Below, piece after piece: positions 1 through 64,000 of a stretch of 64,000 bases of DNA (position 1 is the stretch's first letter; every line of letters begins with the position of its first letter). The stretch is from Acidithiobacillus acidisediminis. Lineage in GTDB: Bacteria; Pseudomonadota; Gammaproteobacteria; Acidithiobacillales; Acidithiobacillaceae. The position numbers and the translations under genes were made by a program. The DNA lies in contig NZ_JALQCS010000001.1 of NCBI RefSeq assembly GCF_023277115.1, positions 310,001 to 374,000 on the forward strand, read 5' to 3'. The notes below the pieces were generated by a model. It had not been told where the DNA came from, made no database searches, and saw nothing but the letters and a program-made list of their open reading frames with translations.

Positions 1-1053
1 CTGCGCGCCGAAGAGCTGGAACACCGCCTAGCAAGCCCGGAGATCCTTCAGGATCCGCAACAATACCAAGCCTTGTCGCGGGAATTGGGCGAGATCCAGC
101 CTCTGCGTGACCTCCTCGCTCGCCAACAACGCCGACAGCGGGACTATGATGATGCGGCGCGCATCCTGCGCGAAGAAGCGGATGCGGACTTGCGCGCCCT
201 GGCGGGCGAGGAGCTGACGGCCGCGGAAGCGGAAATTGCCGAGCTGGAGGCGGAATTGCGCCTGCGTCTCCTGCCCAAGGATCCGCAGGATGAACGCAAT
301 GTCTTTCTCGAGGTACGGGCAGGTACCGGCGGAGAGGAGGCGGCCCTTTTTGCTGGTGATCTGGCACGCATGTACAGCCGCTATGCCGAGAGCAAGCGCT
401 TTGGCGTAACCATCCTCTCCGCCTCCGAATCGGAGCGCGGCGGCTACCGCGAAGTGGTCCTGGAAATTGCCGGACGTGGAGCCTATTCCCGCTTCAAATT
501 TGAATCGGGTGGGCACCGCGTACAGCGCGTGCCGGAAACCGAGGCGCAGGGCCGCATCCACACCTCGGCCTGTACCGTTGCGGTCCTGCCTGAAGTGGAC
601 GAGATCGAGGGCATACAGATTCAGAGCAGTGATCTGCGCATCGACACCTTCCGCGCCAGTGGCGCCGGCGGACAGCACGTCAACAAGACCGATTCGGCAG
701 TACGGATCACCCATCTTCCATCGGGGCTGGTGGTCGCCTGCCAGGAAGATCGCTCGCAGCACAAAAACCGCGCCAAGGCCATGGCCCTGTTGCAAGCACG
801 CTTGATGGAGATGGAGCAGGAAAAGCAGCAGAGCGCCACGGCTGCGGCGCGACGCTCTCTGGTAGGCTCGGGTGATCGCTCCGAGCGTATTCGCACCTAC
901 AATTTTCCCCAGGGTAGAGTGACCGATCACCGCATCAACCTCACGCTCTACCGTCTGGAGGCCGTCATGGCTGGCGATCTCGACCCACTCTACGAGGCGC
1001 TCTTGCGCGAACACCAGGCGGACCTTTTACAAAGTCTCGGTGATGAGCCCTGA
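1..1053 (+). CDS. prfA: Peptide chain release factor 1 (5' end outside window)
   Basis: Class I release factor that recognises UAA and UAG in the ribosomal A site and triggers peptidyl-tRNA hydrolysis. The frame is open from base 1, so the first dozen or so codons lie outside the window; the TTG at 73 is only an internal codon. The GGQ catalytic motif (GAGGQHVNK) is encoded near 661-690, and the surrounding RF-1 domain and C-terminal region are complete. The stop overlaps the start of prmC, whose product methylates the Gln of this GGQ motif, so the two are translationally coupled. Identification is secure. Confidence 0.96.
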
Positions 1054-1903
1054 GACACCCACGGCGGCGGACTCCCTGCGCCAATGGCAACAATGGCTGA
1101 TCCATCAGCTGGCAACGCAAAGCGATGATGCCTCCCAAGAGGCGCGCTGGATTCTTGCCGACCTGCTGGGCAATGGGCAGACGCTCTGGCGCGACCCGCA
1201 GATGGCCCTGGGAGAGGAGCGACGTGCGCGCCTGCTGGCGCTGCTCGCCCGGCGCCTCGACGGTACGCCGCTGGCCTACTGTTTGGGGCACTGGTCCTTC
1301 ATGGATCTCGATCTGCGGGTCGATCCCCGGGCACTGATTCCCCGCCCGGATACCGAAACGCTGGTGCGTTGGGCCCTGGAGCAGTTGCCAAAGAGTGGAG
1401 CGGTACTCGATCTGGGCACGGGTTCCGGTGCAATCGTCCTTGCCCTGGCGCAGGCGCGGCCCGAACTCGACTATTGGGCGGTGGACAACAGTACGGAAGC
1501 CTTGACCCTGGCCCGGCAGAATGCCGAAGCGCTGAGACAACAGATCCACTGGTGCCAGGGCGACTGGTGTGCCGCACTCCCGGCAACACAGCAGTTTGCA
1601 TTGATTGTGAGCAATCCACCCTATCTGGCGGCCGACGATCCGCATCTTCCCGATCTGCACGCAGAGCCACGCGCTGCCCTGGTGGCCGGGGAAAGCGGCC
1701 TCGAGGCCTATCAGGCCATCCTCTCCGGTCTGGCGCCGCACCTGCGCCCCGGCACCCGCCTCGGCTTCGAACATGGCGTCGCGCAAGGCCCAGCCGTGCG
1801 TGCGCTGATGGCCGCCCATGGCTGGCAGGACCTTGCCGTGCTTTGGGATCTCGCCGGCCGGGAACGCGCGAGCACCAGCATCTGGAGGGGAGAAGATGCC
1901 TGA
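1040..1903 (+). CDS. prmC: Release factor glutamine methyltransferase
   Basis: SAM-dependent N5-glutamine methyltransferase that modifies the GGQ glutamine of RF1 and RF2. The 287-residue product has the SAM-binding motif [11 protein letters not shown] and the NPPY active-site motif ([10 protein letters not shown]), plus the usual helical N-terminal substrate domain. GTG at 1040 and ATG at 1043 are adjacent possible starts; both lie inside the last codons of prfA. The 3' end overlaps the start of mutM by 8 bases. Length and context match the prfA-prmC pair of many proteobacteria. Confidence 0.94.
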
Positions 1904-2708
1904 ATTGCCCGAGGTGGAGGTCACGCGCCTCGGCATTGCGCCCCACCTCATCGATCGGCGCATCAGCACCGTGATCGTGCGCGAGCCACGCCTGCGTCGG
2001 CCGGTTAATGCCGATCTGCCGTCGCGACTGCAAGGACAGACCATCCACCGCCTCTGGCGGCGTGGAAAATATCTCCTCGCCGATCTCGACACCGGACAGC
2101 TCCTTCTCCATCTCGGGATGTCTGGCCACCTGCGCGTTCTCCCAGCCACGATTCCAGCCCAACGCCATGATCACATTGATCTGGTCCTGGATAACGATCA
2201 GTGCTTGCGCTTTCATGATCCGCGCCGCTTTGGCCTGCTGCTCTGGGGGCCAGACTGGTCCACCGACCCGCTCCTGCAGCACCTAGGACCCGAGCCTCTG
2301 GGTGATGTTTTTGACGGAGACTACCTTTACACCCGCAGTCGAGGCCATCACCAGGCCATCAAGACCTTTCTGATGGATGCCCACAATGTAGTGGGGGTGG
2401 GCAACATCTACGCCAACGAATCCCTGTTCCGCGCCGGCATCGATCCGCGCCGCGCCGCTGGACGCATCTCCCGCGCGCGTTACCAACACCTGGCCGAGGC
2501 CGTTGTGGAGATCCTGCAAGCAGCGATTGCAGAAGGAGGAACGACTCTGCGCGACTTTACCCGTCCTGATGGCGAAAAGGGATATTTTCGACTATCTCTT
2601 GCCGTGTATGGGCGAGAGGAAGAACCCTGCGTACGTTGTGGGGAGCCATTGCGCGGTCTGCGCATTGGTGGACGGTCCTCCTTTTTTTGTGGGTATTGTC
2701 AGCGTTAG
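1896..2708 (+). CDS. mutM: Formamidopyrimidine-DNA glycosylase
   Basis: Base-excision repair enzyme that removes 8-oxoguanine and ring-opened purines and cleaves the abasic site. The mature N-terminus PELPEVEV supplies the catalytic Pro2 and Glu3. A helix-two-turn-helix region (VVGVGNIYANESLFRAGI) and the C-terminal zinc finger with four cysteines (CVRCGEP...FFCGYCQ) are intact. Product is 270 residues, the usual size. ATG at 1896 is chosen because it gives the obligatory MPELPE start; a longer upstream reading would bury the catalytic proline. Overlaps prmC. Confidence 0.96.
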   Translation: MPELPEVEVTRLGIAPHLIDRRISTVIVREPRLRRPVNADLPSRLQGQTIHRLWRRGKYLLADLDTGQLLLHLGMSGHLRVLPATIPAQRHDHIDLVLDNDQCLRFHDPRRFGLLLWGPDWSTDPLLQHLGPEPLGDVFDGDYLYTRSRGHHQAIKTFLMDAHNVVGVGNIYANESLFRAGIDPRRAAGRISRARYQHLAEAVVEILQAAIAEGGTTLRDFTRPDGEKGYFRLSLAVYGREEEPCVRCGEPLRGLRIGGRSSFFCGYCQR

Positions 2709-2728
2709 CAGCAGCAAACGGGAGAGCC

Positions 2729-4687
2729 ATGACGAACGCAGGTAACGATTCACCGATTCTGCAGAGCTTGCAATCCTTCCAACTCTGGCGTGAACAGGTC
2801 GCCCAATCCCTGCACCGCCTCGCCGAACTGACCGGGGACTTCGGTCTGATCCCCGGCGGCAGCATCCTTCAATTGGAAAATCTCGCCTTTGCCATTGAAC
2901 AGGACCATCTGCGTCTGGCCGTAGTGGGGGAATTTTCCCGCGGCAAAACGGAACTAATCAACGCCCTCCTCTTCGCTGATCAGGGTCAACGCTTTTTGCC
3001 CTCCAGCACCGGGCAAACCACTATGTGTCCAGTCGAAATCCGCGGCGCGCCGCAAGGCCGCCCCGGACTGCAGCTTTTGCCCATTGCCAGCCGCAGCATG
3101 GATATCAGTATTGAAAAGCTGAAGCGCGCGGGCAGCGCATGGGTGCGCATGGACTGCGCAGACGAGGCCAAACGCGGACAACGCTTCAAGGTGTTGACCG
3201 AAACGATTTGTGTCGCCATTGAAGAAGCTCGGCGTCTGGGCCTCTGTCCTCCCCTCAACCGGGTCGCGAAAAGTCGCGAAAATACCGTCTGCCCCTCCTG
3301 CGGTCTCGGCAAGGTGCTGATCCCCCGCTGGCGTCACGCCATGCTGTTTCTTCCTCACCCCATTCTTGATGCCGGCCTTACCGTACTGGACACTCCCGGT
3401 TTGAACGCCATCGGTGCGGAACCCGAGCTGACCTTCAGCATGCTCAACGATGCCGATGCGCTGCTCTTTCTGCTGAGTGTCGACACTGGGGTGACGCAGA
3501 GCGATCTGGTCATCTGGGAACAGTATCTCAAGCGCAATCGCAATCAACACCAACTCGTGCTGCTCAACAAGATCGATATGCTTTGGGACGAACTGCGCGA
3601 CCCCTTCGAGATCGAGGAAGAAATCGAAGCGCAGGCGCAACGTACCGCCGAACGGCTGGGCATCGCGCGTGCACAGGTCATCCCCATCAGTGGGCAGAAG
3701 GCCTTGTTGGGGCGTATCCGCGGCAACGAAGAACTGCTGCAGCGCAGTGGCATTCTGGAGTTGGAAAAGGCCATCGCCGACCTGATCATCCCGGGGCGTC
3801 GCAAATCGTTGGAAGAGAAAGGCCAGCAACTGGCCAAACGCATCCTGACGGAGCAACAGGTGCTGCTCTCCGAGCAAGATCAGCGACTCGTCACGCAAAT
3901 GCAAAGTCTGCACGATCTGAAAGAGCGAACGGGGGAAAAGGTTCCCAAGCTGGTTCGCCAGCACCAGCAGCGCCTGGCGCAATTCGAGCACGATCGCGCT
4001 GCCTTTGAGGGGCGCAAGCTCGCCTTCCAGCATTCGGTGCAGGAACATCTTCTGGCTCCCCTGTCCACCACTACGTTTGATCTCATCATCAGCAACGCCA
4101 AGGGGGAAATGCTCTCGGCCTGGACGACCGCCGGCATCGTCGAGCGCTTTCACGTCTTTTTTGCCGAGGCGACCCGGCAGTTCGATACTGCGCTTGCCGG
4201 CGCGGAAACCGTCAATGCCGAAATTGCGCGCGAATATGCCGCGCTACAGCAACGCTATTCCTTGCCCGCATTGGCCACCCTTCCCTACGCCATTCTGCCC
4301 CGGCGCGCAGAACTGCTGGCCATGGCGGAGAGCTATGAACGCTTTGGCATGATGCTGGAAATTGCCGTGAATACCCAAAGTAGCGTCGTGCGCAAGGCCT
4401 TTCTCACCGTGGCGGCAAAAGTGCGCGACTACATGCTCGAGACGCGCCGCGATGCGCAGAATTGGGTAGACGAGGTGATGGCTGTCATGAACCAATACCT
4501 CGAGAGTTATCATCAGAAATCTGCCGAGGAGCTGGAAGCACTGGAGCGTATCTCTCAGGCCATGGACAGCATTGATAGCCGTAGCGAGCGCCTGCAAGCA
4601 CAGCGCACGGCTACACAGGAGCAGCTGAGCACGTTAGAAAAGATCCATTCCCAGATGCAGGATGCCCTCGGCGCGACTTTCCCGTGA
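2729..4687 (+). CDS. Dynamin-like large GTPase
   Basis: A 652-residue dynamin-superfamily protein. The G1 loop is GEFSRGKTELINALL (about residues 70-84), G3 is LDTPGLNAIG (about 220) and G4 is LLNKIDML (about 280); the remainder is long helical sequence as in bacterial dynamin-like proteins, which remodel membranes. The stretch between G1 and G3 is long and carries a CPSC motif with a further Cys upstream, suggesting a small metal-binding insertion. ATG at 2729 has a GGGAGAG ribosome site; the open frame runs further upstream into mutM but that part has no support. The cellular role is not known. Confidence 0.8.
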   Translation: MTNAGNDSPILQSLQSFQLWREQVAQSLHRLAELTGDFGLIPGGSILQLENLAFAIEQDHLRLAVVGEFSRGKTELINALLFADQGQRFLPSSTGQTTMCPVEIRGAPQGRPGLQLLPIASRSMDISIEKLKRAGSAWVRMDCADEAKRGQRFKVLTETICVAIEEARRLGLCPPLNRVAKSRENTVCPSCGLGKVLIPRWRHAMLFLPHPILDAGLTVLDTPGLNAIGAEPELTFSMLNDADALLFLLSVDTGVTQSDLVIWEQYLKRNRNQHQLVLLNKIDMLWDELRDPFEIEEEIEAQAQRTAERLGIARAQVIPISGQKALLGRIRGNEELLQRSGILELEKAIADLIIPGRRKSLEEKGQQLAKRILTEQQVLLSEQDQRLVTQMQSLHDLKERTGEKVPKLVRQHQQRLAQFEHDRAAFEGRKLAFQHSVQEHLLAPLSTTTFDLIISNAKGEMLSAWTTAGIVERFHVFFAEATRQFDTALAGAETVNAEIAREYAALQQRYSLPALATLPYAILPRRAELLAMAESYERFGMMLEIAVNTQSSVVRKAFLTVAAKVRDYMLETRRDAQNWVDEVMAVMNQYLESYHQKSAEELEALERISQAMDSIDSRSERLQAQRTATQEQLSTLEKIHSQMQDALGATFP

Positions 4688-4742
4688 CGCCAAGACAATC
4701 AGCCACCAGGCAGGCGGCCTAACGTCCCTCCCGGTACAAGCG

Positions 4743-5535
<793 letters not shown>

Positions 5536-5539
<4 letters not shown>

Positions 5540-6105
5540 GAGACTCTCCTCTGCTGCCGTAACAAAACGTAGTGACTATCCCCGCAGACGCCTTGGCGAT
5601 GGACTTGCCAATGCGCAGGCAGGCTACTGGCTGGCCACAACTCCTGGGCACTGGCCTCGAGATAGAGCCATCCGCCCGGACGAACCGGGCTCTGCTCACC
5701 CAGTAGCAGGGGGTGCAGACGCTCCGGCCAGCCCTGCGCAAACGGGGGGTCGGCAAAGAGCACATCGTAGGATGCCTGCTGTCGCGACAAAAATGCTACG
5801 GCATCGTGGGCCAGCAGGTGCCGATGCGGATCCAAGCCACAGGCAACCAGGTTCTGCGCCAGAATGCGCCGATGGAGAGGAGATTTTTCGACGAAATCTA
5901 CCCGTGCCGCGGCGCGGGACCAGGCTTCGAGGCCGAGGGCCCCGCTGCCAGCAAAAAGATCGAGCACTTCCGCGCCCGCAATCTCTGCCGCCAGCCAGTT
6001 GAAAAGGCGCTCCCGCACCACTCCGGGCGTCGGGCGGACACCGCTGCCGCGAGGGGTTTGCAACTTTCTGCCGCGCAATCTTCCGGCAATGATGGCAACC
6101 GTCAT
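5536..6105 (-). CDS. rsmD: 16S rRNA (guanine(966)-N(2))-methyltransferase
   Basis: SAM-dependent methyltransferase that modifies G966 of 16S rRNA during small-subunit assembly. The product of 189 residues begins MTVAIIAGRLRGRKL, has the SAM loop VLDLFAGSGALGLE and the catalytic DPPF motif (LFADPPFAQG). The open frame continues upstream into the divergent ftsY leader, but ATG at 6105 gives the family-typical RxLRGRKL start. First gene of the rsmD-coaD-ferredoxin run and divergent from ftsY. Confidence 0.94.
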
Positions 6106-6187
6106 GGGATTTCCCGGTGATTGTTCGGCCGCGCCCTTCGCGAGATAATGCAGCTTGGTAGCGAAAAATGAGGTTGGTCCGAAGATC

Positions 6188-7387
6188 ATGGTTTTTGGCT
6201 GGTTGAAGCGTAACAAAAGCGCCCCAGAAGAGGAAATCCCCCCCGCGCCGGCGCCTCCAGAGCCTACCCAGCCCTCAGCACCCACTGCGCCAGCAACAGA
6301 ACCGGGCGACGCCCAGCAAACAGATGGCGAATCTTTGCTGCCTGAGGCAGAGCCTGGTCTCGGCATCCCTGCGTCGATGAGAGACCAAGGCGTCGAGCCC
6401 GTCGCCGTAGCGGAGGATGGGCGTCCGGCGGAAACCCCTTCAGAGTCGCCAGAAACTGCAAAACAGGGCTTTTTCACCCGACTCAAATCCGGTCTGAGTC
6501 GCTCCCGGGAGCAGCTCAGTGAAGGTGTGGCGCGCTTGGTCCTGGGCAAAAAGGAGATCGACGACGAACTCCTGGAGGACCTCGAGGCCATCCTGCTGCA
6601 ATCGGACGTTGGTGTGCCGGCCACCCGCAGCATCATGGATGCCGTCACTCAGAAGGTCCGCCGCAAGGAACTTACCAATCCTGCCGCTTTGCAGCAGGCC
6701 ATTCGCCAGTCCTTGCTCGAGCTTTTGCAGCCGCGCTGCGAAAGCTGGGCACCCAGCAAGGGTCAAACGCAAGTGCTGATGATGGTAGGCATCAATGGTG
6801 CTGGCAAGACGACCACCATTGGTAAGCTGGCAGCGCGTTGGAAGGGGGCCGGTTTTCAGGTGCTGCTTGGCGCCGGTGATACCTTTCGTGCCGCCGCGGT
6901 CGAACAGCTGCAGGGTTGGGGCGAACGGGTCCAGGTGCTAGTGATCGCCCAGGGTAGCGGCGCCGATAGCGCCTCGGTGATTTTCGACGCCTACGCAGCA
7001 GCGCGCTCTCGTGGTGCCGACCTACTCATTGCCGATACTGCAGGCCGCCTGCACACCCAAGGCCATCTGATGGAAGAGTTGAAGAAGGTAAAGCGGGTGC
7101 TGGGCAAACAGGATCCCGCGGCACCGCAGCAAATCTGGCTGGTGCTCGACGCCGGTACCGGCCAGAATGCGCTGCAGCAGGCACAGCAGTTCCATGCTGC
7201 TGTGGGCCTTACCGGCATCTGCATCACCAAGCTTGACGGCACCGCGAAAGGCGGTGTCGTCGCGGCCATTGCCCAGGCCCTGCCGATTCCCATTCGTTTC
7301 ATTGGGGTGGGCGAGGGCGTGGACGATCTTCGCCCCTTTGATGCGGAAGCCTTTGTTGACGCATTGTTTACGCGGGAGTCCGCATGA
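6188..7387 (+). CDS. ftsY: Signal recognition particle receptor FtsY
   Basis: SRP-receptor GTPase that docks ribosome-nascent chain complexes at the membrane for cotranslational insertion. The 399-residue product has an acidic, proline-rich A region (about 10-85), a helical N domain (about 90-180), and the NG GTPase domain with G1 GINGAGKTTTIGKL (about 200), DTFRAAA, DTAGR and TKLDGTAKGG. ATG at 6188 is preferred to an upstream TTG at 6155. The stop overlaps the ftsE start (ATGA), giving the classical ftsY-ftsE-ftsX-rpoH order. Confidence 0.96.
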   Translation: MVFGWLKRNKSAPEEEIPPAPAPPEPTQPSAPTAPATEPGDAQQTDGESLLPEAEPGLGIPASMRDQGVEPVAVAEDGRPAETPSESPETAKQGFFTRLKSGLSRSREQLSEGVARLVLGKKEIDDELLEDLEAILLQSDVGVPATRSIMDAVTQKVRRKELTNPAALQQAIRQSLLELLQPRCESWAPSKGQTQVLMMVGINGAGKTTTIGKLAARWKGAGFQVLLGAGDTFRAAAVEQLQGWGERVQVLVIAQGSGADSASVIFDAYAAARSRGADLLIADTAGRLHTQGHLMEELKKVKRVLGKQDPAAPQQIWLVLDAGTGQNALQQAQQFHAAVGLTGICITKLDGTAKGGVVAAIAQALPIPIRFIGVGEGVDDLRPFDAEAFVDALFTRESA

Positions 7388-8043
7388 TCGAGTTCATCAA
7401 TGTTACCAAGCATTATCCGGGACGACGGCATGTCCTACGCGAGCTAAATCTGCAGCTCGAAAAAGGGGAGATGGTCCTGCTCACCGGCCCTTCCGGGGCG
7501 GGGAAAAGCACCCTGCTCAAGCTGCTCACCCGCCTGGAAGCGGTCAGTCACGGAACCCTGCGCGTGGCCGGCGTCGATCTGGCGACGTTGCGCCGGCGCC
7601 ATATTCCCGCCTATCGCCGGCGCGTGGGGGTCGTGTTCCAGGACCATAAACTGCTCATGGATCGCACGGTCTATGCCAATGTTGCCCTCACCTTGCAGGT
7701 TGCGGGGATGTCGGCGCGGCAGCTCGATCATCGCGTGCGCGCGGCCCTCGACAAGGTGGGGCTGGGAGAGCACTGGCGGGAATTTCCAGAAACTCTTTCT
7801 GGGGGAGAACAGCAGCGGGTGGGCATCGCCCGGGCCATTGTCCATACGCCAGAGATCCTGCTTGCCGATGAACCCACCGGCAACCTCGACCCCACCCTGA
7901 GTAACGAGATCCTCGACATGTTCCGCGATTTTTATCGCCACGGCACCACGGTGCTGGTCGCCACCCACGACCAGGGGCAGGTGGAGCGCATGTGTTTGCG
8001 CACCCTGCACCTCCATCATGGCCAAGTGCAGGAGAAAGCATGA
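7384..8043 (+). CDS. ftsE: Cell division ATP-binding protein FtsE
   Basis: ATPase subunit of the FtsEX complex, which acts at the divisome and controls activation of peptidoglycan hydrolases. The 219 residues show Walker [10 protein letters not shown] (about 36-44), Q-loop region VFQDHKLL, signature LSGGEQQR, Walker [12 protein letters not shown] and the switch His in VATHD. Start overlaps ftsY stop; stop overlaps ftsX start, so all three are coupled. Confidence 0.96.
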
Positions 8044-8945
8044 GCCTACACGTTCGTCTGCAGGCTCTCGGCAACGCGCGCGATACCCTCCTGCGCCAGC
8101 CCATTGCCTCTCTGCTCACCATTATTGCCCTCGCCGTGGTATTCGCCCTACCCGTCGGGCTTTTCACCGCGCTCGGCAACCTACAGCAGCTCCTCGCCAG
8201 CTGGCATAATCAAGCCCAGATTTCTTTATACTTACATGATGATGCAACGCCACAGGCCATCGCCCAGCTGCGCAGCCAGCTGCGCCAGAGCCCTGGCGTG
8301 GTCGATGTACGCTTCGTGGGCAAAAATCAGGCCTTGGACGACTTTCAGCATTACGCCGGAATGACGGCGGCCATTCATACCTTGGGGGAAAATCCCCTGC
8401 CGGCCTCGTTGATCGTGGAGCTGAACCCTCTGGCGCAGAGTCCCGCCGATCTGGAGTCGCAGGTACAACGCTGGAGCCATGAGCCCATCGTCCGCAGCGC
8501 CCAATCGGATCTGAAGTGGGTTGCGCGACTCCAGGCGATCGTCGCCCTGGGGACCCGCGCCGTTTATCTCCTCGCCGTCCTCCTGGCCCTAGGCGCTGTG
8601 CTGGTAATGGGGAACACCATCCGCCTGCACATCGAACAGCGCCGCGACGAGATCGAAATCAGCTCCCTGGTCGGGGCCACCAAGGGTTTCATTCGCCGCC
8701 CCTTCCTGTATCAGGGGCTGATCCAGGGGGTCCTCGCCGGCTTTCTGGCGTGGTTGATCGTGGCCATTGCCTTTGCTGTCCTGCAGGGCCCGGTCAGTCA
8801 CCTAGCCAGCCTCTATGGCACCAACTTTCCCCTGCGCGGGTTGACGCCCGGAGAAGGCTTTCTCCTGGTGCTCATCAGTGCCGCGCTGGGCTGGTTGGGT
8901 TCGCTGGTGGCCGTAGGCCGCCATCTCGATAATACGGTCTCTTGA
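8040..8945 (+). CDS. ftsX: Cell division protein FtsX
   Basis: Membrane subunit of FtsEX. The 301-residue protein has the expected topology: one N-terminal membrane segment (about 20-45), a periplasmic domain (about 50-165) and three C-terminal segments in the FtsX domain. ATG at 8040 overlaps the ftsE stop and is chosen over an upstream in-frame codon at 7992 that would overlap ftsE extensively. The periplasmic domain carries the family-like stretch SPGVVDVRFVGKNQAL. Confidence 0.94.
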   Translation: MSLHVRLQALGNARDTLLRQPIASLLTIIALAVVFALPVGLFTALGNLQQLLASWHNQAQISLYLHDDATPQAIAQLRSQLRQSPGVVDVRFVGKNQALDDFQHYAGMTAAIHTLGENPLPASLIVELNPLAQSPADLESQVQRWSHEPIVRSAQSDLKWVARLQAIVALGTRAVYLLAVLLALGAVLVMGNTIRLHIEQRRDEIEISSLVGATKGFIRRPFLYQGLIQGVLAGFLAWLIVAIAFAVLQGPVSHLASLYGTNFPLRGLTPGEGFLLVLISAALGWLGSLVAVGRHLDNTVS

Positions 8946-8973
8946 AATGTCGCCATGGTGTCCCCATGTGTTG

Positions 8974-8997
8974 AAAGGTTGTCCGCAGCAAACCTTT
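8974..8997. repeat. Small inverted repeat between ftsX and rpoH
   Basis: A 7-bp inverted repeat, AAAGGTT and AACCTTT, with a 10-base loop lies in the 97-base gap between ftsX and rpoH. No T-run follows, so it is not a clear intrinsic terminator; it could be a structured element in the rpoH leader. Confidence 0.3.
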
Positions 8998-9042
8998 GCG
9001 TCAGACGCTGGTCTAAACTGAGGACGGGAACGGAGGCAGGCA

Positions 9043-9900
9043 ATGAATGAATTGGCGGTGATGAACAGGGATCTGACAAGTGTTGACGGGATGGCAGCGT
9101 ACCTGCGTTTCGTCAATGCGCAGCCCCTCTTGAGCGCCGACGAAGAGCGGGACTACGCGCAGCGCCTGCGCGAGAGTGAAGACCTGGAAGCGGCCAAGGC
9201 GCTGGTGTTGAGTCACCTGCGTTTCGTGGTGCGCGTCGCGCGCGCCTACCGCGGTTATGGGCTACCCGAGGCCGATCTGATTCAGGAAGGCAACATTGGG
9301 CTGATGAAAGCGGTGAAGCGCTACGACCCCGACCATGGGGTACGTCTGGTGTCCTTTGCCGTGCATTGGATCAAGGCTGAAATGCACGAGTTCATCCTTC
9401 GCAACTGGCGCATCGTCAAGGTCGCTACCACCAAGGCACAGCGGAAACTGTTCTTCAATCTGCGTTCCAGTCGCAGCGAAACCGGTTGGATGAATCAGGC
9501 GGAGAGTGCGGCCATCGCCGAAGAATTGGGGGTGGCGCAGAGCGAAGTTCTGGAGATGGAAGGGCGGATGGCGGGCCACGACTACTCCCTCGATCAAAGC
9601 AGTGAGGATGACGAAGGGCACGCGCGCAGTTTCGAACTGGAAGACCCTGCCCTCTCCTCGGTCGATCAGGCCATTGATCGGGATTGGGATCGCGCACGCG
9701 AGCAGGGGCTGCACGGCGCCTTATTGTCTCTGTCCCCCCGCGATCGCTATATCATCGAAAACCGTTGGCTCAGTGAAGATCCGAAGACCCTGCAAGCCTT
9801 GGGAGATGAGCTCGGGGTCTCGGCAGAGCGCATTCGACAACTGGAAAAAAGCAGCATGAGCAAGTTGCGGCAGCGTCTGCTGGACCATGCTGCGGCCTGA
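9043..9900 (+). CDS. rpoH: RNA polymerase sigma factor RpoH (sigma-32)
   Basis: Heat-shock sigma factor directing RNA polymerase to chaperone and protease promoters. The 285-residue product has region 2 (DLIQEGNIGLMKAVKRYDP followed by LVSFAVHWIKAEM), the RpoH-box region around QRKLFFNLR (about 128-136), and region 4 with a helix-turn-helix near the C-terminus (ALGDELGVSAERIRQLEKSS). A strong GGAGG sits 6-7 bases before ATG 9043. The stop overlaps the next gene (TGATG), so the DsrE protein is coupled to it. hslVU, a typical RpoH target, lies a few kilobases away. Confidence 0.95.
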   Translation: MNELAVMNRDLTSVDGMAAYLRFVNAQPLLSADEERDYAQRLRESEDLEAAKALVLSHLRFVVRVARAYRGYGLPEADLIQEGNIGLMKAVKRYDPDHGVRLVSFAVHWIKAEMHEFILRNWRIVKVATTKAQRKLFFNLRSSRSETGWMNQAESAAIAEELGVAQSEVLEMEGRMAGHDYSLDQSSEDDEGHARSFELEDPALSSVDQAIDRDWDRAREQGLHGALLSLSPRDRYIIENRWLSEDPKTLQALGDELGVSAERIRQLEKSSMSKLRQRLLDHAAA

Positions 9901-10241
9901 TGACACCTGCTGCTCTGTCCCTGGTTTTTCATATCGACGAACTCGGCCATTGGCCAGTGTTACTGGGCAATTTACGCAATGCCCTACGGTGTACGCCCCC
10001 ACCGAGTCTGCGGGTCATCGTCAATGGTCCTGCACCCATCGCACTGTGGGCCAATAGTCTTTGGCGCCGCGAAGCCTGCGCGCTGATCGCGCAAGGGGTG
10101 GAGTTTTTCTTTTGTCAAAATAGTTTGGTGGCCTACGAACTCGATGCCGCAGGCCGCCCGGAAGGGAGTCATCTGGCACCTGCTGGCGTCCTCGCCCTCG
10201 CCGAGGCACAGCAACAGGGTTTTTCCTACATCAAGCCCTGA
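9900..10241 (+). CDS. DsrE-family protein, cytoplasmic
   Basis: A 113-residue DsrE/DsrF-like protein: FHIDELGHWPVLLGNLRNAL, the strand RVIVNGPAPIAL, a Cys in FFFCQNSL and the C-terminal GFSYIKP that typifies the family. No signal peptide. Family members move or bind reduced sulfur, or form complexes with sulfurtransferases; the substrate here is unknown. ATG overlaps the rpoH stop, an odd partner that may mean co-induction. It is a distant relative of the exported DsrE protein at 29680-30177. Confidence 0.75.
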   Translation: MTPAALSLVFHIDELGHWPVLLGNLRNALRCTPPPSLRVIVNGPAPIALWANSLWRREACALIAQGVEFFFCQNSLVAYELDAAGRPEGSHLAPAGVLALAEAQQQGFSYIKP

Positions 10242-10288
10242 TTTTCTCCCTTCCCCTCATCATCAGGAAGAGCAACGGGAGGGATCTT

Positions 10289-11374
10289 TTGCCAATTCAA
10301 GCATTGTGGATGAGTGCGGTCATTCTGTTCGTGGGGGTGCTGCTGTGGTTTTTGCAGCGCGCGTATTTTCGCCGCTATCCCCACAAGGGATCCCTGCCTT
10401 TTTATTTGCTCCGAGTCATTGTGCAGGCCAGCATCGTCGTGGGTGGAATTCTTGCCCTGGGAGTGGAGTGGGGCATGCCAAAAAGCGGGATCCGCTTGAT
10501 CGGTCATTATTTTCTTGATGGATTCACCATCAGTGCCGTTCACGTCAATCCAGCGCATATCGTTGTCGCAATCCTCATTCTGCTGCTGCTTCTGCGCCTG
10601 GTAGAATTTTTTACCCAGCGGTTGGATCGGTTTCTCGGCATGTTCTCTCTGGATAGCGGGGCGCGGTATTCCCTCGTTACCCTGAGCAAATATGTGGCCA
10701 TCATCCTGAGTCTGGCGATCGGCCTCAGTCTCGCCGGCGTGCCCCTAGGGAAATTCGCCCTGATCGCCAGTGCCCTGTCGGTGGGTGTCGGTTTTGGCCT
10801 GCAAACCATGGTCAACAACTTCGTCTCCGGCATCATCCTGATCTTCGAGCGCCCCATCAAGGTGGGCGACTGGATCGCCGTGAGTAACACCGAGGGCTAC
10901 GTCAAGCGCATCAGCATTCGCTACACCCTGATCCTGACCTTTGATCGGACCGAGGTCTTTGTTCCCAACTCCGAGATCATCTCCGGTCAGGTGACCAACT
11001 GGATGTACAGCAACAATGTCTTGCGTCTGATGCTGCCCTTTACGGTGGAGCATGAGGCCAATCTGCAGCAGGTCAAGGACGTGATGGTGCAGGTAGCGCG
11101 GCAGCACCCGGACGTCATGCAGGATGACCCCAGCATCATCCCTCCCTCGGCCCTGATTCTGGACGTGAATACCAATGGTGTAGTGGTCTATCTGCGTGTC
11201 TATATTGGTGACTGTAATCTTGCCTTCAACGTCCAGACCGATCTCCGTGCCGGGGTCATGGAGGCCCTACTCAGCAACGGAATTCCGGTGGCCCGCCAGC
11301 AACAGGATGTGCGCATTCTCAACAGTCACTTCGAACCCCTGCGCCTGGCTGCGGACGCAGAGGCCAAGGCCTAG
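10289..11374 (+). CDS. MscS-family mechanosensitive channel
   Basis: A 361-residue small-conductance mechanosensitive channel. Several N-terminal membrane segments (to about residue 165) precede the pore helix and the MscS beta domain ([22 protein letters not shown]) and an alpha/beta C-terminal domain to about 345. Releases solutes on osmotic downshock. The start is TTG at 10289, supported by a GGGAGGG ribosome site six bases upstream; an ATG at 10310 is the alternative. Its stop overlaps the convergent hslU stop by four bases. Confidence 0.87.
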
Positions 11375-12699
11375 AGAATATAGCGCGAAAGATCCTCATC
11401 GGCGGCCAGGTCGTTCAGCCGGCCGTCGACATATTCGGCGTCGATGCAGAGCGGCTGGCTATCGTGATCCGGGGCCTGGAAGGCGATCTCTTCCAACAGA
11501 CGCTCCATCACGGTATGCAAACGACGGGCGCCAATATTTTCTACCCGCTCATTGACCTGCTGCGCAATCTCCGCAATGCGCCGGATGCCAGAATCGGCAA
11601 ACTGCAGGGTGACACCATCGGCGGCCAGCAGGGCGCTATACTGGCGGATCAAGGCATTTTCCGGCTCGCGCAGGATGCGCTCCAGATCGTCGGCCTGCAG
11701 GGCCTGTAACTCGACACGAATCGGCAGTCGGCCCTGTAATTCGGGAATCAAATCGGCGGGTTTGCTGAGGTGAAAGGCACCAGAGGCAATGAAGAGAATG
11801 TGATCGGTCTTGACCACCCCGTAGCGGGTGCTGACGCTCGCCCCTTCGATCAGGGGTAGCAGATCCCGCTGAACCCCTTCGCGGGACACTTCGGCCTGGC
11901 TCTGCCCCCCAGCGCGGGAAGTCACCTTGTCGATTTCATCGATGAAAACGATGCCATCCTCCTGTATCCGCTCCAGGGCTAGACTACGCACCTCCTCTTC
12001 GTTAACCAGTTTGGCCGCCTCTTCCTCCGCCAGCAGCTTGCGCGCCTCGGCAATCGGGATCTTGCGCTTGGCGGTCTTCTGCGGCGCCATATTGCTGAAA
12101 AGATCCCGCAACTGGGCGCTCATCTCCTCCATGCCCGGCGGCGTCATGATTTCGACATTGGCTTTCGGTGCCGCCAACTCGACCTCCACCTCCTGCTGAT
12201 CAAGGCGCCCCTCGCGCAGCATCTTGCGGAATTTCTGCCGCGTGCCTTCATCCTGACGCGGCACCGTGCTATCGCGAGGACCGGGAACCAGGATGTCGAG
12301 CAGGCGATCCTCCGCCAGTTCCTCGGCACGCAGACTGTTTGCGCCCTGCCGCTCGGCGCGCAGCATATTGACGGCAATCTCCGCGAGATCGCGAATGATC
12401 GACTCCACATCCTTCCCCACATAGCCAACTTCCGTGAACTTAGTGGCTTCCACTTTGAGAAAGGGCGCGCTGGCCAGCTGCGCAAGACGGCGGGCAATCT
12501 CGGTCTTGCCTACCCCGGTCGGGCCGATCATCAGAATGTTTTTGGGGGTAATCTCCTTGCGCAAGGGTCCCTCTACCTGGGCACGTCGCCAGCGATTGCG
12601 CAAAGCGACGGCTACGGCGCGCTTGGCTTCGGCCTGTCCAATGATGTACTTGTCGAGTTCCTGGACGATCTCGCGCGGGGTCATTTCACTCATTTTCAT
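11371..12699 (-). CDS. hslU: HslU ATPase of the HslUV protease
   Basis: AAA+ unfoldase subunit that feeds substrates to HslV. The 442-residue product has Walker [10 protein letters not shown], an I domain (about 105-240), Walker [11 protein letters not shown], and the C-terminal sensor-2 region ending DEDLSRYIL; the short C-terminal tail docks into HslV. The start overlaps the hslV stop (ATGA at 12696-12699). Confidence 0.96.
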
Positions 12700-13238
12700 G
12701 CCAGTTCTTCCACGGTCCGCTGCTGATTGGTGTAGATACAGATTTCTCCGGCAATCGCCAGGGCTTGTTCGGCAACGGCGCGGGCCGGCAGTTCGCTATG
12801 ATCGAGCAAGGCACGCGCCGCAGCGAGGGCATAAGGACCGCCAGAACCAATGGCGATAATGCCGTATTCCGGCTCCAAGACATCGCCCTGACCGGTAATG
12901 ATGAGACTCTGGCTGCGATCGGCGACCGCCAACATGGCCTCCAGACGGCGCAAAACGCGGTCGGTGCGCCATTCCTTTGCCAATTCCACCGCGGCCTTGG
13001 CCAGTTGTCCGGGATGTGCCTTCAGTTTGGCCTCAAAACGCTCCAGCAGGGTAAAGGCATCGGCCGTAGCACCGGCAAAACCGGTCAGGACATCGGGCTC
13101 GATGCGCCGGACCTTGCGTGCGTTCCCCTTCATTACGGTGTTGCCGAAGGTGACCTGCCCATCGCCGGCCATGACCACATTGCTGCCACGGCGCACCGAA
13201 AGAATGGTGGTGCCATGGAGGGTCACTGCTTCACTCAT
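12696..13238 (-). CDS. hslV: HslV peptidase of the HslUV protease
   Basis: Proteasome-like threonine peptidase, a double-ring dodecamer with HslU caps. The 180-residue product reads [18 protein letters not shown]: the catalytic threonine corresponds to the first Thr of GTTI, so about nine leader residues would have to be removed, whereas E. coli HslV loses only Met. AGDGQVT and GSGGPYA family motifs follow. ATG at 13238 overlaps the xerC stop. Downstream hslU is coupled. Confidence 0.95.
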
Positions 13239-14136
13239 GCGATTGCTCCTTCTGTTTTGCGTGCGGGTGGGCGTCATCGTAGACCTGCGCGAGGTGCTGA
13301 TAGTCGAGGTGGGTATAGATGGCGGTGGTGTCAATCTGCGCATGGCCCAGGAACTCCTGCACCGCACGCAGATCGCCGGAGGATTGCAGTAGGTGGCTGG
13401 CGGCGCTATGCCGCAAGCTATGCGGGTGCAAGTGCTGTCCCAGGCGCTCGCGCCCAGCCTTATCGACCAGATATTGTACGCCACGCACCCCCAGGGGACG
13501 CCCCTGGCGGTTGAGGAACAGGGCCGTCTCTTGGCTTTCTGGTCGTCTCGCCAAATAGCGCTCCAGGGCTTGGCGCGCGATTCTCCCAACCGGGACGATG
13601 CGTTCCCGCTGGCCTTTTCCCAGTACGCGCAGGAGTCCGGCCTGCAGGTTCAGGTCGCTACGCCGCAGTTGCACGAGCTCTGAAACCCGCAGCGCACTGG
13701 AATAGAGCAACTCGAGGATGGCCTGATCGCGGATCTGCAGGAACTCGTCGTTGGCCTTCCCGCGCTGGTCGAGAAGTTCCTGCGCCGCATCCACCCCAAG
13801 CCAATCGGGAAAGTGCTGCTCGCCCTTGGGCATTGGCAGTCCGCGACTGGGGTCTTCCACTTGCGGATCTTGCAGCCGCAACCAGCGATAGAAACTGCGC
13901 AGCGCCGAGAAACGGCGCCGCAGACTGGGTACGGAAACCCCACGCTGCCGCTCGCGGATCAAGAAAAGACGCAGCGCTGGGGCGCGGATTTGCGCCAGGG
14001 AATGCAGCTGTTCACTGGCGAAAAATCGTTGCCAAAGCGCCAGATCTTCACGATAAGCGCTGACGGAATGGGCCGCCAATCGCGCTGGCGCAGCGCGCAG
14101 AAACGCCTTGATCTGGAGATCGATTTCACTCGGCAT
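13231..14136 (-). CDS. xerC: Tyrosine recombinase XerC
   Basis: Site-specific recombinase that with XerD resolves chromosome dimers at dif. The 301-residue protein has an N-terminal SAM-like core-binding domain (1-95) and a catalytic domain with the Arg of ALRVSEL, the [12 protein letters not shown] box (HxxR), the second His in [10 protein letters not shown] and the nucleophile Tyr in [11 protein letters not shown] at 14136 lies inside the end of the DUF484 gene. Sits in the conserved dapF-DUF484-xerC order. Confidence 0.94.
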
Positions 14137-14800
14137 GGGCGGCAGGAGGGGCCATGCTGCAGCGCTCCAGCGCTGCCGAAGCCAGCAGGGAAATCTGTTC
14201 CAGTATGTCGGTGCCCATGTCCGCACTGTAGCGCTCGGGATCAACACTGGCGAGCAGAACGAGGCCGCGACAGGCACGGGCCTCCAGGCGAATACTCGCA
14301 AAGGAAGCGAGCGGTTCTTCTGGCGTTGGGAAAAAATGCGCCATCTCGGCCTCACTGAGCAGCAGGCCCGCCTGCGCGCGTGCCATCCCGCCGAGACGCT
14401 GCCAGGAATCTTCGTCGATCGCCAGGGCATCAGGCAGCGTGGTATCTGGAGCGACCAGCAGGGCGAGAGATTCCACCGCAAAATCGTCGCGCAAGCTCCG
14501 GCGCAGGGCTTGCAGACAAGCGTCGCGATCCTGCGCGGTCAAAAGTTCAACGGCAAAGCGACTGAGGTGATGAGCGAGTTCCGTATGCCGGCGCGCCTGG
14601 CTCAGCAGATGATCGACACAGCGCTGCAGTTGCTCGCGCTCCTCGCGCAAACGCTGAATCTGCCGCTCCAGCAAGGAACTGGCAGAACCGACACCCAGGT
14701 GCGGCAGGGTAAGTTCTTGCAGCAATTCCGGGGCCTGTACGAGAAAGTCCGGGTGGGCCAGCAGATAGGCGCGGCATTGCGCCGCTGCGTCCTCCGTCAT
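14126..14800 (-). CDS. DUF484 family protein
   Basis: A 224-residue DUF484 (YigA-type) protein, predicted GAF-like fold with an N-terminal helical region (CRAYLLAHPDFLVQAPELLQELTLPH) and a coiled coil around residues 40-70. Function unknown; it nearly always sits between dapF and xerC. Its ATG is four bases after the stop of the small gene at 14804-14980, whose terminal codons contain the GGGAGGA ribosome site used here. Confidence 0.87.
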   Translation of the reverse strand: MTEDAAAQCRAYLLAHPDFLVQAPELLQELTLPHLGVGSASSLLERQIQRLREEREQLQRCVDHLLSQARRHTELAHHLSRFAVELLTAQDRDACLQALRRSLRDDFAVESLALLVAPDTTLPDALAIDEDSWQRLGGMARAQAGLLLSEAEMAHFFPTPEEPLASFASIRLEARACRGLVLLASVDPERYSADMGTDILEQISLLASAALERCSMAPPAAHAE

Positions 14801-14803
14801 GCC

Positions 14804-14980
14804 TCAGTCATCCTCCCAATGGGTATCCGTGTATTGCTCCGACCCGGCATGGATTTCCAGTCGGGCGATAAGCTGCGCCAACTGTTCCAATTCTTCGGGC
14901 GCAAGTTTGTCGAGAAACCCGATTTGCTGCGCAGGCACTTGCAGAGTGCGGGCAATGGCATCCAACAACTCTTGACTCAT
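14804..14980 (-). CDS. Small coupled protein between dapF and DUF484, 58 aa
   Basis: A short gene read directly from the sequence: MSQELLDAIARTLQV followed by a helical, Leu/Gln/Glu-rich body and an acidic tail ending HWEDD. Its ATG overlaps the dapF stop (ATGA at 14977-14980) and its stop is three bases from the DUF484 ATG, so the frame fills the gap exactly and looks translationally coupled at both ends. Predicted soluble, all-helical, no signal peptide, no cysteines. I do not recognise a family. Competing frames in this interval lack this fit. Confidence 0.72.
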   Translation of the reverse strand: MSQELLDAIARTLQVPAQQIGFLDKLAPEELEQLAQLIARLEIHAGSEQYTDTHWEDD

Positions 14981-15852
14981 AGACTTTCTCCTTGCGGGAT
15001 CCAGGTACCATCAAAGACCACCTGCGCCGGACCGATCATGCGTAGCGTCGCGCCCGGCCCAGACCAGTGGATTTCCAGTGTACCGCCAGGAAGCGTCACT
15101 TGCACCGCCTCCGCCAATTGGCCCCACAGTCGCCCCGCCACTACGGCAGCGCAGGCATTGCTGCCACAGGCCAAGGTCTCGCCAGCACCGCGCTCCCAGG
15201 TCCGCAGGTGCAGGTGTTCGCGGTCTGCAATCTCGAGAAAACCGACATTACAGCGTTCCGGGAAAGCGGGGTGGATCTCCAGCTCCGGTCCCCAATCCGC
15301 CACCGGGGCGCGGGCACAGTCCGCCACCGCCAAGAGGAGGTGCGGGTTCCCCATGCTCACCGCGGCAATTTCCAGATCCTGCCCACGGAAGGGCAAGGCG
15401 TAGCGAATGGCCGGTGCTGCTGCATGAAAAGGGATGGCGACGGGGTCGAGGATGGGCACGCCCATGTCCACCTCTACCAAGCCATCCGGACGGATCTGCA
15501 GCAGCATCTGCCCGGATCGCGTCTCTACCCGCAGCGGATTTTTGCGGCTCAGCCCACTGCGCTGCACAAACACGGCAAAACAACGGGCACCATTACCACA
15601 CTGATTTACTTCGCTCCCATCGGCATTGAAGATTCGGTAGCGAAAATCGCAGTCGGGGCTGATAGCCGGCTCCACCAGAAGGATCTGATCACAGCCAATG
15701 CCAAAGTGACGATCGGCAATCTGTCGGCAGTCTTCGGCACGTAAAGAAAAGGACTGGCGTATACCATCCAGGACCACAAAGTCGTTGCCAAGGCCCTGCA
15801 TCTTGGTAAACACCCAAGATTGCGCGAGTTGGTTTTTCTGCGAACTTTTCAT
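14977..15852 (-). CDS. dapF: Diaminopimelate epimerase
   Basis: Converts LL- to meso-diaminopimelate for lysine and peptidoglycan synthesis. The 291-residue product has both catalytic cysteines: in NQCGNGARCF and in LACGSNACAAVV. It carries about 16 residues before the canonical FTKMQGLGNDF; ATG at 15852 is used, but the internal ATG of MQGLGND is too late for the first strand, so the longer form is preferred. First gene of the dapF-small gene-DUF484-xerC-hslV-hslU run. Confidence 0.94.
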   Translation of the reverse strand: MKSSQKNQLAQSWVFTKMQGLGNDFVVLDGIRQSFSLRAEDCRQIADRHFGIGCDQILLVEPAISPDCDFRYRIFNADGSEVNQCGNGARCFAVFVQRSGLSRKNPLRVETRSGQMLLQIRPDGLVEVDMGVPILDPVAIPFHAAAPAIRYALPFRGQDLEIAAVSMGNPHLLLAVADCARAPVADWGPELEIHPAFPERCNVGFLEIADREHLHLRTWERGAGETLACGSNACAAVVAGRLWGQLAEAVQVTLPGGTLEIHWSGPGATLRMIGPAQVVFDGTWIPQGESL

Positions 15853-15917
15853 GCTGCCAGTGTAGCAGGTTGCCGCCAGCAGCAAAGCCTGCGAGATCCT
15901 GCAGGACGGATATTTTC

Positions 15918-15946
15918 TTGACGCTGGGCGACAGAGCCTCTAGCGT
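15918..15946 (+). promoter_or_regulatory. Candidate sigma-70 promoter for the dehydrogenase gene
   Basis: TTGACG and TAGCGT separated by 17 bases, 32 bases before the start of the gene at 15979. The -35 is good and the -10 weak. Confidence 0.35.
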
Positions 15947-15978
15947 TAAACCAACTGGTATGAATGTTTGGAGGTTAC

Positions 15979-16869
15979 ATGAAGATTGGATTTTTGGGAC
16001 TGGGGCGTATGGGCAGCGGTATGGCGCGACGCCTTGCTAATGCTGAGGATTCACTGACCGTCTATAACCGGAATTCCGAGGCGGCAAAAGCATTGCTGAG
16101 TTCCGGCGTCACTGCCGTCGCTCGTCCAGGGGCCATGGGCGATCGTGACCTCGTTTTCACCATGCTGGCGGATGACCAAGCAGTGCGCGAGGTCGTATTG
16201 GCGCCCGGCGCTCTCTTGGACAGCCTACCGCAGGGTGCAACCCATGTATCCTGCAGCACCATCAGCGTCGCCCTGGCCAAGGAACTGGCCGAGCGCCATG
16301 GCGCGAATGGCCAGAATTTCCTCTCCCTGCCCGTCTTTGGTCGCCCCGATGCCGCCGCCGCAGGCAAGCTCTTTCTTGTCGCTGCGGGCCAGGAAGACCT
16401 TGTCGAGCAACTCCGGCCGATTTTTCTGCGCCTGGGCCAGGATGTCTGGTGGGTCGGAGAGCAGCCCGAGCTGGCCAACCTGGTAAAACTGAGTGGCAAT
16501 TTCCTGATCGCGGCTACCATAGAATCCTTGGGAGAGGCGATGGCACTGGTGGAGAAGGGCGGTGTCGATCGCCACGCCTATCTCGACTTTCTGACACGTT
16601 CCCTGTTCACTGCGCCCATTCATCGCAACTATGGCAAGCTGATTGCCGACCGTGCCATTCGTCCAGCCGGATTTGCCGCCCCCCTCGGACAAAAGGATCT
16701 GCGCCTGGTGGGGGAGGCAGCAGAAAAATTGGCTGTGCCGATGCCATTTTCCAGCATCCTGCGTGATCGCTTCCTGGGCTTGGCAGCCCGTGGTGAAGCC
16801 GATGTGGATTGGGCGGCATTGGGGGTAGAAGCAGCACGTTCCGCTGGCCTTACCACCGACGGCGACTGA
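15979..16869 (+). CDS. NAD(P)-dependent 3-hydroxyisobutyrate dehydrogenase-like oxidoreductase
   Basis: A 296-residue beta-hydroxyacid dehydrogenase. The N-terminus is the Rossmann fingerprint GFLGLGRMGSGMA, the substrate loop is VSCSTIS in place of the usual D-x-S-T, and the catalytic Lys is in LVKLSGNFL (KxxxN). A GGAGG at 15970-15974 supports ATG 15979; an ATG at 15964 contains that site and is rejected. Substrate cannot be read from sequence; glyoxylate/succinic semialdehyde reductases and related enzymes share these motifs. Monocistronic by appearance. Confidence 0.8.
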   Translation: MKIGFLGLGRMGSGMARRLANAEDSLTVYNRNSEAAKALLSSGVTAVARPGAMGDRDLVFTMLADDQAVREVVLAPGALLDSLPQGATHVSCSTISVALAKELAERHGANGQNFLSLPVFGRPDAAAAGKLFLVAAGQEDLVEQLRPIFLRLGQDVWWVGEQPELANLVKLSGNFLIAATIESLGEAMALVEKGGVDRHAYLDFLTRSLFTAPIHRNYGKLIADRAIRPAGFAAPLGQKDLRLVGEAAEKLAVPMPFSSILRDRFLGLAARGEADVDWAALGVEAARSAGLTTDGD

Positions 16870-17009
16870 GGCGAGCTTTGTGAGGAGGACCAGAGCAGTC
16901 GAAATCGGCTGCCTGGCTTTGCAGGGAGCGTGGAAAAATGGCTTCTGACTGCGGGCCTTGCGCGCGATGCTCCGAGGCTCCAACTTGGGGCACCAGAGCG
17001 AGGAAAATT

Positions 17010-17083
17010 TGGCTGGGGGACGTGGATTCGAACCACGGTTAGCGGAGTCAGAGTCCGCTGTCCTACCGCTAGACGATCCCCCA
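17010..17083 (-). tRNA. tRNA-Gln(CTG)
   Basis: Full cloverleaf on the minus strand: 7-bp acceptor stem TGGGGGA/TCCCCCA, anticodon loop CTCTGAC with CTG anticodon, T arm with GGTTCGAATCC, discriminator G and encoded CCA (complement of 17010-17012). 74 bases. Confidence 0.95.
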
Positions 17084-17094
17084 ACGAGCTGCGT

Positions 17095-17124
17095 AGGGTA
17101 GCGAGTAACGGGTCAACATGTCAA
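17095..17124 (-). promoter_or_regulatory. Promoter of tRNA-Gln
   Basis: Minus-strand TTGACA (complement of 17119-17124) and TACCCT (complement of 17095-17100) with an 18-base spacer, about 12 bases before the tRNA 5' end. Perfect -35, modest -10. Confidence 0.55.
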
Positions 17125-17152
17125 ACTGTGACGCCCGTCGCAGGAGAGAACA

Positions 17153-18979
17153 ATGAGTGTCATGTTGATTCTGGCTGCTCTGGTTATTCTGGCGGCGGCG
17201 AGCCAATGGTTGGCATGGCGCTGGAAGCTCCCAGCAATACTTTTATTGCTCATAATCGGGATCCTGATCGGTCCGGTCTTGGGTCTTCTGGAACCCGACA
17301 AGCTTTTCGGTCCCCTCCTGTTTCCAGCCATTTCATTGGCCGTTGCGGTGATTCTATTTGAGGGCTCCCTGAGCCTCGACATCCGCGAGCTTGGGAATTT
17401 GGGTCGAGTGGTCCGCCGTATGGTGAGTATCGGCGCTCTCAGCAATTGGTTGATTCTGGCTGTCGCCACCCGCTGGATAACGGGCTTCCCATGGTCGATG
17501 GCAATTCTTTTTGGCGCCGTCATTGTTGTTTCTGGACCCACGGTTATCGGGCCGGTCCTGCGTGCTGCTCGACCCAACGACAAGATCCGTAATGTGCTGC
17601 TCTGGGAAAGCATCCTGATCGATCCCATTGGCGCTCTCCTCGCGGTACTGGTCTTTGCTGGAGTGATCGCGCATCAAGGCAATACCGGCCTATGGACTGC
17701 CGTCACGCTCTTTTTCAGCATGCTTATCCTAGGCTTGGGGCTGGGTTGCGGCGCGGGATATGGCTTGGGCAGACTGCTACGGAATCGCGCCATACCCGAC
17801 TACCTGCATGGCATTGTCGCCCTGGGTGCGGTCTTTATCGTCTTCGCCATCGCCAATTCCCTGGTGCACGAATCCGGCCTGCTTGCCGTGACCGTGATGG
17901 GTATCTGGCTTGCCAACATGCGCGACGTACCACGCGAACACATCCTGAATTTCAAGGAGAGTCTATCCATTCTGCTCATTTCTCTCCTCTTTTTGCTACT
18001 CGCTGCTAGGTTGCAGTTACGTGCTTTGGCAGAGGTGCTTTTTTGGGGATTTTTGCTTTATCTGGTCATCCAATTCGTTGCCCAGCCCCTCAAATTGCTC
18101 CTGGCCTATGATCGCCGGGAACTCCTAACTTGGCGGGAGCGCGCCCTCAGTGCCTGGATCGCGCCAAGAGGTATCGTTGCTGCTGCCGGCGCACCGGTCT
18201 ACGCCGCCCAATTGGAGGCTATGCGCTACCCCGGCGCAGAATACTTCGTGCCGCTGACATTTGCGGTGATCATCCTCACCGTACTCAGCGCAAGCTTTAC
18301 GACGCGACCTTTGGCACGGGTATTACGGGTGGCCGAGGGTGCGCCACGAGGGGTGCTGATTATTGGCGCCAATCCCTTTGCCATGGCGATCGCACAAAAT
18401 CTCCGCCAGTGGCAGTTTCGACCCGTGCTGATTGATGACGATTTTCATCAAATTCGCGAGGCACGCATGCAAGGTTTAGAAACCTTCTTCGGCTCGCCGG
18501 TATCCGAAGCTGCTGATCGAGAGCTCAGCCTGGTAGGAGTCGGTTATTTTCTCGCCCTATCCACGGATAACGCCCGCAATCTTGTCGCCAGTCTGCGCTA
18601 CACCCCAGAATTTGGCCATCGAGCTGTTTTCACGCTATCCGACGGCAGCCATCAGGAGAAAAGTGCGCGCCGGCGCATGGCCCGCCGCCACCGGCAACAA
18701 TATTTATTCGCCCCTAAAGCCACGGCGGAAGAGCTGCTGCAACGCCTCAGCAGCGGTTGGTCGCTAAAGATTACCAAGCTCAGTGAGCAGTTTGGCTGGG
18801 AGGAATACCGCCAGCAATTTGCCCTGACAGGTTTTCTGCCCCTCTTTCTCTTACGCGGCGACTACCTCTTTCCGTTCCTGGCTGGCTTACCGGAAAATGC
18901 TCTCACTCCCCAAGCTGGGGACCAAATTATGTCCTTAGTCGCAGCACAGGAAAGAAAGGAAGAACAAGATCAGCAGTAA
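17153..18979 (+). CDS. CPA1-type cation/proton antiporter with TrkA-N-like domain
   Basis: A 608-residue Na+/H+ exchanger-type protein. About 12 membrane segments fill residues 1-395, beginning SVMLILAALVILAAASQWL; the soluble C-terminal part (about 400-550) starts with a nucleotide-binding-like strand and loop (GVLIIGANPFAMAIA) followed by an acidic position (LIDDDF), as in TrkA-N domains. Probable role in pH or ion homeostasis, expected in an acidophile. ATG 17153 follows a CAGGAGAG ribosome site. A hairpin follows the stop. Confidence 0.85.
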   Translation: MSVMLILAALVILAAASQWLAWRWKLPAILLLLIIGILIGPVLGLLEPDKLFGPLLFPAISLAVAVILFEGSLSLDIRELGNLGRVVRRMVSIGALSNWLILAVATRWITGFPWSMAILFGAVIVVSGPTVIGPVLRAARPNDKIRNVLLWESILIDPIGALLAVLVFAGVIAHQGNTGLWTAVTLFFSMLILGLGLGCGAGYGLGRLLRNRAIPDYLHGIVALGAVFIVFAIANSLVHESGLLAVTVMGIWLANMRDVPREHILNFKESLSILLISLLFLLLAARLQLRALAEVLFWGFLLYLVIQFVAQPLKLLLAYDRRELLTWRERALSAWIAPRGIVAAAGAPVYAAQLEAMRYPGAEYFVPLTFAVIILTVLSASFTTRPLARVLRVAEGAPRGVLIIGANPFAMAIAQNLRQWQFRPVLIDDDFHQIREARMQGLETFFGSPVSEAADRELSLVGVGYFLALSTDNARNLVASLRYTPEFGHRAVFTLSDGSHQEKSARRRMARRHRQQYLFAPKATAEELLQRLSSGWSLKITKLSEQFGWEEYRQQFALTGFLPLFLLRGDYLFPFLAGLPENALTPQAGDQIMSLVAAQERKEEQDQQ

Positions 18980-18982
18980 ATC

Positions 18983-19008
18983 GGAAACCCAAGGATCGAT
19001 GGGTTTCC
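18983..19008. terminator. Hairpin after the antiporter gene
   Basis: Nine-bp inverted repeat GGAAACCCA / TGGGTTTCC with an 8-base loop, starting four bases after the antiporter stop and between convergent genes. The T-run is poor, so termination strength is uncertain. Confidence 0.5.
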
Positions 19009-19091
19009 TGAGTAGTTGATCAGCTCTGCCAATAGTCGCGAAATCTTCTTGCCGAGACGCTCGGCGAAAAGACCCTACAAGCTGGACAGAA

Positions 19092-20711
19092 TCACGGTGC
19101 GCCCACGCCTCTCTTATTGAGAGTCCGCATATACACCCGTATCTCCTGATCCGATACCGCACTGTATACGCCCCAGTAAAAAATCACGAGGCTGACTGCC
19201 GCGATCAGCGCCATTCCCTCATAGAAACTGATCAATCCCATGCCCCCCAGCGATTTGGGACTGATCCACGAGGTGCCCCAAATCACGAGAAAATATGGAA
19301 TGATCCACCACATGTGTTGCCAGCCCATCTCGCTGATGGGTTCCTTCCGGAACCAGCCCCACAGCGCGTAGAGCCCCAGCAAGACAAATAAGGTGCCGAA
19401 GATGAAGTTCAGGGTATGTAAACCCGACCAATATACGATCCAGGTCCCCACGACGAAGGATATGGGCGCGATGATCTTTGCTCCGGGCAGGGTAAACGGA
19501 CGTTCCATCTGCGGCATGGCCTTGCGCAACTGTAACAGAACGACGGGACCGATCACGTAAGAGAGAACCGTCATCGATGCGATGTAGCCAACCATCTTCT
19601 GCCAAGAGGGAAAGGGTAGGAAAAATATCGCGCCGACGACATAGAGGAGCAGTAGACTGGTCCAGGGGACGCCTTGGCCATTAATCTTGCCCAGGACCTT
19701 CGGGAAGGCACCACTTTCCGCAGTGGCCAGGGTGACGCGTGCCGATGTTGCAGTGTAAATCAATGCCGTACCCGCAGGAGAGACAAACGCATCGGCGTAA
19801 AGCAGCAAAGCCAACCACGTGATACCTATGGTCGAAGCCAAGGCCGCAAACGGACCATTGATGCCGGAAAAATGTAAATGTTCCCAGCCACCATGCGCCA
19901 GATCTGCAGTAGGAACGGCGCCGATAAAGGCCACTTGCACCAGAATGTAGATACCGCCTGCAATCAAGACCGAGACGATGGTCGCCAGGGGCAAGTCACG
20001 CTTGGGATTCTTGCTCTCCCCTGCAAGATCGATGGCATGACGGAAACCCAGCAGGGAAAATATCACGCCCCCCGTTGCCACAGCCACGAACATCTCCTGT
20101 ATGTTACCTGCTGTATTCTTGGGAATGCTATGAAAATTCCCGGAGTGCCAACCAAATACAATAAACAGAATACCCGTCAATGCAGGAATACCAATTTTCC
20201 ACCAAGTTGCGCCGTTGTTGATTCTGAAGATCCAGCGAACCGACAGGAAATTCAGACCCACAAAGAAGGCCAGAGCAATGAGCGCATATATGTATCCCTG
20301 CGCACTCAGCAATGCGCTGTGCGGCTGGAGAAAATGAGGAAAATAGTTATTGGCATACGTCAACAATGCCGTCACTTCGATCGGCGCGATGGTTGCGTAC
20401 GACAAAAACAATATCCAGGTCCACATATTCCCAACAATGGGGCCATTACCCACATTGGCCAAATGAACGACTGCACCTGCCTTGGGAATCAAGGGGGCAA
20501 GCTCGGCGAAAACAACTGCCAGAAGCAAAATGGCGACCATGCCAATTATCCAGGACCCGATTGCGAAAGGACCCGCCATCTTCGCGGTGAATAAAGGCCC
20601 GAACAGCCACCCAGATCCGATAGATGCCCCGACACAGGCAAGGATCAGCCCCTGCAACGTACCGTCTCGACGCAATCCGGGCCGACGATTTTCAAATTCG
20701 ACTGTACCCAT
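19092..20711 (-). CDS. APC-superfamily amino acid permease
   Basis: A 539-residue integral membrane transporter with 12-14 hydrophobic segments. The first segment holds the APC signature GLILACVGASIGSGWLFGPL, and GFRHAIDLAGESKNPKRDLP is the consensus loop after TM6. Likely imports an amino acid or amine by proton symport; substrate unknown. ATG at 20711 has an AAGGGA site seven bases upstream; an in-frame codon at 20726 is less well placed. Last gene of the minus-strand run below sor. Confidence 0.87.
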   Translation of the reverse strand: MGTVEFENRRPGLRRDGTLQGLILACVGASIGSGWLFGPLFTAKMAGPFAIGSWIIGMVAILLLAVVFAELAPLIPKAGAVVHLANVGNGPIVGNMWTWILFLSYATIAPIEVTALLTYANNYFPHFLQPHSALLSAQGYIYALIALAFFVGLNFLSVRWIFRINNGATWWKIGIPALTGILFIVFGWHSGNFHSIPKNTAGNIQEMFVAVATGGVIFSLLGFRHAIDLAGESKNPKRDLPLATIVSVLIAGGIYILVQVAFIGAVPTADLAHGGWEHLHFSGINGPFAALASTIGITWLALLLYADAFVSPAGTALIYTATSARVTLATAESGAFPKVLGKINGQGVPWTSLLLLYVVGAIFFLPFPSWQKMVGYIASMTVLSYVIGPVVLLQLRKAMPQMERPFTLPGAKIIAPISFVVGTWIVYWSGLHTLNFIFGTLFVLLGLYALWGWFRKEPISEMGWQHMWWIIPYFLVIWGTSWISPKSLGGMGLISFYEGMALIAAVSLVIFYWGVYSAVSDQEIRVYMRTLNKRGVGAP

Positions 20712-20751
20712 TAATATCCCTTCCAATTTTTATAAATTTCTTCCTGACCAT

Positions 20752-20775
20752 CGCACGTAGTAAACAGTCTGTCAA
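20752..20775 (-). promoter_or_regulatory. Possible promoter for the APC permease
   Basis: Minus-strand TTGACA (complement of 20770-20775) with a weak -10 candidate GATGGT 17 bases on. Only the -35 is convincing. Confidence 0.3.
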
Positions 20776-20869
20776 CCCGACAACAATATCACGTAGTTAT
20801 CATCAGCAGAAAGAATACACAGAAGAGATTATATACGGCCCTGGGTATCACCACCGTCCGGATCTTAAT

Positions 20870-21322
20870 CTAGAGACTCTCCAGCATGTTCCGGGTCTCG
20901 CGCTGCCAATCCGCAATTATCCGCAGAGAGAGGTTGACCACAAAGCCACAGAGAATCAGAATAGCGTTGGCTGTCTGCATATCCAGGTACGCCCCGGACC
21001 CCTTTTGAAAGATCAGGGCAGCATTTTTGGTGCCGTTGGCCAGCAACTCTAGGGTGAATAGGGAAGAAGAGAAAATAATTACACTCGTAAGACAGACATT
21101 GATCGCCAGATTCCAAGTGTTATGAACGATCCGCCGAGCAACAAGAACTGCATCCGAGAAGTAAATAATCGACATTAGAGATATCTCGAGGGACAATTCT
21201 GATATATTTCCAGCATATATGCTGATTGTGACAAAGAAGACATAGATGAGAACCGGGATACTCAGAATGCTGATTTCCGAAAACGCGGTGATCACAATAT
21301 GCAGCAGTTTCCGATAAGACAT
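20870..21322 (-). CDS. Hypothetical integral membrane protein
   Basis: A 150-residue protein with about four hydrophobic segments (residues about 10-35, 45-62, 72-95 and 125-142) and a charged C-terminus (IIADWQRETRNMLESL). I do not recognise the family; the size and topology resemble small four-helix membrane proteins. ATG at 21322 (MSYRKLLHIVITAF) is used because the upstream extension is Arg-rich and unlikely; the ribosome site is weak. Lies between the permease and the EexN-like lipoprotein, same strand. Confidence 0.55.
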   Translation of the reverse strand: MSYRKLLHIVITAFSEISILSIPVLIYVFFVTISIYAGNISELSLEISLMSIIYFSDAVLVARRIVHNTWNLAINVCLTSVIIFSSSLFTLELLANGTKNAALIFQKGSGAYLDMQTANAILILCGFVVNLSLRIIADWQRETRNMLESL

Positions 21323-21362
21323 AATAAACCCGTAATGGTAGCGGCCATGCCCGCAGGGAGGT

Positions 21363-21635
21363 TCACGAAAGGTCATGCGCCAAACTTTGCGCCGTCTTCT
21401 TGGCGTTATAGGATAAAGCCTCGTTTCCAGCTTTTGCTGCATTCTTGCATGACATGCTTTTGGGGCGGGCAGCGCTATCTGCGCACCATTTACTCTCCTT
21501 ATGCATTTGCCCTTGATGATGCAAGTACCAATTTACGGTGTGCCCACCGGCGGGGCCGTCATCAATGCCGGAGCATCCGGATAATGCTAGCCCAGCCAGC
21601 ACGCTAACCAGTCCAGCGACTAGTCCACTGTTCAT
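21363..21635 (-). CDS. EexN-like small lipoprotein
   Basis: A 90-residue predicted lipoprotein: hydrophobic signal MNSGLVAGLVSVLAGLAL followed by lipobox LSGC. The mature part has the pattern TVNWYLHHQ...KWCADSA...CKNAAKA, two cysteines and Asn-Ala spaced as in EexN-family entry-exclusion-type lipoproteins. ATG at 21635 has AAGGAG eight bases upstream, so the longer reading from 21668 is rejected. EexN proteins are often plasmid or ICE associated, which fits an imported segment, but chromosomal copies of unknown role are common. Confidence 0.65.
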   Translation of the reverse strand: MNSGLVAGLVSVLAGLALSGCSGIDDGPAGGHTVNWYLHHQGQMHKESKWCADSAARPKSMSCKNAAKAGNEALSYNAKKTAQSLAHDLS

Positions 21636-21680
21636 TCGTGATCTCCTTCGGCTACCCGGATATGACATTTTGAGATGATG

Positions 21681-21713
21681 TAAAACGCCCGACCGTCGAG
21701 GCGGGCCGTCGGG
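21681..21713 (-). terminator. Terminator of sor
   Basis: Reading the minus strand 16 bases after the sor stop: CCCGAC ... GTCGGG stem (21688-21693 with 21708-21713) and then CGTTTTA. GC-rich stem plus short T-run. Confidence 0.55.
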
Positions 21714-21728
21714 ATTTCTCCAGCTACG

Positions 21729-22664
21729 TCACTTGACCAGTTTTTTTCGCCACTGTCCTTGTTCCATCATGGGTGCGAATATCTGGTAGTAGGGGCCTTT
21801 ATCGAGGTGCGCCAAAACGCCCTCATTATGGATCTGTCGACATTCGTAATCGAGCATGGCATGCGCAATGCCCATGTGTGCAGCTTCTGGGGACTCCCAT
21901 TCCATATGCACCAAATATTGAGTTGGCGTCTGCCCCGGAATGGGTGGAGTCTCTGGGATCGCACTACCGCGGTTGGTATTGTAGGCCGGAGGATTGGCTC
22001 CAAGGGTCGCCTTGAGCATACCCTGGGGGTCGAGCTGGAAGGAACCAATGGCAGAAACCCCGAATTGCTTCAGGATCATCCAGCCAATCATTCCTGGCAC
22101 ATTGTCCTTGAACCAGCGCAGCGTCTTTTCCGCGCCTTCTTCAAATTGCTGTTCATGGCCATCCATGACCCAATGATCGCCGATGGCAATGGCCCGCTTC
22201 GCCGCTAATGCCACTTTTGGCACAGCCTCTTGCTTGGCAAAGGCTCCACCGAGAGCCGCCGGCACGTCCGTCATGGCGACGATGGGTGGCAAATCTGAGC
22301 GAATGATTTCGTAGTATGGCTCCCATGGGCCTTCGATGACCATGTCCAGGCAGTCGCCGCAGAGTTCGTAGATCTCCTTGAAATTATCGTGATGCATTTC
22401 TTCGTGGGATTTTACATCTTTCCACACCGTGTATTGAAACATCCCAATGGGATTCAAAGTTTCGTGCATATCAATAGCGCCACCGCCATAACGTCCCGCC
22501 ATGGGATGAATGCCGGTTTGCAACAACTGCTCAAAACCCAAAAACCCGGAGTGAGATGCTGTGGTGATACACACTTTTGGTCCAACCTTCATCATCGTCT
22601 GATAACTTTCCGGTCGGTTTGCGACCTTGGACTGGTTGATCGCAACGATGGGATTATTGCTCAT
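21729..22664 (-). CDS. sor: Sulfur oxygenase reductase
   Basis: Cytoplasmic enzyme that disproportionates elemental sulfur with oxygen into sulfite, thiosulfate and sulfide; forms a hollow 24-mer with a mononuclear iron. The 311-residue protein retains the three conserved cysteines (C32, C102 and C105, the last two in LCGDC) and the iron ligands H87, H91 and E115, one residue shifted from the archaeal numbering. A perfect AGGAGGTGA lies before ATG 22664. Own terminator downstream suggests a single-gene unit. SOR in this genus is restricted to few species, notably A. caldus. Confidence 0.96.
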   Translation of the reverse strand: MSNNPIVAINQSKVANRPESYQTMMKVGPKVCITTASHSGFLGFEQLLQTGIHPMAGRYGGGAIDMHETLNPIGMFQYTVWKDVKSHEEMHHDNFKEIYELCGDCLDMVIEGPWEPYYEIIRSDLPPIVAMTDVPAALGGAFAKQEAVPKVALAAKRAIAIGDHWVMDGHEQQFEEGAEKTLRWFKDNVPGMIGWMILKQFGVSAIGSFQLDPQGMLKATLGANPPAYNTNRGSAIPETPPIPGQTPTQYLVHMEWESPEAAHMGIAHAMLDYECRQIHNEGVLAHLDKGPYYQIFAPMMEQGQWRKKLVK

Positions 22665-22862
22665 ATATTCACCTCCTGAATGACAGAAATAAATTCTCCT
22701 CTTTGATGTTGATCCTTTCTGTGCGAAGCCTGATATTTACAGGACCTCACCGCGGGTGCCCGTGAACAGAGCGGAGTGGGCGAGCCCAATCCGGTCACGT
22801 TTTAGCCGCCAAAGTCTAAGCCGATTTTATATGGCACATCACTAATCCTAGAGTCATTACCA
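22665..22862. other. sor upstream intergenic region
   Basis: About 200 bases between the DUF4168 remnant and sor. Apart from the strong Shine-Dalgarno I see no convincing -35/-10 pair, and no -24/-12 sigma-54 motif or TGTCCC inverted repeat. Confidence 0.4.
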
Positions 22863-23155
22863 TCAGCCGATCTTCTGTATCTCAGCATTTGCACGTTTGG
22901 CGAAACTTGGATCGGTTTCTGCCTTGTGGATGAGGCTGTTGTACTCATCTGGCGTCAGGTGGTGCTCACTGAGGATTGCCATTGCCTGTTTCCCGTATGA
23001 CCGCACCTTTTCCTGCTTCTGTTCCTTGCTGAGGCTTTTATTTGCCGCAATAGCTTGAACATGTTGATTGATGGGCTGTATTTCCTTTACGGAAGCAGCA
23101 AAGTTCTTCATTTCCTGCGCATTGACATGCCCGACTGAAGAGGGCGCTGGTGGTT

Positions 23156-23163
23156 CCTGCATT
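23156..23163. repeat. IS66 target duplication, left copy
   Basis: CCTGCATT, identical to 25672-25679 at the other end; 8 bp is the usual IS66 duplication length. Confidence 0.95.
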
Positions 23164-23254
23164 GTAACCGGTCTCTCAGCGGCGTTCTTCCCCCCTCCAT
23201 TGGCATGAGGCAGGATGGCTTATTGCCTGGTCGGGATTGAGGTGGGCGGTGGAA

Positions 23255-24850
23255 TCAGCGGTGTTGCTGGAAGCGGTGCAGATCGGAGCGCAGGGGTGCC
23301 TGGGCAAAGTGCTCTTTCCACAGACGAGGGGTGAGTTGGGCCACGTCCTTGGCCGGATGCTGACCGACCCGCTGCAGGACGTCTACGAGATAATCGTAGG
23401 GATCGATCCCCTGCAGGCGGCAGGTACTGAGCAGACTCTGGATGATACCGAGATGCTCTGCACCAAGTTCAGTCCAGCAGAAGAGCCAGTTTTTTCTCCC
23501 CAAGGGAATGGGTCGGATCTGGCACTCGATGTGGTTGGTGTCGATGGGCACGTCAGGTTCTTCCAGAAAGACCTGCAGCGGCCCCTTGCGACTGTGGACG
23601 TAGGCGAGGGCCTTGGTGAAGGGATTGCTGGGTAGCAAGGCCGTATCCGTCAGCTGCTGTTCGACCCAAGTGAAGAACTGGGCGACCCGGGGGCGGCTAT
23701 GGGTATAGCGATAGTGCCGCTTGTCCGCACCGCTCAATCCTTGGCTGCGAATCTCATCTTCGACGCGATAGAACGCCCGGATCTGCTCCAGGGCCTCGGC
23801 CACCCTTTCCGGGGCGTGGGCCTCGGCACGCACGAACTCCCGTCGGCTGTGGGCCCAGCACTGGGCATGGATCAGCCCCGCGTTTTCTTTCTGGAAGCGG
23901 GCATAAGCGGCATAGCCATCGCTCAGGAGCACCGTACCCGGCGCCAAGGGGCCCAAGAGCTCCCGGATGTGGATGGTGCCCCGGCTTTCGGCATAGGGAA
24001 AGCAGATCTCCTGGGCATCGCCAAAGACCGGCCAGAAGTACCCTTGGTGCATCTTGCCCTTTTCCCGGCGTCCCGCCTTGATGGGGGTCTCGTCCATAGT
24101 CAGCACGCGAGACTGGCGAATGCTCTCAAACTGGGCCGTATAGATGGGGGACAGGAGCAGAATGGACCGTTGCACGAGATCGGTGAGCCAAGAGCGACTG
24201 ACCCGCAGGCCTTGGGCCACCATCCGCTGATGCTGCCGATAGAGCGGCAAGTGGTACAGGAACTTATCCGTCAGGATTCCCGCCAGCAGGCTGACATCGG
24301 CCCGGCTGCCGTCCAGAACCCCCATGGGAGCCGGGGCGGTGTGCAGGGTCTCCGATTCCCGGAGCTTGACCACCGGCCGCTCGTATTTGAGGACGACATA
24401 GCTGCCTGGCCGCTGGGCCAGGCGGTAGCTGACCTTGGTATCGATGATCTCGCAGGCGTCGGGATCGAGGCCTGCGATCTCGGGAGCCGGGAGGGTGATG
24501 GTTTCGGTAGGTACCCGGCTCTCATCGAAGAAGGGCAGGCTTTCGGCCCGATCTTCCGGCCGTTTGGGCGCGGCGCGAGTATGGGCGGCGACGATACGAA
24601 GAGGCGCAGGTGCGACTTCCGCCGGAGAAAACTCCTGACCGAGACTCAGCTGCTCGACCGGAGGCGGAGGGACGCGCCGTTCGCTCTTCTGGCCGAAGAA
24701 CTGCTGGCGGAACCAATCGAGCTGGCTTTGGAGCCCTTGGATTTGGGCTTCAAATTTCTTGTGGATGGTGGCATTGATCTCGACCTGCAGCTGCCAGGCA
24801 GCGAGGGCTTCGGGGTAGTTTCTGGGGGTGGGAGATTCTGCCAAATCCAT
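23255..24850 (-). CDS. tnpC: IS66 transposase TnpC
   Basis: The 531-residue DDE transposase of the element. An N-terminal coiled coil and leucine-rich region (about 20-55, QGLQSQLDWFRQQFFG) precede the zinc-binding-like and catalytic parts; VLTMDETPIKAG and VLLSDGYAAYARF give the first two catalytic Asp, and the C-terminal IS66 domain contains the RPIPLGRKNWLF box. Full length, no frameshift. Confidence 0.95.
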   Translation of the reverse strand: MDLAESPTPRNYPEALAAWQLQVEINATIHKKFEAQIQGLQSQLDWFRQQFFGQKSERRVPPPPVEQLSLGQEFSPAEVAPAPLRIVAAHTRAAPKRPEDRAESLPFFDESRVPTETITLPAPEIAGLDPDACEIIDTKVSYRLAQRPGSYVVLKYERPVVKLRESETLHTAPAPMGVLDGSRADVSLLAGILTDKFLYHLPLYRQHQRMVAQGLRVSRSWLTDLVQRSILLLSPIYTAQFESIRQSRVLTMDETPIKAGRREKGKMHQGYFWPVFGDAQEICFPYAESRGTIHIRELLGPLAPGTVLLSDGYAAYARFQKENAGLIHAQCWAHSRREFVRAEAHAPERVAEALEQIRAFYRVEDEIRSQGLSGADKRHYRYTHSRPRVAQFFTWVEQQLTDTALLPSNPFTKALAYVHSRKGPLQVFLEEPDVPIDTNHIECQIRPIPLGRKNWLFCWTELGAEHLGIIQSLLSTCRLQGIDPYDYLVDVLQRVGQHPAKDVAQLTPRLWKEHFAQAPLRSDLHRFQQHR

Positions 24851-24900
24851 AGCAGAATCATAACACTAACTGCTTAATATCGCAAGCATTTCAGCGGGTT

Positions 24901-25254
24901 TCAGGAGAATTTTTCTCCGTTTTGGTGCCGATAACGGCGCCTTTTTTGGACGCCATCGATGCCCTCCAACAGGAGTTTGAGACCGGTCCAGTCGATCTCC
25001 GCTTTGGGGGGATGCCGCCACGACCAAAAGCCACCCCGCTCCAGGCGCTTGGCCCAGAGACAGTATCCCGTTCGATCCCAATACAGCACCTTCATCTGGG
25101 TCGCCCTGCGATTCACGAAGACGAAGCAATGCCCGGACAGGGGATCCTGGGCGAAGGTCGGATGCACCAAGGCCGAGAGCCCGTCGAAGGACTTACGCAT
25201 GTCCACCGGCACCCGGCAAAGAAAGACCCGGATGCGTCCTTCCGGAAAGAACAT
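24901..25254 (-). CDS. tnpB: IS66 accessory protein TnpB
   Basis: The 117-residue IS66 Orf2 protein with the family pattern RVFLCRVPVDMRKSFDGLSALV, GHCFVFVNRRATQMKVLYWDRTGY and the terminal RYRHQNGEK-like tail. Required with TnpA and TnpC for IS66 transposition; its biochemical role is unclear. Confidence 0.94.
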   Translation of the reverse strand: MFFPEGRIRVFLCRVPVDMRKSFDGLSALVHPTFAQDPLSGHCFVFVNRRATQMKVLYWDRTGYCLWAKRLERGGFWSWRHPPKAEIDWTGLKLLLEGIDGVQKRRRYRHQNGEKFS

Positions 25255-25257
25255 CCC

Positions 25258-25587
25258 TCAGCCTCGCCGAATCGAGAGGACGCAGCCACCCCCCAGGTCG
25301 AGGCGAATCTCCAGGGGCAGCGCCCGCGCTGCAGATGGTGGCACAGCACCCAGGCCCAATTCCACGAAGGCAGGAGCCATCGCCTCCCCATCATCCCCGG
25401 GAGCTACCACGCCACCGCTCTCCAGGCGCAGGCGACGCCGCCAATAATAAAACTGCGGCAGGGACAGTCCGTGTTCTGCGCAGAACTGTCGGGCAGAAAG
25501 GCCACAAGCCTCGTATTCCTGCATCCGTTGCTGCCAGACCTCCGTCCGGGCCTGAACCTTGCCGCTATCTTCTGGGGTGTTTTCCAT
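25258..25587 (-). CDS. tnpA: IS66 accessory protein TnpA
   Basis: The 109-residue IS66 Orf1 protein with a helix-turn-helix (CGLSARQFCAEHGLSLPQFYYWRRRL) and a C-terminal strand-rich part ending IRLDLGGGCVLSIRRG. First gene of the element, 84 bases from the right end; tnpB starts three bases after its stop. Confidence 0.92.
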   Translation of the reverse strand: MENTPEDSGKVQARTEVWQQRMQEYEACGLSARQFCAEHGLSLPQFYYWRRRLRLESGGVVAPGDDGEAMAPAFVELGLGAVPPSAARALPLEIRLDLGGGCVLSIRRG

Positions 25588-25671
25588 GACGCCAATCCTT
25601 TACAAGAACGATGGCGCCATGCTGGGCAATGCCTGCTCAGAAGGGAAGAACGCCGGTCAGAGATCGCTTAC

Positions 25672-25679
25672 CCTGCATT
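25672..25679. repeat. IS66 target duplication, right copy
   Basis: CCTGCATT, identical to 23156-23163. Confidence 0.95.
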
Positions 25680-25913
25680 GAGGGCTGCGTGGGTTGGCCT
25701 TGTCCGGACTGCATGCCGGGAGAGGGAGACATAGCAGCAAATGCCATGCTACTCCCCAAAACAAATGCTACCGGTGCAACGCTGGCTGCGAGAACTCTGA
25801 TTTTCATATTTCCAGATCTCCTAATATATCATATGGAAGTTTAGGTATATCATGACGTTTTTACTTACGTCAAAAACGTTTTGTGAATTTCTGTTTATCA
25901 GAGAAATGAAAGA

Positions 25914-26615
25914 TCAGCTATTGGACGCAATATCGCTATGTTTTTCACATTGCTCAGGAAAGCGAAATTTCTGAAACAGCTCTGGTCCATCTCCCAAAAA
26001 CCAGAGGAGCAGTTGATTTTCCCAATCGGCGATCCGCGCGGGCTGGATATCCACCCACGCTCCACTGTTGGGATCTCGCTGCTGACAGGGTACATCTGCG
26101 CGGATACGGACGCCTTGTTCCGCAACGTCGAAATAAAAAGCCGCACAACTGAGACACATCTTGTCTGTCTCGCTCAGCTGATCATACCGTTCCTGGGTCA
26201 GTCCGGTTGGATTGTAGATGGGAATACGGGAATGAATCTCGGGTAGTGGATCCTCCCAGGGAGGCGGGGCCGGGATCCTTCGTCCCTCGCAATCTACGGA
26301 CTCGCCTGTGGCGGATAATGGATGCAGAAGATTGGCGGGCACATCCGGTAGCCCACTCTGTGCTGTGGTTTCCTCTTTGTCCAACCACCGGGATGACACC
26401 GGAGGAGTCGTTTGGGTTTCTGCACTCTCCGGGACGGACGGGTAGAGTTTGGGTGCGGCGATAGGCGTCAGATCGTAGTGGCCGCCTTCCAGTCTCTGTC
26501 GGGCGATCTCCACCACGAGTTCGATTCCAGCCTTCTTCCCCGCCTCAATCTTATCCGCCAGGCCTTCCACCAACATCGCCTGTTCATTGGTAATCGTTAT
26601 TCTGAGCTCTTTCAT
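25914..26615 (-). CDS. Hypothetical protein, 233 aa
   Basis: I do not recognise this protein. The N-terminal 45 residues (MKELRITITNEQAMLVEGL, then KIEAGKKAGIELVVEIARQRL) look like a strand plus helices; residues 60-130 are Pro/Ser/Thr-rich and probably disordered; the C-terminal part contains CLSCAAFYFD and a further Cys in VPCQQRD, a possible metal or thiol site. No signal peptide. ATG 26615 has GGGAGA eight bases upstream, better than ATG 26636. Sits between the two DUF4168 genes, same strand. Confidence 0.6.
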   Translation of the reverse strand: MKELRITITNEQAMLVEGLADKIEAGKKAGIELVVEIARQRLEGGHYDLTPIAAPKLYPSVPESAETQTTPPVSSRWLDKEETTAQSGLPDVPANLLHPLSATGESVDCEGRRIPAPPPWEDPLPEIHSRIPIYNPTGLTQERYDQLSETDKMCLSCAAFYFDVAEQGVRIRADVPCQQRDPNSGAWVDIQPARIADWENQLLLWFLGDGPELFQKFRFPEQCEKHSDIASNS

Positions 26616-26643
26616 CAGAAGATTCTCCCTGTTCATCGACTTG

Positions 26644-27027
26644 CTAACTAATATATTTTTTGACTCGCGCGGCGAAGCGTGGATCAATTTGCGTTTTGCG
26701 TATCAAGGACGCATAGCGCACCGGAGTCAGGTGGTTATGGAGAACCACACCCTTGATCTGGCCTTCGTATTGGGCGAGTTTATATCTCTTCTCCTGGTTG
26801 TTTAATTTGGGGTTTTTTGCCAATTCATGGGCCTTGATGTCTATGGGCTGTATCTCTTTGATCACAGAGACAAAGCGCACCAACTCTTGGTGGGATACCG
26901 GCTGTTTGGCCTCTCGTTGAATCATCGCGAGAGACCGACTGTAGGCTGGCGTTGCCGCGAGAGCGACAGCGGTGCTTACCGTAATCATCGCGACCATCAA
27001 AACGGTCTGCTTGAATATCGCCTTCAT
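26644..27027 (-). CDS. Exported DUF4168-domain protein
   Basis: A 127-residue protein with signal peptide MKAIFKQTVLMVAMITVSTA ending near ALAATPA, then the DUF4168 region: VIKEIQPIDIKAHELA, LNNQEKRYKLAQYEGQIK and HLTPVRYASLIRKTQIDPRFA. It is an intact paralogue of the IS66-split gene. ATG at 27027 follows AAGGAGGG; the longer reading to 27105 is rejected. Function unknown; periplasmic. Ends 29 bases before the hypothetical gene at 25914-26615. Confidence 0.8.
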   Translation of the reverse strand: MKAIFKQTVLMVAMITVSTAVALAATPAYSRSLAMIQREAKQPVSHQELVRFVSVIKEIQPIDIKAHELAKNPKLNNQEKRYKLAQYEGQIKGVVLHNHLTPVRYASLIRKTQIDPRFAARVKKYIS

Positions 27028-27206
27028 ATGCCCTCCTTCATCACGCTCCGGATCGTTGGCAATGAATCGGCACTTGCTGCAGTCGGGAAACGCTGTCGCA
27101 AACAAGTGCCATTCCCATCAGCACCTCCTGGATGCAAAAAGTGAAGTATGTGGTGAACTCCCGCAGCGAACCGGCCAATATCTGCAACAGTTCGCCATGG
27201 CACTGA

Positions 27207-27443
27207 CTAGTCCGGCCCGGCTTGGGAGGCTCCAGCCTGCCCGCCGGATTGACTACCGGACCCACCAGGCTGCGGCATACTTGGCTGACTACCAGGCTGG
27301 GAGGTACTGGACGGGCTCGATTGAGACATGCCTGGCGATTGTCCTACGTTGTGCCCTCCAGAGCAGCCTGCCAACGCCGCCGCAATCACCAACAGGGACG
27401 CCAGATGCACCATCCCTCGGTTTCGTTTGGTCATCCTATTCAT
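27207..27443 (-). CDS. Small Gln/Gly/Ser-rich lipoprotein
   Basis: A 78-residue predicted lipoprotein: charged start MNRMTKRNRGMVH, hydrophobic stretch LASLLVIAAA and lipobox LAGC. The mature part is low complexity (repeats of QPG, SQS and GG), so it is an anchored disordered peptide. AGGAAAG precedes the ATG at 27443. Composition resembles the linkers of the neighbouring exported proteins. No function can be assigned. Confidence 0.65.
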   Translation of the reverse strand: MNRMTKRNRGMVHLASLLVIAAALAGCSGGHNVGQSPGMSQSSPSSTSQPGSQPSMPQPGGSGSQSGGQAGASQAGPD

Positions 27444-27533
27444 GTGCTTTCCTTACAGACAGATTTACAGAGCGGCCCCGAATCCACTCTCCCACCCCAC
27501 GGGCGAGGGTGATCCAGGGCCATCGCTCCGTGT

Positions 27534-27749
27534 TTACATTCCCGAAGCGCTTTTGTGCTTCTTGTGCATCGTCCCACCCGACTGCTGCTGCGCGCCGGGC
27601 TGACCACCTTGATGCTGCATCCCAGGTTGACCACCCTGTTGCGCGGCCGGCGGGGCATAGGCCGCAAAGGCATACCCCATGCTCATCACACTCACCACCA
27701 ATCCCGTGGCAATACCCAAAGTTGCTTTTTTGCTAATACCTGCTTTCAT
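27534..27749 (-). CDS. Small exported Gln/Gly-rich protein
   Basis: A 71-residue protein with a signal peptide (MKAGISKKATLGIATGLVVS ... GYAFA) followed by imperfect repeats QQGGQPGMQHQGGQPGAQQQ and a basic tail HKKHKSASGM. GGAGG lies four bases before ATG 27749. First gene of the minus-strand cluster leading toward sor. Periplasmic or secreted; unknown role. Confidence 0.65.
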   Translation of the reverse strand: MKAGISKKATLGIATGLVVSVMSMGYAFAAYAPPAAQQGGQPGMQHQGGQPGAQQQSGGTMHKKHKSASGM

Positions 27750-27953
27750 TTACCCTCCAAATGAGAAGACGGTGAAAATCAAATACTGCAGATACACGCT
27801 AACAATAACTTCCGAGATAACGCAAGTCTTATTCTTGTATTTTTTATTACATTCTGTTTTTATACTAGGAGTAGATAATATACATTCATTAGCATAATGA
27901 AACAAAATACCTCTCTATTCTCCTCATTAGCAATGTGAAGGAATTACCATCAA

Positions 27954-27969
27954 AATCAGATTTCTGATT
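27954..27969. repeat. Perfect 16-bp palindrome
   Basis: AATCAGATTTCTGATT: seven-base arms around TT. Could bind a dimeric regulator; no adjacent promoter is obvious. Confidence 0.4.
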
Positions 27970-28217
27970 CTACATAAGGGAAAGATATCAAGCGGCTGCA
28001 ACTCTCTTCCAGTGCTTTGCCATGGAGCGAATATCAATTGATAAGTCACCTATTATCAGAATGATATAAACCCCTTACCATTCGGAGACACCTGGAATGC
28101 GCAGCAGGAATAAGCTATCTGAGCGCTCCTGCGGAACCGTTTTGCGTCTACAACGCCATACCTATTGGTGATATCAATCTGGCACAGCGCATATATGGAG
28201 TTGCTCGAGGCAGTTGT

Positions 28218-28252
28218 CCTGCCGGAGTTGGGATCGCCAACCTGAGGGCAGG
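28218..28252. repeat. Two-tier hairpin
   Basis: Outer arms CCTGCC and GGCAGG enclose inner arms GTTGG and CCAAC (loop GATCG). No T-run follows, so it is not a standard terminator. It could be an RNA leader structure before the antitoxin gene. Confidence 0.4.
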
Positions 28253-28272
28253 AGCGTTAAATGATCACTCGG

Positions 28273-28287
28273 TATCACCTCGTGATA
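28273..28287 (+). promoter_or_regulatory. Operator-like palindrome before antitoxin remnant
   Basis: TATCAC-CTC-GTGATA, immediately before and touching the AGGAG ribosome site of the ribbon-helix-helix gene. Position and symmetry fit autorepression by an antitoxin. Confidence 0.5.
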
Positions 28288-28298
28288 GGAGAACAGCA

Positions 28299-28521
28299 AT
28301 GGCCACATCGCTCAAGATTAGTGATGCGCTGAAAGGCCGCGTTCAACACCTTGCCAGTCAGCGCAGCCGCTCTCCCTGCTGGATCATCCCCGAAGCTATG
28401 CAGCAAAAATGTCGAGCGCGAGAAAGTCTGCGAGGGCTTCCAGCGGGAAAACTTGGCTTTCCAAACGACCTATCGGCAGACGGGGCAGCAGAAGGCTTGG
28501 AACGATGCCCATAATAAATAA
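28299..28521 (+). pseudogene. Frameshifted ribbon-helix-helix antitoxin gene
   Basis: The start MATSLKISDALKGRVQHLASQRSR is the CopG/ParD-like antitoxin pattern, followed by WII.EAMQQ. An extra A in the run at 28405-28409 shifts the frame; reading past it restores VEREKVCEGFQRENLAFQ, as expected after QQY in this family. In the existing frame it ends at 28514 with unrelated sequence. No toxin gene follows; the next features are a terminator and tRNA-Met. Read as an orphan, decayed antitoxin. Confidence 0.7.
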
Positions 28522-28548
28522 AGGTCCCGGGATTTCTCCTGAGACCTT
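28521..28548. terminator. Terminator between antitoxin remnant and tRNA-Met
   Basis: AAGGTC (28521-28526) pairs with GACCTT (28543-28548). It is followed by ATTTT on the plus strand and by TATTTATT on the minus strand, so it can serve both the antitoxin remnant and tRNA-Met. Confidence 0.6.
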
Positions 28549-28556
28549 ATTTTAAT

Positions 28557-28633
28557 TGGTGGCGCTTCAGGGACTCGAACCCCGGACACGCGGATTATGA
28601 TTCCGCTGCTCTAACCGACTGAGCTAAAGCGCC
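28557..28633 (-). tRNA. tRNA-Met(CAT), elongator type
   Basis: 77-base cloverleaf on the minus strand with acceptor GGCGCTT/AAGCGCC, D arm TAGCTCAGTCGGTTAGAGCA, anticodon loop ATCATAA and encoded CCA. CAT could also be tRNA-Ile2 (lysidine modified); overall sequence fits elongator Met better, but this is a judgement by eye. Confidence 0.88.
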
Positions 28634-28644
28634 ATGGGAGCGAC

Positions 28645-28673
28645 ATTTAAGCCTCTAAGCATAAGCCTGTCAA
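28645..28673 (-). promoter_or_regulatory. Promoter of tRNA-Met
   Basis: Minus-strand TTGACA (complement of 28668-28673), 17-base spacer, TTAAAT (complement of 28645-28650), about 12 bases from the tRNA 5' end. The insertion-sequence remnant begins only 17 bases upstream of the -35. Confidence 0.75.
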
Positions 28674-28689
28674 TAGGATCTCCACCCCA

Positions 28690-29414
28690 TGTTAGCCCCA
28701 AGCAGTAATATCCCCCTTTGCGTTGTGGGGGCGGCATGGGCGAGGAGTACATCACGATGAGCTATCGAGAGATGGATCGACTGGAGTTGCTGCAAGCTCT
28801 GATGGGTAAGCAGCTCCGGCAACGGGAGGTCGCCGAGCGGCTGAGTCTGAGCGTGCGCCAGGTCAAACGCGTTGTCGCACGGTATCGGGCCGAAGGTCTG
28901 TGGCTGGCGAAGCGGCGCAAGGCGGCCCGTATCCATCAACGACGGCCCCAACGCCCTTATCTCGGTGAACTGGTACAGATCGACGGCTCGCCCCACGACT
29001 GGTTCGAGGAGCGTGGTTCCCGCTGTACCCTCATCATCTTCATAGACGATGCTACTAGCCGCCTGATGGCTTTGCATTTCGTACCAGCCGAGACTACCCA
29101 AGCGTATATGGAGACCCTGCAAGCGTACCTGAAAGCGCATGGTCGCCCGGTAGCCCTGTACTCCGACAAGCACAGCATCTTTCGCGTCAATCACCCCGAT
29201 CAGGAAGGGGTACCCACCCAGTTCACTCGCGCTCTGCAGACCTTGGATATCCAAGCCATCCACGCCAACAGCCCGCAAGCCAAGGGGCGGGTCGAACGGA
29301 GCCACCGGAAACCCGCGCCCGACCATCCCTGGCGACGATACCCGCGGTCAAAGCCTGCTCCCGTATCCACCCTCTGAACTCCCTCCAAGGGGACATTCCT
29401 GCTTTGGGTTGATA
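28690..29414 (+). mobile_element. Internally deleted IS1202-type element, 725 bp
   Basis: Same element as 59475-60908 but with 709 bp missing in four blocks: 24 bp at the left end, 198 bp and 462 bp inside the transposase gene, and 25 bp at the right end. Both terminal inverted repeats remain. No target duplication is seen around it, so it is older or its flanks have been rearranged. Non-autonomous. Confidence 0.9.
28757..29377 (+). pseudogene. Transposase remnant with two in-frame deletions
   Basis: Reads as an uninterrupted 206-residue frame starting MSYREMDRLELL but lacks residues corresponding to codons between the two GGCCGAAGG repeats (66 codons) and between the two AACGG repeats (154 codons) of the intact copy. 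The helix-turn-helix and the first two catalytic Asp (QIDGSPHDW, YSDKHSIF) remain; it joins GRVER directly to the C-terminal SHRKPAPDHPW. Not expected to transpose. Confidence 0.85.
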
Positions 29415-29624
29415 CGCGCTGCGGCGTAGCACTCCCAAATGTTTTGGTGAGTCCACAGCCCAAGTGTGAAGAGTTTCCAAACGCAGATAGAACATGGTAG
29501 ACGCCTAAAGTAGCGGGAGTAAGGCGCGTGTTACCATAGAATTGTTCGGGAGCCAAGTGTGTCCTCTGCGCCTCTTCATTTGCGCATCCCTTACATTTAT
29601 CTGAATGAGAGGAGACATAGAAGG

Positions 29625-29657
29625 GAATATAAATAAATGGGCCAGGAGTCTGGCCCA
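29625..29657 (-). terminator. Terminator of the porin-DsrE operon
   Basis: Minus strand: eight-bp stem TGGGCCAG/CTGGCCCA with GACTC-type four-base loop, followed by TTTATTTATATT, 23 bases after the DsrE stop. Confidence 0.75.
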
Positions 29658-29679
29658 GGAGGCTCGGAATAGTCAGAGA

Positions 29680-30177
29680 TTACGGCTTTACATAGTTGAA
29701 ACCATGGCTCTCTAACTGCATGATCCGCACGATTCCAGCAGGAACCACAACAGCTGATGGAACTAATATGGGCAGGTGGCCAATTTTCTTTTTCATCTCT
29801 TCCATCGTATTGTGACACGCATCAAACTCAACACCCTCAGCATTCATCGCAGCAATCTTTTGGGCTACAGGGCTATTTTTCAATTCCATCTTAAGGCCAG
29901 GACCAAACGCTACAACGACTATTTGAACTTTCTCCTGCCCAAAATAATTCAATATATTTTGGGCCGTATTCAGCGTTAGATTCCATCTGCCCGGACTATC
30001 CTGACTCACTTGCATTACCAACTTCCGTTGAGCAAACGGATGAGCGTGAAGGAATGCTGGTTGATTAAAGTGAAAATCATGAAGCATAGAGACATTTGCA
30101 AACGCCGTGCCCACGCTAAATATTCCCATTCCTAGAATAAACAATACTAAGAACGTGCTACGTAGATATTTTGTCAT
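29680..30177 (-). CDS. Exported DsrE-family protein
   Basis: A 165-residue protein with signal peptide (MTKYLRSTFLVLFILGMGIF, cleavage near AFA-NV) and a DsrE domain: KLVMQVSQDSPGRWNLTLNTAQNIL, VVAFGPGLKMEL, the Cys in FDACHNTM and the terminal GIVRIMQLESHGFNYVKP. Periplasmic members of this group are linked to sulfur compound handling. It follows the porin by 19 bases and precedes a terminator, so it is the second gene of a two-gene operon under the sigma-54-type promoter at 31595-31610. Confidence 0.82.
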   Translation of the reverse strand: MTKYLRSTFLVLFILGMGIFSVGTAFANVSMLHDFHFNQPAFLHAHPFAQRKLVMQVSQDSPGRWNLTLNTAQNILNYFGQEKVQIVVVAFGPGLKMELKNSPVAQKIAAMNAEGVEFDACHNTMEEMKKKIGHLPILVPSAVVVPAGIVRIMQLESHGFNYVKP

Positions 30178-30196
30178 TCTGCTACTCCTATATTGA

Positions 30197-31543
30197 TTAG
30201 AAAGAAATCATAGCCTGCATAGCAAACTCATTATCTACCGCCTTACTCACGATAGCTCCTGGACTGTTTGGCGCCACGTTGGGAGCCTCTATAGTCCTGA
30301 AGTAATAGCCTGCCATAATCTTGGTAATAGGCGTGATATGATACTGTAGTGCAAGCGCCCAGGTTTTGAATATTCTCTCACCACCTACCGCTGCAAGATT
30401 TGGAAGACGGTCGTAATAATCATATCGGAGATTCATCTCGATATTCTTGGTTAAAAACAAGCCACCTTCCACATAATATCCTGCGGCAGTGTTGCTGAGG
30501 TTTGGGTATAGTTGTGCCTGAGTTAGCGCTGGCGCTAGGCCCAATTGTTGGCTGAATGCCGCAGGCGCATCTATCCAGCCATTGCCCCGCATATACTCAA
30601 ACTTGAGCTGGCGGCCCCATGGGTGCATATAGCCTTGCAGATATTGGAAACCAACTCCTTCCCGCTGCATCGTATAGCTGTGATGCATCAGGGTTGGCTG
30701 GGCGTTCTGATACCACACCCAAGCGGTAACATCACTTCGGAACGGTCCATGTCCAGAGAAGATATACGATCCCTGTAGGCGAGCAGCATAGAGTGGATGG
30801 CTAGATTGGTTTCCCGCTGACACACTTCCATACATTCCGACCATGGCACCATACGCTATTTGCCAATGGCCCCAGTTCTTCCAATCAAAAAGTTGCACGC
30901 CAGGATAGCGAAACGCATTTACACCCAAAGTTTGCGTACTACTTATCAGTGCTGAGCCGTCAGGCCCAGCCGGATAGGGTTGTCCTGGATTGGAGACGTA
31001 AAGCGGTTGCAACATGAGCTGGTTGATCACCGTCGGGAAAACCACATAGTTGTAACTCATATAGCCGTTCATGGCGTCTTCCGCGCTGGGGGCCCGGATT
31101 ATTCCCACCTCGAGCCGAGCCCCAGGAATATAACTGAGGACGACGTGTCCGTCCTGTAGCTGCGGCTGGTATTGCCCTCGGATCATCGTGGCAGCATTAT
31201 TGCCAAATTCTCCAGCAAAGAAGTATGAAACATGAGGATTTACCCATCCACGGATCATCAGCCTTGCCCGTTGAATAGTCCCTGTACTACTCTGGTCAAA
31301 GTTGGGGCCTACCAGATTTGTATGCGGTATCGCGTTAATGTAACGATGCAACTGGGGATTGTAGATGGATGCCTCTGTTCCTGCCATTGAGAATATTGAT
31401 GGCTCAATAAATCCAGAAAATAACGAGACATTTTTTGGATTGAGGTCCTGCAGCTTAAACCAGTTAGCGGCGTCTACGCATTGGCTCATGCACACCAATA
31501 CCGTAGCTGAGAGTCCACCGGCTACCAACTTTTTTATACTCAT
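30197..31543 (-). CDS. Outer membrane porin-like beta-barrel protein
   Basis: A 448-residue exported protein: signal MSIKKLVAGGLSATVLVCMS cleaved near VDA-ANW, then alternating aromatic-rich strands (RARLMIRGWVNPHVSYFFAGEF, MNLRYDYYDRL, YHITPITKIMAGYYF) and a C-terminal Phe, all typical of an outer membrane barrel of the OprO/P or carbohydrate-porin type. Substrate unknown; linkage to DsrE suggests uptake or release of a sulfur compound, which is inference. About 40 bases lie between the predicted start of transcription and the ATG. Confidence 0.75.
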   Translation of the reverse strand: MSIKKLVAGGLSATVLVCMSQCVDAANWFKLQDLNPKNVSLFSGFIEPSIFSMAGTEASIYNPQLHRYINAIPHTNLVGPNFDQSSTGTIQRARLMIRGWVNPHVSYFFAGEFGNNAATMIRGQYQPQLQDGHVVLSYIPGARLEVGIIRAPSAEDAMNGYMSYNYVVFPTVINQLMLQPLYVSNPGQPYPAGPDGSALISSTQTLGVNAFRYPGVQLFDWKNWGHWQIAYGAMVGMYGSVSAGNQSSHPLYAARLQGSYIFSGHGPFRSDVTAWVWYQNAQPTLMHHSYTMQREGVGFQYLQGYMHPWGRQLKFEYMRGNGWIDAPAAFSQQLGLAPALTQAQLYPNLSNTAAGYYVEGGLFLTKNIEMNLRYDYYDRLPNLAAVGGERIFKTWALALQYHITPITKIMAGYYFRTIEAPNVAPNSPGAIVSKAVDNEFAMQAMISF

Positions 31544-31594
31544 ACTTTCGTTTCCCCTCGCCTGTCTTGTGTTAACATTGTAATCCGGCTACTA

Positions 31595-31610
31595 TGCAAC
31601 TTACGTACCA
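31595..31610 (-). promoter_or_regulatory. Sigma-54 (-24/-12) promoter for the porin-DsrE operon
   Basis: On the minus strand TGGTACGTAAGTTGCA, against the consensus TGGCAC-N5-TTGCA: one mismatch, correct GG-N10-GC spacing. Transcription should start near 31584, about 40 bases before the porin ATG. Needs RpoN and an activator; neither gene is in the window. Confidence 0.8.
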
Positions 31611-31640
31611 TAGTAGAATAGGGAAACCGCTCCATGCTTT

Positions 31641-31656
31641 TGTCCCTTCTGGGACA
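31641..31656. promoter_or_regulatory. Activator-type inverted repeat (UAS)
   Basis: TGTCCCTTCTGGGACA: perfect six-base arms, and it also fits TGT-N10-ACA. It is centred about 65 bases upstream of the predicted sigma-54 start. From memory it closely resembles the TGTCCC-N4-GGGACA site reported for the TspR activator of the sox genes in A. caldus. Confidence 0.7.
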
Positions 31657-31665
31657 GAAATATCC

Positions 31666-31677
31666 GTCCAATTGGAC
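31666..31677. promoter_or_regulatory. Second palindrome, possible activator site
   Basis: GTCCAATTGGAC, a perfect 12-bp palindrome centred 23 bases (about two helical turns) from the first inverted repeat and sharing GTCC...GGAC half sites with different spacing. Confidence 0.5.
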
Positions 31678-31688
31678 CAAACCTCGCT
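31673..31688 (+). promoter_or_regulatory. Weak sigma-54-like promoter facing the DUF302 gene
   Basis: TGGACCAAACCTCGCT on the plus strand keeps the GG-N10-GC spacing but has several mismatches to consensus. It overlaps the second palindrome. If real, transcription would start near 31700, 30 bases before the DUF302 ATG. Confidence 0.35.
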
Positions 31689-31730
31689 TTTTATTGTTGA
31701 CTCAGTTTGTTAGAAAATAGGGAGATACTT

Positions 31731-32219
31731 ATGAAGATTGTCAAGACATTTCTATCATCAGCAGCATTTCTGGCATTTGGTTGTGGTGCAGCCTTAGCTT
31801 CGGATTCCTCCTTTTATACTGAAACCATCCCTGCGCCAATGGCTACCGCTCAAAAGGAAGTCGTCAATGCTCTTTCTCGAGGACATTTTAAAGTCGTCAT
31901 GAATTTAGACATCCTCAAACGAATTGAAGCTAAGCAGAAGGTGCTGCATATCCCAAACTTGAATCAAGGAGGCTATGCTGATGCCAGAGCAATAGTCTTC
32001 TGCAACCCTTTTTTGTTTAGTTCCCTACTGAACAGTGATTGGAAGGCATCTTCCGTTTGCCCTCTGAACCTTACCTTACTCAGCAAGGGAAGCAGCACTA
32101 CCGTGATATTCCCTAAAAGGACGGCTTACACGCACTCGACTAAGGCGTCCTCGGTTGGGATGAAAATGGATAAGATGGTAATTGCCAGCCTGAAAGCGAT
32201 CCCCGAAAGTCGCCCTTAA
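31731..32219 (+). CDS. Exported DUF302-domain protein
   Basis: A 162-residue protein with signal peptide MKIVKTFLSSAAFLAFGCGA cleaved near ALA-SDS, followed by a DUF302 fold: ATAQKEVVNALSRGHFKVVMNLDI and ARAIVFCNPFLFSSLLN. DUF302 proteins are small periplasmic or cytoplasmic proteins often found beside sulfur-metabolism genes; biochemical role unknown. AGGGAG lies six bases before ATG 31731. Divergent from the porin operon with the activator sites between. Confidence 0.75.
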   Translation: MKIVKTFLSSAAFLAFGCGAALASDSSFYTETIPAPMATAQKEVVNALSRGHFKVVMNLDILKRIEAKQKVLHIPNLNQGGYADARAIVFCNPFLFSSLLNSDWKASSVCPLNLTLLSKGSSTTVIFPKRTAYTHSTKASSVGMKMDKMVIASLKAIPESRP

Positions 32220-32233
32220 CCCTGGAGGGCGAC
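32209..32233 (+). terminator. Possible terminator of the DUF302 gene
   Basis: Seven-bp stem GTCGCCC/GGGCGAC overlapping the stop codon; no clear T-run follows. Confidence 0.35.
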
Positions 32234-32679
32234 CAGAAAGCTCTTGGGATGTTTCGGGATCGCGGAACTAAAGCCTCTTCATCCCGGGCTTTCAATGCCT
32301 CCAATTCCGCCCCCAGGCGCTGCACTCGCTGTGTCAGCGCCGACTCTGCCGCTGATAGCCTGCGGGATCTCCAAGATACCGGGGGATAAAGCAACGATCC
32401 GATCTGGGTAAACCCGTCCCAGCGGCCCCGTAGCTATTGCTGGGCAAGGTACAGCAGTACGCTGTGCTGGAGATCCTCCGGCCAGTCTTAGGTATCCGCA
32501 ACTTCCAGCAAGCGGGCCGTCAGAAGGGCACCCAGGTGCTCATCTGCAAAGTACAGGTGTAACTCCCGCAGATAACAGCCCTCGCTAACCTGATAGTCGT
32601 CAATACAACTGGCGGTGAGGGCACCACGAATTCGCTCAGCGCAGAAGCAAGGATGACTGGGGTAAGATGCCAATGCCAT
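32220..32679 (-). pseudogene. Decayed gene of unknown family
   Basis: One minus-strand frame reads as continuous protein-like sequence with two in-frame stops: CIDDYQVSEGCYLRELHLYF and ADEHLGALLTARLLEVA, a stop at 32488, then DWPEDLQHSVLLYLAQQ, a stop, then RGRWDGFTQIGSLLYP and a coiled-coil-like SAAESALTQRVQRLGAELEALKA. I do not recognise the family. Composition and continuity make random noise unlikely, but this is by eye. Confidence 0.35.
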
Positions 32680-32898
32680 AGGTGCCCAAGTCCTGCACGA
32701 TCAGCGGCAGGGCGATACCGGTCATGAAGATGACCAGCCCTCAAAGAACTTGCCGGCTACCGCCAGGGTCCAGATGCGCCCCTGCATTGCCGTCATCGGC
32801 GCACGCTGCAGGCGCGTGCCATCCAGCCAGACCGGCGCTTCATCGATATAATCTTGTATACTTTTCCCGTTGCCGGGATGGACCTGATTTTCCAGCAT
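32636..32898 (-). pseudogene. N-terminal fragment of an MFS transporter, frameshifted
   Basis: ATG 32898 has AGGAAA upstream and the frame reads SIQDYIDEAPVWLDGT, then MTAMQGRIWTLAVAGKFFEG, the cytoplasmic start and first helix entry of an MFS permease. A one-base change near 32738-32740 shifts the frame; on the other side it continues LVIFMTGIALPLIVQDLG, the rest of the first helix. The remaining helices are absent, replaced by the decayed gene at 32220-32679. Confidence 0.65.
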
Positions 32899-33299
32899 TC
32901 TCGTTTCCTCCCAATTCTGCCTTTTGATCTGGGTCTGTCGGAATGTTTCGCGCCCAAAATGCATTCCAGGCATCTTGCGCTTGCAGCGTAGCGCGCCAAT
33001 GTGACCGTAATATGACAGTTTGCAGCGCCTGGCCGGACCATCGCACTGCATCAGATTCTGACAATTCAAGTTTTCCCTGGGACGTGCCGTAGTGCTCCGT
33101 AGACGACCTTATTACCAGGGCCTAATATGCAGGACTCCATCAGCAGCAATCTTCTTGCAACCGCCAGCAGCCTGCTGGCCCGCCAGGTATCCCTTGGCAT
33201 CCAAATGGAGCATGCAGGTCTAGGCGCGGAGCAATGACGAAACCGGTCGCTTGATAGCCGGAATGCGCGACATGGTAAAGAATCTGACCCAGATCATCA
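32899..33299. other. No gene recognised
   Basis: About 400 bases between the MFS fragment and the cheR remnant. Short frames exist on both strands but none shows recognisable protein sequence; probably more decayed material. Confidence 0.4.
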
Positions 33300-33538
33300 G
33301 CGAAAGAACAATTCCAGCAAATCATTCTAAATAGTCCTCTGCCGGATGTGGGCAGTCTCGACAGGATCTGGTTACTCAATGTACTGATTTATTTTGACCT
33401 CGAGACCAAGGTGCAGATTTGTCAGCAGATTATGCAAAAGCTACGACCGGGGGGTATTTTCTCGTGGGGCACTCGGAAAGTTTACAGGGCTTGGTGCCTG
33501 GCCTGGAACTGGTACAAGTAGCAATCTATCGCAAATGA
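33300..33538 (+). pseudogene. cheR: cheR 3' remnant (chemotaxis methyltransferase)
   Basis: C-terminal part of a CheR-like methyltransferase: [29 protein letters not shown], then a lost base after the G-run at 33449-33454, then [13 protein letters not shown] and AIYRK to the stop at 33536-33538. The upstream two thirds of the gene are missing. It overlaps the start of the cheD-cheB chimera in ATGA fashion, the original operon coupling. Confidence 0.8.
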
Positions 33539-33918
33539 TGACGGTCCCGCGGGAAATCTTTCTGCAACCGGGAGACTGGCATTTTCGCGGTCCCGATCTG
33601 GTGCTTTGCACACTGCTCGGCTCCTGTATCGCCATTATCCTTTGGCATCCCCAGCGCCGAATTGGCGGAATGTGTCGCTTTCTCCTACCGCATCGCGCTG
33701 CCGCCCAGAAAACAACACTCGAGGGTCGCTATGGCGAAGAGGCTGTCGCCGCCATGCATCAGGCCGGAGCGCGAACCTTGGCCCAGGATGAAGAAAGCTG
33801 CATTGTCTTTGGCATGCCTAAGGAAGCGATCCGCCTCGGAGCAGTGAATGAAGTACTCCCGCTCGCCAATATTCCGTCTCGCCTCGCCCAGCTTTCGGGA
33901 CAGAGTCATGGCTCCTGA
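33535..33918 (+). pseudogene. CheD-CheB deletion chimera
   Basis: A 127-residue open frame whose first about 75 residues are CheD-like ([40 protein letters not shown]) and whose last about 50 are the C-terminus of a CheB methylesterase ([31 protein letters not shown]). A deletion has joined the two in frame near residue 72-76. The CheD catalytic Cys is kept, but the His normally in GGMxH is Arg. Receiver and catalytic parts of CheB are gone, so neither activity is expected. The GGDEF-EAL gene overlaps its end. Confidence 0.8.
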
Positions 33919-36625
33919 CCAGCAGAATCCGCTCCCTGATGTCGATCCGCTGCACAAACGGAGTGTTTTACGTTACTTGGCCTGGGGCGTTCTGTTCCTC
34001 TTCCTGATCGGCGCGACTCTGCTCATCAGCACGCAGTGGCAGCGACAGTTGACGGAGCGAGTCAGCCAACGGCAGAACCTGGCAGCACAGGAGAGTCTGC
34101 AACGCATGAGTTATCTGCTCAGCATCATGCTGCAGATCCATGGCCGCAACCTGATTCCCTTTGTCGTTGCGGGCAAGGAGAATTGGCCAGCACAGTTGCC
34201 GGCGTACAGCGAAATTCATCCCTATGTGCAACAACTGCATTGCTCCAGCTTTCAGGCTCCCCAGCCTTTTTCGCTCTCTGGATGTCGCCCTGGCAAAGGC
34301 CTGCCCAGTCTGAGTTGCCGCCTCGGGATTCCCAAGGCCCGCGCCGATGGCGACTTACATATTCCGCTGCAGCTCCAGGACAAGGCCATGGGCCATTCCT
34401 GTTCTGCCATTCTGCGTTTCGACGGCCTGAGTAGCCGGCAAGGCATCCTCCTTTCCCTCTATGCCGGAGCAAAAGCGCTGGCAACTTGGCAAAATGGCTA
34501 CTGGGGGCCAGCGGCGCCAGCACCGCAAGGTTGGCTCGTCAGTAGCCAGAAAGTGCAGGGAACCCCCCTGCAAATGCGGGTCTACTGGCAACACCAGCTG
34601 GATGCAGATGCCGAAGAGGTGCTTTGGCGCCAACGTTTGGGCACCGGCATCCTGCTGCTCTTAGAAACCATTCTTGCGGGTGTATCCCTGCTCTGGCTGA
34701 TTCGCCATGACATGGACCGACGTTTTCGCTGGGTGCAGGAACAACTGCGCGCCCAGATGATTAGGGACACCGTACCGAAAGAACTGTTTCAGTCTCTGGT
34801 TGCACTCAGCGTGCATGTCTTGCGGGCGCATGGGGCCTATATTGCCGAACCCGATCCGCTGCGAAAATCCCTGCGCATTACGGCCAGTTGCGATGTGCGC
34901 CAGGAAGTCCGCGATAGCTTGCAGCAACTGCCCCTGAGCCTGGATGAAAGCCTCGCGCCCTGGGGTCAACTCTTTCCCACCCTGGCCTTCCATCGCCGGG
35001 CGCGGACCGACCGCCACAGCCCCCATGTCTCCGGAGCTTGGGCGCAGGTCTGCGGCGAATATCCGGCCCTGCGCGGCCTCCGAGAGGTCATTGTCTGGCC
35101 GGTATTGGCATCCAGCGATCAAGACCCCGTAGCGGTATTCAGCCTCGAGATTCGCCGTTGGCAAAGACGACTCTTCCATCGTCCGTTGATTGAGCGCTGG
35201 GATCAGATTCTGCACGATCTGCAACTGCACCTGCAGGCCCAGCAAAGACAAACGGAAAAACAGCAACTGCTGCACTTCGATGTCCTGACCGGCCTGGCCA
35301 CGCGCAGGCATTTTCTCACCCTTGCCGAAGAACAATTGCAACGCAACGAACCCTGCTGGCTCGGGATTCTCGATCTCGATTATTTCAACGAAATGAATAC
35401 CATCTATGGCGACCAGCAGACGGATCAATGCCTGGCCGCAATCGGCGCGCAGATCCAATCGACATTACCCAAGGAGGCCCTGCTGGGGCGCATTGGTGGC
35501 GATGAGTTCGCCATCTTGCTCTGCGAAACGAAGGGCGCACCGGCTACGGCCAGTCCACAGATCGCTGCCGCGATCAATGCGGCTGGCAGGAAGATGCTCG
35601 GCAGCAATCTCGGTTGCTCCCTGGGTTGGGCACATTTTCCCAGTGACGACAATGAGATTGGCAAACTATTCCACCATGCCAGCGAGGCCTTGGCGCAAGC
35701 CAAGATCAACGGCCGCAACGGCTGGCAACTCTATGCTGGTGCAGTGTGTGAGCGGGCACAACGGCGCCTGCATGTGCATCATCATTTCGCGGCGGCGCTG
35801 CAGAATGGCGAAATCCGCTTTTACCTGCAAGGGAAGGGAGATCTGGAAAGCCGGCAAATCACCGGCGTGGAATTGCTGGCGCGCTGGATCGATCAGGACC
35901 GGCACAAGCTCAGCCCGGGCAAGTTCATGCCCTATGTGGAAGAAAACCCGCGCCTCATTCGTCTGTTGGGGCGCCACGCCCTCCGCGAGGCCCAACGCCT
36001 GCGAGACAAGACCCTAGACCTTGGATTAGGACATTGGTCGATCTCGGTGAATATTGGTGCGCGACACTTTCTTGCCCCCGAATTTCTAAATGACCTACAG
36101 GAAGTCTGCCCCGACGGTCGCGGACTGGTATTGGAGCTGACGGAAACGGCGCAGGCGCTGGGTCGAGGCTCGGCGCGTCCCATCATGGAGCGCTGTCACG
36201 AGCTTGGATACCAGCTCTCCATGGATGACTTTGGTACCGGCTATTCCTCCTTGCTTTCCGTGGCCCGCCTGCCCTTCGACGAACTGAAGCTCGACCAAAG
36301 CTTCATTCGCCAGTTCCGCTCCGACATCGGTAGTTTCAGCATCGCTGGCGCGGCACGCCTTCTCAGTCAGTTGACTCATATTCGTTTACTCGCAGAAGGC
36401 ATCGAAACACCAGGAGAACTGCGCTTGTGGCAACAATTAGGCGGGCGCTACATCCAGGGCTACATTCTAGCTCCCCCACTTCCAGAAAATGCGTTCTTCA
36501 CTTGGCATGACCAGCTGATGCCCGCGCTTCTGCACACTAAGGCGCCGGTTCCACTACAAGATTTGGATTGGCTCTGGGAATTGATGCAGAACCATCAGGA
36601 AAGCAAGCGCCGCCGCAGCAAGTAG
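33908..36625 (+). CDS. Membrane GGDEF-EAL cyclic-di-GMP protein
   Basis: A 905-residue signalling protein: TM1 (about 20-42, [20 protein letters not shown]), an extracytoplasmic sensor region (about 45-255), TM2 (about 262-285), a GAF-like region (about 310-440), a GGDEF domain with intact active site ([11 protein letters not shown]) and an EAL domain. The EAL signature reads GVELLARW, and the other catalytic positions ([29 protein letters not shown]) are kept, so both synthesis and hydrolysis of c-di-GMP are possible. ATG 33908 overlaps the chimera's end. The 3' end overlaps the convergent ABC permease by 31 bases. Confidence 0.88.
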
Positions 36626-37368
36626 GCGGCGAGGAGGTACCCCAGCACGGCATAGGCCGAGAGCACCAGGACATGCAGCAGCACCTGCCCCGGCGTTTGG
36701 CCAGTGAGCAGTGGCCGCAACAGGGCCACGGCATGGGTCAGGGGCAAGATGGCGGCAATCTCCTGGGCGAAGGCGGGTAGGGTATGTAGGGGATAAAAGA
36801 CGCCACAGAAGAGGAACATCGGCGTAACCGCCAGGGTAAAGTAATACATAAAAAAATCGTAACTGCGCGACAGGGCGGTAAAGAGCAAGGCGATGGCGCC
36901 AAAGCTGAACCCCGTCAAGAGGATGACCGGCAAGGCCAAGAGTACCTGCCAACGCCAGTCGATGGCGCTGAACAGGCTTGCCACCAGAATGATCGCCAAG
37001 GCACTGATGGCCCCCTTGACCGCGCACCAGAGGAGTTCCCCGGCGACGATATCGCCGATCTGCAGGGGTGTCGCCAAGATCGACAGGTAGGTATTCTGCA
37101 CCGCCATGCGTGTGTAGGCGGAATAGAGCCCCTCAAAGGTGGCTGTATTCATCGCCGAGCTAGCGACAATACCCGAGGCAATGAAAGTGATATAGGGCAT
37201 GCCCTGCATCTGGCCGACAAAGTGGCCAAGTCCATAGCCCAGGGCGAGCAGATAGAGCAGCGGATCGACAAAGTTCCCCAACAGGCTGGGCAAGAGCAGC
37301 TTGCGCCACACCAAGAGATTGCGGCGTAGCAAAGCAAACGCACCCCAACCCGGCAGGAGCCAATCCAT
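36595..37368 (-). CDS. ABC-2 type permease (NodJ-like)
   Basis: A 257-residue integral membrane subunit with about six segments and the ABC-2 pattern GNFVDPLLYLLALGYGLG, SGIVASSAMNTATFEG and FFMYYFTLAVTPMFLFCGVFYP, typical of the NodJ/DrrB exporters. Works with the ATPase encoded immediately upstream (stop and start share base 37368). Substrate unknown. Confidence 0.87.
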   Translation of the reverse strand: MDWLLPGWGAFALLRRNLLVWRKLLLPSLLGNFVDPLLYLLALGYGLGHFVGQMQGMPYITFIASGIVASSAMNTATFEGLYSAYTRMAVQNTYLSILATPLQIGDIVAGELLWCAVKGAISALAIILVASLFSAIDWRWQVLLALPVILLTGFSFGAIALLFTALSRSYDFFMYYFTLAVTPMFLFCGVFYPLHTLPAFAQEIAAILPLTHAVALLRPLLTGQTPGQVLLHVLVLSAYAVLGYLLAAYLLRRRLLS

Positions 37369-38300
37369 CAGCCCTCCGCTTCTCGCAGTTCCCGCCCGGT
37401 GAGGCGAAGAAAGACATCCTCCAGCGTGGCAGGACGCTGGAGCAACTGATAATTCGGATCTGCAGCAAAATGCGCCCGCACGGGATCGAGATCGGGGTCG
37501 TAGAGCAAGAGCGTGTCACCCGCACGTTCCGCGGCGGCCACCCGTCCCTGGTGCCAGTTTTCTGGATCAGGGCGGGCACCATCCCGCCGGCGCAGCTCCA
37601 GAACCTCCCCGGGGATATGGGTTTGGATCAACTGCGCCGGGGAGTCCTCGGCGCAAATTCGGCCCTGTTCCAGAATGCCCACGCGATCGGCCAGGCGTTC
37701 CGCCTCGTCGAGGTAATGGGTGGTCAGCAACAGGGTAACCCCGGTGCGCTGCAATTCCCGCAGACGCTGCCAGAGCAGATGCCGCGCCTGCGGATCGAGG
37801 CCGGTGGTCGGTTCGTCCAGCAGGAGCAGCTGCGGCTGGTGGATCAGGGCACGCGCCACGGAGAGGCGTCGGCGCATCCCGCCCGAGAGGGCCTGGATGG
37901 GCCGGCGGGCAAAGTCCTCCAAGGCCATGAAGGCCAACAGATCCTTGCTCCGGCGCCGAATCTCTGCCGCTGGCAGACGAAAATAGCGCCCATAGATCCA
38001 GAGATTTTCCTCGACACTGAAATCCGGGTCGAGTTGATCGCTTTGCGGCACCACCCCAATGCGCCCATGCCCGGCGGCAGGCCAATCCGTCAGTGCGCGG
38101 CCATCGAGGCGGATGCTGCCGGCATCGATCGGGGTCAGGCGCTGGATACAGCGCACCGAGGTACTCTTGCCCGCGCCATTGGGACCAAGCAAGGCATAGC
38201 ACTCACCCACACCAACGGCAAAGCTCAGGCCACGCAGGACCGGCTGGCCGTGATATCCTTTGACGACCTCGTCGAGTTCAAGCCGGAGAGAAGGCACGGC
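37368..38300 (-). CDS. ABC-2 exporter ATPase (NodI-like)
   Basis: ATP-binding subunit with Walker A GPNGAGKST, Q-loop VVPQSDQLD, signature LSGGMRRR, Walker B LLLLDEPTTGLD and the switch His in LTTHYLDEAERLADR, plus a C-terminal extension as in DrrA/NodI proteins. The start is uncertain: GTG at 38300 gives about 310 residues and a short overlap with the hydrolase stop; an ATG at 38360 would overlap by 83 bases. Confidence 0.87.
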   Translation of the reverse strand, partial: AVPSLRLELDEVVKGYHGQPVLRGLSFAVGVGECYALLGPNGAGKSTSVRCIQRLTPIDAGSIRLDGRALTDWPAAGHGRIGVVPQSDQLDPDFSVEENLWIYGRYFRLPAAEIRRRSKDLLAFMALEDFARRPIQALSGGMRRRLSVARALIHQPQLLLLDEPTTGLDPQARHLLWQRLRELQRTGVTLLLTTHYLDEAERLADRVGILEQGRICAEDSPAQLIQTHIPGEVLELRRRDGARPDPENWHQGRVAAAERAGDTLLLYDPDLDPVRAHFAADPNYQLLQRPATLEDVFLRLTGRELREAEG

Positions 38301-39006
38301 AGGGCTGAGCGTCGCGATTCTCGTCGCCCAACTGCGTCCGATAGGCGTCCAGCAGGGCATCTTGCAGCAAATTCAATTTGCCGTGAAAAAAATGGTCTGC
38401 CGGAAGTTCGATCCGTTCCGGTTGCCGCTCCAGGCCCTGTAGCCAAGCGCGCACCTCCTGTGCGGGGACCAGTTCGTCCTTCTCCCCCTGGACGACGGTC
38501 CAGGGACAGCTCGGCATGGGTGGAGAAGAAAAATCAAAGAGATTCACCGGCGGTGCCACCGTCAGCAAGCGCTCGACGCGACGGTCTCGGCTCGCCACCT
38601 GATAGGCGACGTAGGCGCCAAAGGAAAAGCCGGCAAGCCAGATGGGAAAACCGGGGCGCCGCCCCGCTACCCAGTCGAGAACCGCCAGACAGTCGTCCAC
38701 CTCACCCCGTCCAGCATCATAGTGCCCGGCACTCTTGCCCACCCCGCGGAAATTGAAGCGCAGGGAGGGAATGCCGAGCAAATTGCAGGTGCGACTGAGA
38801 TAGTGCACCACTTTGTTATTGAGGGTGCCACCGTAGAGTGGGTGCGGATGCAGAATCACCGCGACGATCCCGCGCGTCTCCCTTTCCGGGCAGGCGGTCA
38901 GGCCTTCCAGCATCCCCTCTGGGCCGGGGATCTCTACCGCTTCTCCGACACATTCGAGGGCCAGCTCCTGACCATCATAGAGATGACTGCGGTCGATCGG
39001 CAGCAT
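38278..39006 (-). CDS. Alpha/beta hydrolase
   Basis: A 242-residue hydrolase of the dienelactone hydrolase-like group: HPHPLYGGTLNNKVV oxyanion region, LRFNFRGVGKS, nucleophile Ser in LAGFSFGAY, acid in GEKDELV and His in DHFFHG. Cytoplasmic; substrate unknown. Start overlaps the ferredoxin stop by one base (TGATG) and its end overlaps the ABC ATPase, so the four genes 36595-39317 form one operon. Confidence 0.85.
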   Translation of the reverse strand: MLPIDRSHLYDGQELALECVGEAVEIPGPEGMLEGLTACPERETRGIVAVILHPHPLYGGTLNNKVVHYLSRTCNLLGIPSLRFNFRGVGKSAGHYDAGRGEVDDCLAVLDWVAGRRPGFPIWLAGFSFGAYVAYQVASRDRRVERLLTVAPPVNLFDFSSPPMPSCPWTVVQGEKDELVPAQEVRAWLQGLERQPERIELPADHFFHGKLNLLQDALLDAYRTQLGDENRDAQPCRAFSPA

Positions 39007-39317
39007 CAGATGCGCAGCCGCTCCACCGGCTTGCCGTCACGCAGGTGCGACTCGACGATTTCTTTTACGTCTTCGGCATCGATGTAGGTGTACCAGACCG
39101 CATCGGGATAGACGACGGCTACCGGTCCTTCGCTGCAGCGGCCGAGACAACCGGCGCGATTGATCCGCACCTGTCCTTCCCCATGGATGCCCAGGGCCTT
39201 GGCGTGTTTTTTGGCCACATGAAAGACTTCTTCCGCCAATCCTGCATTGTTGCAGGCCTGCTCTCCGTTTTCTCGACGATTGAGACAGAGGAAGAGATGG
39301 CGTTGGTAAAAACTCAT
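39006..39317 (-). CDS. Thioredoxin-like [2Fe-2S] ferredoxin
   Basis: A 103-residue ferredoxin of the thioredoxin-fold type with four cluster cysteines: two in FLCLNRRENGEQACNN and two in GCLGRCSEGPVAVVYPD. Cytoplasmic one-electron carrier. First gene of the ferredoxin-hydrolase-ABC run and divergent from coq7, 62 bases apart. Confidence 0.9.
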   Translation of the reverse strand: MSFYQRHLFLCLNRRENGEQACNNAGLAEEVFHVAKKHAKALGIHGEGQVRINRAGCLGRCSEGPVAVVYPDAVWYTYIDAEDVKEIVESHLRDGKPVERLRI

Positions 39318-39379
39318 GTTTGACCCTCCGCAGACATGGCGCCATCATACCCTGAAAAGGCGCTTCAGGTCAGATAGCC

Positions 39380-40009
39380 ATGGATTTTCTCGATCACGCA
39401 ATTCTTTCCGTCGACAATGCCCTGCGCACCCTGAGTGGGCAGAGCCGCGGCAGTGGGCGTCCCAATCCCGCGGCAGAGGAGCCAGATTCGCTATTGCGCC
39501 CCTGGGCGCGACGCCGCGCTGGCCGCATGATGCGTGTCAACCATGCCGGCGAGGTCATGGCCCAGGCCCTCTACACCGGACAGGAAGCGGGCAGCAAGGA
39601 TGCAGAGCTACGCGCCGCATTGCGGCGTGCCCGCAGCGAGGAGGAAGATCATCTACGCTGGTGCGAAGAGCGTCTACAGGAACTGCATAGCCGTCCCAGC
39701 CTGCTCGGCCCCTTCTGGTATGCCACTGCTTGGGGCATGGGCTTCGCGGCCGCGCGTCGTGGGCGAGGCAGCAATCTGGGCTTGGTGGTCGCGGTCGAGA
39801 ACCTGGTCGAGGAACATCTCAAAGAGCATCTGCAAGACCTGCCCCTAGAGGACGAGCGCAGCCGGCGCATTCTCGAAAAAATGGAGAGCGATGAAGTGGG
39901 ACATGCCGAAAAGGCCGAGGAGCTGGGCGCAGAACCCTTGCCACTACCACTGCGGCTGGCCATGCAAGGACTTTCGAAAGTGATGACTCGGGGTGCCCTG
40001 TGGATCTAG
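39380..40009 (+). CDS. coq7: Coq7-type demethoxyubiquinone hydroxylase
   Basis: Di-iron monooxygenase catalysing the last hydroxylation of ubiquinone synthesis. The 209-residue product has the repeated carboxylate/His ligands of the COQ7 family: NHAGEVMAQ, EEEDHLRW, VENLVEEHLKEH and ESDEVGHAEKA. It replaces the flavin UbiF of E. coli, as in many beta- and gammaproteobacteria. Convergent with the Rrf2 gene, four-base overlap of the ends. Confidence 0.92.
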   Translation: MDFLDHAILSVDNALRTLSGQSRGSGRPNPAAEEPDSLLRPWARRRAGRMMRVNHAGEVMAQALYTGQEAGSKDAELRAALRRARSEEEDHLRWCEERLQELHSRPSLLGPFWYATAWGMGFAAARRGRGSNLGLVVAVENLVEEHLKEHLQDLPLEDERSRRILEKMESDEVGHAEKAEELGAEPLPLPLRLAMQGLSKVMTRGALWI

Positions 40010-40494
40010 ACGCTGGTCTTGACGCGCAAAACGTTGCCACCCGGAAGGTGAATGCGGTATTTGCCGGCCCGCACTGCGGCCGCCATGCTGCCAATGGTCT
40101 GCTGACTCAATAAGTCGATCACTTCGGCCTTGAGGGGCTTCCAAGCGTAGTGTACCGGGCAAGCGGTGGCGTCCTCGCACTTCTTCAGGCCGAGCACGCA
40201 ACCTTGCCCCAAGGGTTTCCGCTCAACGATCTCCACCACATCCAGGATATTTTTGTCTTCCGCCCCCGGCGCCAGCACAAAGCCACCACCGCGCCCCTTG
40301 CGGGATTCGAGGATGCCGCTTTTGCTCAGATCCTGCAGGATTTTTGCCAGGTACTGGCGCGGCGGCACGCGCGGATCATCGGGATCCTTGAGATATTCCC
40401 AGATCTCGCCGCTGAGCACGAGCTGGCCGGGCGGCTGCGTCGCCAGATAGATCAGGGCCTGCAGGGCATATTCGCTGGTCTTGCTGAGAAGCAT
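40006..40494 (-). CDS. Rrf2-family regulator (IscR-like)
   Basis: A 162-residue winged-helix regulator: LSKTSEYALQALIYLA start, recognition-helix region PPRQYLAKILQDLSKSGIL, wing RGRGGGF, and three cysteines in GCVLGLKKCEDATACPVH that could hold an Fe-S cluster as in IscR or NsrR. There are no isc genes nearby, so its targets are unknown. Its ATG directly abuts the OsmC stop, indicating an osmC-rrf2 pair. Confidence 0.85.
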   Translation of the reverse strand: MLLSKTSEYALQALIYLATQPPGQLVLSGEIWEYLKDPDDPRVPPRQYLAKILQDLSKSGILESRKGRGGGFVLAPGAEDKNILDVVEIVERKPLGQGCVLGLKKCEDATACPVHYAWKPLKAEVIDLLSQQTIGSMAAAVRAGKYRIHLPGGNVLRVKTSV

Positions 40495-40920
40495 TCAGTC
40501 CACCGTCGTAATGGTATAGTCGTGGGTGATTTGCGCCGTTTTGCCGAGCATGATGCTCACCGAGCAATATTTTTCAGCAGAGAGCTGGATGGCATGCGCG
40601 ACCCGACGCGGATCGAGGTTTTTGCCTTCCAGAAAAAATTGCAGATGAATTTCGGTAAAAACTTTCGGATCCTCCGCTGCCCGCTCCGCCTGGATCTCTA
40701 CCCGACAGGAGCGAACATCCTGCCGCGATTTCTGCAGGATCATCACCACATCGATGCTGGAACACCCCCCCAGCCCCATGAGGATCATCTCCATGGGTCG
40801 TGCACCCAGATTATGGCCACCGATATCCGGCGCGGCATCCATCACGAGGGCATGTCCACTATCAGCGTGGGCGAGAAAGGCCATCCCTCCGGGCCCGGTC
40901 CATTCTACCTTCGCTTGCAT
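40495..40920 (-). CDS. OsmC/YhfA-family protein
   Basis: A 141-residue OsmC-fold protein, closest by eye to E. coli YhfA: MQAKVEWTGPGGMAF, PMEMILMGLGGCSSIDVVMI and LSAEKYCSVSIML, with both redox Cys. OsmC proteins reduce organic hydroperoxides; YhfA has no proven substrate. ATG 40920 is chosen (GGAGA six bases upstream, YhfA-like start) over ATG 40932. Confidence 0.85.
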   Translation of the reverse strand: MQAKVEWTGPGGMAFLAHADSGHALVMDAAPDIGGHNLGARPMEMILMGLGGCSSIDVVMILQKSRQDVRSCRVEIQAERAAEDPKVFTEIHLQFFLEGKNLDPRRVAHAIQLSAEKYCSVSIMLGKTAQITHDYTITTVD

Positions 40921-40984
40921 TGTATTCTCCATCGCCTAGCGCAGCGTATGGACTGATTACACACCTGCCCAACGCAATATGCAA

Positions 40985-41776
40985 TCACGCAGCAAAAAGC
41001 TCTTGCAAAGCAAGACCCGGGCGCGGCGCGCGCATCAAACCCTCCCCCACCAAAAAAGCATGGATCCCTGCCGTGCGCAGGGTCTGCACATCGGCGGGCC
41101 GACGGATGCCACTTTCACTGATCATTAGGCGCTCGGCTGGCACCTGCGGCAAGAGCTCAATGCTGCGCTGGATATCGGTATCAAAACGGCGCAGATCGCG
41201 GTTGTTGATCCCAATCAGCGGGGTGCGCAGGCGCAGGGCGCGCTCTAGTTCCGCGGCGTCGTGGGATTCGACTAGGACGCTCATGCCGAGCTCCAGGGCA
41301 CAGGCCTCCAGTTCAGCCATCTGGGCATCGCTAAGGGCGGCGACGATCAGCAAGATGGCATCGGCGCCAATGGCGCGTGCCTCCCAGACTTGATAGGGAT
41401 CGAGAATGAAATCCTTGCGCAACACCGGGAGCGAGCAGGCGGCTCGTGCCGCCGTCAGGTAGCTGTCACTGCCCTGAAAAAAGGCCTCATCGGTCAGCAC
41501 GGACAGGCAAACCGCGCCGTGGGTGCTGTAGTCGCGGGCGATCTCGACCGGGTTGAAATCGGCGCGAATCACCCCCGCCGAGGGTGAGGCCTTTTTGATT
41601 TCCGCGATGACGGCCGCCTGGCCAACGGCCACCCGCTCCTGCAGGGCTTGGGCAAAATCGCGCACGGGGGCAGCAAAACGTGCCGCCGATTGCAGTTCAC
41701 TGAAGGCCAGCCGCTTTTGACGTTCCACCAGTTCACGCCGTTTTTCGGCCAGAATCTTTTGCAGGATGTCTTCCAT
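40985..41776 (-). CDS. trpC: Indole-3-glycerol phosphate synthase
   Basis: Converts CdRP to indole-3-glycerol phosphate in tryptophan synthesis. The 263-residue TIM barrel shows [29 protein letters not shown] (catalytic Lys), [10 protein letters not shown] and ISESGI. Not fused to TrpF. Start is one base after the trpD stop. Last gene of the long cbb-trp run. Confidence 0.96.
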
Positions 41777-41777
41777 C

Positions 41778-42797
41778 TCAGACCTCTTGGGCGCAGCGCA
41801 ACAAGGATTCCCACTTGGCCCAGACAGCACCGCTTTCCATCACTTCGCGCGCCAGCAGGACACCATCAGCAAGTTCAGCAACCACATCCGCAGCGAAGAG
41901 GGCGGCACCGGCGTTGAGGAGCACAATATCCCGGCGCGGGCCCGGTTCATTCTGCAAAACCCGCAGGAAGACTGCGGCCGCCTCGGTGACATCCGCAATC
42001 TGCAGGGTCGCCAAAGGCGCAGACTGGAGACCAAAATCTTCTGGTCGTAGGCGATACCGATGGACCTCGCCCCCGCGCAGCTCAGCCACCTCGGTCGGAC
42101 CAGAGAGACTGATCTCATCCAAGCCATCATGACCATGGACCACCAGGACATGACGCCCTCCCAGTTCCCGCGCCGCCTCGGCCAGGGGGGTCAACCAAGT
42201 CTCACTGTAGACGCCGAGTACCTGATGTGGTGCCCCCGCAGGGTTACTCAATGGCCCCATCAGGTTGAACAGAGAGCGAATCCCGAGCTCCTTGCGCGGA
42301 CCGACGGCATGGCGCATGGCGCCATGATGCGCCGGGGCAAAAAGAAAACCGATACCGACCCGATCGATACAGGCCGCCACTTGTTCCGGCCGCAAATCGA
42401 GTTTCAGACCCAGCGCTTCCAGAACATCGGCGCTGCCACTACGACCTGAAACGGCGCGGTTGCCATGCTTCGCCACCCGCGCGCCCGCTGCTGCCGCCAC
42501 CAGGGCCGCCGCGGTGGAGATATTGAAAGTACCGCAGGCATCACCGCCCGTGCCACAGGTATCCACCAGTCGATCGACGTCTACCTCCACCCGGGTCATG
42601 AAAGCGCGCAAGGCGCGCGTGGCACCTACCAGTTCCTCCACCCGCTGCCCCTTCATGCGCAGGCCCATGAGCAGGGCACCCAATTGCGCTGGGGTCCACT
42701 CCCCGCGCATGACGGCGGAGAAAATCGCCTCGCTCTCGCGCGCCGAAAGGTCCTGTCCGGCAATAATCCCCTCGAGAATTTCGCGAATGGCTTTCAA
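41778..42797 (-). CDS. trpD: Anthranilate phosphoribosyltransferase
   Basis: Transfers phosphoribose to anthranilate. The 339-residue product has the signature [14 protein letters not shown] and [15 protein letters not shown]. The start is TTG at 42797 ([11 protein letters not shown]), supported by GAGGAG seven bases upstream and by overlap of the trpG stop (TTGA at 42794-42797); there is no ATG in a sensible position. Confidence 0.95.
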
Positions 42798-43366
42798 CGG
42801 TCTGCTCCTCGGAGAAAATTGCCCAAAATGTCCTTGCCATGTTCGCTCAGGATGGATTCGGGATGAAATTGCACCCCCTCCACCGCCAGCTCTCGGTGAC
42901 GCAGGCCCATGATCTCGCCGTCGGCCGTCCACGCCGTGACCTCCAGACAATCGGGCAGGGTAGCGCGGGCCACGATCAAGGAGTGATAACGGGTTGCGGT
43001 GAACGGATCGGGCAGGCCCGCAAAAACCCCCTGACCCCGATGATGAATGGGCGAGGTCTTGCCATGCATCACCTCGCGCGCCCGTACCACTTGACCACCA
43101 AAGGCCTGACCGATGGCCTGGTGGCCCAGGCAGACACCAAGGATAGGGATCTTACCGGCAAAGTGGCGGATGACATCGAGGGAGATTCCCGCCTCGTTGG
43201 GGGTACACGGCCCGGGCGAGATGCAGATGCGCTCCGGCGCCAAGGCCTCGATCTCGGCAAGATTCAGGGCATCATTGCGCTCTACCCGCAGCTCGGCACC
43301 CAGTTCGCCGAAATATTGCACCAGGTTATAGGTAAAGCTGTCGTAGTTGTCGATCATCAGCAGCAT
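42794..43366 (-). CDS. trpG: Anthranilate synthase, glutamine amidotransferase subunit
   Basis: Class I glutamine amidotransferase supplying ammonia to TrpE. The 190-residue product starts [20 protein letters not shown], has nucleophile Cys in [15 protein letters not shown] and the His-Glu pair in VQFHPES. It may also serve para-aminobenzoate synthesis. Four bases separate it from trpE. Confidence 0.95.
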
Positions 43367-43370
43367 TGGC

Positions 43371-44870
43371 TTATCTCCCCTCGGGGTCGAGGCCATTTTC
43401 GGCCATATCAACGGCACGGAACATGGCGCGACGCTTGTTCAGGGTCTCCTCCCATTCTGCCGCTGGCTGGGAATCGGCGACAATGCCACCGCCAGCCTGG
43501 ATGTGCAGCTGCCCGTCCTGCACAACGGCGGTACGAATGGCGATGCAGGTATCCATATTGCCATTCCAGCCCCAGTACCCTACTGCCCCGGCATAGACCC
43601 CCCGGGCAACGGGTTCCAATTCGCGAATGATTTCCATGGCGCGGATCTTGGGCGCACCCGATACCGTTCCTGCTGGAAAGGTCGCGCGCAGGGCATCCAT
43701 GGCATCAAGCCCAGGGCGCAGGCGTCCCGTTACCTGGGAAACGATATGCATGACATGGGAGTAGCGTTCGATAGCAAAGGAGTCGGTGAGACAAACGCTA
43801 CCCGTGGCAGCGATCCGCCCGACATCATTGCGCGCCAGATCGATGAGCATGAGGTGCTCAGCCCGCTCCTTGGGATCCGCAAGCAACTCCTCCTCCAGAG
43901 CCAAGTCCTCCGCCGGCGTTTTGCCGCGTGGGCGCGTCCCGGCAATGGGGCGCACGGTGACTTCCTCTTCCTCGACGCGCACCAGAATCTCCGGCGAGGA
44001 GCCCACCAACTGGGTGCGGCCCAGATCCACATAGAACAAATACGGGGAGGGATTGATGCGGCGCAAGGCCCGATAGAGATCCAGGGGCGGCGCGGCAAAA
44101 GGAATCGACAGGCGCTGCGAGGGCACCACCTGCATCACGTCACCCGCGGCAATGTATTCGCGAATTCTTTCCACCGCCGCCATATAGCTTGCGCGGCTGA
44201 AACTTGCCTGGAACTCCTCCTCCTGGACCGCCGCCCCGCGCGGGGCCACGCTGTCCCGCGCGGGCAGGGGGCCCCGCAGTCGCTCTTCTAATTCCGTCAA
44301 GCGCTCGCGCCCCGCCGCATAGGCGTCAGGGCGCCGAGGGTCGATCTGCAGCAACAGACGCAGGGTACCCCGCAGGTTGTCGAAGAGTAGGATCTCATCG
44401 GCAACGAGCAACTGGATTTCGGGCAGATCCAAAGGATCCGGCAAGGGCGGGGTGCGCGCCAAACGCGGCTCGATATAGCGGACAATATCGTAACCGAAAT
44501 AGCCCACCAAGCCGCCGCTGAAGCGATCCGCCAATCCATCTACGGGCGCCGCCTGAAAGCGCTGCCGGAATTCGCTCACCCAGGCGAGGGGATCGCTGGT
44601 TTCGCAGGCCTCCTGGAGCACGCCGTCGACAAAACGCTGGATGCGCTGGCCACGGATTTCAATCCGTTCGCGAGCGGGTAGGCCGATGATGGAGTAGCGG
44701 CCCCACTTTTCCCCGCCCTGGACGGACTCGAAGAGATAGGCATAAGGCCCATCCACCACCTTCAAAAAGGCGGAAAGCGGGGTATCGAGATCGGCGGGGA
44801 TCTCGCGAATCAGGGGAATACGATTGTAGCCCTCACGGGCAAGGGACTGAAAACGCTCAGCACTCAGCAC
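43371..44870 (-). CDS. trpE: Anthranilate synthase component I
   Basis: Chorismate-converting subunit, 499 residues. Chorismate-binding motifs [31 protein letters not shown] and [16 protein letters not shown] are intact; the N-terminal half carries the tryptophan feedback region (near [15 protein letters not shown]). It lies 126 bases after gph with no obvious terminator or leader peptide between, so read-through from the carbon-fixation genes is likely. Confidence 0.96.
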
Positions 44871-44996
44871 GGGTCACCTCGAAAATTGGCAATAGCAATC
44901 ATGAACGCACTGCAATCAGCAGCTACGCCATCGCCAAGTTTTCGCTTTCCACCCGAACTGCTTCATCTATCGCGTCATTCCCGTAGGAGATCCTCT

Positions 44997-45668
44997 TTAC
45001 TGTAACAAGGGTAAGAGTTCGCGCAGTGTATCGATAACCGCATCCGCTGCCAAGTCGGCGAGGGGCATGTCGCCACGATATCCGTAACTGACACAGACCA
45101 CCGGCATTCCGGCGGCCCGTGCAGCCTGGGTATCATTGATCGAGTCGCCCACTAGAACCCCTTCTTCCGGGCTCAGCTCGAAGTGCTTGGCGGCATGGGT
45201 CAAGGGTAGAGGATCGGGTTTTTTGCGCGGTAAACTGTCACCGGAAAGCACCAGCGCAAAATAGTCGCGCAGCCCCAGACGCTCCAAGAGCGGTTCGGTA
45301 AACTGTCCCGCCTTGTTGGTGATACAGACCAGCTTGCGGCCCTGCGCGCGCAGCTCTTCCAAGGCCGTCTTCACCCCTGGATAGACCACGCTCTGCTCGG
45401 TCAGATGCGCGCCATAGTAGGCGGAAAAGATGGGCATCGCGGCATCCAGCTCTGCCTCCGATGGCTCAGCCTCGATAGCGAGAGCACGGCGCATCAGTTC
45501 GCGCACCCCGTTACCGATAAAACCACGAATGACGGGCATGGGCGCTGGCTGTCGCCCTATGCTTTGCAGCACATGATTGGCCGCGCCAGCAAGATCCGGA
45601 GCGGTGTCGATCAGCGTACCATCAAGATCGATGAGCACCATACGGGCGGAAAAGCGAGATTCTTGCAC
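44997..45668 (-). CDS. gph: Phosphoglycolate phosphatase (cbbZ)
   Basis: HAD phosphatase removing 2-phosphoglycolate, the oxygenase side-product of RuBisCO. The 223-residue product has motif I IDLDGTLIDTAPDL, a helical cap, and motif IV VGDSINDTQAARAAG. Position directly after rpe fits the cbbE-cbbZ pair of the Acidithiobacillus cbb3 operon. Confidence 0.92.
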   Translation of the reverse strand: MQESRFSARMVLIDLDGTLIDTAPDLAGAANHVLQSIGRQPAPMPVIRGFIGNGVRELMRRALAIEAEPSEAELDAAMPIFSAYYGAHLTEQSVVYPGVKTALEELRAQGRKLVCITNKAGQFTEPLLERLGLRDYFALVLSGDSLPRKKPDPLPLTHAAKHFELSPEEGVLVGDSINDTQAARAAGMPVVCVSYGYRGDMPLADLAADAVIDTLRELLPLLQ

Positions 45669-45685
45669 CGTCTTCTTCTCCCGAT

Positions 45686-46348
45686 TCAGCCGGCCAAGGC
45701 AGCGCGGAAGGCGGCTATGGTGGCGTGGTAGTCCGAAGTGTTGTAGATGGCGCTGCCAGCCACAAACACGTCCGCACCCGCGTCCGCCACCTGGCGCACA
45801 TTGTTGACCTTGATTCCACCGTCGACTTCGAGTTCGATGGCCTTGCCCGTGGCATCGATGCGTTTCCGGATGGCCTCGATCTTGCGCAAGCTGTAATCAA
45901 TGAAACTTTGCCCACCGAAACCTGGATTGACACTCATCACCAGCACTAGATCAATATTTTCCAGGACATAATCCAGCACCTCGAGGGGGGTTGCCGGGTT
46001 CAGCGAGACGCCGGCCTTGCAGCCGAGACTGTGAATGAGCTGAATGGTGCGATCGAGGTGAATGGTGCCCTCGGGGTGTACGGTGATGATGTTCGCTCCC
46101 GCCTTGGCAAATTCCGGGATGATGGCATCTACGGGCGAAATCATCAGATGGACATCGAGGGGTTTCTGGGTATGCGGCTTGATCGCAGCAGCTACCAGGG
46201 GCCCGATGGTAAGGTTGGGGACGAAGTGATTGTCCATCACGTCGACATGAATGTAGTCCGCACCAGCCTCATCGACAGCACGCACTTCTTCACCCAGACG
46301 AGCAAAGTCGGCAGACAGAATAGAGGGAGAAATCTTGTATTGCGTCAT
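45686..46348 (-). CDS. rpe: Ribulose-phosphate 3-epimerase (cbbE)
   Basis: Interconverts ribulose-5-P and xylulose-5-P. The 220-residue TIM barrel has [42 protein letters not shown] and VDGGIK with the metal-binding His/Asp set. 17 bases before gph. Confidence 0.95.
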
Positions 46349-46432
46349 GGAATAAGCTCCTGTACAGACGATTGGAGCGCCCGCAGGCGCCCCAATTCAC
46401 GTATTATCCGTCCGTGCTAGCGGACACCGAAC

Positions 46433-47503
46433 TCAAACGCCCTTCACCCGCGGGTCGAGGTCGCCTGCCTTGTACTTCTTGACCATGGTATCCATCGGAA
46501 TGGCCTTGATCTTGCTGGCCTGCCCTGCGGAACCAAAGGCCTCGTAGCGCGCCTTGCAGATATCGCGCATGGCATCAAGGGATGCGGTCAGGAACTTCCG
46601 TGGATCGAAGTTCTTCGGGTTCTTGTACAGGCTCTGCCGGACGGCACCGGTTGCGGCAAGACGCAGATCGGTATCGATATTGACCTTGCGCACCCCGTAC
46701 TTGATGCCTTCCTGAATTTCTTCCACCGGCACACCATAGGTTTCACCGATGTCGCCGCCAAACTCGTGGATGATCTTCAGCCAGTCCTGCGGCACCGAGC
46801 TGGAACCGTGCATGACCAGATGGGTATCGGGGATCCGCTCGTGGATTTCCTTGACGCGGTCGATGCGCAGAATCTTGCCGGTTGGCGGCTGGGTGAACTT
46901 GTACGCACCATGACTGGTGCCAATGGCAATGGCCAGGGCATCAAGCTTGGTCGACTTGACAAACTGGGCGGCCTCCTCGGGGTCGGTCAGGAGCTGGTCG
47001 TGGCTCAGGCAGCCTTCCGCACCCACGCCATCCTCCTCGCCAGCCATGCCGGTTTCCAGCGAGCCCAGACAGCCCAACTCACCCTCGACGGTTACGCCAA
47101 CGGCGTGTGCCATTTCCACCACCTTGGCGGTAACGGCGACGTTGTAGTCGTAGCTAGCCGGAGTCTTGGCGTCTTCCAGCAGGGATCCATCCATCATCAC
47201 GCTGGTGAAACCAGAGCGGATGGCCTGGATACAGACTGCGGGGCTCGCGCCATGGTCTTGGTGCAGGACAACGGGAATGTCTGGGTACTCCTCAACAGCA
47301 GCGAGGATGAGGTGGCGCAGAAAGGGCTCACCGGCATATTTCCTTGCGCCCGCAGAGGCCTGCAGAATCACCGGCGCGTCAACGGCGGCAGCCGCCTCCA
47401 TGATCGCGCGCACCTGCTCCAGATTGTTGACGTTGAAGGCGGGAATGCCATACCCGTGCTCGGCGGCGTGATCGAGCAATTGCCGCATGGATACCATTGC
47501 CAT
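46433..47503 (-). CDS. fba: Fructose-bisphosphate aldolase, class II (cbbA)
   Basis: Zinc aldolase used in both glycolysis and the Calvin cycle (also for sedoheptulose bisphosphate). The 356-residue product has [19 protein letters not shown] and [11 protein letters not shown] with the zinc ligands. ATG 47503 follows GAGG at nine bases. An in-frame second Met at MVSM is possible. Confidence 0.95.
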
Positions 47504-47538
47504 AGCTGTTTACCTCGTTGACAGGAAAAAATGTCTCT

Positions 47539-48975
47539 TTACACCTGACCGGCGGCGCCCACGCGCACCAGTTTCAGGGTGTTGGTTCCCCCCGGCGCAC
47601 CAATGGGCTCGCCGATGGTGATCAAAATCAAGTCGCCGTCCCGGACCACGCCCCGGCGTCGCAACTCGTCTTCTGCCGCACGCATGACCTGCAACGGGTC
47701 GTCATGTCGGCTCTGCGGAAAGTTTACGGGATGAACACCACGATACAAGGTCACCTTGCGTCGCGTGTAGACCTGAGGGGTGAGGGCGTAGATCGGCACC
47801 CGGGAGTCAGCGCGGGAAAGCCAGAGGGCGGTCGAACCACTCTCGGTGAAGGCCGCAATAGCCGCAATGGGGGCGCGCTGTGTCGCGAGGATCGCGGCAG
47901 CGGCAATCGTCTCGTCCACGCGCTCCAGCGCCCGATCAAAAATCGGCTCATCGACATCACAAGGCATCTGCCGTTCGACTTCCAGACAGGTACGGGCCAT
48001 GGCCGCCACGGCTTCGACGGGATATTGACCGGAGGCAGTCTCGGCAGAGAGCATGACGGCATCCGTACCATCCAGCACCGCGTTGGCGACGTCGGAGACC
48101 TCGGCACGCGTCGGGATAGGCTGATGAATCATCGATTCCATCATCTGTGTTGCTGTGATGGTGATGCGGTGATAACGATGCGCCATGGCGATGATGCGTT
48201 TCTGTACTGGGGGCACGGCGGCATCGCCAATCTCCACCCCCAGGTCCCCGCGCGCCACCATTACCGCCTCGGAGGCCTGCAAGATTTCCTCGATCGCTTC
48301 CACGGCTTCTGCACGCTCGATCTTCGCTACCAGAGCGCCGTGCCCACCGGCCTCGCGAAAGAGTCGCCGCGCCTCGTCCATGTCGGCACCACTACGCGGG
48401 AACGATACGGCTAGGTAATCGGCCTCCAGTTGCGCCGCAGTAATGATGTCCTGGCGATCCTTATCAGTCAGGGCCGGGGCGGTGAGCCCCCCACCAGCAC
48501 GGTTGATCCCCTTGTTGTTGGAGAGTTCCCCCCCCTGCACCACGCGGGTATGAATCTCGTTCCCCTGTACCTGGTCGACCCAGAGCACGATCATCCCATC
48601 GTTGAGTAGCAGGGTGGCACCGCGCTCTACATCCTTCACCAGTTGCGGGTAGGTAACCCCAACCCGGGTCTGATCACCCAGCTCACAGTGGATATCGAGG
48701 ATGAAAGGGTCGCCTTCACGCAGCTGGATCTTTCCTTCGGCAAACTTGCCGATGCGGATCTTCGGCCCTTGCAGATCGGCCAAGATCCCGATCGCCCGGC
48801 TATGGGCTCGCGCACGCTCGCGCACCAGCTCCGCCGCGCGCAGGTGCTGCTCTGCCGTGCCGTGGGAAAAATTGAGACGCACCACATCCAAGCCCGCCTC
48901 AATGAGCCGATCGATAATCTCGGCAGAGCTACTGGCGGGCCCTAAGGTCGCAACGATCTTGGTGCGGCGAATCAT
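47539..48975 (-). CDS. pyk: Pyruvate kinase
   Basis: Final step of glycolysis, drawing fixed carbon to pyruvate. The 478-residue product starts MIRRTKIVATLGPASSS, and has LNFSHG, the Lys in LVAKIERAEAVE and MVARGDLGVEIG. Open frame extends upstream through pgk's tail but ATG 48975, four bases after the pgk stop, fits the family start. Confidence 0.95.
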   Translation of the reverse strand: MIRRTKIVATLGPASSSAEIIDRLIEAGLDVVRLNFSHGTAEQHLRAAELVRERARAHSRAIGILADLQGPKIRIGKFAEGKIQLREGDPFILDIHCELGDQTRVGVTYPQLVKDVERGATLLLNDGMIVLWVDQVQGNEIHTRVVQGGELSNNKGINRAGGGLTAPALTDKDRQDIITAAQLEADYLAVSFPRSGADMDEARRLFREAGGHGALVAKIERAEAVEAIEEILQASEAVMVARGDLGVEIGDAAVPPVQKRIIAMAHRYHRITITATQMMESMIHQPIPTRAEVSDVANAVLDGTDAVMLSAETASGQYPVEAVAAMARTCLEVERQMPCDVDEPIFDRALERVDETIAAAAILATQRAPIAAIAAFTESGSTALWLSRADSRVPIYALTPQVYTRRKVTLYRGVHPVNFPQSRHDDPLQVMRAAEDELRRRGVVRDGDLILITIGEPIGAPGGTNTLKLVRVGAAGQV

Positions 48976-48979
48976 GGAT

Positions 48980-50176
48980 CTACCCCCGGGCTCGGGCCGC
49001 AAGAATTTCAAACGCGGGCAATGTCTTCCCCTCCAGAACCTCGAGGAAGGCGCCACCCCCAGTGGAGATGTAGCCGACCCGATCGGCAATGCCATACTTG
49101 GCAATGGCCGCGAGAGTGTCGCCGCCGCCAGCGATGGAGAACCCAGCACTACTGGCGATCGCTTCGGCGATGGCCTTGGTACCGTGGGCAAAGGCATCGA
49201 ACTCGAAGACTCCGACCGGGCCATTCCAGACAATGGTGCCCGCCGCCCGCAACTTGTCCGCCAATTCGGCGGCTGTCTTCGGGCCGATGTCGAGGATCAT
49301 GTCGTCGTCACTCACTTCGCTCGCCGATTTCACGGTAGCCTTGGCATCGGCGGCAAAGCGGTCCGCAACGACCACATCGACGGGGATCGGTACCTCGGCG
49401 CCGCGCGCCTTCATTTTTTCGATCACCTTCTTCGCCTCATCAACCAGATCCGCCTCTGCGAGGCTCTTGCCAATGGGCATACCACAAGCGAGCAGGAAGG
49501 TATTGGCAATGCCACCGCCGACGATCAATCCGTCCACCTTGTCCGCCAGACTCTGCAGAATGGTGAGCTTGGTCGACACCTTGGAACCGGCAACAATGGC
49601 AATCAAGGGACGTTTGGGATTGGCCAGCGCGCGGTTGATGGCGTCGATCTCCGCCGCCAACAGTGGGCCCGCACAGGCGATGGGCGCGTACTGGGCGATG
49701 CCGTAGGTACTCGCTTCCGCACGATGCGCGGTGCCGAAGGCGTCATGCACAAAAATGTCACAGAGCTTGGCATATTTCCGCGCCAAGGTCTCGTCGTTTT
49801 TCTTCTCCCCCTTGTTCAGGCGGCAATTTTCCAGCATGACGACTTCGCCAGGATGCAGTTCAAAGCCTCCATCGACCCAGTTCTGCTGCAAGCGCACAGG
49901 TTTGCCCAGCAGCTCGCCCATGCGCTTGGCCACTGGGGCGAGGGAGTCCTGCGGACGGTACTCTCCCTCCGTCGGCCGTCCAAGGTGGGAGGTGATCATC
50001 ACCGCCGCACCGGCATCGAGAGCCATCTGCACTGCTGGGGCAGAGGCCCGTACCCGGGTGTCCTCGGTGATTTCCCCCGCATCATTGAGAGGAACATTCA
50101 GATCGGCGCGGATGAAGACGCGCTTGCCGCGCGCCTCCCCCCGCTGGCAGATATCAGCAAAGGTCAGGATCTGCAT
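48980..50176 (-). CDS. pgk: Phosphoglycerate kinase (cbbK)
   Basis: Phosphorylates 3-phosphoglycerate in the reductive cycle. The 398-residue product has [31 protein letters not shown] and the C-terminal GGGDTLAAI glycine loop. Lies 14 bases after gap and 4 bases before pyk. Confidence 0.96.
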
Positions 50177-50190
50177 CTCGCTTTCCCCGT

Positions 50191-51231
<1,041 letters not shown>

Positions 51232-53229
51232 TTACAGGGCCTGGAAACGTGCCACCACGTTATCTGCCGTGAACCCGAATTTCTCAAAGAGCACAGCCGC
51301 CGGAGCCGAGGCACCAAAATGATCGACGCCAAGCACGCCCCCCTGCAGGCCCACATATTTGTACCAGAGGCCGGTAGTACCGGCCTCAATGGCCAAACGC
51401 TTGGCAACCTTCTGGGGCAAGACGCTCTCCCGGTATTCTGCATCCTGGGCATCAAAGAGTTCCAGACAGGGCAGGGATACCACCCGAACCTGCACCCCCT
51501 GCTCCGCAAGCTTGGCCTGGGCGGCAAGGGCGAGCTCCACTTCGGAACCCGTGGCCAAGAGGATACCCTGGGCCGGACCTTGCGCATCTTTCACCACATA
51601 ACCACCACGGCGGATACCAGCCACGGTGGCATCACTGTGCGGTAACGACGGCAGATTTTGCCGGCTCAGGGCCAGCAGGCTGGGTGATTTCTCCTGCTTC
51701 ACCGCCGACTCCCAGGCGATGGCGGTCTCGACCGCATCGGCCGGACGCCAGACGTGCAGGTTGGGAATCAAGCGCAGACTATTCACCTGTTCGATCGGTT
51801 GATGGGTGGGGCCATCTTCGCCCAAGCCAATGGAATCGTGGGTCATGACATAGACCACGCGCAGGCCCATGAGGGCCGACATGCGAATGGCATTCCGGCT
51901 GTAATCGGAGAAAATCAGGAAGGTGCCACCGAAGGGCAGGAAACCGCCGTAGAGGGTGACGCCATTCATGATCGCCGACATGCCAAACTCGCGCACCCCA
52001 TAATGGATGTAATTGCCATCGACCTTGGCCTTGCCAATATCTTCGGCTTCTTTCCAGCGGGTGTTGTTGGAGGGGCTCAGATCCGCCGATCCGCCAATGA
52101 ACTCTGGCAGCGCAGCCGCAATCCCTTGGATCGTCTTCCCTGAGGCGACACGGGTAGCGATCTTGGGTGACTCGGTGCGGAAATCCGCAATGACTTTGGC
52201 GATAGCCGCATCAAAGGCGGGACTTGGAACGCCACGCAAGCGGCGCTCAAACTCCGCCGCATCGCTCGGGAAAGCGGACTTGTAAGCAGCAAATTTTTCT
52301 TGCCAAGCAGCTTCCGCCGCCTTGCCCTTGGCGCGCGCATCCCAGCCTTGGTAGATCTCCTGCGGCACAAAAAACGCCTCATTGGACGGCCAGCCCAAGT
52401 GTTTGCGCGTGGCCGCAACCTCGTCTGCACCCAACGCTGCTCCGTGTACATCGTGGGTTCCTGCCTTGTTGGGCGAACCCTCTCCAATCACCGTCTTGCA
52501 ACAGATCAGTGTCGGCTTGCTGGCCTGTGCACGCGCCTCCACGATGGCCGTCTTCACGGCCTGGGGATCGTGGCCATTCACGTTGCGGATCACATGCCAA
52601 CCATAGGCCTCGAAACGTGCGGGAGTATCGTCTGCAAACCAGTTGTCGACATGGCCATCGATAGAAATGTTATTGTCGTCGTAGAAACACACCAGCTTGT
52701 TTAGGCCCCACACTCCCGCCAAGGAGCAGGCCTCGTGGGAAACGCCTTCCATGAGGCAGCCGTCGCCAAGAAACACGTAGGTGTAGTTATCAACGATTTC
52801 GTGTCCGGCGCGATTGAATTGCTTGGCCAATAAACGCTCAGCCAGCGCCATGCCCACACCATTCGCCAACCCTTGCCCGAGCGGGCCGGTCGTGGTTTCG
52901 ACGCCGGGGGTATCTCGATATTCAGGATGCCCCGGGGTCTTGCTGTGCCACTGGCGGAAGGACTTGAGGTCGTCAAGAGAAAGGTCGTAGCCCGTCAGAT
53001 GGAGCAGCGCATACTGCAACATCGACCCATGACCGTTGGACAGCAGAAAGCGGTCGCGCCCTGGCCAATGCGGATTGGCGGGATTGTGGACGAGGAAGTC
53101 GTTCCACAACACTTCCGCGATGTCTGCCATGCCCATCGGCATCCCTGGATGGCCAGAATTGGCCTTTTCGACAGCGTCCATACTCAGGACACGAATGGCA
53201 TTGGCGAGGTCCGTGCGATTCACAGTCAT
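51232..53229 (-). CDS. tkt: Transketolase (cbbT)
   Basis: Thiamine-diphosphate enzyme regenerating pentose phosphates. The 665-residue product has [13 protein letters not shown], the ThDP motif [13 protein letters not shown] ... YDDNNIS, and [18 protein letters not shown] in the pyrimidine domain. ATG 53229 has AAGGAGCT upstream; the longer reading to 53370 is rejected. Confidence 0.96.
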
Positions 53230-53287
53230 GCAAAGCTCCTTAAGAGGGCGACCCGAATACGGCCGGTCGCTGGTTCCAAGATAAAAA

Positions 53288-54235
53288 TCAGTCGTCGGCC
53301 CGCTGGTGGGTGCGCACCCGGCGCAAAATACCATCGTGACCAGAAATGACGAGGCTCTCACTCTCGACAAAGAAATGGGATCGGGAGACGCCGTCCAGGA
53401 TATCGCCGCTGGTCAGACCCGTCGCGACAAAGAGGACATCGTCACTGGCGACCAGCTCGTCACGCCCAAGCCAACGGCCCACCTGCAGGCCCGCCTCGGC
53501 GATCGCTTCCGCCTCACCCGGCTTCTGCGGTGCAAGGGCGCCGAACATGTCGGCACCCATGGCGCGGGCGGCGCAAGCCGTGATCACGCCCTCCGGCGTG
53601 CCACCAATGCCCATCATCGCATCGACCTTGGTACCCAGCGCTGCCATGATGCCGCCACTGACATCGCCGTCGGTCTGCAGGCGGACGGTTGCGCCAGCTG
53701 CCTGGATCTCCCGGATCATGGCCTCGTGACGGGGTTTTTTGAGCAGAAAGATGCGCAGCTCCTTGACGTCTTTCCCAAGAGCCTTGGCCAAGGCCTGCAA
53801 CTTATCTTTCATGGGCGCCGCGGGATCGATCTTGCCGCGCGCCGGCGCCGGGACCACCAGCTTGTCCATGTAGAACGCCGGTCCTGGACGGAACATGCTG
53901 CCCTTGGGGGCAGCGGCCAGCACGCAAATAGATCCTGGCATCCCCTGGGCGAGAAAGGTCGTGCCCTCTACGGGGTCGACAGCAATATCCACTTCCGGTC
54001 CGCTGCCCGAGCCCACCGCTTCGCCATTGTAGAGCATCGGCGCCTCGTCCTTTTCCCCCTCACCGATTACCACTGTGCCGCGCATGGGCACCTGTGCAAT
54101 CGCGGCGCGCATGGCGTCCACCGCCGCACCATCCCCGAGCTCCTTCTCTCCCCGGCCAATCCAGCTGCTGGCAGCACGGGCTGCAGATTCGGTAACGGGA
54201 AGTAGGCTAAGAGCCAGATTACGGATGGTGGCCAT
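53288..54235 (-). CDS. glpX: Class II fructose-1,6-bisphosphatase (cbbF)
   Basis: GlpX-type phosphatase for fructose (and probably sedoheptulose) bisphosphate in the Calvin cycle. The 315-residue product has [39 protein letters not shown] and [15 protein letters not shown]. First of the core cbb genes, 58 bases before tkt. Confidence 0.94.
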
Positions 54236-54282
54236 GGGGGAAAATTCCTTCAGGTGGTAATTGAAATGGGTTCAAGCATAAA

Positions 54283-55098
54283 TCAAGCGCTGCTCTTTGG
54301 AAACTCAGCGCTGAGATAATCGCGCCAGGCCACGTGCAATTGCGGGTCGAGGGTGGCGAGGACAGAATGTTTTTGCAGGTCGCGGGGATCCAGGGCGGCT
54401 CCGTCCAAAGTGCTCATCTGGCCACCTGCCTCCTGCAGAATCAGGCTTCCGGCCGCGCGATCCCAAAGTTGCTGCGCACCGTGCAAGTAAAAATGATACC
54501 GCCCTGCCGCAAGCCAACTCCATTCCAACACGCAGCTCCCGAAATTTCGTTGGCTGTGGAAGGGTTGCTGCGTCACCAGGCGGAGCGCCAGTGCGTGGGT
54601 CAAGCGCTTGTAATCGACCACCCCCACAGCCGCTCGCAATTCCGGTGCTTCGCGCCTGTGCAGGCGCTGACCATTGAGAAAGGCACCGTCACCACGAATG
54701 GCCGTATACAGGTCCTTGCGCATCGGATCATAAATCCAAGCTTGCCGGGTTCCAGCGCTATCCAGCAGGGCCAGACTGATACCGAAGACCGGCACGCCGG
54801 CGGCGAAATTGCTCGTGCCATCCAAAGGATCCAGACACCAAAGCCGCTCCCTCGTTGCGAGAAGGGTTTGCTGTTCGCTGGCAGACATCTCCTCCCCCAG
54901 AAGAGGGATATCGGGGTAGCGTTGTGCCAAGCGCTCTTGCAAAAATTGCTGGCTGTCGAGGTCAGCGCTGGTGACGATGCTACCGTCTGGCTTGCGCGCA
55001 CTCGAAACCCGTTGATAACCAGGCAAGAGGATTTTCGCCGAGCAAGCTTGCAACTGCTCTGCAACCCAAGGATCATCGATGCGGTCTTGCGCAATCAT
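54283..55098 (-). CDS. Inositol monophosphatase family protein
   Basis: A 271-residue Mg/Li-sensitive-type phosphatase: GEEMSASE, WCLDPLDGTSNFAAGVP (metal-binding DPLDGT) and the C-terminal WDRAAGSLILQEAGG. In the Acidithiobacillus cbb3 operon a suhB-like gene precedes cbbF, and this is the same place. Substrate may be inositol phosphate, bisphosphonucleoside or a sugar bisphosphate; not determinable. ATG 55098 chosen; divergent from rsmE. Confidence 0.85.
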   Translation of the reverse strand: MIAQDRIDDPWVAEQLQACSAKILLPGYQRVSSARKPDGSIVTSADLDSQQFLQERLAQRYPDIPLLGEEMSASEQQTLLATRERLWCLDPLDGTSNFAAGVPVFGISLALLDSAGTRQAWIYDPMRKDLYTAIRGDGAFLNGQRLHRREAPELRAAVGVVDYKRLTHALALRLVTQQPFHSQRNFGSCVLEWSWLAAGRYHFYLHGAQQLWDRAAGSLILQEAGGQMSTLDGAALDPRDLQKHSVLATLDPQLHVAWRDYLSAEFPKSSA

Positions 55099-55179
55099 GG
55101 CGCTAGGATAAAGCAGACACGCTCTGCGGTCACTCTGCTGCACTTTTGCCCGGCGTCGCGTTCATGCTCCAATAGGCGC

Positions 55180-55911
55180 ATGCCCCGTATCCATCTGTTC
55201 ACCGAAACCCTGGCCGAGGCCGGGGAGTTTCTCCTGCCCGAGGCGGCCAGCCATCACCTGTTACGGGTGCTACGTGCCCGCCGCGGGCAGGAACTGACCC
55301 TATTCAGCGGCGACGGCCGGGAACAAGGCGCCAAGGTAGCGAGTGCGGAAGGTCAGCGCGCCCTCCTCGAAGTACAAGAAGCCTATCTTCGAGATACCGC
55401 AAGTCCTCTCCACATTACGCTAGCGGCCCCCGTATTGCGCGGCGAACGCTGGGACTGGTTACTGCAGAAAGCTGCGGAGCTGGGCGTTCAGAAGCTGCAA
55501 CCCCTGCATAGCCGTTTCTGTCAGGTGCCCTTGTCCGAGGCGCGCAATGAGAAACGACTACGGCGCTGGCGGGAAATTCTCGTTGCTGCAGCCGAACAGA
55601 GCCAAGCCACTCGCATCGTCCAGTTGGCTGAACCGTTACCCCTGGCCGAATACTTGCCACAGGCCCACAGCGAACTACGCTTGGTTTTTGACGCCGCCGC
55701 AAGGGAAGGACTTCGCTCCCTGTCGCCATTGGCAGCAGCGAGTGTGGAGTTACTGACCGGCCCGGAGGGGGGGCTCGCTGCAGAGGAGCTCGAGGCAGCC
55801 CAGGCAGCGGGCTTTCAGTTGCTTCGCTGTGGACCGCGAATTCTACGCGCCGAAACTGCGCCCATAGCGGCGTTAGCCATTCTCCAGGCGCAATGGGGGG
55901 ACATTGGTTGA
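55180..55911 (+). CDS. rsmE: 16S rRNA (uracil(1498)-N(3))-methyltransferase
   Basis: SPOUT-fold methyltransferase, 243 residues. Conserved [11 protein letters not shown] near the N-terminus, [22 protein letters not shown], and the knot motifs [14 protein letters not shown] and [11 protein letters not shown]-type (here [15 protein letters not shown]). ATG 55180 begins MPRIHLF, the family start; the open frame extends far upstream as an artefact. Confidence 0.94.
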
Positions 55912-55963
55912 CAGCAGGGCATTGGCGCCGGACCATGAGGAAAATTGCTTGGAGCCCAATCCG

Positions 55964-56914
55964 ATGGAAATCCTGTTAGCGAACCCGCGCGGCTTTTGTG
56001 CTGGTGTCAATCGTGCCATCCAGATTGTCGAACGTGCCCTGGAGTTGTTTGGCGCGCCGATCTATGTTCGTCATGAGGTGGTGCATAACCGGCATGTGGT
56101 GGACGACCTGCGCAATCGTGGCGCGATTTTTGTCGAAGAACTGGACGAGATCCCCGACGGCGCAACGGTGATCTTCAGTGCCCATGGCGTTCCCCTGGCG
56201 GTACGACAAGCCGCCGAGGCTCGCGGTCTGAGCGTTTTCGATGCCACCTGCCCCTTGGTGACCAAAGTCCATATGGAGGTCAAGAAGTACAGTCGGGAGG
56301 GGATGGAAATGGTGCTCATCGGACACGCCGGCCATCCCGAGGTAGAGGGCACCATGGGCCAAGTCGAAAGTGGGATGATGTATTTGGTGTCTAACGTCGA
56401 GGATGTGGCGCGCCTGCGCCCACGCGATCCAGAGCGCCTTGCCTACATTACCCAGACCACCTTGAGTATGGATGACACCGCTGAGGTCATTCAGGCCTTG
56501 CGTGCGCGTTTTCCCGCGATTCAAGGGCCGAAGAAGGACGACATTTGTTATGCCACGCAGAATCGTCAGGACGCGGTGAAGAAGCTCGTGCCCGATGTAG
56601 AAATCCTGCTAGTCGTCGGTGCGCCCAACAGTTCCAATTCCAGCCGTCTCGCCGAGCTGGGCCTGCGCCTGGGTACGGTGACGCACCTGATTGAGGATGC
56701 ATCGCAAATGCGCAAGGAGTGGTTCAGTGGCAATCCGCGCATCGGTATCAGCGCGGGGGCCTCGGCACCGGAGAGCCTGGTCCAGGAGATCATCGTCACG
56801 CTGGAATCCTGGGGCGCGCAAAAGCCGCAGGAATTGCCGGGCGTGGAGGAGAAGGTGATCTTCAGTCTGCCCTTGGCCCTCAGTCAGGCAAAGCCAGTCG
56901 AGAATCCGCGCTAA
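55964..56914 (+). CDS. ispH: 4-hydroxy-3-methylbut-2-enyl diphosphate reductase
   Basis: Last enzyme of the MEP isoprenoid pathway, a [4Fe-4S] reductase making IPP and DMAPP. The 316-residue product has the three cluster Cys in RGFCAGV, DATCPLV and [10 protein letters not shown], and the HGVP and AGHPEVEG motifs. ATG 55964 gives [15 protein letters not shown]; upstream codons overlap rsmE. Ends convergently with rmuC. Confidence 0.95.
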
Positions 56915-58314
56915 GCCTCTTCGTCACCTTCGCGTACGGCTGATCCGCGCACCAACAAATCCACGGGTTCCAAAGCGGGGATCTCGCGCTCACTAGGGGT
57001 AGCACCCAGTTCAGGAAATCTCCGCGCCGAAACCATAACCCGGGTTTCCAGCGACGCCGTCGCCTGATTGTAGGACTGCACCGCACTCTGCAGCTGCTTG
57101 CCGAGCTTCGACCAATGCCCGCTCAAGGTAAGCAAGCGATCATGCAGCTCACGCCCCAATGAGCTGATGGCCTGCGCATTACTGGCCACCGCCTCCTGGC
57201 GCCAGCCATAAGCGGCAGCCCGCAGCAGGGCGATCAAGGTGGTGGGTGTGGCGACAATGACCTTTTGCTCCATTCCATACTCAATCAGACTCGGATCACT
57301 CTGCAAGGCGGCACTAAAAAAGTCCTCTCCCGGCAGGAACAGGACAACGAACTCCGGACTGCCAGGCAGCTGTTCCCAGTACGATTTCTTGCCCAACTGC
57401 TGCAGGTGCGTGCGCAGTTCCGCCGCATGCTTTAGCAAATAGCGCTGGCGCTCCGCATCATCTGACGCCTCCACTGCATGCAAATAGGCATTCAGCGGCG
57501 CCTTGGCGTCAACGATAATCTGCTTATCTCCCGGCAAGCGTACGAGGAGATCGGGACGTTGCACTCCATCGTCGCTGTGCAGCGAGGCTTGTTCCACAAA
57601 ATCACAGTGCGCCAGCATCCCCGCCATTTCGACCACACGACGCAGTTGCATCTCCCCCCAGCGACCACGGGCGGCCGGTTGACGCAGGGCCTTGACCAGG
57701 GCCGCAGTTTCTTCGTGCAGGCGAGGTAGATGATCCTGCACCAACCCCCGCAACTGCTCTGTCAGGGCGCTGTAGGCGCTATTGCGCACCTGCTCCAGAC
57801 CATCCAGACGCTCGTTCATTTTGCCGAGGGACTCACGGATCGGGGTGACGAGCTGCCCAAAGCTGTTTTGCCGACCCTCCCAATCCTGGCGCGCCTGCTC
57901 CTGGAAGCGAGCCAGATTTTCTTGGGCCAAGCGCAGAAAATCCTCATTATTGCGCCGCAGGGCGTCGCTCGATAGGGCAGCGAAGGCCTGACTCAGCCGC
58001 TCCTGCGCCTCGCTCAATACCTGCTGCCGTTCCTCGCCACGTTCACGCTCTTGCCGCAAACGCTCTTGCAATTCAGCGAATTGCACGCGTGTATGCTGTA
58101 ATTCATTCCCTAGGGATTGGGCTTCTTCCCGTCCTTGCCGCAGTGATCCCTCTAACTGCCGGCATGAAGCCTGCTGTTGCGCGAGATTTTGTTCGGCAGC
58201 TGCAAGACGCGACTGCCAAGTCTGGCGCTCTGCACGCCACCAGAGCCAAAGTACAAAAGCCCCCAGCAGAACTCCGACAACAAACGCAAGGGCAATCCAA
58301 GCTGGGGGCAGCAT
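56911..58314 (-). CDS. rmuC: DNA recombination protein RmuC
   Basis: A 467-residue protein: N-terminal membrane segment (about 5-27), long coiled coil (about 30-200) and the RmuC nuclease-like domain with [39 protein letters not shown] and [17 protein letters not shown]. Limits rearrangements at inverted repeats. 15 bases after mscL on the same strand, so co-transcribed with it. Confidence 0.92.
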
Positions 58315-58329
58315 TACGCTGTGATGATC

Positions 58330-58782
58330 TCAGGACGTCAACTGCGAGGTGCAGTTGGGGCAGCGGGTAGCCGACAGCGGGATGGACGTGGCACAAAAAG
58401 GACAGTCCTTGCTGCTAACCGGCACCGCGGGCTTGGGGTACAGGCGGTTGATGCTGTGAACCAGCAGGAAAATTACGAAGGCAATGATCAGGAAACTGAT
58501 GATGGACATGATGAACAGACCGTAATTCCAGGTCACGGCCCCCGCTTTCTCGGCTGCCGCAAGGGTCAGGTACGGACCAGGCGTCTTACCCTCATGAAGC
58601 ACCAGAAAAAGATTACTGAAATCCACCTTTCCCAGCACCAGCCCAATGGGCGGCATGACGATGTTCTTTACTAGTGATGTGACGATCGCCGAAAAGGCAC
58701 TGCCAACGACGAAGGCAACCGCCAGATCGATGACGTTGCCGCGTTGTAAAAATGTTTTGAAGTCCTTGAAAAATTGCTTCAT
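58330..58782 (-). CDS. mscL: Large-conductance mechanosensitive channel with C-terminal zinc ribbon
   Basis: Osmotic safety valve. The 150-residue protein has the MscL N-terminus (KDFKTFLQRGNVIDLAVAFV), TM1, periplasmic loop and TM2 (about 88-112). Instead of the usual short charged C-terminal helix it ends with CPFCATSIPLSATRCPNC, a four-Cys zinc-ribbon. GGGAGGG precedes ATG 58782. Confidence 0.93.
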   Translation of the reverse strand: MKQFFKDFKTFLQRGNVIDLAVAFVVGSAFSAIVTSLVKNIVMPPIGLVLGKVDFSNLFLVLHEGKTPGPYLTLAAAEKAGAVTWNYGLFIMSIISFLIIAFVIFLLVHSINRLYPKPAVPVSSKDCPFCATSIPLSATRCPNCTSQLTS

Positions 58783-58867
58783 ATTCCCTCCCTTTAGGTG
58801 TTATCGACTGCGACTCCAGTCTAGCAAAGCTACTGCACAACACTCCAGAGGTCAGCTTTTCTGCACC

Positions 58868-59398
58868 TTACGGCAAAGAAGGTGCTTGTGCGCTACAGAA
58901 TTGATTAACCCTTGCCTTTTGCACCTGCATCGGTGACTGATTGGCTTCTTGCAAACAATTCTGCACGCTGCCACGACAAAGTTGCGCCCAGGCTTGGGTC
59001 TGCTGAAAGAAATTCCCCGCAGCCTGCGCAGGCGCGGCATAGGGATGGCCGACAAAAAGACGTTGCAGGGCCGAATAATAGTCACTCTTGGCGCCCGCCC
59101 AACGCGACACGGCACCCCAGCATGTGCCCTGCTGATCCGCCGCGCTATGCACACAGCCAATGGCATCGCGACGCACCAGATCCAGAGATCTCTGCCAGTC
59201 TTGGCAAAAGCGCCCCTCAGCAGCGCGCCGTTGGGCAGTAACGGCAGCAAGGCGTTCCTCCGCGAGCTGCGCCGCGCGCTCCGCCTGCACGGATCGAGCC
59301 GCAGCCACCGCGCTGGAACTTGGCGCTGGTGCCGGCATTTGGGCGCAGGCAGCGAGGGAAAAAAGGGTCAAAACGAGCGGTATTTGTAATTTGCGCAT
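58868..59398 (-). CDS. Cys-containing lipoprotein, unknown
   Basis: A 176-residue predicted lipoprotein: MRKLQIPLVLTLFSL and lipobox LAAC. After an Ala/Gln-rich coiled-coil-like stretch (about 28-60) come six further cysteines (in GRFCQDW, GCVHSA, GTCWGA, QLCRGS, NCLQEA and QFCSAQ), which could form three disulfides. Not recognised. It is downstream of the RND pump and was its neighbour before the insertion sequence entered. Confidence 0.6.
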   Translation of the reverse strand: MRKLQIPLVLTLFSLAACAQMPAPAPSSSAVAAARSVQAERAAQLAEERLAAVTAQRRAAEGRFCQDWQRSLDLVRRDAIGCVHSAADQQGTCWGAVSRWAGAKSDYYSALQRLFVGHPYAAPAQAAGNFFQQTQAWAQLCRGSVQNCLQEANQSPMQVQKARVNQFCSAQAPSLP

Positions 59399-59458
59399 GA
59401 AAGTTCCTCATCCTTTCGTCAGCGCCGCCTTTATATCATAATTTTTGTGAACTTGCGT

Positions 59459-59474
59459 CCGAGCGCGCGGCGCG
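59459..59474. repeat. 16-bp target duplication, left copy
   Basis: CCGAGCGCGCGGCGCG, identical to 60909-60924 on the other side of the insertion sequence. Confidence 0.93.
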
Positions 59475-60908
59475 TGTTAGCCCCAAGCAGTAATGTCCCC
59501 TTTGTCCAATTCTAGAATGTCCCCTTTTGCGTTGCGGGGGCGGCATGGGCGAGGAGTACAACACGATGAGCTATCGAGAGATGGATCGACTGGAGTTGCT
59601 GCAGGCTCTGATGGGTAAGCAGCTCCGGCAACGGGAGGTCGCCGAGCGGCTGAGTCTGAGCGTGCGCCAGGTCAAACGCCTTGTCGCACGGTATCGGGCC
59701 GAAGGGGCCGCCGGGCTGGTGTCCCGGCAGCGCGGCAAGCGGCCCAACAACCGGATTTTGGACTCGGTCCGTGAATCCGCCATCCAGTTGGTGCAGACGC
59801 ACTACGCAGACTTTGGGCCAACGCTGGCTCGGGAGAAATTGGAAGAACGACATGGCTATCAGCTCTCTACGGAGACGTTGCGCCAGTGGATGATGGCCGA
59901 AGGTCTGTGGGTGGCGAAGCGGCGCAAGGCGGCCCGTATCCACCAACGACGGCCCCGACGCCCTTATCTCGGTGAACTGGTACAGATCGACGGCTCGCCC
60001 CACGACTGGTTCGAGGAGCGTGGCCCCCGCTGTACCCTCATCGTCTTCATAGACGATGCTACTAGCCGCCTGATGGCTTTGCATTTCGTACCAGCCGAGA
60101 CTACCCAAGCGTATATGGAGACGCTGCGAGCGTACCTGAAAGCGCATGGTCGCCCGGTAGCCCTGTACTCCGACAAGCACAGCATCTTTCGCGTCAATCA
60201 CCCCGATCAGGAGGGAGTACCCACCCAGTTCACTCGCGCCCTGCAGACCTTGGATATCCAAGCCATCCACGCCAACAGCCCGCAAGCAAAGGGGCGGGTC
60301 GAACGGGCCAATCAGACTCTACAAGATCGCCTGGTCAAGGAGCTACGCCTGCAGGGCATCTCCGATCTGGAGGCTGCCAACGCCTTCCTGCCGGAGTTCC
60401 TGGCCGATTACAACCGGCGCTTTGCTGTCTCCCCGCAACATCCCCAGGATGCGCATCGTCCCGTACTGCACAACCCAGAAGAATTGTCCCTGATCTTCTG
60501 CCTGCAGCACACCCGCAAGCTCTCCAAAAACCTGAGTTTTCGCTTCCAGAACCGCGAATACCAACTCACGAATTACAGCAGTGGCTACCGCCTACGCGGT
60601 GCCAGTGTAACCGTCTGCCAAGCCTTCGACAGCAGCATTACCTTGCTGTATCAGGGACAGCCCCTAACCTACCGGATCCTCGCCGAGGGTGAGCCCCCCA
60701 TCCCCTTGGACGATGAGAAAAGCCTGCACTTACGTATTGAGCAAGCTGTGAAGGAGCAGGCCCAACGGAGCCACTGGAAACCCGCGCCCGACCATCCCTG
60801 GCGACGATACCCTCAGTCTAAGCCCGCTCACACATCCACCCCCTGAACTCCCTCCAAGGGGACATTCCTGTCTTGCTCAAAAGGGGACATTCCTGCTTTG
60901 GGTTGACA
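59475..60908 (+). mobile_element. Intact IS1202-type (ISNCY) insertion sequence, 1434 bp
   Basis: Terminal inverted repeats of about 29 bp (25 matches): left 59475-59503, right 60880-60908, both beginning TGT and ending AATGTCCCCTTT. Each end carries a second copy of the AATGTCCCC block inside the first. Flanked by a 16-bp direct duplication. Encodes one full-length transposase. Long duplications are a known property of IS1202-related elements; from memory 15-18 bp fits the ISTde1 subgroup. Confidence 0.93.
59566..60846 (+). CDS. IS1202-type DDE transposase
   Basis: A 426-residue transposase: helix-turn-helix (LRQREVAERLSLSVRQVKRLVARYR), second HTH-like region, and an integrase core with Asp in VQIDGSPHDWF, Asp in ALYSDKHSIF and Glu in KGRVERANQT; C-terminal beta region (YQLTNYSSGYRLRGA). 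ATG 59566 follows GAGGAG at nine bases; ATG 59545 is an alternative. Intact and thus possibly functional. Confidence 0.9.
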   Translation: MSYREMDRLELLQALMGKQLRQREVAERLSLSVRQVKRLVARYRAEGAAGLVSRQRGKRPNNRILDSVRESAIQLVQTHYADFGPTLAREKLEERHGYQLSTETLRQWMMAEGLWVAKRRKAARIHQRRPRRPYLGELVQIDGSPHDWFEERGPRCTLIVFIDDATSRLMALHFVPAETTQAYMETLRAYLKAHGRPVALYSDKHSIFRVNHPDQEGVPTQFTRALQTLDIQAIHANSPQAKGRVERANQTLQDRLVKELRLQGISDLEAANAFLPEFLADYNRRFAVSPQHPQDAHRPVLHNPEELSLIFCLQHTRKLSKNLSFRFQNREYQLTNYSSGYRLRGASVTVCQAFDSSITLLYQGQPLTYRILAEGEPPIPLDDEKSLHLRIEQAVKEQAQRSHWKPAPDHPWRRYPQSKPAHTSTP

Positions 60909-63900
60909 CCGAGCGCGCGGCGCGAGACCGGCGCCACGCAAGACCGCCCTGGAAACGCTCCTTCATCCCCTCAAAGAATATGTAAAAGGCCGGGGTCACA
61001 TACAGGGTCAGAAACTGTGACACCACGATACCGCCGGCCACCGCCACCCCCAGGGGCACCCGGGATTCCGCTCCGGCGCCAATGCCAATGGCAATGGGCA
61101 GAATCCCCAGTACGGCCGCCAGGTTGGTCATCATGATCGGGCGAAAGCGGGTCACGCAGGCATCCACCATGGCATCGACGGCCGAGGCCCCCTCGCGACG
61201 GCGATGGATGGCAAAGTCCACCATGATGATCCCGTTCTTTTTCACCAGACCGACCAGCATGATGATGCCAACAAAACTGAAGAGGTCGAGTTCCTGACCA
61301 AAGATCCAGAGTGCCAGGAGGGCGCCGAAGCCAGCCAGAGGCAGAGCGGTGAGAATGGTCAGGGGGTGAATGAAATCCTCGTACAGAATCGCCAGGATGG
61401 CATAGATCAAGGCGATGGTGGCCAGGAGGAGGAGCGGCAAGGAGCTGTTGGATTGCTGAAAGGCCTGGGCCGACCCGCCAAAACTCCCCTGGACGTCAGC
61501 GGGCAAGACCTGGGCAGCCACCTTCTGCACGGCCTGGGTGGCTTGGCCCATGGAGGTTCCTTGGGCCAGGTTGAAGGACACCGTCACACTGGGGATACCG
61601 TCATAGTGGCTGATACTCAGGGGGCCGACCCCATAGCCAAAACTGGCCACTGCCGATAGGGGCACCAAGCCCGCGCTGCCGGGCAGGGTGATGGCCCCCA
61701 GGGCGCCAATGTTCTGTTGAAAGCGCCGCGCCAGATCGAGGATCACCTCATATTGGTTGGTCGAGGCGTAGATGGTCCCCACCTGGGTACCGCCAAAGGC
61801 AAAGTTCAAGGCCTGCTCGATGCTCTGGGGGGTAACTCCCAGAGCCTGGGCACGATTGTGCAAGACATGCACATCGATCTGCGGGTTGGCTACCTGCAAG
61901 TCACTGTTGACCGCTTGCAGCCCGGGCACCTTGCGCAAGGCCGCCACCAGCTTGGGTACCGCGGCGTCCAGGGCGTCCTGATCCTCACTTTGCAGGGTGT
62001 ACTGATAGTTGGATTGGGAGGAAATAGGCCCCATCTGAATGGCCGGCGGGAGCAGGAAACTGGCCTCTACACCGGGAAAGCGTTGCACCGTCTGTCGCAG
62101 CTGGGCAATGATCTTGTCGCCGCTGGCCCGATCCCCCTGGGGCTTGAGCCGGATGATGAGGCGCCCGGTATTGGCCGAGCCGAAGGCCCCTGCCCCCTGC
62201 CCAGCGCTGGACATGACCGCATCGACGCCGGGATTTTTTTGCACCGCCGCGGCCACCCGCTCTTGCAGACTTTTCAACTGAGCAAAGGAGATACCCTGGG
62301 GATACTGCAAGTTGCCCATGACCATGCCGCTGTCTTCGCTGGGAATGAAGCCCTTAGGCAGGATCACGAAGAGTCCGATCATGGCGAGAAAACTCAGACC
62401 CGCGATCAGATAGATCCAACCCCGATGCTCCAGGCTTTTGCGCAGACTGCGTCCGTACCAACTACGCAGCCCGGCAAACCAGCGTTCAAAGCCCGAAGGT
62501 GTCTGGTGCTTGACGCGCAGATAGCGCGCACAGAGCATGGGGGTCAGGGTCAAGGACACTAGGCCCGAGAGCAGGATGACCACGGCAATGGTGACGCCAA
62601 ACTCCCGAAAGAGGCGACCGATAATGCCACCCATGACCAAGAAAGGCAGAAAGACCACCGCCAGGGACAGGGTCATGGACATCACCGTAAACCCAATCTC
62701 CGAACTGCCGGCATAGGCCGCCTGTTCGGGCTCCTCCCCCTGCTCCTCGTGACGCGCGATGTTCTCCAGCATCACCACCGCATCATCCACCACAAAACCG
62801 ACGGAGAGGGTCAAGGCGAGCAGGGTGAGGGTGTTGAGGGTATAGCCTAGATAGGAGAGGACCCCAAAGGTACCGAGGATGGAGGTCGGGATGGCCAGGG
62901 CGCCAATCAGGGTCGGGCTGCCCCGGCGCAGGAAGAGCCACAGAACCCCCGCCACCAGCACCGAGGCGAGGAGCAGGGTGTACTCCACTTCCTGCACCGC
63001 AGCCCGGATGTAGTCGGCCTTGTCATAGATGATCTTGAGCTTGGCGCCCCCCGGTAGCCCGGCGGTAAAGCTCGGCAAGCGTTGCTGAATCGCTTCGGAA
63101 ATCGCCACCGTATCGGCATTGGGCTGACGCACCACCGCCAGGATCAGAGCCCGATGCTGGCCCAGCCAGCTGGCGATCTGATCGTTGTCGACACCATTGT
63201 CTACCTGCGCCACGTCCGCCAGGGGCACCACCGTGCCCCCGCTCTGAGGCACCGGCATGTCGCGAAAGGCTGCGGCATCGTGGAGCTGACCGTGCACGTT
63301 CACCGCATAATTGCGCGCCGTCCCGAGCAGGGTGCCCTGGGGGAGATTGACGTTGTGACTGCTCACCGCCTGATCCAGGGCCTGCAAGGAGAGGCCATGG
63401 GCCTGCAGGGCAAAGGGATTGGCATGGATGCGCACGGCATAGTTCTGCTCGCCAAAGACCTGCACCTGGGCCACGCCCGGGATACCCGAGATGGCCGGCA
63501 CCACCTTGTCGACGGCGTAGGCATTGAGCTTGTAGATGGGCATGTCCGGCGCCGAGAGGGCGATGAATTCGATGGGCGCCGCCGACGGATTCATCTGCTT
63601 GACGAAGGGCAGGCTGGGCATCCCCGGGGGCAAGAGGTGCTGGGCCTGGGTGACGGCGTTCTCCACGTTCTGGGTGGCCACGTCGATATTCTGGCTGAGA
63701 TCGAATTGCAGGATGATACGGGTCGAGCCCAGGCTGCTGGTGGAACTCATGGACGACAGGCCGGGGATGCTGGAGAACTGCTTTTCCAGGGGGGTGGCTA
63801 CACTGCTGGCCATGGTCTGGGGGCTCGCCCCCGGCAGGCTGGCGGAGACCAAGACCGTAGGAAAATCGACACTGGGCAGCATCGCCACCGGTAGGTTCTG

Positions 63901-63987
63901 AAAGGCGAAGATCCCGTAGATGACCAAAGTCAGGCTGAGAATGATGGTCATCACCCGTCGGCGGATGAACAGCGCCGAGAGATTCAT
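60877..63987 (-). CDS. RND efflux transporter permease (HAE1/MdtB-like), C-terminus altered by IS
   Basis: A 1036-residue inner membrane proton-driven pump with the RND plan of 12 membrane segments and two large periplasmic loops. MNLSALFIRRRVMTIILSL is the typical start; GFVVDDAVVMLENI (TM4 Asp pair) and GLVKKNGIIMVDFA (TM10-11) are present. A gene upstream, probably the adaptor or a second pump subunit, lies beyond the window. The insertion sequence cut the last codons: the original end read SRAARSDASSQKL and now reads SRAARSVSTQSRNVPF, with the stop inside the element. Confidence 0.92.
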   Translation of the reverse strand: MNLSALFIRRRVMTIILSLTLVIYGIFAFQNLPVAMLPSVDFPTVLVSASLPGASPQTMASSVATPLEKQFSSIPGLSSMSSTSSLGSTRIILQFDLSQNIDVATQNVENAVTQAQHLLPPGMPSLPFVKQMNPSAAPIEFIALSAPDMPIYKLNAYAVDKVVPAISGIPGVAQVQVFGEQNYAVRIHANPFALQAHGLSLQALDQAVSSHNVNLPQGTLLGTARNYAVNVHGQLHDAAAFRDMPVPQSGGTVVPLADVAQVDNGVDNDQIASWLGQHRALILAVVRQPNADTVAISEAIQQRLPSFTAGLPGGAKLKIIYDKADYIRAAVQEVEYTLLLASVLVAGVLWLFLRRGSPTLIGALAIPTSILGTFGVLSYLGYTLNTLTLLALTLSVGFVVDDAVVMLENIARHEEQGEEPEQAAYAGSSEIGFTVMSMTLSLAVVFLPFLVMGGIIGRLFREFGVTIAVVILLSGLVSLTLTPMLCARYLRVKHQTPSGFERWFAGLRSWYGRSLRKSLEHRGWIYLIAGLSFLAMIGLFVILPKGFIPSEDSGMVMGNLQYPQGISFAQLKSLQERVAAAVQKNPGVDAVMSSAGQGAGAFGSANTGRLIIRLKPQGDRASGDKIIAQLRQTVQRFPGVEASFLLPPAIQMGPISSQSNYQYTLQSEDQDALDAAVPKLVAALRKVPGLQAVNSDLQVANPQIDVHVLHNRAQALGVTPQSIEQALNFAFGGTQVGTIYASTNQYEVILDLARRFQQNIGALGAITLPGSAGLVPLSAVASFGYGVGPLSISHYDGIPSVTVSFNLAQGTSMGQATQAVQKVAAQVLPADVQGSFGGSAQAFQQSNSSLPLLLLATIALIYAILAILYEDFIHPLTILTALPLAGFGALLALWIFGQELDLFSFVGIIMLVGLVKKNGIIMVDFAIHRRREGASAVDAMVDACVTRFRPIMMTNLAAVLGILPIAIGIGAGAESRVPLGVAVAGGIVVSQFLTLYVTPAFYIFFEGMKERFQGGLAWRRSRAARSVSTQSRNVPF
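60909..60924. repeat. 16-bp target duplication, right copy
   Basis: CCGAGCGCGCGGCGCG, identical to 59459-59474. Lies inside the RND pump coding sequence. Confidence 0.93.
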
Positions 63988-64000
63988 GCGCCGCCTCGAT

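Follow-up and report, generated by a model that had tools for sequence, protein, structure and literature searches.

A predicted sigma-54 promoter with TspR-type activator sites in front of a porin-DsrE operon in Acidithiobacillus acidisediminis

In Acidithiobacillus caldus, the TspS/TspR system controls the sox-II genes (Li et al. 2017, as cited in PMC6335251). According to the latter, phosphorylated TspR binds the activator site (UAS) TGTCCCAAATGGGACA and starts sox-II transcription, and thiosulfate is the potential signal (PMC6335251). The regulator TcsR is described as orthologous to TspR in PMC12194929.

In the present study, we analyzed a stretch of 64 kb (the window) from the 2.81 Mb assembly of Acidithiobacillus acidisediminis (the host genome). 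All coordinates refer to the window unless given in kb, and the compared family genomes and loci are labeled G0xx and Lxxx, respectively. The locus under study resembles A. caldus sox-II in having the same UAS arms, a -24/-12 promoter, an orthologous regulator with an identical recognition helix, and a sulfur-oxidation context. In contrast to that system, the putative target in the window is not part of the tspSR-sox locus but a separate porin-DsrE operon. Its UAS begins 46 bp before the -24 element, instead of the 222 bp at sox-II of G018, an A. caldus-type genome, and an additional, weaker site is present 23 bp farther upstream. The A. ferrooxidans-type TcsS/TcsR-tetH system shares the orthologous regulator and the -24/-12 promoter, and its tetH is followed in the same orientation by an orthologue of the porin; however, this orthologue is without its own upstream -24/-12 element, and no DsrE-like match was found beside it.

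The first gene of the operon (30197..31543, minus strand) encodes a secreted protein of 448 aa, predicted to be an outer-membrane porin with an OprP/OprO-like barrel. The second (29680..30177, minus strand), located 19 nt after the porin stop, encodes a secreted DsrE-like protein of 165 aa with a signal-like N-terminus, and a terminator-like hairpin lies 3' of it at 29638..29657 on the minus strand (four such hairpins in the region versus 2.6 in shuffles). A gene for a secreted DUF302-like protein, the third member of a recurrent neighborhood, is divergently oriented at 31731..32219 (plus strand). Inspection by eye of the surroundings found a low-coding stretch and then a CheD-like frame at 32220-33920, maybe the remains of a chemotaxis cluster, and transposase-like frames (IS66-type; integrase-like) at 23255-25587 and 28718-29377, which flank one side.

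The predicted sigma-54 promoter of the operon, TGGTACGTAAGTTGCA (31595..31610), reads from 31610 to 31595 on the minus strand. It has a single mismatch to TGGCACG-N4-TTGCW, with the GG at -24 and the GC at -12 correctly spaced, in agreement with the preliminary description. That description had also put the element about 40 bases before the porin ATG (31543-31541). This holds for the start that the -12 GC predicts, which is near 31584 and 41 nt upstream of the ATG, but not for the 3' end of the element, which lies 51 nt ahead of the ATG. A scan of the region 5' of the porin found no sigma-70-type site. Taken alone, TGGTACGTAAGTTGCA is statistically non-significant; with up to two mismatches, the -24/-12 pattern has 14 matches in the window versus 14.5 expected from shuffles, and a second single-mismatch match exists besides TGGTACGTAAGTTGCA.

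Two palindromes lie upstream of this element, and all three sequences were found at the positions originally given for them. UAS1, TGTCCCTTCTGGGACA (31641..31656, no strand), is a predicted TspR-type activator site, an exact TGTCCC-N4-GGGACA centered at about -65 from the predicted start. No mismatch is present in TGTCCCTTCTGGGACA, versus two mismatches in each of the four other matches to this pattern in the window, and its arms are identical to those of the published A. caldus UAS TGTCCCAAATGGGACA. The second site, UAS2 (31664..31679, minus strand; center at about -88), is degenerate. It corresponds to TGGTCCAATTGGACGG, read from 31679 to 31664, with the palindrome GTCCAATTGGAC at 31666-31677 as its core; the left arm, TGGTCC, matches several tspR-adjacent sites, whereas the right arm deviates. 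The two sites had been placed two helical turns apart, and the measured center-to-center distance is 23 bp, or 2.2 turns. The first had been likened to the TspR site. This proved accurate, since PMC6335251 gives the A. caldus sox-II UAS as TGTCCCAAATGGGACA. The same sequence sits 12 bases past the tspR stop in G018, where a -24/-12 element, TGGCACGATTTCTGCT, precedes soxX.

For scoring, we searched the 170 bp that follow the stop codon at 27 tspR/tcsR loci from 26 genomes for sites differing from the published arms at no more than three positions; no porin sites were used. A site was obtained from 24 of the 27 loci. L086 and L106 yielded none, and L105, which has a broken gene, yielded one at +402 that was left out. 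Twelve distinct sites resulted, for the most part conforming to TGKNCC-N4-GGNMCA, and a symmetric matrix was built from them. On this matrix, UAS1 scores 19.06, the maximum, and UAS2 scores 1.7.

The scan of the host genome that had been proposed for TGTCCC-N4-GGGACA found a sole exact site, UAS1, in front of the porin -24/-12 element. Because about 0.17 exact matches are expected by chance in 2.81 Mb (calculated), this uniqueness is weak evidence alone. Three more sites have one mismatch. Those at 431 kb and 1,529 kb were rejected as targets, being inside solute-binding-protein and penicillin-binding-protein frames, respectively (named by eye); the third lies between another porin copy and another divergent DUF302-like gene. 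The wider pattern TGKNCC-N4-GGNMCA occurs at 13 sites versus 15 for the reversed-pattern control. Only three of these have the form TGTNCC-N4-GGNACA, namely those at this porin, at porin copy c (2,276 kb), and at sox-II beside tspR (2,740 kb). The site of copy c is between the predicted starts of two divergent genes, yet the porin frame is open across it. The remaining ten were rejected as targets; all are in open frames, one of them right where a copper-ATPase-like frame begins. On its own, the matrix is without specificity genome-wide, with five of the ten open-frame sites scoring 15.1-17.6 versus 14.5 for porin copy c. Throughout the 29 family genomes, the exact sequence occurs six times: as UAS1, twice behind tspR, once in a RecQ-like frame, and twice in G021. 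One of the G021 sites has no -24/-12 match within 300 bp; for the other, the sole match carries one mismatch, is oriented the opposite way, and has no nameable target. The case beyond chance is comparative and rests on the recurrence of predicted -24/-12 elements together with TspR-like sites before paralogues and orthologues of the porin.

The porin was found in 28 of the 29 family genomes. From 44 porin rows, two fragment rows of G013 were dropped and 42 were used. The promoter test covered 41 of these 42 copies, as the G006 copy has less than 340 bp upstream and was left out; after grouping of similar sequences, 30 were non-redundant. A porin-facing -24/-12 element with at most one mismatch was present in 34 of the 41 upstream regions and in 25 of the 30 non-redundant ones, five being without it (shuffle control: mean 0.95 of 30, maximum 5, 100 shuffles). 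The best UAS score averaged 7.5 over the 30 promoters versus 2.0 in dinucleotide shuffles (sd 0.56, maximum 3.7, 200 rounds). A score of at least 11 was reached by 9 of the 30 porin promoters versus 1.4% of the shuffles, and a score of at least 7 by 19, while the sites of the other 11 were weak (below 7). Among 542 control windows of 260 bp from other loci, mostly in the same genome, six reached 11 and none reached 13. The set of other -24/-12 sites, only nine with the tspR-sox and porin loci among them, was unusable as a control.

In 21 of the 34 promoters, the start of the best UAS is either 76-80 or 110-113 bp upstream of the -24 element, some of these sites being low-scoring. In the case of UAS1, the site begins 46 bp before the -24 element, about 33 bp nearer than in relatives, and several relatives have a weaker second site there. 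Among porin paralogues and orthologues, the distances often step by about 33 bp (-46, -78, -112), and such a spacing, close to three helical turns, would suit a regulator that contacts the DNA from a single side.

Since UAS1 and UAS2 lie between two divergent genes, the palindromes might instead serve the DUF302-like gene or an unrelated regulator, with the -24/-12 match arising by chance, and the single-site statistics in the window are weak enough to allow this. However, in contrast to the 25 of 30 non-redundant regions with an element directed toward the porin, none of the 30, and one of all 41, has an element facing away from it. Moreover, porin copy d and G021 are without a DUF302-like match in the examined flanks, and both sites are still present. 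We therefore consider this explanation very improbable. As no plus-strand -24/-12 match was found near the divergent DUF302-like gene, we set aside the possibility that sigma-54 controls it directly.

The neighborhoods of the porin genes are also recurrent. The host genome has four porin copies (three paralogues besides the window porin), and a DsrE-like gene comes after each of them. A DsrE-like match was found at 34 of the 42 porin loci (three partial; in copy a of G018, more than 1 kb after the porin). Within the flanks examined, a DUF302-like gene is near the porin at 18 of the 42 loci, divergent at 13 and downstream on the same strand at 5. In G007, G003, and G008, the order tcsR-tetH-porin is found behind a UAS-like site with one to three mismatches and -24/-12 sites. 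This order was seen in A. ferruginosus CF3, and G012 has tcsR-porin without tetH; TetH was named by its place and its PQQ-type propeller. At L107:7191-10517, and also at L108 and L110, we observed tcsR, a UAS (TGGCCCTTTTGGGACA), a -24/-12 element (TGGCACAATACATGCA), tetH, and a porin orthologue in succession, which is likely a TcsR-controlled tetH-porin operon.

In A. ferrianus MG, the genes porin-DsrE-DUF302-soxY-soxZ-hyp-soxB are arranged on one strand behind a -24/-12 element, TGGCACCGATATTGCT. About 2.5 kb upstream of this porin, the other strand encodes another activator, which has a MetOD1-type sensor domain and lacks a receiver (L144:797-2416, minus strand); thus, the control may differ in A. 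ferrianus. In a Thiobacillus MAG, soxY-soxZ-soxB come two frames after the porin, and in two Halothiobacillus MAGs a DsrE-like gene is directly before a distant porin. Distant porin homologues in the MAG loci L152, L155, and L156 are beside genes for an ECF-type sigma factor and an anti-sigma-like protein (by eye), which suggests another mode of control there.

The host genome encodes the proteins that such a promoter would need. The rpoN gene is present (PF04552, E 5e-71). At 2,737-2,745 kb, there is a row of genes for a sensor kinase, a receiver-AAA-HTH_8 activator, a cytochrome c, SoxY, SoxZ, SoxA, a further frame, and a 5'-nucleotidase-type protein. By position, the cytochrome c is soxX and the 5'-nucleotidase-type protein is soxB, and this tspS-tspR-sox row has the published sox-II order. 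TspR orthologues, TcsR included, were found in 26 of the 29 family genomes (E up to 1e-110). The host TspR is 77% identical to the G018 TspR, and the 20-residue recognition helix is identical.

The host genome contains 13 strong sigma-54 activator domains, from which count three weak matches were excluded, so the promoter might be driven by one of the 12 enhancer-binding proteins other than TspR. Consistent with this, the host sox-II site, TGTGCCTTTCGGCACA, has TGTGCC/GGCACA versus TGTCCC/GGGACA at the porin, a difference in the fourth base of each arm, and the A. ferrianus porin operon has a different activator near it. Furthermore, E. coli GlrR uses TGTC-N10-GACA, which resembles this palindrome but is spaced differently. 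The fourth arm base is variable across the tspR-adjacent sites of the family. Against another activator, UAS1 has the maximum score on a matrix made only from tspR/tcsR-adjacent sites, the recognition helix of TspR is that of the A. caldus-type G018, whereas the 12 other activators have at most 10 of its 20 residues in common with it, and, in relatives, the porin is found in operons that belong to TcsR, the orthologue of TspR. Control by another activator thus appears unlikely, and we prefer TspR as the regulator.

Modeled with AlphaFold2 from 29 sequences, the porin is a barrel (mean pLDDT 82.8). With VIA-align 2, OprP/OprO of Pseudomonas were the best fold matches (Z 27.8, 27.6, and 27.5 versus 24.0 for the next entry), with 305-307 aligned residues and an rmsd of 3.0, although the identity is only 14-15%. 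Foldseek, ranked by E-value, placed a Burkholderia porin first and OprP second. Another difference from OprP/OprO is that the window porin has no Pfam match and so stays below the cut-off of PF07396 (Porin_O_P), a family to which 11 of 34 porin homologues show matches with E values of up to 1 (best 1.4e-5). The alignment of the porins contains invariant arginines. Searches with the porin in PHROGs, and with the porin or its profile in the sequences of solved structures, gave nothing useful. OprP and OprO are phosphate and polyphosphate porins that answer to phosphate limitation. Because these are its nearest folds, the modeled porin is likely an anion channel.

This fold points to anions in general, and one genome has four porin copies. 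The regulation could accordingly be real while the porin serves as a general channel, or one for anions, whose copies are expressed with energy metabolism, and not as a dedicated route for sulfur compounds. The presence of the porin in an A. ferrooxidans-type genome favors such a role, as sox is given as not found in that species in PMC6335251. The repeated linkage of the porin to tetH, to sox genes, and to the DsrE-like gene argues against it. We regard a general channel as a serious possibility, with clearly less than an even chance of being correct.

The DsrE-like protein of the window scores 14.3 bits against PF02635 (cut-off 22.7); 19 of 24 relatives match this family at E up to 0.1 (best 7e-5), and the profile matches 1l1s with an E of 3.9e-10. 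Cys121 is invariant in the 24 aligned sequences and may be a sulfur carrier. Like the A. ferrooxidans-type thiosulfate dehydrogenase (NF052225, which we take to be AFE_0042), the DsrE-like protein has a CHN motif in its C-terminal part and ends in GxxYxK, but the alignment is confined to roughly the final 60 residues, and the hhalign match of the C-terminus is weak (E 5.6e-5, probability 66). The DsrE-like protein was rejected as a thiosulfate dehydrogenase of this type (19.8 bits versus a cut-off of 300), and a genome search of G000 gave no match to NF052225. The A. ferrooxidans-type thiosulfate dehydrogenase at L119:1501-2283 appears to have a DsrE-like C-terminal stretch that includes the CHN motif, which may be a clue to its chemistry. 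In PMC4175335, an archaeal DsrE3A is described as reacting with tetrathionate to give a cysteine thiosulfonate, and by analogy such chemistry is plausible for the DsrE-like protein. In the DUF302-like protein, Cys91 and Cys110 are conserved across 14 aligned sequences. A protein like it (HFKIVDDLNVL) is encoded at L121:2348-2878 (minus strand), near a second copy of the thiosulfate dehydrogenase (by eye).

The sites and their recurrence, the genes for the regulator and the sigma factor, and the linkage to sox and tetH can all be read from the DNA. Because of the UAS match, rpoN, the TspR helix, the recurrent promoters in the family, the gene order, and the OprP/OprO-like model, the element at 31595-31610 with its upstream sites is very probably the sigma-54 promoter of an operon in the TspR/TcsR regulon. 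The earlier proposal that the porin and DsrE belong to the TspR regulon is thereby supported by the recurrent -24/-12 elements and UASs, by tspSR and rpoN in the genome, and by the linkage to tcsR-tetH and sox; its label "thiosulfate-responsive" is carried over from A. caldus.

We propose the following mechanism, in which binding by TspR, induction, and the transport substrate are inferred. Reduced sulfur (thiosulfate in the A. caldus model) would be sensed by TspS, leading to phosphorylation of TspR. Phosphorylated TspR would bind UAS1 and, cooperatively, the weaker UAS2, and would remodel the closed complex, so that RNA polymerase with RpoN at 31595-31610 could transcribe the two-gene operon, which would be co-expressed with sox-II and the second porin-DsrE copy. 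The barrel would most likely pass thiosulfate, tetrathionate, and other polythionates into the periplasm, where the DsrE-like protein may take up or hand on sulfane sulfur or thiosulfonate via its conserved cysteine. If the porin and the DsrE-like protein rise with Sox, entry through the outer membrane and the first periplasmic handling would therefore be matched to oxidation. We are fairly confident of this explanation as a whole, that is, of an RpoN promoter with two UASs, a TspR-driven porin-DsrE operon, and a barrel that passes reduced sulfur anions. The dedicated route for sulfur compounds across the outer membrane suggested in the preliminary description seems reasonable.

The regulator, the site, the promoter class, and the barrel fold are of known kinds. 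As far as our literature search shows, the predicted place of this porin family in the TspR/TcsR regulon, the DsrE/DUF302 neighborhood, and the apparent membership in tetH/sox clusters are new. In the openly readable papers searched, no link of the porin to TspR/TcsR was found; by term search, "porin" is absent from PMC6335251, PMC12194929, and PMC5093147, and no paper on AFE_0029 with AFE_0030 was found.

A porin tied to sox and tetH by promoter, regulator, and gene order provides a named, testable candidate for the route that sulfur compounds take across the outer membrane in these biomining bacteria. We tentatively suggest, at somewhat below even chances, that the porin, the DsrE-like protein, and the DUF302-like protein act together in the outer membrane and periplasm of Acidithiobacillaceae and some neighbors as a module dedicated to reduced sulfur anions. 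In this module, the barrel would admit thiosulfate and polythionates, the DsrE-like protein, as a small relative of the C-terminus of the A. ferrooxidans thiosulfate dehydrogenase, would capture them on its cysteine, and TspR/TcsR would couple uptake to oxidation. If this is true, the module would be the outer-membrane step that is missing from current models of sulfur oxidation.
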